Source: a virus. Taken from it: a DNA stretch of 40,607 nucleotides. The position numbers were made by a program, and so were the translations under genes. The stretch is from positions 1-40,607 of IMG/VR virus record IMGVR_UViG_3300045118_000070, one strand, 5' to 3'. Numbering within the stretch: position 1 is the stretch's first letter; every line of letters starts with the position of its first letter. Of this stretch, positions 1 through 40,607 are shown piece after piece. The notes beneath the pieces are model-generated. The model did not search any database, was not told the origin of the DNA, and was given only the letters and a program-made list of their open reading frames with translations.

Positions 1-17
1 AAGGATGATTTTATAAT
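1..17 (+). CDS. 3' end of cytosine-5 DNA methyltransferase (partial)
   Basis: The first 17 bases encode the last residues (R-M-I-L, then TAA) of the same methyltransferase that is complete at 38254-39459. The window therefore opens inside a second copy of that gene's end, which supports wrapping of a circular genome. Confidence 0.8.
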
Positions 18-19
18 AA

Positions 20-184
20 ATGGAAAAAGAACAGATAGACATTATCATTGAACAGAGAGAGAAAGTACCGCCAGAGAAATCAATTCGAGATATGACTGAT
101 GCTGAACTGGATGAATACTGGGTTAGGATAGAGGTGTTGGCCATGCAGATAGAGGCTGAGATGGCAAGACGAGGACTGGACTAA
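20..184 (+). CDS. Small acidic hypothetical protein, 54 aa (left copy)
   Basis: This short gene begins two bases after the methyltransferase stop. Its product starts MEKEQIDIIIEQREK and ends IEAEMARRGLD. It is charged and predicted helical, and the core reads IRDMTDAELDEYW. The near-identical copy at 39463-39627 differs mostly at synonymous or conservative positions, which supports real coding. Its stop lies at the foot of the 182-212 hairpin. I do not recognise the family. Confidence 0.7.
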   Translation: MEKEQIDIIIEQREKVPPEKSIRDMTDAELDEYWVRIEVLAMQIEAEMARRGLD

Positions 185-212
185 TAGACCACGCGGACAG
201 GGTGGTTTATTA
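182..212 (+). promoter_or_regulatory. Hairpin before the phosphoesterase (left copy)
   Basis: Bases 182-192 pair with 202-212 (11 bp, one G-U) around the 9-nt loop GCGGACAGG. The stem begins in the stop codon of the 54-aa gene and ends 13 bases before the phosphoesterase ATG. The right copy (39623-39653) keeps the loop core GGACAGGG but has a different stem, suggesting selection on structure. It is not followed by a clear T tract, so a translational or mRNA-stability role is more likely than termination. Confidence 0.55.
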
Positions 213-225
213 TTTAAAAAACTAA

Positions 226-924
226 ATGCGTACAAGCATAGCTGGGGATTTCCATATCCCCTACCAAGATACGGAATTGGTTGGTCGCTGGATAAATCAT
301 GTTAAGGAAACAAAGCCAGATAGGATAATTATCAACGGCGATATGTTTGATTTTGAAAGGCTTTCTTTGAAATTCAAACCAGTTCCAGGTCAGGGAATGC
401 CCTGCGATGACGAACTTGCTATTGGCAAGAAGCTTTTTGAATCGTTAAGGCAATTCCACGATGGGGATATTGTCTATCTAACTGGCAACCACGAATTCAG
501 ACTTAGAACCTATTATGTAACCAAAGCAGAGGAAATATACGGAGCATACGAAGAACACATGGAAAGAGAGTTGGACATGGAAAGACTGGACATTCAATTC
601 TTTGACGTTCCATCAAACTATGCTACATTCCAAGATAATTATTTTGAATTAGAAAATGAATTTTTATGCGGACATTTTAATATGGCACGAACAGGATTAG
701 CGGCTACGGCAGTTGGTTTAATGCAAAAGTTTGGTATGAGTATCATTCAAGCTCACGTTCACCGAATATCACGAGTAGGAAGGTGGCAATATAGAGGCAA
801 TCAACACGCAATTGAGGGAGGTTGTATGTGCAGGGTGGAAAACAACTATCGCAGAAACGCAAATTGGGAACAAGGGTGGGTTGATTTAGTAGACGGGAAA
901 CCAGAATTATATCCAGTGCTGTGA
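226..924 (+). CDS. Calcineurin-like metallophosphoesterase, variant A
   Basis: This 232-aa product has the metallophosphoesterase signature in order: GDFH near the N-terminus, INGDMFD around residue 37, GNHE around residue 87, then single histidines (CGHF) and the late QAHVHR motif. These are the usual metal ligands of the calcineurin-like fold, which cleaves phosphomono- or diesters, including nucleic acids. It sits between the 54-aa gene and a RusA-like resolvase, so a DNA-processing role is plausible but inferred. The gene at the same position at the right end (39672-40367) is a homologue of only roughly one-third identity. There is no clear Shine-Dalgarno sequence; the start is preceded by an A-rich stretch. 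Confidence 0.85.
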   Translation: MRTSIAGDFHIPYQDTELVGRWINHVKETKPDRIIINGDMFDFERLSLKFKPVPGQGMPCDDELAIGKKLFESLRQFHDGDIVYLTGNHEFRLRTYYVTKAEEIYGAYEEHMERELDMERLDIQFFDVPSNYATFQDNYFELENEFLCGHFNMARTGLAATAVGLMQKFGMSIIQAHVHRISRVGRWQYRGNQHAIEGGCMCRVENNYRRNANWEQGWVDLVDGKPELYPVL

Positions 925-1268
925 AATTTACATTTCCCAAGCCACCAGCTCTCAATCATCTATACGGGATTAATAAATGGGGTGGTAAGTATCTCAAAAG
1001 AGATGGTCGGGTGTGGCAGGAAAAGGCTATTTGGTCAATGAGAACGGAGCTAAAAGAAAACTGGGAGAAACCTTTATCTTTAACAGTTAATCTTTACACT
1101 TGTCGCCACCAAGACAATGACTCGATACTTAAACTACTCCAAGACACGCTTCAACTAGGACAAGTGTACAAGGATGACTACTGGATTTTTGAACTCCATG
1201 TCTACAAGCACAAAAGCACCGTAAAAGAGGAGAGGGTTGAGATAGAAGTGTTTCCCTTAGAAGGGTAG
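921..1268 (+). CDS. rusA: RusA-like Holliday junction resolvase
   Basis: The 115-aa protein matches the RusA family in length and layout: an N-terminal PKPPALNHLYG segment, a basic KYLKRDGR region, then DNDSILKLLQDTL and a following DD pair carrying the acidic residues that bind metal. RusA dimers resolve four-way junctions, and in phages remove branches before packaging. It starts with GTG at 921, overlapping the phosphoesterase stop by 4 bases; the right-end copy starts with ATG. Its 3' end overlaps the convergent holin-like gene by 12 bases, closing the early and late transcription units tail to tail. Confidence 0.85.
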   Translation: MKFTFPKPPALNHLYGINKWGGKYLKRDGRVWQEKAIWSMRTELKENWEKPLSLTVNLYTCRHQDNDSILKLLQDTLQLGQVYKDDYWIFELHVYKHKSTVKEERVEIEVFPLEG

Positions 1269-1493
1269 TTTGGTGAGGACTGGGTACTTCACCGAGTATT
1301 CATCCCTGATGTATTTTCCGAGAGCTACAAGAGTTCCTGAAGCTAGGGAGGATAACGCAATGTAAAGAGCATTTTGGGGCTCATTCCAATCAAGTTGCAA
1401 GGACATGGTTTGCACCAAGGCCACAACAAAAGCGGTTCTAAAGGCTCTCCATAACGGTTTCACCCATGTAGGGACTTCGATTTTCTTTTTCAT
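1257..1493 (-). CDS. Holin-like small membrane protein, 78 aa
   Basis: The protein has a short basic N-terminus (MKKKIEVPTW), a hydrophobic segment around residues 20-35, a second around 43-60 (LYIALSSLASGTLVALGKY), and a charged tail. This two-helix plan is typical of phage holins. It is the last gene of the lysis cluster, and its ATG overlaps the stop of the peptidase gene by 4 bases (ATGA). Holin function is inferred from topology and place only; the small membrane proteins upstream are competing candidates. Confidence 0.6.
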   Translation of the reverse strand: MKKKIEVPTWVKPLWRAFRTAFVVALVQTMSLQLDWNEPQNALYIALSSLASGTLVALGKYIRDEYSVKYPVLTKLPF

Positions 1494-2524
1494 TTGAAAA
1501 ACTTATTGATAATAAACTCCCAAAGAGTTGGTTGTTTCTTTTTAAGAGACTCTATCTTCTTTTCGTATTGCGTTTCCAGCTTACCTAATGCCTCTAAAAA
1601 GCCTTCTGGACTCATTTCCACTAATACAAGGCGTGAGTTGATCGCAGCATATAGATCAGCGATTTCTTCTGAGTGGGTAGCCGAAGATAAAGAACTTTTA
1701 ATTTCATCCTCAGTAGAGTCTGTTGTAATAACAATATCTTCTCTCGCAAGGTACTCAATAACCACTTTAAGTTTTCTCTGAAGAGTGTCAGCCGTATCCT
1801 GCCATGAATGTTCTGTCGTTTGAAGATTGAGCAATGCTTCATCAAGAGCCTTAATTTTATCTTCAAGTATTTGTTTTTCTTTTGCATATTGGGTAGCTTG
1901 CTCGGTTGATTTAGAGTCAAGCTCGTTGATAATTCGTTGGTGTTCTTCGGAGGTAATGTATTTACCATCCATGATGTCGCACAACTTTTCTACTGCTATT
2001 TTCATCGAGTCAGAGTTAGAAAGATCGTATCCTTTATACATTTCACCTAGCACTTCATCTTTGAGAGTGATAACTCTTAATCCTTTGAGAACGGGATATG
2101 TTGAAGTCGGTTTCTCCTTACCACCGAGAGAGTCAAAAAGAGTTTTGTTTCCAATAAAGGTAACAAAATGTGTGTCCATTGTGGTTGAGTTACTTCCATC
2201 GAAATCAACTTTGACGATAACCTTTCCGTTTTGTGCTATGGCTTCAAGGGCAGCATCGTTATCATAAGAGTCATATTTTGCAACCGAAACTATTCTACCA
2301 GGGAAGGCTGACTGTATTTTAGTATGATTCAACAAACAAACATCTCCCTCTGAGTTGGCCATGAAAGCTCCAGCGGATTTAAGTTTTTCATTACACTCGA
2401 TGACATCAATTCCTAAAATATATGCAAGACAAAAGACATAACAACCATCAGAAAAGAGGGTATATTTATTTGAAAATCCTAATTTGATATTCTTAAATAC
2501 AGGATCGTTTTGGTTGTAGTTCAT
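1490..2524 (-). CDS. C39-like cysteine peptidase with coiled-coil tail; candidate lysis enzyme
   Basis: I take the ATG at 2524 (344 aa), because it overlaps the upstream 33-aa gene by ATGA; an upstream in-frame start would overlap it more. The first 150 residues resemble papain-like C39 peptidases: a cysteine in SDGCYVFCLAYILG, a histidine in DTHFVTFIG and an acidic residue in FDSLGG. The remaining part is helical and charged with coiled-coil character (EKQILEDKIKALDEALL). Placement among small membrane proteins suggests an endolysin that cuts peptide crosslinks. An alternative is a virion-associated peptidase. No cell-wall-binding domain is recognisable. Confidence 0.6.
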   Translation of the reverse strand: MNYNQNDPVFKNIKLGFSNKYTLFSDGCYVFCLAYILGIDVIECNEKLKSAGAFMANSEGDVCLLNHTKIQSAFPGRIVSVAKYDSYDNDAALEAIAQNGKVIVKVDFDGSNSTTMDTHFVTFIGNKTLFDSLGGKEKPTSTYPVLKGLRVITLKDEVLGEMYKGYDLSNSDSMKIAVEKLCDIMDGKYITSEEHQRIINELDSKSTEQATQYAKEKQILEDKIKALDEALLNLQTTEHSWQDTADTLQRKLKVVIEYLAREDIVITTDSTEDEIKSSLSSATHSEEIADLYAAINSRLVLVEMSPEGFLEALGKLETQYEKKIESLKKKQPTLWEFIINKFFK

Positions 2525-2622
2525 AAAATCAAATCTAGTAATGCAAAGACGACCCCCACCCAAAGTATTTCGCAAACTGACAAACTTAATCCCAAGCAGG
2601 TTTTAAGTTTTTTTAATGTCAT
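2521..2622 (-). CDS. Tiny membrane protein, 33 aa
   Basis: The product begins MTLKKLKTCLGLSLSV and ends in a hydrophobic stretch (EILWVGVVFALLDLIL): a basic N-terminus plus one membrane segment. The ATG overlaps the 38-aa gene's stop, and its own TGA overlaps the peptidase ATG, both as ATGA. Such chained overlaps are strong evidence for translation despite the small size. A role in lysis control (holin, antiholin or pinholin) is inferred from context. Confidence 0.55.
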   Translation of the reverse strand: MTLKKLKTCLGLSLSVCEILWVGVVFALLDLIL

Positions 2623-2735
2623 AAAAAGTCTAGCACATAATGTCCAAAAAAGATTACAGTAACAAGAAATGTCGCCCAACAAATCATCCAAAAAGTTAGC
2701 CACTGTAAAAAATCCAAGTCCTTAAAAATTCTCAT
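2619..2735 (-). CDS. Tiny membrane protein, 38 aa
   Basis: The product starts MRIFKDLDFLQW and continues with a long aromatic-hydrophobic segment (TFWMICWATFLVTVIFFG) that would cross the membrane once. It is linked by ATGA overlaps to the XhlA-like gene upstream and the 33-aa gene downstream. It is probably a lysis-cassette component; the family is not recognised. Confidence 0.6.
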   Translation of the reverse strand: MRIFKDLDFLQWLTFWMICWATFLVTVIFFGHYVLDFL

Positions 2736-2980
2736 ATTCTTCTGGATATGAAAGATGTTATTAAAGAAAAAATAACACCCATCACACTTCCCGCCAATGC
2801 TCCAATAATAGATATTTTCCCTGTTAGGTTACTTTTCCACAGTTCTAGGCTCTCCGTTCTCATTTCGACTGACGATACCCTATCCGCCACTTCTTTTTCC
2901 AGACACCCAAGACGTTTGTCTATCTTGTCTTCAAGTCTGTTGACTACCTCGTAAACATCTTTTAGTGTTGGACTTGACAT
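2732..2980 (-). CDS. XhlA-like lysis protein
   Basis: The 82-aa protein has an N-terminal coiled-coil region (KDVYEVVNRLEDKIDKRLG through VEMRTESLELWKSN) followed by one C-terminal membrane helix (IIGALAGSVMGVIFSLITSF) and a basic end. This is the plan of the hemolysin XhlA family, membrane-associated proteins that act with holins in phage and PBSX-type lysis. It opens the lysis cluster and ends in an ATGA overlap with the next gene. The fit is by architecture, not by a long conserved motif. Confidence 0.6.
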   Translation of the reverse strand: MSSPTLKDVYEVVNRLEDKIDKRLGCLEKEVADRVSSVEMRTESLELWKSNLTGKISIIGALAGSVMGVIFSLITSFISRRI

Positions 2981-2981
2981 A

Positions 2982-4247
2982 TTATAAAATACCCATTTTT
3001 TTTAACGCTGTTATTGCTGCCGTTGTGGCCGCAGCACTTCCTATACTTATCGGATTAATTATCTTTCCTAATACTTTTTGTCTTCCTAATGCTCCAGCTA
3101 GTTGTCTTTGGGCTTTATATACTTCAGGGGCTTTCTTGGATAACAAATCTCTAGCGGTTTTTGATAAGATATCATAAACCCCAGCCTTTGATGACTTAGC
3201 CGCCTTTCCCGCTGCCGTGTACGCTTTATTCCAAACTCCGATTCTATCTACTAATTGTTTGGTTGTTAAAGTTTTATTAGCTAAAGATGGTTTAAGTTTA
3301 TTGACAATAGAAGATGCTGTTGGATCAATCTCTGCGTATTTCTCCGCTTGTTTAATAAGGGTATCCCCTGAAAATTTTGCTTTTGAAGCGGCAGCTTTTG
3401 TTGCCCTATTTGCACTCGCACCCTTAATTGTCAAGGTACTTCCTTTTTCTCCTATCGTCTTAGTCACACCGGGGATACTCTTAATCGTCTGTGCGGCCAT
3501 ACCGATTTCTCCTCCAGCTGGTGCAACAAGACCTAAATATCTTAATAAATCTTGACCTGTTGCTTTAAGTGAAGCTCCTAATTTTCCTTTCGTTTCCGAG
3601 ATCGGAGCTGATTTAGCCACAAATGGATTAGCAGTTATAATACCTTCTTCGGTGAATGCTTTTGACGTTGCTGGAAACAATGTTTCCGCTAATCCCTTTT
3701 TAGGCGTTTGTGAAATGTCAAGTTTAATACCCTGAGCTGTTTTATTAGCCTGATAAGCAAATTCCGCCTCAAGATTATTTAGTTTTTGTTGAACCACATC
3801 TGGTGAATCCCCGAATGTTGGACCAAGTTTTTTCATGTATCCTCTAATTTCTGCTGGATTTGCCTGTGCACCCGTTCTTAAACGGAGTAAAGCATCTACT
3901 GTGTTATATAAAGCAGTATCAAAAGAACGTGAGGCATATTGTCCAGGAATTAACTGTTTGGTCAAAACATTTGGATCTTTTTCATACAAGTCTTTAACTT
4001 GACTCAGTGTTCTTAAACCAGATTCGCCCAATCCAGTAACTTTTTTTTCTTCGACTGCAACAGTTTTCTTTTCAGTGGACGGAAGTAGTCCTTTTAATGT
4101 ATTAATCGTACTTAGATTTTTTCCTCCTGTTGCTAAAACGTCAGCAACAGCCATTTTACTTATCGTAGATTCATTTGCTAATGGTTTCGTAGAAACTTGA
4201 TCGTCAACATCTATTAGTTTTCCTTGAGATTTTGAGTATACTTTCAT
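2982..4247 (-). CDS. Helical internal virion (ejection) protein, 421 aa
   Basis: The protein is Ala/Lys-rich and largely helical, with no enzyme motif visible. The C-terminus carries a small-residue hydrophobic stretch (PISIGSAAATTAAITALKK) compatible with membrane insertion. It follows a second helical Q/A-rich protein and precedes the lysis genes, the usual place of ejection proteins in short-tailed phages, which form a channel through the host envelope. It is inferred to be an internal virion protein; a structural protein of other type is possible. Confidence 0.5.
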   Translation of the reverse strand: MKVYSKSQGKLIDVDDQVSTKPLANESTISKMAVADVLATGGKNLSTINTLKGLLPSTEKKTVAVEEKKVTGLGESGLRTLSQVKDLYEKDPNVLTKQLIPGQYASRSFDTALYNTVDALLRLRTGAQANPAEIRGYMKKLGPTFGDSPDVVQQKLNNLEAEFAYQANKTAQGIKLDISQTPKKGLAETLFPATSKAFTEEGIITANPFVAKSAPISETKGKLGASLKATGQDLLRYLGLVAPAGGEIGMAAQTIKSIPGVTKTIGEKGSTLTIKGASANRATKAAASKAKFSGDTLIKQAEKYAEIDPTASSIVNKLKPSLANKTLTTKQLVDRIGVWNKAYTAAGKAAKSSKAGVYDILSKTARDLLSKKAPEVYKAQRQLAGALGRQKVLGKIINPISIGSAAATTAAITALKKMGIL

Positions 4248-4248
4248 A

Positions 4249-5211
4249 TTATTCGACTACTTTGTACCATTGACCACCTGTGAATATCCACTGTCCTCCT
4301 TTAGAATACGATCCCTCAGACGTTGAATATTGTGGCTCTGTTTCGGTTGTTTGACTTTCTGGTAATAATCCACCTCCCAAAATTGACAACAGGGCAGACA
4401 AATCACTGCTAGAACTTTTACCCTTATTGGCAATAGTTGCCTTGCTTTCTGGCAATGTAACTTCACTGTATTGTTTTTCAGCTAATGCTTGGGCTTGTTG
4501 AAGTCTATTTTCACTGATGGTATTTTTATACAAATCTAAAGCATTGGTAATAGCACTTGAGCTAGCACCAGATTGTAACTGAGCAATGGCATTTCTAACC
4601 GCTCTTATTTTCTCCGTTTCTTCTATTGGAAGTTGTGATATTTTTGTTGCTATATCTTGCAGGTCAGCCGATCTACTAGCCTCCGTTTCCTTCTGCAATC
4701 CTCCATAATATTGGGAGATATTTTGTGTTTTTCCAAGCAAATCTTGGGTGAACATTCCAGAACTTAATGGGACACCACGTTTACCGTATTCTTGAGATAA
4801 AGCAGTTTGTTGTGCTAATGTTTCTTTTTGTTCCCGCCCCTTTAATTGGTCAATAATTGCCTGATATCTTTCGGTTAATGGAGCTTTAGATGCCTCCAAC
4901 GCAGCTTTCGATGATTGTGTTGCCGCCTGTATCTCAGGGATAGAAGCCTCCATTGAAGCTATCGCTGGCTTATTAGCCTCTTGAGCCAGCTGGAGTTGCT
5001 GTTTTGCAATGGCAGTATAATCTGGCGTTGATTGACTAGCTGGTTGGGATGTTGAGGCAGAACTTTGAGTCGGTTGGGACTGTTGCCAGTTTATACCCCT
5101 TCCCCCGGTGGGGTCTTCGCCTGTAGTCCACGAATCCCCTCCCCACCAACGCATTGTTTTTCCTCCCTGACTGGGATTTTGATACCAACCTCCAAATTGT
5201 TTTTCAGCCAT
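4249..5211 (-). CDS. Gln/Ala-rich coiled-coil virion protein with Trp-rich ends
   Basis: This is the first gene of the 5.2-1.26 kb operon (320 aa). A low-complexity Q/S/T linker (residues about 43-65) is followed by a long helical A/Q/E-rich region. Both termini carry aromatic-glycine motifs: FGGWYQNPSQGG and MRWWGG at the start, GGQWIFTGGQWYKVVE at the end. These could be docking tags. With the next gene it probably forms the ejected internal proteins. The ATG follows an AT-rich leader without a clear Shine-Dalgarno sequence, directly downstream of an intrinsic terminator. Confidence 0.5.
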   Translation of the reverse strand: MAEKQFGGWYQNPSQGGKTMRWWGGDSWTTGEDPTGGRGINWQQSQPTQSSASTSQPASQSTPDYTAIAKQQLQLAQEANKPAIASMEASIPEIQAATQSSKAALEASKAPLTERYQAIIDQLKGREQKETLAQQTALSQEYGKRGVPLSSGMFTQDLLGKTQNISQYYGGLQKETEASRSADLQDIATKISQLPIEETEKIRAVRNAIAQLQSGASSSAITNALDLYKNTISENRLQQAQALAEKQYSEVTLPESKATIANKGKSSSSDLSALLSILGGGLLPESQTTETEPQYSTSEGSYSKGGQWIFTGGQWYKVVE

Positions 5212-5223
5212 ATTTATTGTAAT

Positions 5224-5246
5224 AAAAAACGAACAATTATGTTCGT
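5224..5246 (-). terminator. Leader terminator of the ejection/lysis operon
   Basis: On the minus strand ACGAAC pairs with GTTCGT around a 6-nt loop and is followed by a run of T. It lies between a promoter and the first gene it serves, so it must be read through for the operon to be expressed. It is one of four such leaders. Confidence 0.8.
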
Positions 5247-5263
5247 CCTCTATTACGCAACTG

Positions 5264-5282
5264 GCAAGCTATTTCGTCTTGC
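5264..5282 (-). promoter_or_regulatory. Conserved leader hairpin, late module copy 4
   Basis: GCAAG pairs with CTTGC around the 9-nt loop ACGAAATAG. The spacer that follows (CAGTTGCGTAATAGAGG) leads into the terminator. Loop and spacer resemble those of the modules near 12.2, 20.7 and 28.4 kb, while the stem sequence differs. A role in antitermination or attenuation is inferred. Confidence 0.65.
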
Positions 5283-5288
5283 TAATAT

Positions 5289-5317
5289 AGTTTATCTCAT
5301 TTGTGTAATACTGTCAA
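5289..5317 (-). promoter_or_regulatory. Promoter of the ejection/lysis operon
   Basis: The minus strand reads TTGACA, 17 bases, TAAACT: a near-consensus sigma70 promoter. Transcription would start near 5282, only about 40 bases before the leader terminator. The -35 box lies just after the end of the tail gene 5319-6197. Confidence 0.75.
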
Positions 5318-5318
5318 T

Positions 5319-6197
5319 TTATCCGAATGTCCTGGTTCCGTCTAGTTTATTATAAAATATAACGTATTTGTAATAAATCGTGGAAGCTGTACCTGTTTTG
5401 GTTATTTTTAAGTAGCTATTGTTTTGACCGTCAAACAAACTGTCATCAATAATATATGTCGTTCCACTATTACCATTGTCTTCAAGCATGAAACCCATTG
5501 CATTTCCGCTAGTCCACCCAGCCCTACTTGTTATTTCTTGATATATATCTGTAACATCATATACCCAGTGGTCGCCGATTGATATGCCAGCATCACATGA
5601 GTTAGTTACAGAATTTGTTGTCTTAGTTCTTCCGAACGGGCTACTGGAAAAATCGGCAGTGTCATCTTCGTCGATTCCATAAGTCACAACCTGTACGGTT
5701 GTCCCAGTTCTGTCCCAAATATAAAAACCAAGTTCAGCTTTGGTAACAGAACTTGTGTCCGAAACACTGGGGAAACGAAAGGCTCCCTTTGTAGAACTGC
5801 CGAATCCTGCATCAAATCCTACTTTGGTGTAACCTGCGACATATCCGACTGAGTTTTCTCTACCGTAATCGTTAGTACCATTAGGGTAATAATAATCTAT
5901 TGTGGTGCCTAGTGGTTTATTAATAATTAAATTTGTTCCATTTATTTTAGACAAACCACCAACACCAGTTCCATGATATAGGCTATATTGTGTCCCGTCG
6001 TTGCTCAAATACAATAAATACGATGGAGAATACCCTAATGAGTGGCTAATTGTCGCCGTTCCACCAGTGACGAATGATCCAGTACCAGTTTGTGCAATCT
6101 TCAAAATATCGTATTTTGAAGAAAAAACTAAATTAAAATCAGAACAAGTTCCTATATCGTAACCGTCCTGTGATACTTTCATTCCGTAGTTATTCAT
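5319..6197 (-). CDS. Tail fibre/tip protein 3 with GYD module and beta-rich domain
   Basis: The 292-aa protein begins with a module (GMKVSQDGYDIGTCSDFNL, then a DILKI strand) shared with the two preceding gene products. A larger beta-rich domain follows, and the chain closes with a YYKYVIFYNKLDG-type strand. The interruption between the module halves (residues about 110-265) looks like an inserted carbohydrate-binding or adhesin domain. It is the last gene of the tail operon, and its ATG overlaps the previous stop (ATGA). Receptor binding is inferred from position and architecture. Confidence 0.5.
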   Translation of the reverse strand: MNNYGMKVSQDGYDIGTCSDFNLVFSSKYDILKIAQTGTGSFVTGGTATISHSLGYSPSYLLYLSNDGTQYSLYHGTGVGGLSKINGTNLIINKPLGTTIDYYYPNGTNDYGRENSVGYVAGYTKVGFDAGFGSSTKGAFRFPSVSDTSSVTKAELGFYIWDRTGTTVQVVTYGIDEDDTADFSSSPFGRTKTTNSVTNSCDAGISIGDHWVYDVTDIYQEITSRAGWTSGNAMGFMLEDNGNSGTTYIIDDSLFDGQNNSYLKITKTGTASTIYYKYVIFYNKLDGTRTFG

Positions 6198-6595
6198 ATT
6201 TTTACAGATGGCTCTATCATTTCATAAAAATATACAGTCACTGGAGTCGTTCCACTAGAGGCCGATAATACAGCACTTAATTGTAATTTATCTGGATATA
6301 AAACTAAATCCATTCTGATACTATTTCCGCTGTCCGCTTCGGTTATATGTGGAGGGTACCAGACGTTTGAAGTTCCAATTTTCATAAATCCCAGAAAAGC
6401 GGGAAACGTATTACTAGAAAACGTATCACTGACGGAAACGCTTACTGTCGTACCACTGGATGTAACAGTGCCACTAGCCACCCCCTCTTTTAGGATTTTA
6501 AAAGTATTTTTACTAGAATTTAAAGACTGATTCTGCACACTAGCGGTTCCCAAATCATATCCCGTCTTCGTTACTTTTATTCCCCAGTTACCCAT
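6194..6595 (-). CDS. Tail fibre/tip protein 2 with GYD module
   Basis: I choose the ATG at 6595 (133 aa, starting MGNWGIKVTKTGYD) because it aligns with the module in both neighbours and overlaps the upstream stop by 8 bases; an upstream in-frame extension would encode unrelated residues. The protein is essentially one beta-rich module ending VTVYFYEMIEPSVKI. It is a shortened paralogue of the genes on both sides. Confidence 0.5.
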   Translation of the reverse strand: MGNWGIKVTKTGYDLGTASVQNQSLNSSKNTFKILKEGVASGTVTSSGTTVSVSVSDTFSSNTFPAFLGFMKIGTSNVWYPPHITEADSGNSIRMDLVLYPDKLQLSAVLSASSGTTPVTVYFYEMIEPSVKI

Positions 6596-7538
6596 TATAA
6601 AAAACAAAATAGTAAAGGTCATTTCCCCCGGCGGGAGCGGGGTTATTAAAAGTCCCCGTTCCAGAATATGCACTGTCTAAATTTAACCTAATTTCATCAC
6701 CGAGTGCATTATCTAGATATGACAGGAAGGGGGGAATTAAATTAAAATTATGAACGACAGTACCCTCCCCAGTACCGACAGCGTATACTTTTAATGAATT
6801 TGTGTTTGTGTTTAATATTAATTCAAGATCATCACCATAATAATTTTTAACATCATAACCCTGTTTAGATACTTTAATACCAAAAGATTCAGGAACGCGT
6901 GTTTGTGTATCTACTCTTGCAGAATCAAACCACACTTCCGCTGAATAAGTTCCCATAGAATCACAACCAAAATCTATACGATCTGGATCAGGACTTGGTT
7001 CTGTTTTAAACGCTGTAAAACCTGTCCCAATGGTGGTAAAAGTAGTTCCACCATTTAGGCTTCTGTATAAATCAAATTTCGGTACAGTCCAATCCTCTAC
7101 TATCTTCCATGTTTCCCACTGACCAGTTCCACTGGTAGTGTCAGAAATTTTTACGAAACTGCCTGTGGCATCCATTCCAGAAAATGCATAAACGCCGTCA
7201 TCCATCCAGTTAATTGCTAGTCCTAGACCAACAGTACCACTGTTGCTATAAACCTGATCTATATAAGGTTCACCGGTGTAATTGTCTGTCGTTTTTGAGC
7301 CAACGACTGTCTGGTGAACATCGGCTCTAAAAGTAGCGATAATTACGTTTGTCCCGATTAGTCCAAGAGAAGATTTCCTTATATCACATCCATTATATCC
7401 AGTTCCATTGCCAGCAAAAACGTGCCACGCACTTCGAGAGTCTTTTGTTACTACTTCAGGAGTTCCATTATTAACAGTTCCATAAGAATAAGTCGTAAAT
7501 CCGGTTAAGGACGAGCAATCTGTATTTAATAAATTCAT
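6588..7538 (-). CDS. Tail fibre/tip protein 1 with lectin-like N-domain and GYD module
   Basis: Of the 316 residues, the first about 215 form a Ser/Thr/Gly-rich beta domain with the look of a concanavalin-like jelly roll (VWFDSARVDTQTR near its end). The last 100 are the module FGIKVSKQGYDVKNYY through YYFVFYNG, repeated in the two following genes. It likely contributes to the distal tail or receptor-binding apparatus. Specificity cannot be read from sequence. Confidence 0.5.
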   Translation of the reverse strand: MNLLNTDCSSLTGFTTYSYGTVNNGTPEVVTKDSRSAWHVFAGNGTGYNGCDIRKSSLGLIGTNVIIATFRADVHQTVVGSKTTDNYTGEPYIDQVYSNSGTVGLGLAINWMDDGVYAFSGMDATGSFVKISDTTSGTGQWETWKIVEDWTVPKFDLYRSLNGGTTFTTIGTGFTAFKTEPSPDPDRIDFGCDSMGTYSAEVWFDSARVDTQTRVPESFGIKVSKQGYDVKNYYGDDLELILNTNTNSLKVYAVGTGEGTVVHNFNLIPPFLSYLDNALGDEIRLNLDSAYSGTGTFNNPAPAGGNDLYYFVFYNG

Positions 7539-7822
7539 CAGAATCCATTTTGTTGATAACCAATTAAGATACGATCATTGGTGCCATCATTTACAATTAT
7601 TCTCGTATTTGCTCCATCTAGGATGATATTGGAAGTTCCAAGCCCTAAAGCGACAGTTATGGTTCCAGCTAAAATTTTGTCAGCGACTATATTTTTAATT
7701 TGAGCATTTGTTATGGCGTTTCGATCGTAGGATGAGTCTACCTGATATCCAGACGTACTATCTGTCTCATTATTGAGACAGGTTTTAGCATTCAAAAATT
7801 GATTAAGGTTGTCTATAACCAT
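7538..7822 (-). CDS. Short tail-fibre attachment protein, 94 aa
   Basis: The product begins with a helical segment and then a repeated beta pattern (LGTSNIILDGANTRIIVNDG and RILIGYQQ). The DGANxRIIxNDGxxDRxLIG pattern is common in tail-fibre and tail-tip proteins next to trimeric fibre domains. It lies between the tail hub-like protein and the GYD-module genes, with its stop touching the next ATG. It probably connects the fibres to the tail. Confidence 0.5.
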   Translation of the reverse strand: MVIDNLNQFLNAKTCLNNETDSTSGYQVDSSYDRNAITNAQIKNIVADKILAGTITVALGLGTSNIILDGANTRIIVNDGTNDRILIGYQQNGF

Positions 7823-9229
7823 TTAATATCTCTGTATTTCATCATAATTAAGAGCATAGCCATACCAGTCAAATCTCGTATCTTTTGATGATTCCGTTAC
7901 TTTTAAAAACATTAACCTACTTCTTGCCTCATCCGGTAATCTAAACTCTTTATATCCACTTGAGACATCTCCCAAATCAATCCATTTCTTTTTACCTTTG
8001 ATAAAAGTATCAGCAAAACATACCTGAACCCTAGCATTACACCCAGGATTAAAGAATAGCCATAAATAGTTCCATTTCTTTAATACTTCCGGAGCGTTAC
8101 AGTGTATAACATGTTCAACGACTGCATTTATTGGCGATCCATTGTCAGTTAATGATGTTCCCTCAAATTGGTAACATTGGCCATTTTTGTCCCCAAAAAT
8201 AAATTGCTGATTTCCGTTTATATCCTGATACTGACAAAACGCTGTCGGTAGGTTTAAGGTATCATAATTATGCCATTCGTTTAGCTGATAATCGTAAAGA
8301 ATAGTTAGGTTATTTATAGTTTCGTCAGTTAAATCTTCTGTTACGGTACCAACAGCACAATAATAATGATATTGGAAAGCTCCAGCCGGTGCGTTCTGAA
8401 ATACAGTTCCCACAATTCCATTTCCTTTATCGTTGTATATTTGTTTTCTAATTGGATTAGAGATTATTTCGGGGCTGTTTCCACCATAAGCAAAGAAACC
8501 AAGATTATTTAACCAGAACTTAAAGTTTTCCACTTCTCCAATAGATTGTGCTGATGTTGGCCCTAGTGAGGTCGTCATGTCTAGTAAGTTATATCCATCA
8601 TACTTAAACATCGCTCCTACATTCTTTGTGGCAACTAAGCGATCTAAATTCTTCCATAAACTTAAAAGTTTCCCTGGTCCAGGAATTCTTAATGAACTAG
8701 AATCTGTTGTCCAATCACTAGCCGTACCTGTCGTTGAATAGAAAGTATCTGAGGATGTTCCCATTGCCCAGATTCTGCCTTGAAAATCGGTAAACTGTGA
8801 GGCTATTGGTGCCGATGTTGTTGTCCCGAATGAAGTGCCATTTGTGGTGTGTCTCGTGTAATTTATTCCATCTCCGACAATCATTGTATCTTCAAGTACC
8901 GCATGACCTATTTGTGTTGCGCCGGCAAAAGTTCCTCCCCCACAAACAGTCCATTCTCCAGTTCCTTGTGTTGAGTAATACAAAATACCTCCGGAAAGAC
9001 GATAATTCCAAAATTGAGTTCCATTATTTCTAGTCCAGTTAAAAAGTTGGTTTACTTGACTTCCATTAGCCGTTCCTAAATACGTAACATAACCAGACCT
9101 TTTTTTTAACGCCCCTATTAGATCATGATCTACATTGACTTCGCGAATGCAAGTTGAAATTCCTCCCGCTTCAAAAGGGGAAATTCTTAATTGTAATTCT
9201 GGTAAGTCGTAACATTGTAATGTTGGCAT
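7823..9229 (-). CDS. Tail hub/stabilisation protein, predicted beta-propeller
   Basis: The 468-aa protein shows repeated four-strand-like patterns with W, G and Y spaced along the chain (QLFNWTRNNGTQFWNY, GRIWAMGTSSDTFYS, KFWLNNLGFFAYGG), as expected of a beta-propeller. An acidic-basic C-terminal domain ends FDWYGYALNYDEIQRY. Proteins of this kind follow the head-tail connector in short-tailed phages and form the tail hub or nozzle. Assignment is from fold pattern and order, without a diagnostic motif. Confidence 0.5.
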   Translation of the reverse strand: MPTLQCYDLPELQLRISPFEAGGISTCIREVNVDHDLIGALKKRSGYVTYLGTANGSQVNQLFNWTRNNGTQFWNYRLSGGILYYSTQGTGEWTVCGGGTFAGATQIGHAVLEDTMIVGDGINYTRHTTNGTSFGTTTSAPIASQFTDFQGRIWAMGTSSDTFYSTTGTASDWTTDSSSLRIPGPGKLLSLWKNLDRLVATKNVGAMFKYDGYNLLDMTTSLGPTSAQSIGEVENFKFWLNNLGFFAYGGNSPEIISNPIRKQIYNDKGNGIVGTVFQNAPAGAFQYHYYCAVGTVTEDLTDETINNLTILYDYQLNEWHNYDTLNLPTAFCQYQDINGNQQFIFGDKNGQCYQFEGTSLTDNGSPINAVVEHVIHCNAPEVLKKWNYLWLFFNPGCNARVQVCFADTFIKGKKKWIDLGDVSSGYKEFRLPDEARSRLMFLKVTESSKDTRFDWYGYALNYDEIQRY

Positions 9230-9230
9230 T

Positions 9231-10376
9231 TTAGATTATTAAACCATCTGATACGCCAGTAATAGGTTCAACGAGTTGAATATATGTAGGACCAGTTTTG
9301 TTTCTCGGTGCAATCTCTGTTTTAAATCTTTCTAATTCCGTTTCGGCATCGTTTTCCTTTGATTTTGCTTCTCCCGGTTTCTGATCTTTGTAAAGAGATT
9401 GTGCTAGGCCATAATCAACAAATGACTTTGAAAATGGACGGATTGAAATTGGCAGTTCATCAGTATCATTGCTAAGAGGGGTAAATAGTGTCGGATAGAT
9501 GATTGAAAGTGATCCCCCGCTTTCTTCTGGTTTAATTCCAATCACGTTTTCTCCATACATATAAAAATATGGATGCGTCGTTGAGAATTGTTGATCGGGT
9601 ATCCATTCACGAATGGTTGTCTTAGTACATTGGTAGTTGTTCTGTCCCCCGTCGTAAGTCACCCAGACCCTTCTAGTTTGCCCCCTGAAGTCGCTTGCAG
9701 TAATAGTCCCCAATCCTGCTGTGCCAAACGAAACTGAAGTAGTACCGAGAGCGTAGTCTTGATTAACAGCAATAGCAGCGTTCCTCATTCTCTCCAACCA
9801 TTCATTTATCCAGTAGTTAATATCTTGATCTTTAATAAATGACGAATTCCAAAGTTTGCTCCTGATTCTTGACCTAATACTTGATAGAGAATAATAATTA
9901 TATCCTTGAGATGTTATCCAGTCGCTTTCAGTCGTAGTTACATTTAGAACTGAGTTGCGTAGATATGTACGATATGCATAGGATGTTGATCCAGAGGTGT
10001 CGTCAAATTGTGTAACTTGTCTATCAGCCTGAATAGTAACTGTACCGTTCGTCATTGGCGCGGCAGTTCCGCCCGTTCCTGCCGTTGACCGCTCAAAAAC
10101 TATTTGATCGTATTTGATAGCATAAAGTGGGGTATCGGCAGCGTGGTCATATTTTAGGGTTCCCGTTAGTGTTCCCGCTGTTCCCGAAACAGTTGCTGTC
10201 CCTAACAGGACGATTTCTGCTTGCTCTTCTCCCGTTTCCCCTACTTGTACAGCCCACGATGAACTAAATCCGTTAGGATTTTTCCATCTTAAAGTTCCCG
10301 CTCCTGCTGATTCAGGGTATGCTAAAAATGTTTGTGGGGCGTTTAATGTTAGATCGTTTGTTGTTTGTATTATCAT
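9231..10376 (-). CDS. Head-tail connector/adaptor-like protein
   Basis: I prefer the ATG at 10376 (MIIQTTNDLTLNAP, 381 aa) because it lies just after the LamG gene stop; a longer form from 10406 would overlap it. The N-terminal 130 residues are a Gly/Thr-rich beta domain. A helical section follows (SIRSRIRSKLWNSSFIKDQ, INYWINEWLERMRN), typical of gp4- or gp11-type adaptors that plug under the portal. The C-terminal helix region is Lys/Glu-rich. It comes just before the hub-like protein, consistent with a connector. Confidence 0.5.
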   Translation of the reverse strand: MIIQTTNDLTLNAPQTFLAYPESAGAGTLRWKNPNGFSSSWAVQVGETGEEQAEIVLLGTATVSGTAGTLTGTLKYDHAADTPLYAIKYDQIVFERSTAGTGGTAAPMTNGTVTIQADRQVTQFDDTSGSTSYAYRTYLRNSVLNVTTTESDWITSQGYNYYSLSSIRSRIRSKLWNSSFIKDQDINYWINEWLERMRNAAIAVNQDYALGTTSVSFGTAGLGTITASDFRGQTRRVWVTYDGGQNNYQCTKTTIREWIPDQQFSTTHPYFYMYGENVIGIKPEESGGSLSIIYPTLFTPLSNDTDELPISIRPFSKSFVDYGLAQSLYKDQKPGEAKSKENDAETELERFKTEIAPRNKTGPTYIQLVEPITGVSDGLII

Positions 10377-10378
10377 AT

Positions 10379-11080
10379 TTACCAATATTTTAGTAAACCC
10401 ATCCACCCTCTACCGCTAGAGTAAATTGTATTTATATCTCCACTATTAAGAACTCCGGTAAAAATAGCCAAATCATCTATCGCTCCGCTCCAATAATTAC
10501 CAGCACCACCATTTATAATTTGACCTATTTGGAAATTATTTACGGTTTCCCCATCTCGATTATTAGTTCCCGAGGCTGATCCATTAGCTAGAGTGCCATT
10601 TACATACATATTGACTATCGATCCTGATATGCAAACTGCATTAACCAAAGTCCACGAACTCGCTGGTAAAGCGATCGAACTCGTTTTTGTATAAACTCCC
10701 CCAGTCGGACTTGCATTATGTCCTTGAAAATATGGAAATAAAGTAGTTCCTTCTAGTCCTAAAAACCAATCGTTAAACTGAACTGAGGTATCATCATATT
10801 TTCCGCAAATAATGGGGTAGTTATTAGCAGCGTCTTTCACCCACACAGAAACACTGAAATCTCCGCTTGTCTGTAAGGCAGTTCCATTTCCAACAACTAT
10901 CTTACTTGAAGTTCCATTAAACCCAGCTCCTTGTCCATACAGGCCATTTGCAGTCCCATAGGTTATAGCTGTGTCTGATCCGTTATTTGTTCCTTTTGTG
11001 TCGTTTGAGTTTCCTTCAAATCTTGCATAGTATACGAGTCTCGGATCAGAGTATAGAGAGGTCGTTATTAATTCCGCCAT
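10379..11080 (-). CDS. LamG/concanavalin-like lectin protein 1
   Basis: The 233-aa protein follows the LamG pattern: LVYYARFEGNSNDTKG, GQGAGFNGTSSKI, a DFSVSVWVKD strand, MYVNGTLANG and GAIDDLAIFTGVL. These jelly-roll domains bind carbohydrate or act as virion decorations. It is a paralogue of 20811-21500, and both follow a Gly-Thr-rich protein, so a two-gene cassette has been duplicated. It probably decorates the tail. Confidence 0.75.
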   Translation of the reverse strand: MAELITTSLYSDPRLVYYARFEGNSNDTKGTNNGSDTAITYGTANGLYGQGAGFNGTSSKIVVGNGTALQTSGDFSVSVWVKDAANNYPIICGKYDDTSVQFNDWFLGLEGTTLFPYFQGHNASPTGGVYTKTSSIALPASSWTLVNAVCISGSIVNMYVNGTLANGSASGTNNRDGETVNNFQIGQIINGGAGNYWSGAIDDLAIFTGVLNSGDINTIYSSGRGWMGLLKYW

Positions 11081-11613
11081 TATTTTATATACCCATTAGC
11101 AGTGATTGATAGTGGACATCCAACAGATTGCTGATAAACAATAGCGCTTCCAGAAGAACCGAAGATTGGAGTCCTGAAGTTGCCTACCATTCCACCATAT
11201 TGAGCAAACGACAACGTTCCCAGAAGAGGGAGGTTTGTTCCGCCATTACCAACAACTAAAGTAGTTGCCGAACCTGCTGAAATTACAATATCTGTTATAT
11301 AAATAACTGAGCCATTTACGCCAGCTTTGATAGTTCCTAGGGTTGTGGTTCCGGTAGTGACTGTTGTAGAAAAAGCGTTTGCGTTCAAAAGGCCAATTGT
11401 GTCGACTGTTCCCGATATAATATTACCAATAGTGCCGCCCTCAACTTTGGTTACTGTTCCTTTGATTAAATTGGCAACTGCTGTTATTGTCCCCCCAAAA
11501 TCCTGAATTGTTGTTCCCGATCCGATATCTAGTTTAATTACTTGTATTTCAGTTCCACCATTGTCTAAACTATAAATTGGTGTCTGCGTGCCTTGTGTTA
11601 CTGTTACACTCAT
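11080..11613 (-). CDS. Gly-Thr-rich virion protein, 177 aa
   Basis: The N-terminal half consists of GT/GG-spaced hydrophobic strands (GGTITAVANLIKGTVTKV, IISGTVDTIGLL). The C-terminal 100 residues form a compact beta domain (VIYITDIVISAGSATTLVV) that resembles the end of the 733-aa protein at 21510-23711. It is likely a short version of that fibre-like protein. Its stop overlaps the LamG start. The family is not recognised beyond this paralogy. Confidence 0.5.
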   Translation of the reverse strand: MSVTVTQGTQTPIYSLDNGGTEIQVIKLDIGSGTTIQDFGGTITAVANLIKGTVTKVEGGTIGNIISGTVDTIGLLNANAFSTTVTTGTTTLGTIKAGVNGSVIYITDIVISAGSATTLVVGNGGTNLPLLGTLSFAQYGGMVGNFRTPIFGSSGSAIVYQQSVGCPLSITANGYIK

Positions 11614-11798
11614 GGTCTTTTAGCTATAAAATTAATATTAATAGGATAAGTTATCGATAACAGAAGGCCCATTGGTTCTCCAACTCTAATTTGTTTATTT
11701 TCTAGATAATCGACATCATTTCTATTAACGACCGAGTTTTTGGGTTTGTTTTCGATTATTTCAAGATTCTTTGGTTTGATATTTAATATCGCTCCCAT
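11610..11798 (-). CDS. Small hypothetical protein, 62 aa
   Basis: The product is Asn/Lys/Ile-rich (MGAILNIKPKNLEIIENKPK), with no membrane segment or known motif. It overlaps the genes on both sides by one to four bases, which supports translation within the tail operon. Function is unknown. Confidence 0.5.
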   Translation of the reverse strand: MGAILNIKPKNLEIIENKPKNSVVNRNDVDYLENKQIRVGEPMGLLLSITYPININFIAKRP

Positions 11799-12139
11799 TA
11801 TCCTTGTTTGACACCGTAATATAAATTGTAGACAACATTTCTAACAGCAGATTGCGTACCGTTAGCGGTAGCGGTTAGGGTAAGTGTCCCGTCAAAGAAA
11901 GTTGGCGTTCCGAACGGATGAACAGAAGCAACTGTACTTTCATCTGCTGCGGTTGAAGCGTAAACCGATCCCCCAAGGCTATCTTTTCCAACAATCGTAG
12001 CGGTTCCAGTCCCTTCTAATGCTGGCACACTAGCAACCAAAGTGCTAAGTTGTCCATTTAATACTTCGAGTGCTGTTCCAACAACAACAGTGTCTGATGT
12101 TGGGATAATAATAGTTCCCCTTTTTACCTGATATATCAT
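11798..12139 (-). CDS. Small Gly/Thr-rich virion protein, first gene of the tail operon
   Basis: The 113-aa protein has alternating Val/Thr/Ala strands (TIIIPTSDTVVVGTALEVLN, TLTLTATANGTQSAVRNVVY) and no charged clusters, which suggests an immunoglobulin-like or decoration beta fold. It is the first gene after the leader terminator at 12156-12182. Its exact role is unknown. Confidence 0.45.
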   Translation of the reverse strand: MIYQVKRGTIIIPTSDTVVVGTALEVLNGQLSTLVASVPALEGTGTATIVGKDSLGGSVYASTAADESTVASVHPFGTPTFFDGTLTLTATANGTQSAVRNVVYNLYYGVKQG

Positions 12140-12155
12140 TTTTTAATTAATTATT

Positions 12156-12182
12156 AAAAAGGCACCCTTCTCGGAGTGCCTT
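12156..12182 (-). terminator. Leader terminator of the tail operon
   Basis: GGCACTC pairs with GGGTGCC (one G-U) around a 6-nt loop, followed by five T on the minus strand. It ends transcription from the glycosyltransferase operon and, at the same time, sits in the leader of the tail operon promoter. Confidence 0.85.
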
Positions 12183-12196
12183 CTATCGCAAACTTG

Positions 12197-12214
12197 TCAG
12201 CCCATTACGTCTGA
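12197..12214 (-). promoter_or_regulatory. Conserved leader hairpin, late module copy 3
   Basis: TCAG pairs with CTGA around the 10-nt loop ACGTAATGGG. The spacer CAAGTTTGCGATAGAAGG runs into the terminator. It is nearly superimposable on the module at 5264-5282 in spacing, loop and spacer. Confidence 0.6.
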
Positions 12215-12220
12215 TGGATA

Positions 12221-12249
12221 ATCATAACCTATTTTTTATCGTCTGTCAA
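12221..12249 (-). promoter_or_regulatory. Promoter of the tail operon
   Basis: The minus strand reads TTGACA, 17 bases, TATGAT: a strong sigma70 match. The -35 box lies inside the last codons of the upstream glycosyltransferase gene. Confidence 0.8.
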
Positions 12250-13443
12250 AATTTCAGTCTGTAATTTCTCTAAAAATGGCTTCCATTTCGTTTCATACAA
12301 TGTGTCGATATTAAAATTGTTTTTAATATGTTTTCGACAATCATTTTTAACCTTACTTTGATTTTCCTTTAGAGACTTATACACCCGCTCCATTTGTTCG
12401 TATAAAGAATTAACATCTGCTGGATAAGTATATGATCCGTCGTTCGTCCAACGCGGTGTACCTGTTTTACAAGCAAATCCAGTCTTACCGTCTACAATCA
12501 ATTCTGGCATAGAATGACACGAGTTTATGATTGCAGGAACTCCTGCTGATTGAGCCTCAATAATAGTTAATCCAAAACCCTCTGTCTGTGATGGGTGCAG
12601 TAAAACATCCATTGTATTTATTTCTTTATTGATTGTATGAGAATCAGACATCCAGACTGCCTGATATGGATTAACAAACATTACTCTGTGAGCAATTCCA
12701 AGCTGTTGTGCGTATTGTTGGATTGGAAATCCAGTTGGGGCCATTTGTTGAGTGTGGATAAGGAGCATGGCTTCGGGGTGTTTGTCATAAAACATCTTGA
12801 AAGAATCTAAAGCCTCCTGAAAACCTTTGCGGGGTGGATTTTCTTTGTTGGCTGCGATCATTCCAAAAATAAACGCATCCTGTGGAATATTAAACTCAGC
12901 ACGACATTTTTCTTTGCTTAATGGTTTAAATATCTCAGTGTCAGTTCCTTCAAGAATCAAGGTTGAAGTGAACCCCGCTTTTTGGAGAGCATCTTGTCCA
13001 AACTTGGAAAACGTAACAATACGATAGGCATATTGTAATTTTTCCAACACTCCCTGTGGAACAGGGTCTTTATCTATCGGGCAATAAGGAACCCAGTATT
13101 TTATTTGTTTCAAGTGGTTTGGATCAAGTGTCCAAACATCTTGCATTGTGAAGATAACATTGGCTCCAGCGGTTGCTCCGTGAGCTATCAAAGCATCAGA
13201 CCCCCAAGGGTTATCCATTACAGGAAAACATTTTAATGTTAGTCCCTTGAAACGATCGTCAATTAAATCTTCTCCATGTAGTGTTACCGGAAATCCCTGA
13301 ATACCCCAAAATGAGTTGCAGGTCGTATTCCATCCATCTTTTAAGAAGCGATATAATAAATCTCTAGTTTCTACACCATACCCAGAATTTGTATGTACTC
13401 CGTTACTGCTCCAAAAAAGTCTTAAATCTCTTTTTTCTTTCAT
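12229..13443 (-). CDS. GT4-family glycosyltransferase
   Basis: The 404-aa product is a GT-B fold enzyme. The C-terminal nucleotide-sugar half shows MLIHTQQ, then the retaining GT4 signature HPSQTEGFGLTIIEAQSAGVP (the EX7E motif) near residue 290, followed by PAIIN. The N-terminal half has WSSNGVHTNSGYGVETRDLL. GT4 enzymes transfer sugars from nucleotide donors with retention. It is the last gene of the six-gene modification operon, and its ATG overlaps the previous stop. The donor may be the heptose made by the operon at 29-33 kb; the acceptor is unknown, and virion proteins are my inference. Confidence 0.85.
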   Translation of the reverse strand: MKEKRDLRLFWSSNGVHTNSGYGVETRDLLYRFLKDGWNTTCNSFWGIQGFPVTLHGEDLIDDRFKGLTLKCFPVMDNPWGSDALIAHGATAGANVIFTMQDVWTLDPNHLKQIKYWVPYCPIDKDPVPQGVLEKLQYAYRIVTFSKFGQDALQKAGFTSTLILEGTDTEIFKPLSKEKCRAEFNIPQDAFIFGMIAANKENPPRKGFQEALDSFKMFYDKHPEAMLLIHTQQMAPTGFPIQQYAQQLGIAHRVMFVNPYQAVWMSDSHTINKEINTMDVLLHPSQTEGFGLTIIEAQSAGVPAIINSCHSMPELIVDGKTGFACKTGTPRWTNDGSYTYPADVNSLYEQMERVYKSLKENQSKVKNDCRKHIKNNFNIDTLYETKWKPFLEKLQTEILTDDKK

Positions 13444-14120
13444 TTTATTAGCTTGTCTATTTTATTAACCACATCTTCCGTAAATTTTATTCGGTAGTTT
13501 CCTTTTTGAACATTACCGCCACCAAAATGAATTACACACAACTGCCTATCCCCTATCATGATTTTGTCGTCTTTAACGACAGCATCTTTCCATAATGGTT
13601 TTGCCGACTCGCCATATATTTTTTCCCCATCTAAACATTTTATTTTATAGTTTCCATAATCCGAAGCGAGAATATTCATCAAATCCTGTTCGCGAAATTG
13701 ATAGCGATCAAAATGTTCAGATTGACACAACTTGAACCAATGTAAGACAAATTCTTTACTTTTAAGAACAATTAGGCCGTTATTGTAATACGGGCGAATA
13801 TCCCAGCAGTTTATAGGAAACTCCGGGTTATTAAGCACTACCCCAGCATCAAAATCCCCGTTCCAAACATCATCTATATTTCCAGTAATAATCTGGTCAG
13901 CATCGAGCTTGCAAACCTCATCATATCCTTCATTAAATAATTTCATAGCAAGAATTGGTGTAGCCCGATAGTAGAATTTAGGATCATTAAATTCTTCAAC
14001 GAATTTCTGGTCGAATAGTTTTAATTCAATATCTGAAAATTTAGCCAGAGATTTTTTCAATTTTTCATAATGCGGCAGGTTGTTATTGTCGGCAATTGTA
14101 TAGAAACAGCGTTTAGTCAT
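13440..14120 (-). CDS. GT-A glycosyltransferase (GT8-like)
   Basis: The 226-aa protein carries a DxD metal/nucleotide-sugar motif (EVCKLDADQIITGNIDDVW, residues about 68-86), an FNSGL-like YYNNGLIVLKS and a C-terminal VIHFGGG resembling the HF/G metal-binding motif of GT8 enzymes. It is shorter than many GT8 members. It overlaps both the GroEL stop and the GT4 start, so the genes are translationally coupled. It is probably one of two sequential transferases in virion or host-surface glycan synthesis. Confidence 0.75.
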   Translation of the reverse strand: MTKRCFYTIADNNNLPHYEKLKKSLAKFSDIELKLFDQKFVEEFNDPKFYYRATPILAMKLFNEGYDEVCKLDADQIITGNIDDVWNGDFDAGVVLNNPEFPINCWDIRPYYNNGLIVLKSKEFVLHWFKLCQSEHFDRYQFREQDLMNILASDYGNYKIKCLDGEKIYGESAKPLWKDAVVKDDKIMIGDRQLCVIHFGGGNVQKGNYRIKFTEDVVNKIDKLIK

Positions 14121-15705
14121 CTTTTACATCGTCAGTAATAATACAAGCCGTAGTTAGCATCATTGTTGCAGCAGAAACAGCATTCGTAAGTGCTGACCTA
14201 GTAACCTTAACTGGGTCAAGAATTCCTGCCTTAATCATGTCTTTAAATTCCCCATCCATAACGTCTATTCCCATTGGGTATTTTACAGACTGCATTTTTC
14301 CCCAAACTTCGGCATAGTCATAACCGGCGTTATCTACAAGGCGTTTAAATGGCCCTAAAAGGGCTTCTCGGAGTATTTTAGCCCCAACACTACCATCTTC
14401 TTTCCAAAAGGCTTCTTGTGACACTTGTAATAATGCAATTTCTCCACCAGCGATAACCCCATCCTCAATAGCAGCCTTTGTAGCATTAATAGCATCGATG
14501 ACCCTCTCCTTCTTTTCTTTTAGTTCCGTTTCGGTGTTAGCCCCCACCCTAATAACGGCTACCCCCCCCGAAAGCCTAGCAAGACGTTGTTTTTTTGTTT
14601 CTCTTTCAAAGTCTGTTTGTGAGGCACTAATCTGTTCTTCAAGTTCAAACATTCGATGAATAATTGCCTCTTTGTTTTTGCCCTCGTTTATAAATATGGT
14701 GCGATCACGCTCAATAATAACCTTTTCTACTCTACCCAATTCTTCAATCTCCACAGTTTTTAGATCACGCCCACTATCGTTCAAAACAACCTTTCCGTTA
14801 GTTAATCTGGCAATATCTTCTAGTTCTTCTATTCTTTGGCTACTAAACGCTGGAGCTTGAATTGCAACAACATCAACGACACCCTTTATTTTATTAACGA
14901 CTAAAGTGGCAAGAGCTTCTTCTACAACTTCGCCTGCAATAATTAAAATTTTAGTTGGTTCTCCTTTCTCGGTCGTATATTTCAAGAACTTCTCCATAAA
15001 AGGAACAATGTCAAAATTATGGTTTATTTTCTTATCAGTCAGTAGAATGTATGGATTATCCATCTCGGCAACCATCTTTTCTTGGTTGGTGATGAAATAA
15101 TTTGACAAGTAGCCTCGATTAATCTCCATTCCCTGTTTGTAATCAATCGTTGTTTCAAACGAACTCCCCTCCTCCACCGTTATAACCCCATTCTTTCCTG
15201 TCTTTTTGATTGATTCAGCAACCAATTCTCCTATTTTCTCATTAGCTGACGAGATGGTGGCAATCTGTTTTATTTCCTCGTCTGTGGTTATTTTTTTAGC
15301 TAAACGATCGAGACTTTCAACACATTTTACGAGAGCCTTATCGATGTCATTTTTGATTGTCATGGGGTTTATTCCGGCCTCGATATTCTTAAACCCTTCT
15401 TTAATAATTGATTGTCCAAGAATGGTCGCCGTTGTCGTTCCATCTCCTGCTTTGTCGTTGGTCTTTACGGCTGCCTCTTTCAAAATCTCAGCACCCATAT
15501 CAGCAAAATAATCTTTCAGGTTTATTGATTTTGCCACCGAGACTCCATCGTGCCAGACAACAGGTGGTCCATAGGGTTGATTAACCGCCACATTGCGCCC
15601 TTTGGGGCCAAGAGTTGATCCTACAGCATCCCCCAGAACATTAACACCACGCAACAGTTTACGACGAGCTTTGGTATTAAAGAGAATCTTTTTTGCTATT
15701 TTCAT
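14113..15705 (-). CDS. groEL: Phage-encoded chaperonin GroEL
   Basis: The full-length 530-aa 60-kDa chaperonin has GPKGRNV, GDGTTTAT (ATP phosphate loop with the catalytic-site Asp), and the RVIDAINATKAA segment containing the conserved hydrolysis Asp. The normally Gly-rich VAGGGVAL loop reads IAGGEIALL here, a Gly-to-Glu change in the nucleotide pocket. The C-terminus stops at ITDDVKDD and lacks the GGM tail. It is translated with GroES (ATGA overlap). Phage chaperonins fold capsid or tail proteins; placement between FkbM and glycosyltransferase genes is unusual. Confidence 0.95.
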   Translation of the reverse strand: MKIAKKILFNTKARRKLLRGVNVLGDAVGSTLGPKGRNVAVNQPYGPPVVWHDGVSVAKSINLKDYFADMGAEILKEAAVKTNDKAGDGTTTATILGQSIIKEGFKNIEAGINPMTIKNDIDKALVKCVESLDRLAKKITTDEEIKQIATISSANEKIGELVAESIKKTGKNGVITVEEGSSFETTIDYKQGMEINRGYLSNYFITNQEKMVAEMDNPYILLTDKKINHNFDIVPFMEKFLKYTTEKGEPTKILIIAGEVVEEALATLVVNKIKGVVDVVAIQAPAFSSQRIEELEDIARLTNGKVVLNDSGRDLKTVEIEELGRVEKVIIERDRTIFINEGKNKEAIIHRMFELEEQISASQTDFERETKKQRLARLSGGVAVIRVGANTETELKEKKERVIDAINATKAAIEDGVIAGGEIALLQVSQEAFWKEDGSVGAKILREALLGPFKRLVDNAGYDYAEVWGKMQSVKYPMGIDVMDGEFKDMIKAGILDPVKVTRSALTNAVSAATMMLTTACIITDDVKDD

Positions 15706-16013
15706 TCTATTATTGCTAGTAATTCATTATAATTAACTATAAGATATTCTTCTCCTTCGTGTGTAATTTCCTGGTTCGTCCATTTTTTATATGCGACAAT
15801 CATTCCAATCTTTAGATCGGCGTATCCTTTTGCAAGCGTCATCCCCCCAATCGGCATTATTTCGCCTTGAAAAAATATAACATCAGAAGTGGCAACTATC
15901 TTTCCTTTCATTGGTTTATCTTTGCTTGAGTCTGGTAGATATAATCCACCGGATGTTTTTCCATCATCCTCTATTGGCCTTATTAACACATATCCAGGAA
16001 GCGGTTGTATCAT
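15702..16013 (-). CDS. groES: Phage-encoded co-chaperonin GroES
   Basis: The 103-aa protein has the GroES layout: MIQPLPGYVLIRPIE, the mobile loop with GKTSGGLYLPDSS (GroEL-binding GGLYL), a GKIVATSD turn, a roof-loop region and the closing YLIVNYNELLAIIE strand. It caps the chaperonin ring. The gene precedes groEL and overlaps its ATG by 4 bases; its own ATG overlaps the FkbM stop, so stoichiometry is probably set by translational coupling. Confidence 0.95.
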   Translation of the reverse strand: MIQPLPGYVLIRPIEDDGKTSGGLYLPDSSKDKPMKGKIVATSDVIFFQGEIMPIGGMTLAKGYADLKIGMIVAYKKWTNQEITHEGEEYLIVNYNELLAIIE

Positions 16014-16606
16014 ATTCTTTCAGCAGTCCAATTTGCCTCTCCTTCATGATTGGTAATTTTGAAACCGTTTTCTTTTAAGAATTCATCTCCCACATGGTGT
16101 TCTCCAATGATAAATTTAATCTTATCGGCAACCTCAGGAAAATCTACCGAACCAAAAACGCGCAACTCTCCGTCCTCAATATCTATTTTAAGTACATCCA
16201 CCTGTTCAATATTGTGTTCTTTCATAAATGTGGCCAATGTTTGTGTTTTTACTTTAATATTTGCGGTTGGATGATATCCTAACGTATGTGATCCCCTACT
16301 ACCAACAACAAGGTCATCAAATCCATTTTTGTCACTAAGAGCTAGATTGCAGGGTATTATTTTGTAAAGATTGTGTTTTGTAACAAAATCGTTTATTTCC
16401 TTGAAAGATGTAGGTTCTGGCTCAATTGCGTATATTTTTTCTGCCGTATGATACATCCAATAAGAGAACTCGCCACCACAAGCTCCAACATCGATAACTG
16501 TTTTTAGAGAACCTCTTTTGGCTCGTTTGTATTCATGCTCAACGAATACTTCTCTGTAAAAACGATCTTGATCGTAAATATCATTTAGTTCTTGTTCCCA
16601 AGTCAT
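16010..16606 (-). CDS. FkbM-like SAM methyltransferase 2
   Basis: The 198-aa Rossmann methyltransferase has VIDVGACGGEFSYW (SAM-binding motif I), AIEPEPTSF (motif II acidic), NLALSDKNG and DVLKIDIEDGEL (motif typical of FkbM). FkbM enzymes O-methylate sugars, polyketides or other hydroxyls. It overlaps both the first FkbM and GroES. Substrate is not visible; with two glycosyltransferases in the same operon, a glycan hydroxyl is the natural guess. Confidence 0.85.
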   Translation of the reverse strand: MTWEQELNDIYDQDRFYREVFVEHEYKRAKRGSLKTVIDVGACGGEFSYWMYHTAEKIYAIEPEPTSFKEINDFVTKHNLYKIIPCNLALSDKNGFDDLVVGSRGSHTLGYHPTANIKVKTQTLATFMKEHNIEQVDVLKIDIEDGELRVFGSVDFPEVADKIKFIIGEHHVGDEFLKENGFKITNHEGEANWTAERI

Positions 16607-17283
16607 TTCTTTGTGGCCACAATGATAGAAGCGTCATTTGGTATGGTTTTGACATCAAATCCTGCGTTTTCTAAAGCGTCTTTAATTTGATTAGGGTGTC
16701 TTCCGTTCCATTGATGGACTTCGGTAATAATCATGTCTATTTTAGGAGCTACTTTCTGGAAACTCTCGCTGGAAAATATCTCAACCTCTGAACCCTCAAC
16801 ATCCAGTTTTAATAAATCGCAGTGCTCTATCTTGTTGTCGGTGAATAATTGTTCCATTGTTATTGCCTCTACCTTTTCGATTGGCGAACTGTGGTCATCC
16901 ACAGCACCATGTAAAGAAAACATGGTCTTATTATTATTGTGATGGAACTCAAAATCTCCATGCCTGATATAAATTGCCTTATTGATAGGGAAAATACGAT
17001 CTTCAAGTTTGTTAAACTTTATCATCGTGTCTAAAATTGCGAAATGCTCGGCAGCTGGTTCAACTGAATACACCTTTCCAAAGTGTGAGAAATAGTACGA
17101 TGTAACTCCTATATTTGCTCCAACATCAACAATCGTTAGGTCTTTTTTACCAGATAGATATGGGTCGTATATTTTATCCTTATACACCTCGGCCATTTGG
17201 TGACCTAGGTAATAATTGAAAATTGGAGGATCGAAGAAGATTGCGTGGGGGACGTGTAAACCAGATAGTTTTACTTCTTGCAT
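16603..17283 (-). CDS. FkbM-family SAM methyltransferase 1
   Basis: The first gene of the modification operon (226 aa) has IVDVGANIGVTSYYF (motif I), VYSVEPAAEHF (motif II), FPINKAI and LLKLDVEGSEVEIF, the classic FkbM set. The ATG lies only 6 bases downstream of a -10-like TAAAAT, so the mRNA may be leaderless. It is paralogous in family to the next gene, but their sequences differ, suggesting two distinct methylation sites. Confidence 0.88.
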   Translation of the reverse strand: MQEVKLSGLHVPHAIFFDPPIFNYYLGHQMAEVYKDKIYDPYLSGKKDLTIVDVGANIGVTSYYFSHFGKVYSVEPAAEHFAILDTMIKFNKLEDRIFPINKAIYIRHGDFEFHHNNNKTMFSLHGAVDDHSSPIEKVEAITMEQLFTDNKIEHCDLLKLDVEGSEVEIFSSESFQKVAPKIDMIITEVHQWNGRHPNQIKDALENAGFDVKTIPNDASIIVATKK

Positions 17284-17287
17284 ATAT

Positions 17288-17301
17288 ATATTTTAACACA
17301 A
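17288..17301 (-). promoter_or_regulatory. Promoter-like element before the modification operon
   Basis: The minus strand reads TTGTGTTAAAATAT, containing an extended -10 (TGTTAAAAT) 6 bases before the FkbM ATG. The identical 14 bases occur before the GmhA-like gene (33036-33049). No convincing -35 box is seen. Confidence 0.5.
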
Positions 17302-17327
17302 GAAAAGGAGGACAGTTACGCCCTCCT
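17302..17327 (-). terminator. Probable terminator after the capsid operon
   Basis: AGGAGG pairs with CCTCCT around a 10-nt loop, followed by a short TTTTC on the minus strand. It lies between the head protein gene and the FkbM operon. The T tract is weak, so termination may be partial. Confidence 0.5.
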
Positions 17328-17349
17328 AATCTCGATTAACCAGTTACAT

Positions 17350-18033
17350 TTACACGACTTGTGACAAGTTATTCATATAGGTTCCACCTGGATACAATTC
17401 ATCATCGTAACTAGGTTTAATCCACACATTAAGAACTTGAGTTCCAGTGATATCTTTAGGAGCCAAGACAGCACTCATAGGAACATTAACATAACTAGCG
17501 ATCGTTCCCCCATTGATACTAACAGCACCAGTACCAGCAACCAAACTCATGTGAACAACATCGGTTGTACCATTTAGTTTTACAGGTAGTCCGAATAAAC
17601 AGGTTGTGCCAGCGGCAACAAATCCAATTGCGGGAGTTCCATTACCAACTGCTGTCCCATAATTAAGAGTTCCGCTTGAAAACTGAGCAAATACCTTCGT
17701 GCCTAACTGGGTTCCTCCATTATCAGCCGACCCAAAACCAATAGATTCTTGAATTACATTACCAAACTGGTCTTTACCATTAACCACAAGAGTTCCTGCC
17801 ATACCAGTAGCTGATCCAGCAAGAGCAAAGCGAATGTTGCGGGGATAGTCTGGAAGAGCATTAATGATAACACAGGCTACTGAAGCGGCGGTTCCTGCGG
17901 TTCCTGCTGAAGCCCACCATGTCGATGCGGTTCCGGCCATACCGATGGAATAAACCTCATAACGATCAATTTCCTCTGGGGCGATCTTCTCACCAACAAT
18001 TTTCATCGTTGGAAAAAATGTTTTAATAGCCAT
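17350..18033 (-). CDS. Head-associated virion protein (decoration/minor capsid), 227 aa
   Basis: The product is Gly/Ala/Thr-rich (STWWASAGTAGTAASVACV, GMAGTLVVNGKDQFGN) with a beta-rich pattern and a conserved-looking acidic C-terminal segment (PSYDDELYPGGTYMNN). It lies two genes downstream of the major capsid gene and shares that gene's unusual translation start region, implying high expression. I infer a capsid decoration or minor head protein; no family motif is recognised. Confidence 0.5.
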   Translation of the reverse strand: MAIKTFFPTMKIVGEKIAPEEIDRYEVYSIGMAGTASTWWASAGTAGTAASVACVIINALPDYPRNIRFALAGSATGMAGTLVVNGKDQFGNVIQESIGFGSADNGGTQLGTKVFAQFSSGTLNYGTAVGNGTPAIGFVAAGTTCLFGLPVKLNGTTDVVHMSLVAGTGAVSINGGTIASYVNVPMSAVLAPKDITGTQVLNVWIKPSYDDELYPGGTYMNNLSQVV

Positions 18034-18062
18034 ATATTATATTTTCACCTCACTTTCTTGAT
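18034..18062 (-). promoter_or_regulatory. Strong ribosome-binding region shared with the capsid gene
   Basis: The minus strand has CAAGAAAGTGAGGTGAAAA and then an AT-rich spacer to the ATG. GAGGTGA is a perfect match to the extended anti-Shine-Dalgarno. The capsid gene has almost the same sequence in the same place (19913-19935). Confidence 0.65.
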
Positions 18063-18098
18063 TTTTACTTATTAATCGCATATATCTAACAATTTTTA

Positions 18099-18113
18099 TC
18101 CGCTGTAGCGGAG
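18099..18113 (-). promoter_or_regulatory. Small GC-rich leader hairpin
   Basis: CCGCT pairs with AGCGG around two bases, flanked by AT-rich sequence (ATAAAAATTG downstream on the minus strand). It could be a weak terminator or an mRNA-stabilising 5' hairpin for the 227-aa gene. Confidence 0.35.
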
Positions 18114-18121
18114 TGATGCCT

Positions 18122-18150
18122 ACTTTATAGCACATCTCCCTAAAGGTCAA
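18122..18150 (-). promoter_or_regulatory. Promoter for the 227-aa head protein gene
   Basis: The minus strand reads TTGACC, 17 bases, TAAAGT. It lies in the 136-base gap between two genes of the capsid block. The match is moderate. Confidence 0.5.
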
Positions 18151-18169
18151 TTTATTGGCAACGGGCTTT

Positions 18170-18532
18170 CTACACCTTTCCTTGCGTCTTGGCATAGAAC
18201 TTGTCTATTCGTTTCATTAATTGACCATTAGGATTTATTTGTTTTTCTCTTTTAAGTTTGTCCATAAGATCATATCCGCGAAGATAAGCAAGCTGTTCCT
18301 GTCCAAAATAACGTTTAACATCGGAATTTGTGTTACCTATATTGACTGACTCAATATAGGTTGACATGGCCTCGGTTCTTTCTTTTAATTTTTCATTGAA
18401 CTCCCGCTGTTTCTTGCGTTGTAGCTGTTCTGATCTTTTAATCGTATATTCAATAACCTGACGATTGTGTTCAGGGTCAAAATCTGGGTCTGGATTGACT
18501 GGTACGAATTTATAATCAGCTTTACTAATCAT
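18170..18532 (-). CDS. Hypothetical helical protein of the capsid operon, 120 aa
   Basis: The protein is highly charged and predicted helical (SEQLQRKKQREFNEKLKERT), with an acidic N-terminal PVNPDPDFDPEHN stretch and no Cys. It is encoded between the capsid and the 227-aa head protein. Its start is preceded by a bulged hairpin instead of a clear ribosome site. Function is unknown; a head-completion or connector role is only positional inference. Confidence 0.5.
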   Translation of the reverse strand: MISKADYKFVPVNPDPDFDPEHNRQVIEYTIKRSEQLQRKKQREFNEKLKERTEAMSTYIESVNIGNTNSDVKRYFGQEQLAYLRGYDLMDKLKREKQINPNGQLMKRIDKFYAKTQGKV

Positions 18533-18658
18533 AGAGGTAAGCGGAAGAATTGCACTTCCGTTCGCTTTCCTTACCTAATTGTCGGTTTGTCAGGTAGTTG
18601 AATGGTTTATGTGTTCCCCACCCATTGCCTGTCGAGAGGCAAACCGACCAAAAACCCC
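18533..18658 (-). promoter_or_regulatory. Structured intergenic RNA between capsid and 120-aa genes
   Basis: The 126-base gap holds two nested structures. GTCGGTTT at 18581-18588 pairs with AAACCGAC at 18641-18648, enclosing GCCT/AGGC (18627-18630 with 18637-18640). Closer to the 120-aa start, GGTAAGCGGAAG (18536-18547) pairs with CTTCCG (18555-18560) and CTTACC (18570-18575), leaving a 9-nt bulge. No T-rich terminator tail is seen. Roles in mRNA processing, stability or downstream translation control are possible. Confidence 0.5.
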
Positions 18659-19912
18659 TTATTTCGTCTTGCGAGTCTCTTGTCCGTTAGCACCCGGAGC
18701 CATACAGAGCATATTAGCAAACCAAAGCATAGTGGCTTGGTAACTAATTGTATTCTGCAACCTCAGTAGAGGTTCTCCGTCACCACCCGAAATCCAGTTC
18801 ATAGGCTCGACTTGGCACAAAGTCCAAGTGTCGAGGTTAATGACTAGAACAGCACCATCTGGACAGTCGTAGTCTAGGAAGACACCCACCTTACCGGCAC
18901 CAGCAGCAAATTCGAGCCCAGTGTATCCACCGAGAAGATCGGTAGCATTAACTGTGCGTCTCATTGCAGTAAGAATGTCACCATATTTTTGATACAGTGA
19001 TTTGTTGACGAGGATAATATATCTATCGCCAGCAATTGCATACTCACGAGCTGAGAGGTAACTTCCTTCCATCTTGGAAAGAGTGAGAGCTTCGGAGGCT
19101 GACCCAAAAGAGGGAGTCCATCCGATGACATTTCGAGCTAAACCTGCGTAGGTAGAAGTCCCAGTGCTAGAAGAGAGAGCGGCCTTAACACCAGTGAACT
19201 CACTTGTGCCAGCACCTTCGCCACTTCCGTCCTGAATGAAGATAGAATCATTAGCTGCGATTGAGAGTGTTCCTGTGAATTGGATTGAAGTTCCGGTTGT
19301 ATTAGAAACCGTACCATCAATTGCTCCAGCAGTACCAACTCCTAGAATTTGTCCAGTGGTAATATACTTCATAGGATTAATGTCTCCATTAATTGTTCCG
19401 TATACATCCTGAGCACGTCCATCGTCAGTGTTTGCGTCTGGGGCTTCGACAGCTGCTTCGGTTCCAGAAACAGAACCTCCAGATGAACGAACCTTTGACA
19501 CTACACCAGCACCATCTCCATACATTTGTCTGTTGACTTGTCTACCAAAGTCTGAGGCCAGAGTCTTCGCCTGATTTTCAAGGGCAGATTCAACTGCACC
19601 TTTCGAGGTCTTGGTCGCATCCATAGCCAAACGGCTAATGTCAAACGCACCAGTAACGATTTTTACGGAAACTGTACCACGACCATATTTTGATCCCCCA
19701 GAAGTGATAACATTATTACCATCATCAGCAAGGTTTGCAACTCCACCATGACGAGATGTACGAACTGGGATAATGAATTCATCATTGATGAAGTTATCCG
19801 AGGATTTTTGCATCTGGTCAACTAAGATTTTCTCTTTAGGAAAGTTGTCTCTAACGTAAGGTAAAATGATCTCTTTGAGAGCGGCAGAATAGTCGCTTAA
19901 AATCATTGCCAT
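18659..19912 (-). CDS. Major capsid protein
   Basis: The 417-aa protein follows a coiled-coil scaffold gene and is preceded by a strong ribosome site. N-terminal helices (DYSAALKEIILPYVRDNF) lead into a beta section (NFINDEFIIPVRTSRHGG), a helix-rich spine (LENQAKTLASDFGRQVNRQM), a Gly/Thr-rich central insertion (residues about 150-255), and a closing domain with YIILVNKSLYQKYGDILTAM and LRLQNTISYQATMLWF. This plan fits HK97-fold capsid proteins of short-tailed phages. The insertion is a candidate surface domain. Confidence 0.8.
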   Translation of the reverse strand: MAMILSDYSAALKEIILPYVRDNFPKEKILVDQMQKSSDNFINDEFIIPVRTSRHGGVANLADDGNNVITSGGSKYGRGTVSVKIVTGAFDISRLAMDATKTSKGAVESALENQAKTLASDFGRQVNRQMYGDGAGVVSKVRSSGGSVSGTEAAVEAPDANTDDGRAQDVYGTINGDINPMKYITTGQILGVGTAGAIDGTVSNTTGTSIQFTGTLSIAANDSIFIQDGSGEGAGTSEFTGVKAALSSSTGTSTYAGLARNVIGWTPSFGSASEALTLSKMEGSYLSAREYAIAGDRYIILVNKSLYQKYGDILTAMRRTVNATDLLGGYTGLEFAAGAGKVGVFLDYDCPDGAVLVINLDTWTLCQVEPMNWISGGDGEPLLRLQNTISYQATMLWFANMLCMAPGANGQETRKTK

Positions 19913-19935
19913 ATTATATTTTCACCACCTTTCTT
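19913..19935 (-). promoter_or_regulatory. Ribosome-binding region of the capsid gene
   Basis: The minus strand has CAAGAAAGGTGGTGAAAA and then TATAAT before the ATG; GGTGGTGA is the ribosome site. It is almost identical to the region before the gene at 17350-18033. Confidence 0.65.
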
Positions 19936-19940
19936 GTTTA

Positions 19941-20636
19941 TTAATTATTAAGACTACTAAAATGTTCCTTTAATAAGGAACGTAGGTTTTCATTGGTCGC
20001 CTTTACTTCTTCGGGAGCTTTACCGCCAGCGGTCGATGGAGACGTTGTTTTGAAAGAGGATGGTTTCAGTTGTGCAATTTGTTTTTCTTTCCATTCATCG
20101 TATTCAACTTCAAACATATCCTTGTATGCCACGCTTGGTTTTTTGATTCCGTTATCGACCATATATTGAAGTAGTGACTCCACATCTGTCTTCGGTTTAC
20201 CTTCAGAGTTTGTCTTTTCTACAAAAGCAGTTGTCTCTTCCAGTAGTTTTTCACCAGCACGTCTCTCTTGATAATATTTGTCAAAATCATCGCGAGTTAC
20301 CAAACCAAGATTTTTAGCTTCCTCTATTGCTTGTTTCCTTAATGTTTCTGGATCATCCTCTTTTACCGGGATTCTAGCCCTAGTCGCCTCCAACTCAGCG
20401 ACTAGTCTTTCCTTTTCTTCCCTCTCGGCTTTTAATTCCTGCGTTGTCTTGGTATACGAAGGCATTAGACTATCAAGTTTGGTGTTCCATCTTGACTCTA
20501 GCTCCTCCGCCTGTTTACCGAATCCAATATATTTATCTAACTCCTCTTGTGAATACTCCGTTTCTCCTACTTTTATTTTTGTTTCAGTTACGTTGCTAAT
20601 ATCTTCTTTCTTTTCCTCATCCTTAAAGAATGACAT
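19941..20636 (-). CDS. Scaffolding protein
   Basis: The 231-aa protein is acidic, with a long coiled-coil (TTQELKAEREEKERLVAEL, residues about 62-90) and further charged helices. A low-complexity linker (SSFKTTSPSTAGGKAPEE) precedes a short C-terminal helix (NLRSLLKEHFSSLNN), the part that usually contacts the capsid protein. It lies directly upstream of the capsid gene. AAGGA stands 6-7 bases before the ATG. The assignment rests on architecture and position. Confidence 0.75.
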   Translation of the reverse strand: MSFFKDEEKKEDISNVTETKIKVGETEYSQEELDKYIGFGKQAEELESRWNTKLDSLMPSYTKTTQELKAEREEKERLVAELEATRARIPVKEDDPETLRKQAIEEAKNLGLVTRDDFDKYYQERRAGEKLLEETTAFVEKTNSEGKPKTDVESLLQYMVDNGIKKPSVAYKDMFEVEYDEWKEKQIAQLKPSSFKTTSPSTAGGKAPEEVKATNENLRSLLKEHFSSLNN

Positions 20637-20693
20637 ATTTTCCTTTCACTTCCTTGCGGAATGTAAATTTAAATAATTAATATTGTTGGCTAC

Positions 20694-20718
20694 AAAAAAA
20701 GCCACCCTTGCGGATGAC
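20694..20718 (-). terminator. Leader terminator of the capsid operon
   Basis: GTCATCC pairs with GGGTGGC (two G-U pairs) around a GCAA tetraloop, followed by seven T on the minus strand. It ends the portal-fibre operon and stands in the leader of the capsid operon promoter. Confidence 0.85.
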
Positions 20719-20737
20719 CTGCTTATCGTCAACAATG

Positions 20738-20754
20738 GCAGCCCTGTTGTCTGC
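20738..20754 (-). promoter_or_regulatory. Conserved leader hairpin, late module copy 2
   Basis: GCAG pairs with CTGC around the 9-nt loop ACAACAGGG. The spacer CATTGTTGACGATAAGCAG leads into the terminator, as in the other three modules. Confidence 0.6.
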
Positions 20755-20761
20755 TAAAATG

Positions 20762-20789
20762 ATTATAACAAGTGTTTTAGAAATTGCAA
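20762..20789 (-). promoter_or_regulatory. Promoter of the capsid operon
   Basis: The minus strand reads TTGCAA, 16 bases, TATAAT, with a TGT extended -10. This is a perfect -10 box. The start would be near 20755, at the base of the leader hairpin. Confidence 0.75.
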
Positions 20790-20810
20790 CTTTTGCTTAT
20801 AATCTTTATG

Positions 20811-21500
20811 TCAAAAACCAACTCCAAGCAAACTTCTATATGCCGATATTCCAGACGGGAAACCGTTGTAAATGTTATATATCTCTTGGCTACCAAGTAC
20901 CCTATTAAATATAGCTACATCGTCTAGTGTCCCCACAAAGTTTCTGGTGAGTAAGTACCCAGGATCAACACCCATATAAAAATTACTTCCAGCAGAGTTA
21001 ACATTTCCGTAGGCTGATTGTGTGACAAACGTCCCGTTGTGATATAGTCCGATATTGGTACCATCATAAACTCCAGCCACATGATGCCAAGAACCATCTA
21101 TAACCGTAATCGTTGGGGTACCAGATGAGGCAGCATCCACGCTTATGTATGTTTTTGTTTTATCTCCATATCCAGCACCACCCATAGCAATAGCCAACAG
21201 ATTTCCACTTGATCTGGCGGCAACCAACGAAGCATAATCCTCTGTCGAAGTTGAGTTTCCATTTACCCAGAGGGACATCGTTATCGCCGTTGTAAAGTTA
21301 GTACCTGCTAAGGTTGTGACAATGTTACTGCTAGCTCCAAACACTGCACCATTACCGAACTTTCCGGTAGTGTAACTTATCGTTGTGTCTGAACCATTGT
21401 ATGTACCCTTAGAGTCTACAGAACTACTCTCCAGACGATAATATGCCTTTAGATTGGCATCAGAAAATAGGGATGTTGTGTATAGTTCTTGTGCGGCCAT
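20811..21500 (-). CDS. LamG/concanavalin-like lectin protein 2
   Basis: The 229-aa LamG-type jelly roll has LKAYYRLESSSVDSKG, FGNGAVFGASS, an AITMSLWVNG strand, DGSWHHVAGVYDGTNIGLY and the closing GTLDDVAIFNRVL. WHHVAGVYDG is the LamG hallmark. It is paralogous to 10379-11080, including the N-terminal TTSLFSDANL/TTSLYSDPRL start. It follows the 733-aa repeat protein and probably decorates the head or collar fibres, binding carbohydrate. Confidence 0.8.
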   Translation of the reverse strand: MAAQELYTTSLFSDANLKAYYRLESSSVDSKGTYNGSDTTISYTTGKFGNGAVFGASSNIVTTLAGTNFTTAITMSLWVNGNSTSTEDYASLVAARSSGNLLAIAMGGAGYGDKTKTYISVDAASSGTPTITVIDGSWHHVAGVYDGTNIGLYHNGTFVTQSAYGNVNSAGSNFYMGVDPGYLLTRNFVGTLDDVAIFNRVLGSQEIYNIYNGFPSGISAYRSLLGVGF

Positions 21501-21509
21501 TAAGTACTG

Positions 21510-23711
21510 TTATGTACCCTTCCAATAATTGACGGTGATAAAAGCCGTTCCAGCACCAACAAAATGATAGGTAATTTCAGAGTTCGTTCCTGTAGCGAAT
21601 GCTGGCGTTATTCTCTTAGAAATACCACCACCAGCCGGAAATTGACCAGCGGCCAAAACACCAGTTCCCTGTATAGCTGTCCCTGCCAAAACACGCACGT
21701 CCGCCGTTCCCGACTGCATGACGATATCTACTCCAGAAATATAATGTATTGTTCCTGCTCCAGACGCCGCAGATATAGTAGCAAAGAACGAGCCGCCCGC
21801 TGTGCCTAGTGTTCCAAATGTCAACATTGTTGGTACAGGAACAGGATTGAGCTTAATTGTCCCACCCGCCAGATTAGTTACGGAAGTTACTGTTCCTGTC
21901 AATAAATTGACTGATCCATTTGTAAGATTACTTACTACTCCGACACCGGTCGTTGTTCCAGAGTTCTGTAGCGTGCCAGACAATATATTTATTGATCCAT
22001 TGGTGAGGTTCGATACTACTCCGACACCTGTCGTGGTTCCAGCTGATTGGAGCGTGCCGGTTAAAATATTGATCGACCCATTTGTTAAATTGGATAATGT
22101 GGTCATGGACGTGAGAACGCCAGCCGCAATGGAGCCGATGTTTGTTACAGAACCTAGGTTGGTGATGGTTCCAACACCAGTTGTTGTGCCACTATTGGCT
22201 AGTGTTCCTGTAACTATGTTATTAACTACACCCACGGTACCAAGCGTATTCTGAGTACCGGCCGCGATAGTTGTTATTGTTCCTGTATTTAGAACTAATG
22301 TTGTGGTAACGGTTCCAGACTCAATTGTTCCTATGTTGCCTATTCTTGTAACCAAATCAACTCCTTTTAATGTTCCGATGTTTGTTACAGACCCTAGATT
22401 TGTTACGGTGCCGACTCCAGTTGTAGACCCAGAATTTTGTAATGTTCCACTAAGAATATTGATTGAACCGTTAGTGAGGTTACTTACAGTTGTCACTACG
22501 CCAGCACCAACCAAAGTGCCTACATTTGTTATCGTACCTTTGACCAATTCAGCAACCGATGAGACTAAAGCTAATGTTCCTCCAACAAGATTATTGACGA
22601 CACCAACTGTTCCAAGTGTGTTTAAAGTTCCAGCAACTATCGTACTAATCGTTCCTGTTTCAATCGTACCGATATTCCCTGTGCGTGCAACTAAATCTAC
22701 ACCCTTTAGTGTTCCAATATTAGTTACACTTCCCAGATTGGTAATAGTCCCGACTCCCGTTGTTGTTCCACTATTCTGCAACGTCCCCAATCTTACTTGC
22801 ACATACGCTCCATTAGTGCCATCTCCCCTAGCCCTATCCCAACGGGTTCCAGAATTAAGCACCATAGCATAACTTTCTACAGATAATACTCCCGTAGTCG
22901 GGCCTAACTCGCCGTCATCTTGTACACCCTCAACCCTCATGAACGCATAAGTTTGAGGTGTCCCGTCTGACAAACCCAAGATTGATATTCCATGATCTGC
23001 TCCGACCGCAAAGTTATCTCCCTGTTTCATCATGTCGAGGTCTGCACCAGTGGCGTCAACCACGATTACTTTGGAAGTTCCTCCCAGTCCTAATACCGTT
23101 CCAACCGTTCCCAATGTATTTTGTGTTCCGGCGACAATTGTATTAATCGTTCCCGCTGATATGGTTGTACTCGTTAAGGTAACCGCATGGCTAGGAAGTG
23201 TGCCAATAGTATTTATACTTCCGACTGTTCCCACAAAACCAACCGTACCATCATCAGGACGGACTGTTAAATATCCGCTGGGTGGAGGAGAAACCGGGAT
23301 TGGATTTGTACCCGCATTAGATATTGAAACAGTACCTCCAACCGATTGAATTGTTCCCCCTACAACTGACGTAATTGTTGTTCCCCCAACGCCAAGTATT
23401 GTTCCTACAGTTCCTAATGTGTTTAGTGTTCCAGACTCAGGGTTAGCCGTTACGGAAATACTAGGCATTGTACCGATTGTATCTATAGACCCGATTCTGT
23501 CTATAGTTCCACCTGGAGTATTCCCCAATGTAACCGATCCCGCAGGGCCTAGGTTATACACATATTGAGCACCAGTTGACGGATCAGCACTCAGTCTAAT
23601 CACTTCAGCAGTTCCTGTTGTGTCAGACGTACCTGCTGTTCCCGATACTGCGGTGTTTGTGGGAAATCTGTTAGCGTCTTGTAATGCTTGATATGGTGGT
23701 TCAGTTCTCAT
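21510..23711 (-). CDS. Giant Gly-Thr repeat fibre protein, 733 aa
   Basis: More than half of the protein is built of short hydrophobic strands spaced by GT, NGT or GGT (TLGTVG, NIGTLKGVDL, LTNGSINILSGTL), a pattern expected of a beta-solenoid or triple-helical fibre. The N-terminal 25 residues may anchor it. A non-repetitive insertion at about 210-300 contains a folded domain (DMMKQGDNFAVGADH). The last 100 residues resemble the C-terminal domain of 11080-11613. It is a candidate receptor-binding or head fibre and an obvious Thr/Ser-rich substrate for glycosylation. Confidence 0.65.
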   Translation of the reverse strand: MRTEPPYQALQDANRFPTNTAVSGTAGTSDTTGTAEVIRLSADPSTGAQYVYNLGPAGSVTLGNTPGGTIDRIGSIDTIGTMPSISVTANPESGTLNTLGTVGTILGVGGTTITSVVGGTIQSVGGTVSISNAGTNPIPVSPPPSGYLTVRPDDGTVGFVGTVGSINTIGTLPSHAVTLTSTTISAGTINTIVAGTQNTLGTVGTVLGLGGTSKVIVVDATGADLDMMKQGDNFAVGADHGISILGLSDGTPQTYAFMRVEGVQDDGELGPTTGVLSVESYAMVLNSGTRWDRARGDGTNGAYVQVRLGTLQNSGTTTGVGTITNLGSVTNIGTLKGVDLVARTGNIGTIETGTISTIVAGTLNTLGTVGVVNNLVGGTLALVSSVAELVKGTITNVGTLVGAGVVTTVSNLTNGSINILSGTLQNSGSTTGVGTVTNLGSVTNIGTLKGVDLVTRIGNIGTIESGTVTTTLVLNTGTITTIAAGTQNTLGTVGVVNNIVTGTLANSGTTTGVGTITNLGSVTNIGSIAAGVLTSMTTLSNLTNGSINILTGTLQSAGTTTGVGVVSNLTNGSINILSGTLQNSGTTTGVGVVSNLTNGSVNLLTGTVTSVTNLAGGTIKLNPVPVPTMLTFGTLGTAGGSFFATISAASGAGTIHYISGVDIVMQSGTADVRVLAGTAIQGTGVLAAGQFPAGGGISKRITPAFATGTNSEITYHFVGAGTAFITVNYWKGT
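21852..22814 (-). repeat. Coding repeats within the fibre gene
   Basis: The encoded unit LQNSGTTTGVGTITNLGSV plus NIGTLKGVDL recurs near residues 311, 424 and 506, and LTNGSINILSGTLQ near 412, 542, 569 and 596. DNA copies differ at third codon positions, so the repeats are old or selected at protein level. Such arrays can vary in copy number by recombination. Confidence 0.7.
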
Positions 23712-23986
23712 TTTCCGAATGTTTTATTTAATTTGTCCAACTGTTTACTTGCTGGATCTAACTTTGTGACTAACTTAGGTTCTTCAATTTCTATTTTCTC
23801 AAGCAAGAGGATTCTTCTTCCAAATTGGCCCTCGATAGTCTTCAATACTTTTGCCTCGACTCCATTAGCCATAAAATAATCAGCCAAATCTCTTTCAAAA
23901 TCTTGAATTGTTGGCCAACCTATCTCCCTTGGATTAAATAAGAAAGAATATTCAAGAAAGGCTACCTCTGTTTTTGTTTTATCCAT
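23708..23986 (-). CDS. Hypothetical protein, 92 aa
   Basis: A mixed alpha/beta small protein (AFLEYSFLFNPREIGWP, DLADYFMANGVEAKVLKTI) with a Lys-rich helical C-terminus. It overlaps the fibre start by 4 bases and the 43-aa gene by 1 base. Its position between portal and fibre suggests a head or fibre assembly role; no family is recognised. Confidence 0.5.
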   Translation of the reverse strand: MDKTKTEVAFLEYSFLFNPREIGWPTIQDFERDLADYFMANGVEAKVLKTIEGQFGRRILLLEKIEIEEPKLVTKLDPASKQLDKLNKTFGK

Positions 23987-24117
23987 TATTTTTTCTTTGA
24001 TTTTCTGGCTAGATCGAGAGCTATGGCGACAGCTTGTTTCTGTGGTCTACCAGCCCTCACCAGCTCAGAAATGTTTTTGCTAACTGTTTCTTTAGATTTT
24101 CCCTTTTGCAGTGGCAT
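23986..24117 (-). CDS. Small basic protein, 43 aa
   Basis: The product begins [16 protein letters not shown] and contains [18 protein letters not shown]. This resembles a widespread short phage protein family beginning MPLxKGKSxKxIxxNI with [10 protein letters not shown]; the family's function is not established. The start has an excellent ribosome site (AGGAGG, 5 bases before the ATG), and the gene overlaps the portal stop by 26 bases. Confidence 0.75.
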
Positions 24118-26221
24118 TTTTACCTCCTACTTGTTGACCTTCGTCTCTAATAATAGTTCTAGCGGCATCTTCTACTTTTTGCTGGGCTATGGACTCTGGA
24201 GATAACTGAATACCAGCTTGTGCAGCCATCTGTATCTGACCCTCGGCAGGCATATCCTTGAAGGAGATTGACTCACTCGGGGCTTTTGCTACTTGTGGTT
24301 GACTGAGTTTATCCATCATCCCCGTATCCTTAATAGCTTCTGCCATTCCTAGTTTATTTTCATCTATCCTTTGTTGTTGGTTGGGTAATATTTCACTTCC
24401 TGACAGGTCTTTCATTACCTCAGCCATTGCCAGTTTCATGGCGTCTATCTGTTTAGGTGATAATCCGCCGATTGGTTCTGATATGTCCATCGCTTCCATA
24501 AACTCTTTGAGTGGGCCGAATTGGTATGTTTCCAGTATTTTCTCAATAAATACCTTAACCGCTTCTTGTGGTACATATCCCGCCTGAGCCAATTGGAGTA
24601 GCCAATCCGCCAACTCTTTTGCTGTTTGTTTTTGTCCTTCCTTGGTGTATCCAAGACCAGACTCAACCTGAATATCAATCTGACACGAAGCATCAATTGG
24701 GATAACACTATTAGGTGTTTCTATTTTTAATTTTCTTCTCTCTTTCAGTGCTGACGCACCGATAATGTCAAAATATGTCGGTTCTCCCTTTTCCAAATAC
24801 GTAACTTCTTGTGGTTGTACAAAGTATTCATCGGCGTACTCAAGCATCCTCTTGCTTATACGTTTGATACACTGCTTCAGCCTATCCGAAGCTATAACTA
24901 GGTTTGCGTATTCAGTTTCTTTTAACGACTCAATCGCCTGATATCCCTTAACGCCCGCTGGCAACTTACCGACAGTTGTTAAACTAACTCCCTGTTCTTC
25001 AATAAACGATCCAAGCAAAGAAATGAAGTTAAAGATAAACGATGGTAATGGCGCAATTTGTGCTTGTACTGGAGGATTTTGTGCGTATTCTATTACTTGT
25101 CCACCAGCCTGGTTATTAAACTCAATCTGTTCTCCAGACCGTTTAATCCAAGCCCCAACAGCCATCGTGTTTGTATACCTTTCAACCCTAGAAACTACCA
25201 TGTCTAAAGACTTGTTTTGAGGAATAAACCTCTCGATAAGAGATGTTTGATAAATTGGCCCTGGTTCCAGTCTGAGGTCTACAAATGGATATTCTTTAAG
25301 GGTTATATATCTATCTAGTAGTGAAATGCCTCCAGCCGAGAAGTTCTGGCGAATAACGATGTCTCCATCTTTCTTTCCCTTCAAAATCTTGTCTGCATCC
25401 TCTTGTAATCTAATTCTATCTCGATTGTCTTTATTTAACCTTTCCTTGATAAAAGCTTCCCTTTGGACAACAGTTAATGAGGACTCTGTTCCTGTTTTCA
25501 TTCCGAACCTTGCTCTCTGGTATGCGTCTTTAATATCTGAGGAAGATTGTCTGTTATCAGCCACGACCTTACTTCTCAACTCTTCAGGGAATGTCTCATC
25601 ATTGAGGACATCGTTAAGTAATCTGGTTTGTGTTTCGATGATGAATGGCGAATCATATATCTCGTTCAAGTACCCAAGAACATAGACATCAAACGCATCA
25701 CGAACCGAACTATTTAAGGATTCCTTATCTGCATCCGGCCATATCTTCAAATATGAAACGTTGTGTTTACAGGCAAGAATAATCATGTAAGTTAGCTTCT
25801 CGATTATCTCCTGTTTCTTCCATTCCTCTAACAACCAATGCCCTGTTTTTAGTGCTATATCTTTCGCTAACCGTTTAGCTATCTCATATTCCTCTGGAGT
25901 GTAATTGGCTTTTTCAACCCGTTCGGGATATGCCACTGGAATGTATTTTGCGGAGGTTAATAGGTTGGCAACACCACGAATCTGTTTACTTGCCTTCGGG
26001 ATAGCTCTCATCGGATAGTAGAGATTGGCTCTTTCTGATAGGTCTACTATCTTATTTGTTTGTCTTGATAGATAGCGGAAGTGATATCCATCATCGAAGA
26101 AATTGTTATCATACCAACGCCTTTCAAATCCCCTTCTGGTACTCTTAGCCGCCGTAATCATCTCGTCTACCATGTGGGGCATTTCTGCACTTAATCGCCT
26201 GCTTGTTCCAAAATCACTCAT
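24092..26221 (-). CDS. Portal protein
   Basis: The 709-aa protein has the layout of short-tailed phage portals: an N-terminal helical region with [17 protein letters not shown], a [13 protein letters not shown]-like wing ([19 protein letters not shown]), a stem-crown middle ([19 protein letters not shown]), the long helices [20 protein letters not shown] and a Gln-rich C-terminal region. The dodecameric portal is the DNA entry channel at the capsid vertex. It lies downstream of the terminase genes, as is usual. The C-terminal 100 residues may be a tail that contacts packaged DNA. Confidence 0.8.
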
Positions 26222-26462
26222 AGTTGTTTTCTGCCTTTAATAAAGTTTCATCATCTAACATTTCAGTCGGGATTAAGTCGGGTTGTGTTGGCTCTATTTT
26301 AATCTTCGTATTCTCAGCCACTCTCAGGTCTCGAAGCTCGCTTGAGTTCTTGGCGATTACAGCGTCAACAAGTTGTTTCTTTTCCTTGTTAGATTCACGC
26401 ACATAATAGGCATGATAAACAAGAATTAAAATACAGATAATAGATAGTAATATTTCGCTCAT
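26214..26462 (-). CDS. Membrane-anchored small protein, 82 aa
   Basis: A single N-terminal hydrophobic helix (ILLSIICILILVYHAYYV) is followed by a charged soluble part (RESNKEKKQLVDAVIAKNS). Start and stop overlap the neighbouring genes by a few bases. The topology suggests an inner-membrane protein with cytoplasmic or periplasmic coiled segment; a role in lysis or in head assembly at the membrane cannot be separated. Confidence 0.5.
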   Translation of the reverse strand: MSEILLSIICILILVYHAYYVRESNKEKKQLVDAVIAKNSSELRDLRVAENTKIKIEPTQPDLIPTEMLDDETLLKAENNYE

Positions 26463-26896
26463 TTGATTATGAACCTTGATTTGTAATACTTATCATAAGG
26501 ATTGGGAAGAAGGTAGTTTCCGCCCCAGTAGAATTTAGATTCAGGATGTTTGAAGAAGTTGTAGTCTCGATGAATAATAGTTACTTCGACCGGAACCTCG
26601 TCAACATAATATGTCCATTTCTTCTGTTCTTTGTCCAGCTTTACCCCCTTATATGTTTCGATTGTGGATAACACCATGTCGGTTAGTTCGCTTGCCTTAA
26701 CACCAACCTCGACCTTATCACCTCGGAGTAAAAACCCTTCTTTGATTCCCATACCAGAATCCCCCATCACATAGAATGGGGTTAAACATCTTTCCATTAG
26801 GTCTTCAAAGTCGAATAAGGCTTTGTTAAGCTCATCGACACTAAATTCCTTGGTATTCGTTATCGTCTCTTTGGAGACTTCTGACTGCTCTTGCAT
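26459..26896 (-). CDS. Hypothetical protein between terminase and portal, 145 aa
   Basis: The alpha/beta protein has FYVMGDSGMGIKEGFLLRGD and VPVEVTIIHRDYNFFKHPES, a spacing faintly like minimal nucleotidyltransferases, but no clear GS-DxD pair is visible. It overlaps the terminase end by 56 bases, and its stop overlaps the next ATG. Left as unknown. Confidence 0.5.
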   Translation of the reverse strand: MQEQSEVSKETITNTKEFSVDELNKALFDFEDLMERCLTPFYVMGDSGMGIKEGFLLRGDKVEVGVKASELTDMVLSTIETYKGVKLDKEQKKWTYYVDEVPVEVTIIHRDYNFFKHPESKFYWGGNYLLPNPYDKYYKSRFIIK

Positions 26897-28160
26897 ATTC
26901 TTGTCTTACTGGACTAGGTTGCAAAACACTAGCTTTATAAACTGGTTGCAACGAGGATACGGCGAGGGCGTGTGCCGTCACAATATCGTCGTTATAACCA
27001 TCTGGAGCCGAGTATCTTAACTTGCCTCCCGGTAACATTTCATAAGCAAAATTATCAAACTCGAATGCTGTTTCGTCTATTGGAAGCATCTCAATCTTTT
27101 TCTGTTCAATCCAAATACTTAACTTTTCCACAATGTCTTTTTTAGACTCTTGGGTGAACTTGAATGGCTCAACAGCCACTCCCGATCTTAGTAAATCATC
27201 GGCAACTGGGTCACCGACTCCGGTTGCATCAATAATCACCAAGGCGTGATTATAATGTTCAGCAATTGCCCTAATCTTTTGCTTTTGATATGGCCACTCA
27301 ATTGTGTTAAATCTCGACTGATATACCTGCTTATTTGTTTGTCTATCATATACGGCCATGACTGTATAATCACGGACTTTAGCCAGATCACATCCAATAA
27401 CGTAATGATGACCGTCTTGTGGTTCCTCTGGTGTTGCAGTCATTATCTCTCGCACTCCCCTAAAAACGCTTGCTTCGCCTTCAAGAAACTCGCATTCTAG
27501 TTCTTGATTATAAAGTGCCTGATTCAGGGAGCGTCTTAATGCCTGTAATTCGTGTTCTGCAATAACTTTTGATGTAGAAGCCTTGAGAAGATAACTACTC
27601 CATTCAGGATCACCACTTAGCGATCGCTGATGTAAATTCCACAAATTAGATTTACCTTTGGGCGTTCCTAGAAACCACGCCCATCCTCCATTAGCACGGA
27701 TAATCGGTTCTGTAATTCCCCACGCTTCTGGTTTCATATCATCAAACTCATCAAACCCGATTCCATAAGGACCTGCACCTCTTAAACTCTCAGGGTCGTC
27801 TGCTCCTTTGAGAATGAGAATTGATCCGCTTTTAAGATATAGCGTCATTTCCACCTCATTCTGCCTATCGATCATTTCCCTTGGAAACGCCCTAAACAGC
27901 ATTGATGGGTCTTTCCATATAGCTTCCTTAGCTTGTGCCTTGGTCGGAAATACTATCCAATATACTTTGTTTTTAATGTACGGATTATGGCACTCTATTG
28001 CCATCTTCTCCAATAATGTCGATGTCTTTCTCGCTCGTCTGTGCCATATCAGAACCCTGAATCGGCTCTGATCCTTGAGAGTTTGTTCCTGATGGGAGAA
28101 CATCCCCTCCAACCTTGGTAACGTAATCTCTGATAAGGTTGATTGTGAATTGTTGTCCAT
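26841..28160 (-). CDS. terL: Terminase large subunit (ATPase/nuclease)
   Basis: The 439-aa protein has the terminase plan: LPRLEG..HQ, a Walker A-like RVLIWHRRARKTS (residues 35-47), a coupling-motif region WIVFPTKAQAKEAIW, Walker B IGFDEFDD (around residue 133), then the C-terminal RNase H-like nuclease with YVIGCDLAKVRD, LVIIDATGVGD and the late acidic NDDIVTAHALA. It cuts and pumps DNA into the procapsid. The P-loop Gly before Lys-Thr is Arg here. The N-terminus overlaps the small subunit gene by 176 bases in another frame. A start at 28103 is the alternative. Confidence 0.85.
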   Translation of the reverse strand: MDNNSQSTLSEITLPRLEGMFSHQEQTLKDQSRFRVLIWHRRARKTSTLLEKMAIECHNPYIKNKVYWIVFPTKAQAKEAIWKDPSMLFRAFPREMIDRQNEVEMTLYLKSGSILILKGADDPESLRGAGPYGIGFDEFDDMKPEAWGITEPIIRANGGWAWFLGTPKGKSNLWNLHQRSLSGDPEWSSYLLKASTSKVIAEHELQALRRSLNQALYNQELECEFLEGEASVFRGVREIMTATPEEPQDGHHYVIGCDLAKVRDYTVMAVYDRQTNKQVYQSRFNTIEWPYQKQKIRAIAEHYNHALVIIDATGVGDPVADDLLRSGVAVEPFKFTQESKKDIVEKLSIWIEQKKIEMLPIDETAFEFDNFAYEMLPGGKLRYSAPDGYNDDIVTAHALAVSSLQPVYKASVLQPSPVRQEYARAVRSLQRDDNEYQGI

Positions 28161-28377
28161 CTGCTCCAGTTATTTCAGTTGATTTTAAATCTGGTACTAA
28201 TTTAGCCAAGATTGTCTTGGCCGCCCCAACTCTAACCGCCGGATTTCCATTTGTACAAGCTTTAACAAGAGTTTCCACAGCCAGTTCGGCGTGTGGCGAG
28301 AACATAGCATAAAGTTGCTGACGGGATTTAATACCCCCCGTTTTCTTTTCTTCGCTGTTAATTTCTTTATCATTCAT
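27985..28377 (-). CDS. terS: Terminase small subunit (putative)
   Basis: The 130-aa protein has a helical core (SPHAELAVETLVKACTNG, NPAVRVGAAKTILAKLVPDL) followed by STEITGADGQQ, a phrase typical of small terminase proteins, and a low-complexity tail that is encoded over the large subunit's N-terminus. TerS recognises packaging DNA and regulates TerL. It is the first gene after the promoter-leader-terminator module at 28.4 kb. Confidence 0.65.
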   Translation of the reverse strand: MNDKEINSEEKKTGGIKSRQQLYAMFSPHAELAVETLVKACTNGNPAVRVGAAKTILAKLVPDLKSTEITGADGQQFTINLIRDYVTKVGGDVLPSGTNSQGSEPIQGSDMAQTSEKDIDIIGEDGNRVP

Positions 28378-28383
28378 TGTATT

Positions 28384-28409
28384 AAAAAAGACACGTATTT
28401 CAGTGCCTT
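28384..28409 (-). terminator. Leader terminator of the packaging operon
   Basis: AAGGCAC pairs with GTGTCTT (one G-U) around an 8-nt loop, followed by T on the minus strand. It lies 7 bases before the TerS ATG, so TerS expression requires read-through. Confidence 0.8.
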
Positions 28410-28422
28410 CTTTTACACGATG

Positions 28423-28439
28423 GTCGCTATATTATCGAC
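28423..28439 (-). promoter_or_regulatory. Conserved leader hairpin, late module copy 1
   Basis: GTCG pairs with CGAC around the 9-nt loop ATAATATAG, followed by the spacer CATCGTGTAAAAGAAGG and the terminator. The stem sequence differs from the other copies; loop size, spacer end and layout agree. Confidence 0.6.
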
Positions 28440-28445
28440 AACTAT

Positions 28446-28474
28446 ATCTTAACCTTATTCTTCTACTTTGTCAA
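28446..28474 (-). promoter_or_regulatory. Promoter of the packaging operon
   Basis: The minus strand reads TTGACA, 17 bases, TAAGAT. The -35 box lies inside the 3' end of the 55-aa gene. The start is predicted near 28439. Confidence 0.8.
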
Positions 28475-28622
28475 AAGTTACCCTAACAAATGTTTCTCCA
28501 GATAACTTAGCTAATTCATTGACATCTTCCGGATCAGTTGTTTCTAAGACGACTCTTGCAGATTTATCCCCACTAACTAGAGTCTTTATATTCAAGTCCT
28601 TGAGAATCATTTCTATTTTCAT
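28455..28622 (-). CDS. Small acidic protein, 55 aa
   Basis: The product begins MKIEMILKDLNIKTLVSGDK, continues SARVVLETTDPEDVNELAKL and ends VRVTFDKVEE: a compact beta-alpha-beta pattern. The TTxSGDKSARVVLET phrase is reminiscent of small proteins in other phages, but I cannot name it. It is the last gene of the leftward sugar operon region before the packaging promoter. Confidence 0.6.
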   Translation of the reverse strand: MKIEMILKDLNIKTLVSGDKSARVVLETTDPEDVNELAKLSGETFVRVTFDKVEE

Positions 28623-28639
28623 ATTCTTTCGGGTTTTAT

Positions 28640-28721
28640 TCGTTTAGCACTCCCCTACCCCGTTTTAAGCCCTATTCTAGGCACGAAATATGGGGGTCTA
28701 TCGGTGGGGGAGAGTGGGGGA
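28640..28721 (-). promoter_or_regulatory. G-tract-rich gap with imperfect hairpin
   Basis: The plus strand has three G5 tracts (near 28690, 28705 and 28716) and two C4 tracts (28650-28660). On the minus strand CACTCTCCCC can pair imperfectly with GGGGAGTG across about 60 bases. A hairpin in the 55-aa gene leader or a G-quadruplex on the plus strand is possible. Confidence 0.35.
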
Positions 28722-28958
28722 CTACTCGCCAAACACCTCCACAAATAGGACATTTTTCGTGTTTACTAATATGGTTCTGCCGTCCATTGTATCGAAATGG
28801 GTAAACTCTCCCTGTTCAATCGTTTCGGTTTTGATGTTCCTAAATGTCTTCTTATATCCACCCTTCATCGTAATAATTTGAGTAACGGTTTTGCCTTTCT
28901 TTTCTACACTGGATTTGAGATTAACGGGTGAGATTAATGTAAGTTGCTTGTCTTTCAT
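28722..28958 (-). CDS. Hypothetical protein, 78 aa
   Basis: A small beta-rich protein (TVTQIITMKGGYKKTFRNIK, DTMDGRTILVNTKNVLFVEV) with no known motif; the final strand pattern resembles small host-interaction or regulatory beta proteins. It overlaps the transketolase C-part by 38 bases. It may be unrelated to sugar metabolism. Confidence 0.5.
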   Translation of the reverse strand: MKDKQLTLISPVNLKSSVEKKGKTVTQIITMKGGYKKTFRNIKTETIEQGEFTHFDTMDGRTILVNTKNVLFVEVFGE

Positions 28959-29439
28959 TTATTGTTTTATTTAATAATTCCTTAATTTCATCTTTGCTTT
29001 GAGGCCATGTTGAGAAGATACTGGGAAATAAATCCATTACTTGCTTATCTTCTGTAGACCAATGAGAAAACCCATCATGTTCGTAATCAAAATCCCGACC
29101 ACCGCCAACCAAAATAACAGGGATTCTTTCGTGGTCTATGTAGTTTCTTATTGTTTCAAATGGCCGATATAGAAGAAACGGGGTAATTGAATAGACAATC
29201 GGTATCTTACCGCTTAATGCTAACCCGACAGCCATTCCCATCATATTTTGTTCTCCAGCCCCACAGTTTATAAATCTATCTGGGAAATCCCGTTTAATCT
29301 TATCCAACATACCCCAACCAAGATCACCAGTTAAGAGATAAATATCTTTATTATTTCTCATTTCTTCGTGAAGATAAAAAGCAAAATAACCCCTCATGCT
29401 TTCATACCTTTCGGACTCAGATAATGCTTTTATATTCAT
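28921..29439 (-). CDS. Transketolase, pyrimidine-binding subunit (truncated)
   Basis: This 172-aa protein matches the second transketolase domain: IYLLTGDLGWG, FPDRFINCGAGEQNMMGMA (the Glu that activates thiamine diphosphate), PIVYSITPFLLYRPFE and DGFSHWSTED. The third, C-terminal domain of normal transketolases is missing, leaving only the pyrimidine domain. It overlaps the N-part gene by 23 bases and must pair with it to form an active site. The expected reaction is two-carbon transfer producing sedoheptulose-7-phosphate, the entry point of heptose synthesis. Confidence 0.8.
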   Translation of the reverse strand: MNIKALSESERYESMRGYFAFYLHEEMRNNKDIYLLTGDLGWGMLDKIKRDFPDRFINCGAGEQNMMGMAVGLALSGKIPIVYSITPFLLYRPFETIRNYIDHERIPVILVGGGRDFDYEHDGFSHWSTEDKQVMDLFPSIFSTWPQSKDEIKELLNKTINERQATYINLTR

Positions 29440-30016
29440 CCTCTTTCATAACTTTGTAATGTGGCGCTAATCCCTTAGCAAAAGGCAAATCTGTATCAAC
29501 CCTGACAAACATATCGATTGGATAAAATGCGTTCAATCTTTTTTCTAACCAAGAAAGATCAACGTCGTCATAAGCTGAGTAACCATTGGCAATTACATAG
29601 ACATGAAGATTTTGAAGTTTTAATTTAGTCGCCATCGTCAACGCTTCCCAAACACTTCCCTCGGCACATTCTCCATCGCTAATTGTACAAAAGATATTGC
29701 GGGTACGATCAGCCAAAGCCATTCCGACAGCGATTGGCAACCCTTGCCCCAAACTGCCAGTCGAGACATCACATCCAGATTCTCTATCACAGTGGATACC
29801 AGATTTTATGCACTCTTCTGCGTCTATTTTTTCGTATTTCTCTCTAACAACTAAATGTGCCAAATGAGCATGGCCATTACTGATAACAACTTTATCATCC
29901 TTATGTTTAACCGAATATATTTTATCGAGGATATTAACCAGCCCCAAACAACTGCCAATGTGAGAAAGTTTGTTCTTATAACTTATATCAATAATTCTTT
30001 TTTCGAGTGTATTCAT
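29417..30016 (-). CDS. Transketolase, diphosphate-binding subunit
   Basis: The 199-aa product matches the first transketolase domain: KLSHIGSCLGLVNIL, VISNGHAHLAHL, CDVSTGSLGQGLPIAVGMAL and TISDGECAEGSVWEALTMA, ending the metal motif at ANGYSAYDD. The usual GDGE reads SDGE. It is shorter than typical split subunits (about 270 aa). Sugar biosynthesis clusters often carry such split transketolases. Together with the next gene it could supply sedoheptulose-7-phosphate or a related ketose. Confidence 0.8.
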   Translation of the reverse strand: MNTLEKRIIDISYKNKLSHIGSCLGLVNILDKIYSVKHKDDKVVISNGHAHLAHLVVREKYEKIDAEECIKSGIHCDRESGCDVSTGSLGQGLPIAVGMALADRTRNIFCTISDGECAEGSVWEALTMATKLKLQNLHVYVIANGYSAYDDVDLSWLEKRLNAFYPIDMFVRVDTDLPFAKGLAPHYKVMKEDEYKSII

Positions 30017-30734
30017 TTACCATTTCGCTAATTGAGAGATATAAGGGTCTTTGTGAAAACTCGAGAGTCGGTTTTACTATCCATTTCTCTGTATCATATT
30101 TTCTCATATTTTCTACCCTTTTGATATTGGCCTCTTTACCTGTTATCGACTCAACCATATTTTTGACGTCCTCATTTGAATATGAAATACCCGAACTAAT
30201 TTGAAATGTCTGATTGCGGTATTTGTTTATGTTTTCTGTTAGATACATAACGCCCTTAACAAAATCTTCAACGTCAATATAATCATGTGTTGGTTCTCCC
30301 ACAAATGGCATTTCAACTCCATCAAGACATGATTTAATCAGTTTAGGAATTAAGTGTTGTTCTTGTTCTCCAACTCCGGTGACACTTGATGGCCTAACTA
30401 TAATCCAAGGCATTTCCAAAAACGTTAATGTTTCCTCCATTATTTTTTTGGCTGTTGAATATGGGGTTTGTGTTGGTAGCAACACAGAGGATGTGGAAAT
30501 ATAAGTGAAAGATTTGTTGGAGTAAGGTAATAACCTTAATGGCTCAGATACATTTGCCTTATATGTTTCTGACAAGTCAGTCTGACTGTAATAATTGCCA
30601 TAACTGGCACAATAAACAATATGATCTGCTTTCGGTACTTCCTGCCAATCCCTAGGCAGATAAAGAGCCTGAGAAAGAGATTTCAGCTTGTTGGATATAA
30701 AGCCTCCCCCTCTCAAAAGGTACGTTTGCTTCAT
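29988..30734 (-). CDS. NAD-dependent epimerase/dehydratase (extended SDR)
   Basis: I choose the ATG at 30734 (MKQTYLLRGGGFISNKL); longer starts add unconserved residues. GGGFIS replaces the usual GxxGFIG nucleotide loop. Catalytic Ser lies in YISTSSVLL and the YxxxK pair in YSTAKK. IVRPSSVTG and HDYIDVEDFVKGV are typical of sugar-nucleotide epimerases. In the operon it would act last, on the nucleotide-activated sugar, for example as a heptose epimerase, dehydratase or reductase. Its gene overlaps the zinc-ribbon gene by 83 bases. Confidence 0.75.
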   Translation of the reverse strand: MKQTYLLRGGGFISNKLKSLSQALYLPRDWQEVPKADHIVYCASYGNYYSQTDLSETYKANVSEPLRLLPYSNKSFTYISTSSVLLPTQTPYSTAKKIMEETLTFLEMPWIIVRPSSVTGVGEQEQHLIPKLIKSCLDGVEMPFVGEPTHDYIDVEDFVKGVMYLTENINKYRNQTFQISSGISYSNEDVKNMVESITGKEANIKRVENMRKYDTEKWIVKPTLEFSQRPLYLSISEMVNEYTRKKNY

Positions 30735-30927
30735 TTTTAACATAGGCGGTTCCGCCACAACCACCACAAATAATAGCGATATTTGGACTTTTAATTACTG
30801 TAAATCCTTGATGAAAGCGTTGCACTAAAAAATCACCTGCCGTTCCCAGTTCTCCTAAAATAGACCGGATTCCCTTAGATTCGCAGGTGGGACAAATAAT
30901 TAAATTCTTTTTCTTAGTGTTTAACAT
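30652..30927 (-). CDS. Zinc-ribbon protein, about 91 aa
   Basis: Two Cys pairs, LIICPTCESKG and AIICGGCGGTAY, lie about 40 residues apart and would bind one zinc. The ATG at 30927 is preferred over a GTG six bases upstream; the gene overlaps both the guanylyltransferase end and the SDR start. The last 25 residues are encoded on top of the SDR's N-terminus. The role is unknown: a regulator or an accessory subunit of the sugar pathway. Confidence 0.55.
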   Translation of the reverse strand: MLNTKKKNLIICPTCESKGIRSILGELGTAGDFLVQRFHQGFTVIKSPNIAIICGGCGGTAYVKNEANVPFERGRLYIQQAEISFSGSLSA

Positions 30928-31369
30928 ATTCACGAGCCTCTTCTAATCCTTTTTGTGTGCCGACATCAATAAATTCATTGTCTAACAACCTTTCCGCACT
31001 TCCATCTTTTCTATAAACTGTAATTCCACAATGTTTAACTCCTGTTTCTTTCTTGGTAATCAGAGTGTCCCCATTAACCACCATTATTTCTTCACTCGGG
31101 AACCAACCTCTTAATAAATTAACTGTATGATATTCTCCCATAGGTATCGGTTCATAAAGATACAAAAACCGCTGACCAAAATACTCCATTACTTTACTTG
31201 GCCAAGAGTGCAGGTTTATCACTATACGCTGTATACCTTGTTTCTCTAAATAATTAGCAATATATTCAAGTATGGGTTTTCCCCCAACATCCACCATACA
31301 CTTAGGCATTTCCACCAGTTCGTTAGCAAGGCGCGTTCCTCTACCAGCACAAAGGATTAATCCTAACAT
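30914..31369 (-). CDS. hddC: Sugar nucleotidyltransferase, HddC-like
   Basis: The ATG at 31369 (MLGLILCAGRGTRL, 151 aa) overlaps the kinase stop by 7 bases. The signature GxGTRL and later PKCMVDVGGKPILEY are the NTP-binding motifs of NTP_transferase proteins, and VNGDTLITKKE is the metal Asp region. D-glycero-alpha-D-manno-heptose 1-phosphate guanylyltransferases have this plan but are about 230 aa; this one is compact and lacks part of the sugar domain. By context it would make the GDP-heptose donor. Another nucleotide or sugar is possible. Confidence 0.7.
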   Translation of the reverse strand: MLGLILCAGRGTRLANELVEMPKCMVDVGGKPILEYIANYLEKQGIQRIVINLHSWPSKVMEYFGQRFLYLYEPIPMGEYHTVNLLRGWFPSEEIMVVNGDTLITKKETGVKHCGITVYRKDGSAERLLDNEFIDVGTQKGLEEAREYVKH

Positions 31370-32277
31370 TGCCTTACATCTAAACCTTGCCAATCGATAG
31401 AATAATCAACCCATTTGATGCCTATTTTATTTTTGAACTGTTTTTGTTTTGAGATAGGAACAACAAAGATACAATATCCACCACCGCCAGCACCAAGGAG
31501 TTTACCACCATAGGCACCAAGCCTTTTTGCTTTAATAAACAATTTATCTATCTTCTCGTTACTGACTCCGGAATTTGACTTTTTCTTCAATTGCCATGTT
31601 TTGTCTATCAATTGTCCAAGACGTTTTATTTTACCATTATACATAGCATCACATCCCTGTGGCACTAATTCTTTCATTTTGTCCAGGATTTTTATTTGTT
31701 GTAGACTTGGCTCTTTAAACCCGTCTTGAATATTCTTTGATTTTCTGTTTTCTCCAGTGTGAAACAAAAGAATAGAATCTGCTACCCGTTCAACTAATTC
31801 CCGATAAAGTGGAATAACTTTAACTTCGCCATTAAAATACATTATGTTCACACCGCCATAAGCGGCCGCATATTGATCCTGTTTTCCCCCAAACATACCT
31901 AATTCGTTTACCTCTATATTCCACGCACTTTCGGCAATATTGGTTCGGTTTAACTTACGGCCAGCAAGACTCCACAATGCCCCCACAATGGCAACGGCGG
32001 TACTTGCCGAGCTACCAATACCTCCAGTTATTTCTCCATCAAACTTTTGAATAAATGACGCTGGAGTATAGCCAATGTTTTTCCAAAATGCCTCGTAAAA
32101 TGATTGTTTACCACCAGTGGGATATTTATGCGTTTGATACTCATCTGTTTTTATTGTTATCTCTTGACGTAAGTTTATCGCCATACTTAATATTGCTCCA
32201 CCATTTTTATATGTTGGAATATCCGTTCCCCCACCAAATAGTGAGATTCGACAAGGGGCCGATGCTCTAATTTTCAT
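31363..32277 (-). CDS. hddA: GHMP sugar kinase, HddA-like
   Basis: The 304-aa GHMP kinase has APCRISLFGGGTDIPTY (substrate motif 1), GGIGSSASTAVAI (ATP motif 2) and GAYGGKLLGAGGGG (motif 3). The RISFxGGGTD N-terminus and total length fit D-glycero-D-manno-heptose 7-phosphate kinases. The reaction would give heptose 1,7-bisphosphate. Overlaps with the HAD gene (ATGA) and the nucleotidyltransferase show a coupled pathway operon. Fucokinase-like activity is the alternative, less supported by neighbours. Confidence 0.85.
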   Translation of the reverse strand: MKIRASAPCRISLFGGGTDIPTYKNGGAILSMAINLRQEITIKTDEYQTHKYPTGGKQSFYEAFWKNIGYTPASFIQKFDGEITGGIGSSASTAVAIVGALWSLAGRKLNRTNIAESAWNIEVNELGMFGGKQDQYAAAYGGVNIMYFNGEVKVIPLYRELVERVADSILLFHTGENRKSKNIQDGFKEPSLQQIKILDKMKELVPQGCDAMYNGKIKRLGQLIDKTWQLKKKSNSGVSNEKIDKLFIKAKRLGAYGGKLLGAGGGGYCIFVVPISKQKQFKNKIGIKWVDYSIDWQGLDVRQC

Positions 32278-32579
32278 ATATATAATTTTCTAAAGTCGTT
32301 CCATGATGTAAACCTAATTGCCCTATCATCAAGATAAACAGTTGTGTTCGGTTGCTTAACGTTTGTAATTAATACTTCTTTTGAGTATCCGTTTTCCCTT
32401 AGCCATTTTTTCATCATTGGCCAGTCTTCTTTTGGGCGATTGGTTAGGATATAAAAATCATCTAACAATCTTAGTGTTTCAATTGCCCCCTTTTTGGGTT
32501 TGTCAGACCAGGGGTTAGAATTAGTAGGTATTCCCGTTCGGTGTACTATGGTGCCGTCCCAATCACAGGCTATCTTCAT
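32274..32579 (-). CDS. Small HAD phosphatase (GmhB role proposed)
   Basis: About 101 aa from the ATG at 32579: MKIACDWDGTIV carries the catalytic DxDGT, YILTNRPKEDW the Thr motif, and TVYLDDRAIRF the final acidic motif. It is a cap-less minimal HAD, much shorter than typical GmhB (about 190 aa) and without its zinc-binding Cys cluster. Lying between isomerase and kinase it could remove the 7-phosphate from heptose 1,7-bisphosphate; this is inferred from context. Confidence 0.65.
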   Translation of the reverse strand: MKIACDWDGTIVHRTGIPTNSNPWSDKPKKGAIETLRLLDDFYILTNRPKEDWPMMKKWLRENGYSKEVLITNVKQPNTTVYLDDRAIRFTSWNDFRKLYI

Positions 32580-33030
32580 AAAAGTTATCAACAATTGTGC
32601 ATATCTCGTGAATAATTCTCAAATGTTTTTCCTGAACGTATGCCGTAGTTTGTTTTCCGTTTTTAATTGGAAACATCCTCACTTTAATATTCATAATACT
32701 GGCGGTTTTTTCTGCCTCGATACAGTTTTTTGACTTACCAGATGTAGAAAGTATAAAAAGAATATCACCAGCTGATCCAAGAGCCTCAAGTTGCCTAGAA
32801 AATACATATTTGAAATCATCATCATTCCCAATCGCAGTAATAATGCTCGTGTCAGTCGTTAGCGAAATTGCTGGAAGGGCTTTTCTTTTGACAACAAAGT
32901 GTCCAACTAATTCTCCAGCAAAATGTTGCGCCTCAGCCGCTGATCCTCCATTGCCGATTATAAGAATTTTATTTCCTCTTTCAAAACATTCGATAATATC
33001 ACCCGCAAAGTTGCGAGATATGGACAGCAT
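32563..33030 (-). CDS. gmhA: Phosphoheptose isomerase, GmhA-like (SIS domain)
   Basis: The ATG at 33030 (155 aa) lies 7 bases after a -10-like box, so I prefer it to the upstream TTG. The SIS fold shows ILIIGNGGSAAEAQHFAGEL (phosphate-binding NGGSA), AISLTTDTSIITAIGND and ILFILSTSGKSKN; the GHFxxxR and GNDDDF positions agree with GmhA. It converts sedoheptulose-7-phosphate into D-glycero-D-manno-heptose-7-phosphate. It is somewhat shorter than bacterial GmhA (about 190 aa), chiefly at the N-terminus. It is the first gene of the sugar operon. Confidence 0.85.
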   Translation of the reverse strand: MLSISRNFAGDIIECFERGNKILIIGNGGSAAEAQHFAGELVGHFVVKRKALPAISLTTDTSIITAIGNDDDFKYVFSRQLEALGSAGDILFILSTSGKSKNCIEAEKTASIMNIKVRMFPIKNGKQTTAYVQEKHLRIIHEICTIVDNFYEDSL

Positions 33031-33035
33031 TATTG

Positions 33036-33049
33036 ATATTTTAACACAA
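33036..33049 (-). promoter_or_regulatory. Promoter-like element before the heptose operon
   Basis: The minus strand reads TTGTGTTAAAATAT, identical to 17288-17301 before the FkbM-GroEL operon. The extended -10 is followed by the ATG after 7 bases. It overlaps the divergent rightward promoter region at 33054-33082 closely. Confidence 0.5.
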
Positions 33050-33053
33050 TAAT

Positions 33054-33082
33054 TTGACAAGTGTTTTTGATTGTGGTAAATT
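33054..33082 (+). promoter_or_regulatory. Rightward promoter 1
   Basis: TTGACA, 17 bases, TAAATT. The spacer ends TTGTGG, as in the two promoters at 33783 and 35750, giving an extended -10 TGGTAAATT. It is divergent from the heptose operon and separated from its promoter by only a few bases. Confidence 0.65.
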
Positions 33083-33116
33083 ACGAATCACTAATAAATA
33101 AATTAGGAAGCGTTTG

Positions 33117-33200
33117 ATGTTAGTTAGCCTCTTTGGAGGTGTTGTTGTCGCTAACAGCATCAACACCGCTTCCAAAGAGGTTTTTAGTATTAAAATTTGA
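33117..33200 (+). CDS. Possible 27-aa leader peptide or small membrane peptide
   Basis: A short reading frame MLVSLFGGVVVANSINTASK with a hydrophobic start, preceded by AGGAAG about 6 bases from the ATG. It runs through the terminator hairpin 33128-33187. Whether it is translated is uncertain; it may be an accidental reading frame of a short RNA. Confidence 0.3.
   Translation: MLVSLFGGVVVANSINTASKEVFSIKI
33128..33187 (+). terminator. Strong terminator after a short rightward RNA
   Basis: CCTCTTTGGAGGTGTTG (33128-33145) pairs with CAACACC..TCCAAAGAGG (33161-33180) with a 3-base bulge, followed by five T. From promoter 33054-33082 it would bound a transcript of about 100 nt. Confidence 0.75.
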
Positions 33201-33469
33201 ACTGGTGGACAACACAAGTCAAGATTAGCCAGTATAAAATGATGAATCTTGCAACACACTCATGAGAGCCGTTACTTCAAAGCATCGGCAGGGAATGTGT
33301 AAAACACGATCATAGCAGCAAAGATGTGGCTGGATGGTGTACCGTAACAGGGAAGAACATTAACGCTGTTCGGTTTCACAGACACTCTTAGTTCCCCTTG
33401 GGGGGTAGGGGGGACAACACAGCCTTTATCAGGGAATATGCTATACACTGAATACCATATGTTTATTCC
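33201..33469 (+). other. Non-coding stretch, 269 bases
   Basis: No convincing gene is seen on either strand. Visible elements are a GTGTAAAACAC mini-hairpin near 33297, a CTCATGAG palindrome near 33261 and CCCCTTGGGGGG followed by TA and a second G6 tract near 33400. A replication origin, a regulatory RNA or a packaging site would all be possible; nothing decides. Confidence 0.4.
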
Positions 33470-33640
33470 ATGAATATAGAAGAAGAACTACAGAAACTTA
33501 GAATTGAATGGTTGGAAGCAAAAAGAAAAGGAAACCCGGCAAAAATGAAAACTATTGAGTTAAGAGCTAAAGTTCTAAAATTATCGGCGAAACCCGATCC
33601 TTTCAAAGAAATCGAAAATATCTTTATTAGTACAAATTAG
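33470..33640 (+). CDS. Small charged helical protein, 56 aa
   Basis: The product begins MNIEEELQKLRIEWLEAK, is helical and Lys/Glu-rich, and ends FKEIENIFISTN. The frame is clean from ATG to TAG, but no Shine-Dalgarno sequence is visible and the region just upstream is AT-rich (TATACACTGAATACC). Function is unknown. Confidence 0.45.
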   Translation: MNIEEELQKLRIEWLEAKRKGNPAKMKTIELRAKVLKLSAKPDPFKEIENIFISTN

Positions 33641-33782
33641 GTAGTTGGCTCGACTAGCGAGTCTACTTCAGGTTAAACTGTTACTGTCCTCTGTAAAACC
33701 TAAAGCGTACTAATATGGCGGAGTATACTATATCAAACTATACCTGTCAAATATATCCCCATGTAACAGCATTTACAGTCAC

Positions 33783-33811
33783 TTGACAACTACCTTATTT
33801 TGTGGTATACT
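33783..33811 (+). promoter_or_regulatory. Main rightward early promoter
   Basis: TTGACA, 17 bases, TATACT with TGG extended -10. The spacer contains TACC-N9-GGTA, a dyad also present at 35750-35778. It drives the recombination-methylase-small-protein operon. Confidence 0.8.
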
Positions 33812-33831
33812 ACTCCTTAGATCGTTAATAA

Positions 33832-33923
33832 GGGGGAGATGAAAAGGAATAAAGATAACAAACGGGCCGAGCCAATACGCTCTAAAAAATCCCAAACATC
33901 TTGAACTTCTACCTGTCTCCCCC
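33832..33923 (+). promoter_or_regulatory. Long-range stem in the early operon leader
   Basis: GGGGGAGA (33832-33839) is complementary to TCTCCCCC (33916-33923), closing a loop of 76 bases shortly before the ATG at 33939. Inside is a possible 21-aa frame (33839-33904, MKRNKDNKRAEPIRSKKSQT) whose start lies in the stem. It may regulate translation of the first early gene. Confidence 0.45.
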
Positions 33924-33938
33924 AAACATCTAAAATAT

Positions 33939-34556
33939 ATGTCAAACTTTAATCTTGAGGATTACGAAACAGTTAAATCTAGGAAAGAAAGGTTTTACAA
34001 AGATTACCCAGATGGGCGTATTGAAGTAAAACTTTTGAATATAGACTCGGTAATAGACCATGCTGTGTTTCAAGCCAAGTGCTATATGACCGCAGAAGAT
34101 CAAAAAAACAATTGCCCAAGGGGAACTGGATACGCCTTGGAAGTAAGAGACAGAGAACTTTCAGTCAGTCAATCAGGAAAACAGTATGAGTCAATAAATT
34201 ACAGTAGTTGGACTGAAAATTGTGAAGAATCGTCTGTGGGTCGCTGTCTCGATAACGCAGGCTACTCTGGAAACAAAAAACCATCCAAAGAGGAAATGAT
34301 TAAAGTGGGTAGAATGAATGTCGTAATGAAAAATTATGATAATGAGTTGGGTTCTTGTCCTAAATGTGGGAAACCACTCATTAGAGGACTTGCTGGAGGT
34401 AAAAATGTCATTAAATGTTCTACTAATAATTGGGATAGGGTGGCAAAAAAAGCTGTCGGATGCCCATATATAAAGTGGATTACGGAACCCGGAGATGACG
34501 TTCCAGAGACTCCTTATTACGACAAAGAAGAACAACAAGAAGAACCAGATTTTTGA
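33939..34556 (+). CDS. Putative single-strand annealing protein with zinc finger
   Basis: The first gene of the early operon, 205 aa. The part DGRIEVKLLNIDSVIDHAVF through YSSWTENCEESSVGRCLDNA resembles the conserved [EN]xxTSAxGRAL helix seen in Rad52/ERF-like phage annealing proteins. The C-terminus has a four-Cys zinc ribbon (GSCPKCGKPL, VIKCSTN, VGCPYIKW) and an acidic tail. It may anneal or protect single-stranded DNA, and the nearby RusA-like gene fits a recombination role. The family call is tentative. Confidence 0.5.
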   Translation: MSNFNLEDYETVKSRKERFYKDYPDGRIEVKLLNIDSVIDHAVFQAKCYMTAEDQKNNCPRGTGYALEVRDRELSVSQSGKQYESINYSSWTENCEESSVGRCLDNAGYSGNKKPSKEEMIKVGRMNVVMKNYDNELGSCPKCGKPLIRGLAGGKNVIKCSTNNWDRVAKKAVGCPYIKWITEPGDDVPETPYYDKEEQQEEPDF

Positions 34557-34557
34557 T

Positions 34558-34836
34558 ATGACTAAACAAACTGATGGGTGGGAGGAAAGATTTAAGAAAG
34601 AGTTTAAATATTCAGAACTTTGGGATTCTGAATGGATTAAAAAACCAGTGATGAAGTTTATAGAATCTGAACTTACTACCCAACGCCAACAGACCATAGA
34701 GGAGTGTATAAAGGCCATTAAAGAGGTCGAAAACTTTAGAGAATACTCGCCAAGAACTGATACCTTTGGAGATGGATGGAATGAACATAAAGCCCAATCC
34801 ACCGAGGCGTTATTAAAACTAAAGGAAAGTAAGTGA
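34558..34836 (+). CDS. Small acidic protein with QSTEAL tail, 92 aa
   Basis: I use the ATG at 34558, directly after the previous stop. The helical protein has RQQTIEECIKAIKEVENF, a GDGWNEHK turn and the C-terminal AQSTEALLKLKESK. The same IEEC..GDGW..QSTEAL frame occurs at 36917-37141, and a related tail ends the MT-A70 protein. Function is unknown. Confidence 0.65.
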   Translation: MTKQTDGWEERFKKEFKYSELWDSEWIKKPVMKFIESELTTQRQQTIEECIKAIKEVENFREYSPRTDTFGDGWNEHKAQSTEALLKLKESK

Positions 34837-35402
34837 AAAAATATCAAATAATCTATGCCGACCCGCCCTGGAATGTAAAAAGAGGACCAGACTGGAACAG
34901 TAATGGTCCAAGCAATCCACTTCCATATCCAACAATGACCATAAAAGATATTAAAGAACTTCCTGTTAAAAACATAACAGAAAAAAACGCCTATCTTTTT
35001 CTTTGGGTAATAAACAAATATATTCCGCAAGCATATGAAATAGCAAAAGAGTGGGGGTTCAGTCCCTCATGCTTGATAACTTGGTGTAAACCAAGACACG
35101 GTATCGGAATTGGTGGAACTTTTGTGCAGACAACTGAACATTTACTTTTTGCTAGGAGGGGTGTCAAAAAAGCTAACAAGCGAATAGACACAACCTGGTT
35201 TGAGCACAAGAGATTAAAGCACAGTGAAAAACCTAATTTTTTCAGGAAAATGATTGAAGATGTTGGTGGTTGTGGAATAGAGTTATTTGCCAGAGAAAAA
35301 ACAGATGGTTGGGATGTTTGGGGAAATGAAGTGGAGAGTGATATAGAACTACCAATTCAATCCACCGTGGCATTGAGATTATTAAGTGAGGAAAGAGAAT
35401 GA
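34833..35402 (+). CDS. MT-A70 family N6-adenine methyltransferase
   Basis: The 189-aa protein begins with GTG at 34833, overlapping the previous stop. The catalytic motif DPPW is at residues 10-13 (IIYADPPWNVKRG), followed by PYPTMTIKDI, AYLFLWVINKYI, the TTEHLLFARRG strand and the ELFAREKTDGWDVWGNEV end typical of the family. It methylates adenine N6 in DNA (or RNA), probably masking phage DNA from restriction. The C-terminal IQSTVALRLLSEERE is an extra tail shared with two small proteins. Confidence 0.85.
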   Translation: MKKYQIIYADPPWNVKRGPDWNSNGPSNPLPYPTMTIKDIKELPVKNITEKNAYLFLWVINKYIPQAYEIAKEWGFSPSCLITWCKPRHGIGIGGTFVQTTEHLLFARRGVKKANKRIDTTWFEHKRLKHSEKPNFFRKMIEDVGGCGIELFAREKTDGWDVWGNEVESDIELPIQSTVALRLLSEERE

Positions 35403-35584
35403 CCAAATCACAAAAAGTTAGATTCTTAATTAGACAACACTGGGTCGCAGACGAGTCAGACTTGACCTGTGAACAATACTACGAAGAAAAGATGGATAAG
35501 TATATCGAGTATTTAGTAGCTAAACTTAGGGAAAAAGAAGCTTTCATGGAAGATATTAAAGAATTAGCAAAAGAAACGGAATAA
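35399..35584 (+). CDS. Hypothetical helical protein, 61 aa
   Basis: The product begins MTKSQKVRFLIRQHWVADES and has a Tyr/Glu-rich helix (YYEEKMDKYIEYLVAKLREK). Overlap with the methyltransferase stop (ATGA) supports translation. No function recognised. Confidence 0.55.
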   Translation: MTKSQKVRFLIRQHWVADESDLTCEQYYEEKMDKYIEYLVAKLREKEAFMEDIKELAKETE

Positions 35585-35591
35585 AAACAAT

Positions 35592-35753
35592 ATGAAGTAC
35601 ACCGCGATTCAAAAAACAAAAACCATCTATTTACTTGACCGCCACCTAGACGCTCTTAAAAAATTGGCAAAATTCCAGGAAACATCTCAGTCAAGAGTTA
35701 TTAGAGATTTAATTGATAGGGCAGTTGGTTATAAACCCAAACTTGATGCTTGA
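35592..35753 (+). CDS. Ribbon-helix-helix transcription regulator, 53 aa
   Basis: The product has a short beta strand (QKTKTIYLLDRHLDALKKLA) followed by the helix-turn-helix arrangement SQSRVIRDLIDRAVGY. This is the Arc/CopG-type fold, which binds DNA as a dimer through the strand. Its stop codon overlaps the -35 box of the next promoter. The TACC-N9-GGTA dyads inside both early promoters are natural operator candidates, suggesting autoregulation of the early block. Confidence 0.65.
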   Translation: MKYTAIQKTKTIYLLDRHLDALKKLAKFQETSQSRVIRDLIDRAVGYKPKLDA

Positions 35754-35778
35754 CATATACCTTATTGTGTGGTATACT
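35750..35778 (+). promoter_or_regulatory. Second early promoter, leaderless
   Basis: TTGACA, 17 bases, TATACT; spacer TATACCTTATTGTGTGG contains TATACC-N9-GGTATA. The -10 ends 6 bases before the ATG at 35785, so the transcript would begin at or next to the start codon. Confidence 0.75.
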
Positions 35779-35784
35779 TAAGAC

Positions 35785-36048
35785 ATGAAATCAACTTACG
35801 ACATTAAAGGAGACCAAATATTCGATATCTTAACTGCCGGGATGAACTCCGTTTACTCTGATGAGATGAATGACGTAGAGGCAGACCAACTTCTATTTGA
35901 ATTAAAGAATGAGTTTGTGAATAAACTTTATGATTTTGAGAATCTATTAGTGGAGTTTAGAAATGACCTTCGCGAAGTACAAAACCTCAAAGACTCTGTC
36001 TCAGACGCACTTAAACCTGCAAACAACTTTGAACAAATAACTTTTTAA
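35785..36048 (+). CDS. Hypothetical acidic protein, 87 aa (leaderless mRNA)
   Basis: The acidic helical protein (MKSTYDIKGDQIFDILTAGM, LLFELKNEFVNKLYDFENLL) has no known motif. It has its own strong promoter immediately upstream and is followed by the structured RNA at 36062-36133. Dedicated expression under a probable RHH operator suggests an early host-takeover or regulatory factor. Confidence 0.55.
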   Translation: MKSTYDIKGDQIFDILTAGMNSVYSDEMNDVEADQLLFELKNEFVNKLYDFENLLVEFRNDLREVQNLKDSVSDALKPANNFEQITF

Positions 36049-36061
36049 CATTTTACACAAT

Positions 36062-36133
36062 TGCCTGGGAGCTCCTAACTAGCTCCCGGACAAGTTAGGC
36101 TGGGAGGGTGACTGGTAACTGCCCCTCCAGGCA
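36062..36133 (+). ncRNA. Compact pseudoknotted RNA element
   Basis: All pairs are Watson-Crick: outer stem 36062-36066 with 36129-36133; stem I GGGAGCT 36067-36073 with AGCTCCC 36081-36087; its entire 7-nt loop CCTAACT 36074-36080 with AGTTAGG 36093-36099; stem II 36103-36108 with 36123-36128. Helices abut without spacers. The AGTTA strand can also pair with TAACT (36116-36120) in loop II, so two states are possible. It lies 50 bases before the transglycosylase gene. It may be a riboswitch, a stability element or a processed RNA. Confidence 0.55.
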
Positions 36134-36183
36134 TGCTGGATTAAACACTCTCTCGGCCTATCCATTAAAAGTTAAAAACTAAA

Positions 36184-36678
36184 ATGAGAAAATACACAAA
36201 AAGAGATAAGAGATACTGGAATGGCGACCACTATCTCGACCTACTTGGCTACTTATTCCTGATACTGTTGGCAACCCTAATGTTCATCGCTTGGATGAAC
36301 CGCTCTACAAAGTTGGTTAGCCCAATATTCAATCCCACCCCCGAAGTCAGAGCTTATGAGGTCTTTATCCCTTGCGAGAAGGGTGTCGCAGAGTATCTTG
36401 AGTGCCGAGTGATAGCAGGTGACATTACCGAAAAAGAGGGGAAAACAATGTTGGCTATTGCTAAGGCTGAGTCGAACCTGAAAGAAAGAGCTACTAACCG
36501 CAAAAGTACGGCTAGGGGTATATACCAGATAATTGCAGGAACTTGGTACAACTACGATTGTGTTGGGGACAAGTACGACTGGAAGGACAACACAAACTGC
36601 GCCATTAAAATCATGCACCGCTCAGGATTCACCCCTTGGGAGGTTTACAACAACGGAAGTTATAGAAAATATCTATGA
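36184..36678 (+). CDS. Membrane-anchored lytic transglycosylase-like protein
   Basis: In 164 aa, a basic cytoplasmic N-terminus and a membrane helix (LLGYLFLILLATLMFIAWM, residues about 21-40) precede an SLT-like domain with AIAKAESNLKERATN (catalytic Glu), STARGIYQIIAGTWYNY and NCAIKIMHRSGFTPWEVY. These enzymes cleave peptidoglycan glycan strands. It lies in the early block, not with the late lysis genes, and is preceded by a structured RNA. A role in superinfection control or envelope remodelling is possible. Confidence 0.7.
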   Translation: MRKYTKRDKRYWNGDHYLDLLGYLFLILLATLMFIAWMNRSTKLVSPIFNPTPEVRAYEVFIPCEKGVAEYLECRVIAGDITEKEGKTMLAIAKAESNLKERATNRKSTARGIYQIIAGTWYNYDCVGDKYDWKDNTNCAIKIMHRSGFTPWEVYNNGSYRKYL

Positions 36679-36782
36679 TAGAAACATTTATAGTCATCAC
36701 TTTCGTGCTTATATTATTTGGTGTATTTGCCAAAGGGTTAGTTGATGAAATATTCAGAGACCAAGAAGAGTTAGATAAATAA
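36675..36782 (+). CDS. Tiny membrane protein, 35 aa
   Basis: ATGA overlap with the transglycosylase stop. One hydrophobic helix (FIVITFVLILFGVFAKGLV) with an acidic C-terminus (DEIFRDQEELDK). Possible partner of the transglycosylase (holin or regulator). Confidence 0.6.
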   Translation: MIETFIVITFVLILFGVFAKGLVDEIFRDQEELDK

Positions 36783-36920
36783 ATGATACAAATACGAAAA
36801 CTAGAAAAATGTGCCGAATGTGGGGAGTTGTACCCAAGGTGTAAATCTCTAGTCTGCGAGGACTGCAAGATTAAAAAAGAAAAACATAAAAGGTATTTAA
36901 GAATTAAAAATAGAAAATGA
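36783..36920 (+). CDS. Zinc-finger-like small protein, 45 aa
   Basis: Starts on the base after the previous stop. Cys pairs EKCAECGEL and PRCKSLVCEDCKIKKEK suggest a four-Cys zinc site, and the C-terminus is Lys-rich. Possibly nucleic-acid-binding. The stop overlaps the next ATG. Confidence 0.55.
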   Translation: MIQIRKLEKCAECGELYPRCKSLVCEDCKIKKEKHKRYLRIKNRK

Positions 36921-37141
36921 CAAGAGACGAACTCATTAAAAATATTCTTGACACTCACCGCCAAGAGGTCATAGAGGAGTGTGTAGCAGCACTACCAAAG
37001 AAAGTAAGTGAAGGAGACGGATGGGATATGTTGGGTGATGAAAGTTGTTGTCCGGGAGATGATTGTGCCTTTGGATTTAACCAAGCCATCTCCCAATCCA
37101 CCGAGGCGTTGAGATTATTAAAAATTAAACAAGACGAATGA
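36917..37141 (+). CDS. Small Cys-rich protein with QSTEAL tail, 74 aa
   Basis: Paralogous in layout to 34558-34836: HRQEVIEECVAALPKK, EGDGWDM, a Cys cluster (ESCCPGDDCAFGF) and the SQSTEALRLLKIKQDE tail. The underlying DNA shares a 19-base identical stretch with the other gene (37092-37110 and 34793-34811). Unknown function. Confidence 0.6.
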   Translation: MTRDELIKNILDTHRQEVIEECVAALPKKVSEGDGWDMLGDESCCPGDDCAFGFNQAISQSTEALRLLKIKQDE

Positions 37142-37398
37142 AACTAAAATATCGTTTTCCATATTCAGATGAAAATGGCCTCTGTCATGATTGCGGGGTG
37201 TTACCAGGGCAGTGGCATCACGATGGGTGTGATGTCGAGAAGTGTCCATTCACCGAATTTCAAAGATTGATTTGCGACTGTGGAGGGTGTGGCAAATTAG
37301 GTTTAACTGAAAAAATTCCGTTTGGGTTTGAAGAAACGACAGTTAGGGAAATGGCTATTAAGGGGGATAAAATTACCAACCTAAAAGAAGAAAAATGA
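37138..37398 (+). CDS. Cys/His-rich small protein, 86 aa
   Basis: Cys and His are spaced as HDCGVLPGQWHHDGCDVEKC then CDCGGCGKLG. The H-D-C-G-V..G..HH..GC..E.CP pattern is a known small phage zinc-ribbon style. ATGA overlaps on both sides. Function unknown. Confidence 0.6.
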   Translation: MKLKYRFPYSDENGLCHDCGVLPGQWHHDGCDVEKCPFTEFQRLICDCGGCGKLGLTEKIPFGFEETTVREMAIKGDKITNLKEEK

Positions 37399-37694
37399 CC
37401 AACACAGAACTCCGCCAAGAATTTGAGGAGAAATTTTGTCAAGATGACTGTGGCAGAAGTGTTAAAGAGTTTCAGGGTAATTGGCAAGAAATAAATTTAT
37501 ATGCGGAAGATGTCTGGTCTTGGTTTGAGTCTAAACTAGAGGAGGTGAGGGGGGAAGAAATACAGAAAATAAAGAATAATATTGGTTTCCTGCGACAATG
37601 GATAAACGAGAAACCAAACAATAAATTAGTAACTAATCACGATATAGAAGAATGGCTATTAAAGTTTAATCCGCAGAAAGGAAATAAAAAATGA
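37395..37694 (+). CDS. Hypothetical helical protein, 99 aa
   Basis: Begins MTNTELRQEFEEKFCQDDCG and has W-rich helices (AEDVWSWFESKLEEV) with a Lys-rich end. It fits the group of small host-interaction proteins in this block. Not recognised. Confidence 0.55.
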   Translation: MTNTELRQEFEEKFCQDDCGRSVKEFQGNWQEINLYAEDVWSWFESKLEEVRGEEIQKIKNNIGFLRQWINEKPNNKLVTNHDIEEWLLKFNPQKGNKK

Positions 37695-37816
37695 ACAGGG
37701 TTAAAATGCTTGGCAAAATAATATGTTTTCTGTTCGGACACCCTCCCGGAGGTAACATCTATGTCCTTGGTATGGATACTTTTTGTCCAAGGTGTGGAAG
37801 GAGGAATCTGCCATAA
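37691..37816 (+). CDS. DUF1660-like zinc-ribbon protein, 41 aa
   Basis: The short product reads ICFLFGHPPGG and ends FCPRCGRRNLP: one Cys-x4-His followed by Cys-x2-Cys. This resembles small phage proteins of the DUF1660 type. Its function is unknown. ATGA overlap with the previous gene. Confidence 0.55.
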   Translation: MNRVKMLGKIICFLFGHPPGGNIYVLGMDTFCPRCGRRNLP

Positions 37817-37822
37817 CCACAT

Positions 37823-38254
37823 ATGACCATTCAAGAACTAAAAACCAAAATAGAGGAGTTACAAAAAAAGCTAAAGGAGATGGAGGCTAAGGAATCCAAG
37901 GAGTGGCCAAGAAACGGGGATATGTATTGGTATGTGACGAGTAGTGGTTATATAAATGCCAATAGATGGAGCAGTCATATTGAAGATACTCATAGAAAAG
38001 AATGTGGTATCTTCAGCACCAAGGAAGAAGCCCAAGCCGAAAAGATGAGGCGTGAGAGTATGGCACAGAGAGGGAAAATGCCAGAGGAGGGAAGCAAATT
38101 TTGGTATTGGGATTTTGTTAACAATAAACCTGATACCAGCACCGCCTTGTTCTACCCATTCTACTATTCCGACTACTGGATAGGCTCAGTTAAGAAAACC
38201 AAGGAGGAATGTGCCGAATGGGGGCGTAAATATGCTAAGTATTTTGAAAGATAA
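37823..38254 (+). CDS. Hypothetical protein with coiled-coil start, 143 aa
   Basis: An N-terminal coiled coil (MTIQELKTKIEELQKKLKEM) is followed by a Trp/Tyr-rich domain containing GDMYWYVTSSGYINANRW, GIFSTKEEAQAEKMRR, GSKFWYWDFV and a second STALFYPFYYSDYW stretch. The repeated W-x-Y plus FxTKEEAQ patterns occur in many phage accessory proteins. It immediately precedes the cytosine methyltransferase (shared A). Confidence 0.6.
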   Translation: MTIQELKTKIEELQKKLKEMEAKESKEWPRNGDMYWYVTSSGYINANRWSSHIEDTHRKECGIFSTKEEAQAEKMRRESMAQRGKMPEEGSKFWYWDFVNNKPDTSTALFYPFYYSDYWIGSVKKTKEECAEWGRKYAKYFER

Positions 38255-39459
38255 TGAAATACTTTGACGCATTTGCTGGAGTTGGAGGATTTAGTATCGG
38301 AATAGAAAAAGCTTATGAAACAAATAATAATTTCGGGGGGGTTACAAGCACACCAGACACCAAGAACAGATGGAATAAGTCCGTGTCTGAACTCAGCAAT
38401 GGGGTTGGGCGGAGGACAGACGCCACTTGTGTTGGTTATTCCGAAATTGACAAGTATGCCATCCAAGTTTATCAATACCACTACCCAGAAAGGACAAATT
38501 ATGGAGACATTACCAAGATTAACTGGCAAGATGTACCCGACTTTGATTTGCTTGTCGGAGGAAGCCCTTGCCAAGACCTCAGTGTGGCTGGAAAACAAAA
38601 AGGACTCTCTGGTGAACGGAGTGGATTATTCTTTGAGTTCGTCAGGTGTCTTAAGGAAAAGCAACCTCGTAATTTTATTTGGGAGAATGTTAAAGGAGCT
38701 TTATCAAGCTCAAGAGGATGGGACTTTGGTAGAGTGCAAATTGAGTTCTCCGAAGCTGGGTATGATGTTGAGTGGCAAGTTCTCAACGCCAAAGACTTCG
38801 GAGTCCCCCAAAATCGTGAAAGGGTGTTCGTTGTCGGACATCTTAGAGGAAGAAGTAGACCAAAAGTATTTCCTATCACCACAAATAACGGAAAGGCTCC
38901 TCAAGAACTCTCGACTAAATCTGGACAAACTGACAGATTCTATTCAACAGACGGATTAAGCCCGACAGTTCCGACAAGCGGAGGTGGCGGACACGAACCG
39001 AAGATTGGGGTAGCCGTAGACAGAGGACAGATTAAACCAAGAACCACCAGCAATGCCATAGATGCGAATTATTGGAAAGGAATAGACAATCATCAAGCGA
39101 GAACGGGGGTAGCTATGAGATGGTCAAGGAATGAATTAGGTAAAGAAGCTAGGAGAAAAGCAAAGTCAGAACTCGGTAAAGACTACACCCCATTCAATAA
39201 AGGACACAGAAATTTGATACCGGCTAGGGAAAATATCAGTGGGGCTGTTACAGGCGCTTTGAATAAAGACGCCTTATTGGGCATTGGAGAAGAATTGAAA
39301 ATCCGCAGACTAACTCCCTTAGAGGCAGAGCGCCTTATGGGCTGGCCTGATAGGTGGACAAAAGAACCAAATATCTCAGACACCCAAAGATACAAGATGT
39401 GTGGTAATGGAGTGGTAAGTAATGTGGTAGAGGAGATTATTAAAAGGATGATTTTATAA
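38254..39459 (+). CDS. DNA (cytosine-5) methyltransferase
   Basis: The 401-aa protein contains motif I FDAFAGVGGFSIGIE, motif IV GGSPCQDLS with the catalytic Cys, motif VI IWENVKGAL, motif VIII QNRERVFVVGH, then the target-recognition region (residues about 215-335), motif IX LTPLEAERLMGWPDRW and motif X YKMCGNGVVSNVVEEI. All core motifs are present. It probably protects phage DNA. No cognate nuclease is nearby. A second copy of its last codons opens the window. Confidence 0.93.
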   Translation: MKYFDAFAGVGGFSIGIEKAYETNNNFGGVTSTPDTKNRWNKSVSELSNGVGRRTDATCVGYSEIDKYAIQVYQYHYPERTNYGDITKINWQDVPDFDLLVGGSPCQDLSVAGKQKGLSGERSGLFFEFVRCLKEKQPRNFIWENVKGALSSSRGWDFGRVQIEFSEAGYDVEWQVLNAKDFGVPQNRERVFVVGHLRGRSRPKVFPITTNNGKAPQELSTKSGQTDRFYSTDGLSPTVPTSGGGGHEPKIGVAVDRGQIKPRTTSNAIDANYWKGIDNHQARTGVAMRWSRNELGKEARRKAKSELGKDYTPFNKGHRNLIPARENISGAVTGALNKDALLGIGEELKIRRLTPLEAERLMGWPDRWTKEPNISDTQRYKMCGNGVVSNVVEEIIKRMIL

Positions 39460-39462
39460 TAA

Positions 39463-39627
39463 ATGGAAAAAGAACAGATAGACATTATCATTGAGCAGAG
39501 AGAGAAAGTACCACCAGAGAAATCAATTAGAGATATGACTGACGCTGAACTGGATGAATACTGGGTTAGGATAGAGGTGTTGGCCATGCAGATAGAGGCT
39601 GAGATGGCAAGACGTGGGTTAGATTAA
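39463..39627 (+). CDS. Small acidic hypothetical protein, 54 aa (right copy)
   Basis: Same protein as at 20-184 with conservative or silent changes. It begins 3 bases after the methyltransferase stop. Function unknown. Confidence 0.7.
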   Translation: MEKEQIDIIIEQREKVPPEKSIRDMTDAELDEYWVRIEVLAMQIEAEMARRGLD

Positions 39628-39653
39628 GGAGGCGAGGACAGGGTCCCCTTAAT
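39623..39653 (+). promoter_or_regulatory. Hairpin before the phosphoesterase (right copy)
   Basis: ATTAAGG (39623-39629) pairs with CCTTAAT (39647-39653), with two further pairs inside across a bulge. The loop keeps GGACAGGG from the left copy, while the stem sequence is different. The ATG follows about 18 bases downstream. Confidence 0.5.
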
Positions 39654-39671
39654 TTAACAATTAAATAAAAT

Positions 39672-40367
39672 ATGTTACGCACATCAGTTGCGTCTGACTT
39701 CCATTTTGGAAGTGTTAATCATGAGGCAGTTGAGAAGTGGTTGGAGCACATAGGGTCAACAAAACCAGACAGGATAATTATTGCGGGAGATTTGTTAGAC
39801 GCTTTAGATTTAAGTCATTATAATCACGTTCCTGAATTTGGAGAGAGATGGGAAAACGAATTGGCCTATGCGAATTTATTTTTGGACACACTTAGAAAAG
39901 TATATGGTGGAAAAATAGATATTTTGGAGGGAAACCACTGTCACAGATTAAAGCAACTTGTCTGGGGAAATGCACCAGCCTTATCTGGTATGTCTGGTTT
40001 TTCTATTCCTGAAAGGTTAAGACTGAAAGAAAGAAATATTGAATGGCACGATGTCCAAGATGGAGCTGCGAAGTTTGTGGATAACTATATCGAAGATCAG
40101 GGTTTCTTGGTAGGACACTTCAACCTTGCTCGTAAGGGTGCAGGAAATACGGTTAGAGGGTTACTAGATACTTATGGAACAAACATAGTTCAATCACACT
40201 GTCACCGATTAGCCATCATTTATAAGCGTGTCTATGACCGCACCTTAATCGGCGTAGAATGTGGATGTATGTGTTCGCTCACCCCTCCTTGGATGAAGCA
40301 AACAGACTGGCAGAACGGGTGGGTTGACATTATAGACGGAATACCAGAGTTACACTTTATTAAATGA
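39672..40367 (+). CDS. Calcineurin-like metallophosphoesterase, variant B
   Basis: A 231-aa homologue of the 226-924 product with the same metal-ligand order: ASDFHFG, IIAGDLLD, LEGNHCHR, VGHFNLAR and QSHCHR. The catalytic histidine after GNH is followed by Cys-His here, versus Glu-Phe in variant A. N- and C-terminal segments (KPDRIII, WVDIIDGIPEL) are well conserved, while the middle differs strongly. It lies upstream of the RusA-like gene, as in variant A. Confidence 0.85.
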   Translation: MLRTSVASDFHFGSVNHEAVEKWLEHIGSTKPDRIIIAGDLLDALDLSHYNHVPEFGERWENELAYANLFLDTLRKVYGGKIDILEGNHCHRLKQLVWGNAPALSGMSGFSIPERLRLKERNIEWHDVQDGAAKFVDNYIEDQGFLVGHFNLARKGAGNTVRGLLDTYGTNIVQSHCHRLAIIYKRVYDRTLIGVECGCMCSLTPPWMKQTDWQNGWVDIIDGIPELHFIK

Positions 40368-40607
40368 AATTTACATTTCCTAAACCACCAGCTCTCAATC
40401 ATCTATACGGGATTAATAAATGGGGTGGTAAGTATCTCAAAAGAGATGGTCGGGTGTGGCAGGAAAAGGCTATTTGGTCGATGAGAACGGAGCTAAAAGA
40501 AAACTGGGAGAAACCTTTATCTTTAACAGTTAATCTTTACACTTGTCGCCACCAAGACAATGACTCGATACTTAAACTACTCCAAGACACGCTTCAACTA
40601 GGACAAG
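40364..40607 (+). CDS. rusA: RusA-like resolvase, 5' part (truncated by window end)
   Basis: Starts with ATG, overlapping the phosphoesterase stop by ATGA; the left copy has GTG at the same place. Covers about the first 81 residues, including the DNDSILKLLQDTL active-site region. Differs from 921-1164 at about four bases. Confidence 0.85.
   Translation, partial: MKFTFPKPPALNHLYGINKWGGKYLKRDGRVWQEKAIWSMRTELKENWEKPLSLTVNLYTCRHQDNDSILKLLQDTLQLGQ

Follow-up and report, generated by a model that had tools for sequence, protein, structure and literature searches.

An apparently intact gene set for an activated heptose in a small phage, joined to an exchangeable transketolase module

We analyzed the full length of a viral record of 40,607 bases (the window), whose ends form a near-repeat; an initial interpretation made from the letters alone (the sequence-only reading) had given a genome of 39 kb, which falls short of the record. 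The open reading frame listing places eight genes on the minus strand from 33060 to 28921, contiguous and overlapping end to start. In 5' to 3' order they encode a GmhA-like isomerase, a HAD phosphatase, a kinase, a nucleotidyltransferase, a zinc-ribbon protein, an SDR protein and two transketolase (TK) subunits, TK-N and TK-PYR (Table 1). Families were assigned with Pfam, PHROGs and NCBIfam profile searches, and the family matches comprise SIS_2/GmhA, GHMP kinase/HddA, NTP_transf/HddC, Epimerase, Transketolase_N/DXP_synthase_N and Transket_pyr. The place and order of the genes are as the sequence-only reading had described them. None of the NCBIfam scores of the operon enzymes reaches its curated equivalog cut-off, and the enzyme names used here are therefore 'type' names only.

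Table 1. Features of the window discussed in the text
Feature	Position	Strand	Evidence
GmhA-like sedoheptulose-7-phosphate isomerase, compact SIS	32563..33060	-	SIS_2 1.1e-19; TIGR00441 gmhA 9.7e-41
Minimal HAD phosphatase, candidate GmhB-like 7-phosphatase	32274..32579	-	phrog_1238 2.5e-12 and HAD motifs
HddA/WcbL-type GHMP heptose kinase	31363..32277	-	NCBIfam HddA 5.8e-41
HddC-type nucleotidyltransferase, ~70 aa shorter in the middle	30914..31369	-	NCBIfam HddC 5.9e-15
Zinc-ribbon protein	30652..30927	-	four Cys arranged as CxxC pairs, kept in four phages
Compact SDR, NDP-sugar epimerase/dehydratase/reductase fold	about 30743-29988	-	Epimerase 1.5e-12
Compact split transketolase TPP-binding subunit (TK-N)	29417..30016	-	Transketolase_N 3e-9; best profile match 6yak
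Compact split transketolase PYR subunit (TK-PYR)	28921..29439	-	Transket_pyr 5.8e-19; best profile match 6yaj
Major capsid protein, lineage-defining	18659..19912	-	phrog_14242 3.7e-22
FkbM-family methyltransferase	16603..17283	-	TIGR01444 1.5e-23
GT8-like protein, common to SDR-TK-only phages	13440..14120	-	tblastn; GT8-like by eye only
GT4 glycosyltransferase, candidate user of the sugar	12229..13443	-	Glycos_transf_1 7e-18

The isomerase starts at either TTG 33060, with an N-terminus conserved in the related phage L083, or ATG 33030. Its TIGR00441 match reaches 139 bits (cut-off 209 bits), its best PDB match is the phosphoheptose isomerase 1tk9, and it keeps the GNGGS, STS and Q...H zinc-site motifs. 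The His, Glu, Gln and His that form the zinc site of sedoheptulose-7-phosphate (S7P) isomerases are present in alignments with 1tk9 and 5i01. The kinase scores 141 bits against the HddA equivalog cut-off of 600 bits; its GHMP motifs are invariant and its nearest solved relatives are the heptose kinases 3k85, 4n3o and 4usk. The nucleotidyltransferase (55 bits against the HddC cut-off of 300 bits) retains GxGTR, PK, NGD and DxG(T), that is, the signature, the lysine and two aspartates, despite the loss of ~70 central residues, and its model (pLDDT 75) matches the GlmU/MurU/RmlA/HddC fold. Loss of the active site in these two shortened enzymes, raised earlier as a reason to abandon the heptose pathway, was not seen, as the catalytic residues are kept. 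The zinc-ribbon gene goes with the heptose genes and not with TK in comparisons of loci.

The HAD protein is the exception among the enzymes, the others having Pfam or NCBIfam matches that agree with the sequence-only reading. Its sole family match is phrog_1238, labelled 'phosphoheptose isomerase'; no GmhB (HAD-IIIA 1,7-bisphosphate 7-phosphatase) profile matched it in the Pfam and NCBIfam searches, and it is otherwise recognised by the motifs DxDxT, T, K and DD, invariant across three phages. The gene is missing from the locus in several relatives. Overall, profiles and motifs agree with the earlier assignment of the enzymes, and the predicted GmhA-HAD-HddA-HddC route to an NDP-heptose is well supported; GDP, named in the sequence-only reading, is a candidate for its nucleotide.

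The SDR is the first gene of a second module, SDR-TK. Its YxxxK catalytic pair (Tyr/Lys) is invariant, the glycine motif GxGxxG is degenerate (GGGFIS) in the window and in L083, and the structure matches of its model (pLDDT 88) are NDP-sugar SDRs. TK-N keeps the substrate His residues and the SDG...N motif, and the catalytic Glu and acceptor-site Asp of TK-PYR align with 6yaj. This canonical acceptor Asp, which we take to be the counterpart of E. coli TktA D469, and the terminal Arg are retained, as in ordinary transketolases. The sequence-only reading had counted two transketolase halves at the locus. These correspond to the N (TPP) and PYR domains; the C-terminal domain, which accounts for about 140 aa of the split enzyme 6YAJ/6YAK, is absent, as TK-PYR ends at 172 aa and no following ORF encodes that domain.

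The same eight-gene order occurs in other phages. It is identical in L002, where it adjoins the terminase, carries inserted HNH-like genes in L083, and is, as in L083, complete or nearly so in L185 and L189; L007 and L033 lack only the HAD gene. Relative to L083, the nearest relative, dN is well below dS in all eight genes (dS being near saturation), and all eight are under purifying selection. Given this and the conserved order, the operon is not a product of chance. Scanning IMG/VR with the HddA-type kinase returned 36 loci, among which the heptose module is found with SDR-TK, with RfbH and an SDR, with a YerE/acetolactate synthase (ALS)-like carboligase, or with nothing at the site. TK is missing from the 20-odd more distant phage kinase loci, the majority of which include a GmhA-like gene. 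Searches of plasmid and phage collections with tblastn gave distant matches only, mostly unannotated. A Brachyspira paper contains no comparable cluster, and a paper on groundwater Patescibacteria phages reports O-antigen sugar genes and neither heptose nor transketolase genes. The window holds a compact, apparently intact gene set for an activated heptose in a small phage, an unusual assembly of ordinary parts.

The major capsid protein defines a lineage of 12 related phage records, 11 of them with capsid proteins 55-85% identical to that of the window. Across this lineage the heptose module is constant and the ThDP enzyme is exchanged: SDR-TK occurs in seven records, a PF02776 carboligase of the YerE/acetolactate-synthase type in four, and both in none (Fisher p=0.003, a value that ignores kinship). 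No PF02776 member (DC-superfamily carboligase) was found in the window. The four remaining heptose-module records, all short fragments, carry neither enzyme. The capsid tree requires at least two switches between TK and carboligase, and three by parsimony. The replacement carboligases are accompanied by RfbH-like genes in which the PLP Lys is replaced by His, and two occur with 4-hydroxy-2-oxovalerate (HOA) aldolase and acylating aldehyde dehydrogenase. RfbH-type 3-dehydrases and the other genes beside the YerE-type versions are known from branched-sugar clusters. YerE acts in yersiniose synthesis, YerE-like enzymes branch keto sugars, and ErwE prefers 4-hydroxy-2-oxo acids (PMC12247030). As an ALS-type enzyme is an unlikely source of S7P, the two enzymes more likely have in common that they form C-C bonds on an activated sugar. 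The TK of the window probably serves as a tailoring enzyme that can be exchanged, rather than as a supplier of precursor.

SDR-TK also exists independently of GmhA. A TK-N scan of IMG/VR yielded 80-81 viral loci, in most of which an SDR gene adjoins tkN-tkC and most of which are without heptose genes; the same SDR neighbor is found in several Patescibacteria. Many of the marine TK loci have RmlB-like and RfbH-like genes nearby, and some have an RpiB-fused nucleotidyltransferase and a KdsC-like HAD. Compact TK is also present in phages whose records contain neither GmhA nor the kinase. GmhA was found in none of five Patescibacteria genomes with a compact TK, and all nine Patescibacteria with a compact TK have a second, stronger TK match. 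In a FastTree phylogeny of TK-N plus PYR, the compact TKs of viruses and Patescibacteria group together (100% support) and are separate from 64 other cellular TKs. A different clade of TKs lacking the C-terminal domain lies near GmhA and GmhB in some unrelated bacteria. The acceptor-site residue is Asp in the window and Patescibacteria group, and loci of the RfbH and KdsC contexts have Leu or Cys instead, a suggestive contrast that we rejected as proof, since the residue follows the tree and reflects few events.

Immediately downstream of the capsid gene, in the structural gene block, lie genes for GT4, the GT8-like protein, FkbM and GroEL/GroES-like proteins. The distribution of GT4 follows the heptose module: of 14 records with this module, 10 have GT4 and the remaining four are fragments of 8-20 kb, while none of four SDR-TK-only records has it. 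The GT8-like protein, which has no NCBIfam match, was detected by tblastn at 38-74% in lineage A and 22-29% in lineage B, a group with SDR-TK, GT8-like and FkbM genes and neither heptose genes nor GT4. The position of GT4 in this block suggests virion glycosylation, and the phages may vary exotic sugars that are probably put on their own particles. We considered a Patescibacterial host, given that the nearest cellular TKs are Patescibacterial, and set it aside: a search of 380 genomes gave two weak matches to the terminase and none to the capsid protein.

The explanation that we favor, at a probability of roughly 0.6, couples heptose activation to an exchangeable sugar-branching module whose product is used by the phage GT4. 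The first module (GmhA, HAD, HddA-type kinase and HddC-type nucleotidyltransferase, with the zinc-ribbon protein) would convert host S7P to a nucleotide-activated heptose. In the tailoring unit formed by SDR, TK-N and TK-PYR, the SDR would introduce a keto group into an activated sugar, or reduce it at a later step. The compact TK with its two subunits, acting as a C2-ketol transferase, would take a two-carbon ketol unit from a ketose and add it to the keto sugar, either the NDP-heptose or a host NDP-hexose, to give a branched or chain-extended sugar. GT4 would then attach this product to its target, which is most likely a virion protein. Several observations count against branching: no 4,6-dehydratase or RfbH-like gene is found in the window operon, the acceptor Asp and terminal Arg of the TK are canonical, the SDR cofactor motif is degenerate, and the other clade of TKs without the C-terminal domain occurs near GmhA/GmhB.

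Alternatively, the phage may make two sugars, with GmhA to HddC providing an NDP-heptose for GT4 and SDR-TK branching an NDP-hexose that comes from the host and has no relation to the heptose, for use by the GT8-like enzyme. This is a sub-case of the favored explanation in its TK chemistry and a rival in its product, and we regard it as possible but somewhat doubtful. The gene content of lineage B agrees with it, as does the carboligase of the record G415, which has its own RfbF/RfbG/RfbH-like genes (RfbF and RfbG named by eye) and is located apart from the heptose genes, so that its branched sugar need not be a heptose; this arrangement also counts against a single branched heptose. A single product is favored instead by G412 and G407, in which the carboligase genes are interleaved with the heptose genes, and the direct joining of SDR-TK to heptose genes in seven phages likewise speaks against two sugars.

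The sequence-only reading had the TK supply S7P from pentose and hexose phosphates to GmhA, HddA, HAD and HddC for GDP-heptose, with the SDR modifying the product. S7P is the substrate of GmhA, the TK has canonical catalytic and acceptor residues, and its genes are contiguous with the heptose genes; the conserved acceptor Asp and the other TK clade near GmhA/GmhB keep the idea alive at low probability. We nevertheless consider a dedicated S7P supply unlikely, because the TK is swapped with YerE/ALS-type enzymes, heptose modules exist with no TK at the site, the 20-odd distant kinase loci lack a TK, and both phages and Patescibacteria include cases of SDR-TK with no GmhA. Hosts, moreover, normally have a TK of their own.

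It is distinctly improbable that the SIS, GHMP kinase and nucleotidyltransferase proteins act on a phosphosugar other than heptose; every family score is below its equivalog cut-off and the nucleotidyltransferase has lost its middle, sugar-binding part, but the best solved relatives are specifically phosphoheptose isomerases and heptose kinases. Decaying cargo without function is scarcely credible: the genes are short and the SDR cofactor motif degenerate, but selection is purifying in all eight, their order is kept in diverged phages and catalytic residues are retained.

The first module resembles the GDP-D-glycero-D-manno-heptose pathway (GmhA-HddA-GmhB-HddC; WcbL in Burkholderia), with which it shares four enzyme classes grouped in a single operon; HddA and HddC are its best curated models, and the heptose kinases 3k85, 4n3o and 4usk the best solved matches of its kinase. 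It differs in its much shorter, lower-scoring enzymes, its minimal HAD, its linked SDR-TK and a nucleotide that is predicted. In yersiniose and erwiniose pathways (RfbF-RfbG-RfbH, YerE/ErwE carboligase, SDR reductase) the parallel lies with the related phages that carry ALS/YerE-like carboligase, SDR and RfbH-like genes in place of SDR-TK; the window has a TK-superfamily enzyme joined to heptose genes and no RfbF/G/H, so it may work like these pathways and is not a member of them. The split-gene TKs of miharamycin and amipurimycin clusters likewise accompany an oxidoreductase and are proposed to transfer a C2 (hydroxyacetyl) unit to keto sugars (PMC12247030), although they come from Streptomyces and the phage enzyme lacks the C-terminal domain. 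The two-subunit Carboxydothermus TK (6YAJ/6YAK), the best PDB profile match for both window subunits, has longer chains with that domain and is called a transketolase by its depositors. HddA-like kinases also occur in Caulobacter phage Cr30 and Synechococcus phages, but these phages are large and their kinases 25-29% identical.

In a limited literature search we found no paper describing phage ThDP sugar-branching genes. We tentatively suggest that the compact split TKs of viruses and Patescibacteria, which lack the C-terminal domain, may be a C2-branching family for nucleotide sugars. Small phages would then draw on either this family or YerE-type carboligases when building branched higher sugars out of activated heptose. 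If the favored explanation is true, a phage of ~40 kb makes an exotic sugar in activated form, and within its lineage the step that forms the C-C bond alternates between two unrelated types of ThDP enzyme, much like bacterial O-antigen variation. It would also offer a minimal set of enzymes that can be assayed, suggest a function for the compact split TKs of phages and Patescibacteria, and provide a starting point for work on glycosylated phage particles.

In L083, the nearest relative of the window phage, four HNH-like genes (identified by eye) sit between the cassette genes, and L191 and L196 have similar genes. The L083 insertions look as if homing endonucleases were invading the heptose/SDR-TK operon. 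The small ORF at the end of the window's operon is conserved in L083 and had no family match.

The Thr/Gly-rich protein of the structural block is a possible glycan acceptor, and two proteins with similar-looking starts (SLYSD/SLFSD...YYAR/YYRL) are possibly lectin-like decoration proteins. The GroEL and GroES-like genes, also found in several relatives, are placed between glycosyltransferases and methyltransferases. The record ends are near-repeats, with 97% identity across 174 bases and 93% across 291, and they flank two metallophosphoesterase genes that are not the same. The pattern looks like that of a circularly permuted genome opened at a site of divergence between two strain variants.

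Positions of features in the window, L083 and L066
Feature	Position	Details
Record ends	1-1164, 39444-40607	
Proteins with similar starts	10379-11080, 20811-21500	
GroEL	within 14113-16013	530 aa; phrog_5725
GroES-like protein	within 14113-16013	103 aa
Repetitive Thr/Gly-rich protein	21510-23711	733 aa; 18% Thr
Small ORF	28722-28958	overlaps end of PYR subunit gene
HNH-like genes	L083 2989-8681	
RpiB-fused nucleotidyltransferase	L066 6826-7992	

Three bacterial clusters (L118, L126 and L143) carry a transketolase without the C-terminal domain that adjoins GmhA-like and radical SAM/SPASM genes, with an additional GmhB-like gene in L118. In marine phage locus L066 and its relatives, a nucleotidyltransferase fused to an RpiB-like isomerase adjoins the compact transketolase and a KdsC-like phosphatase; this arrangement may represent another, unknown sugar pathway.
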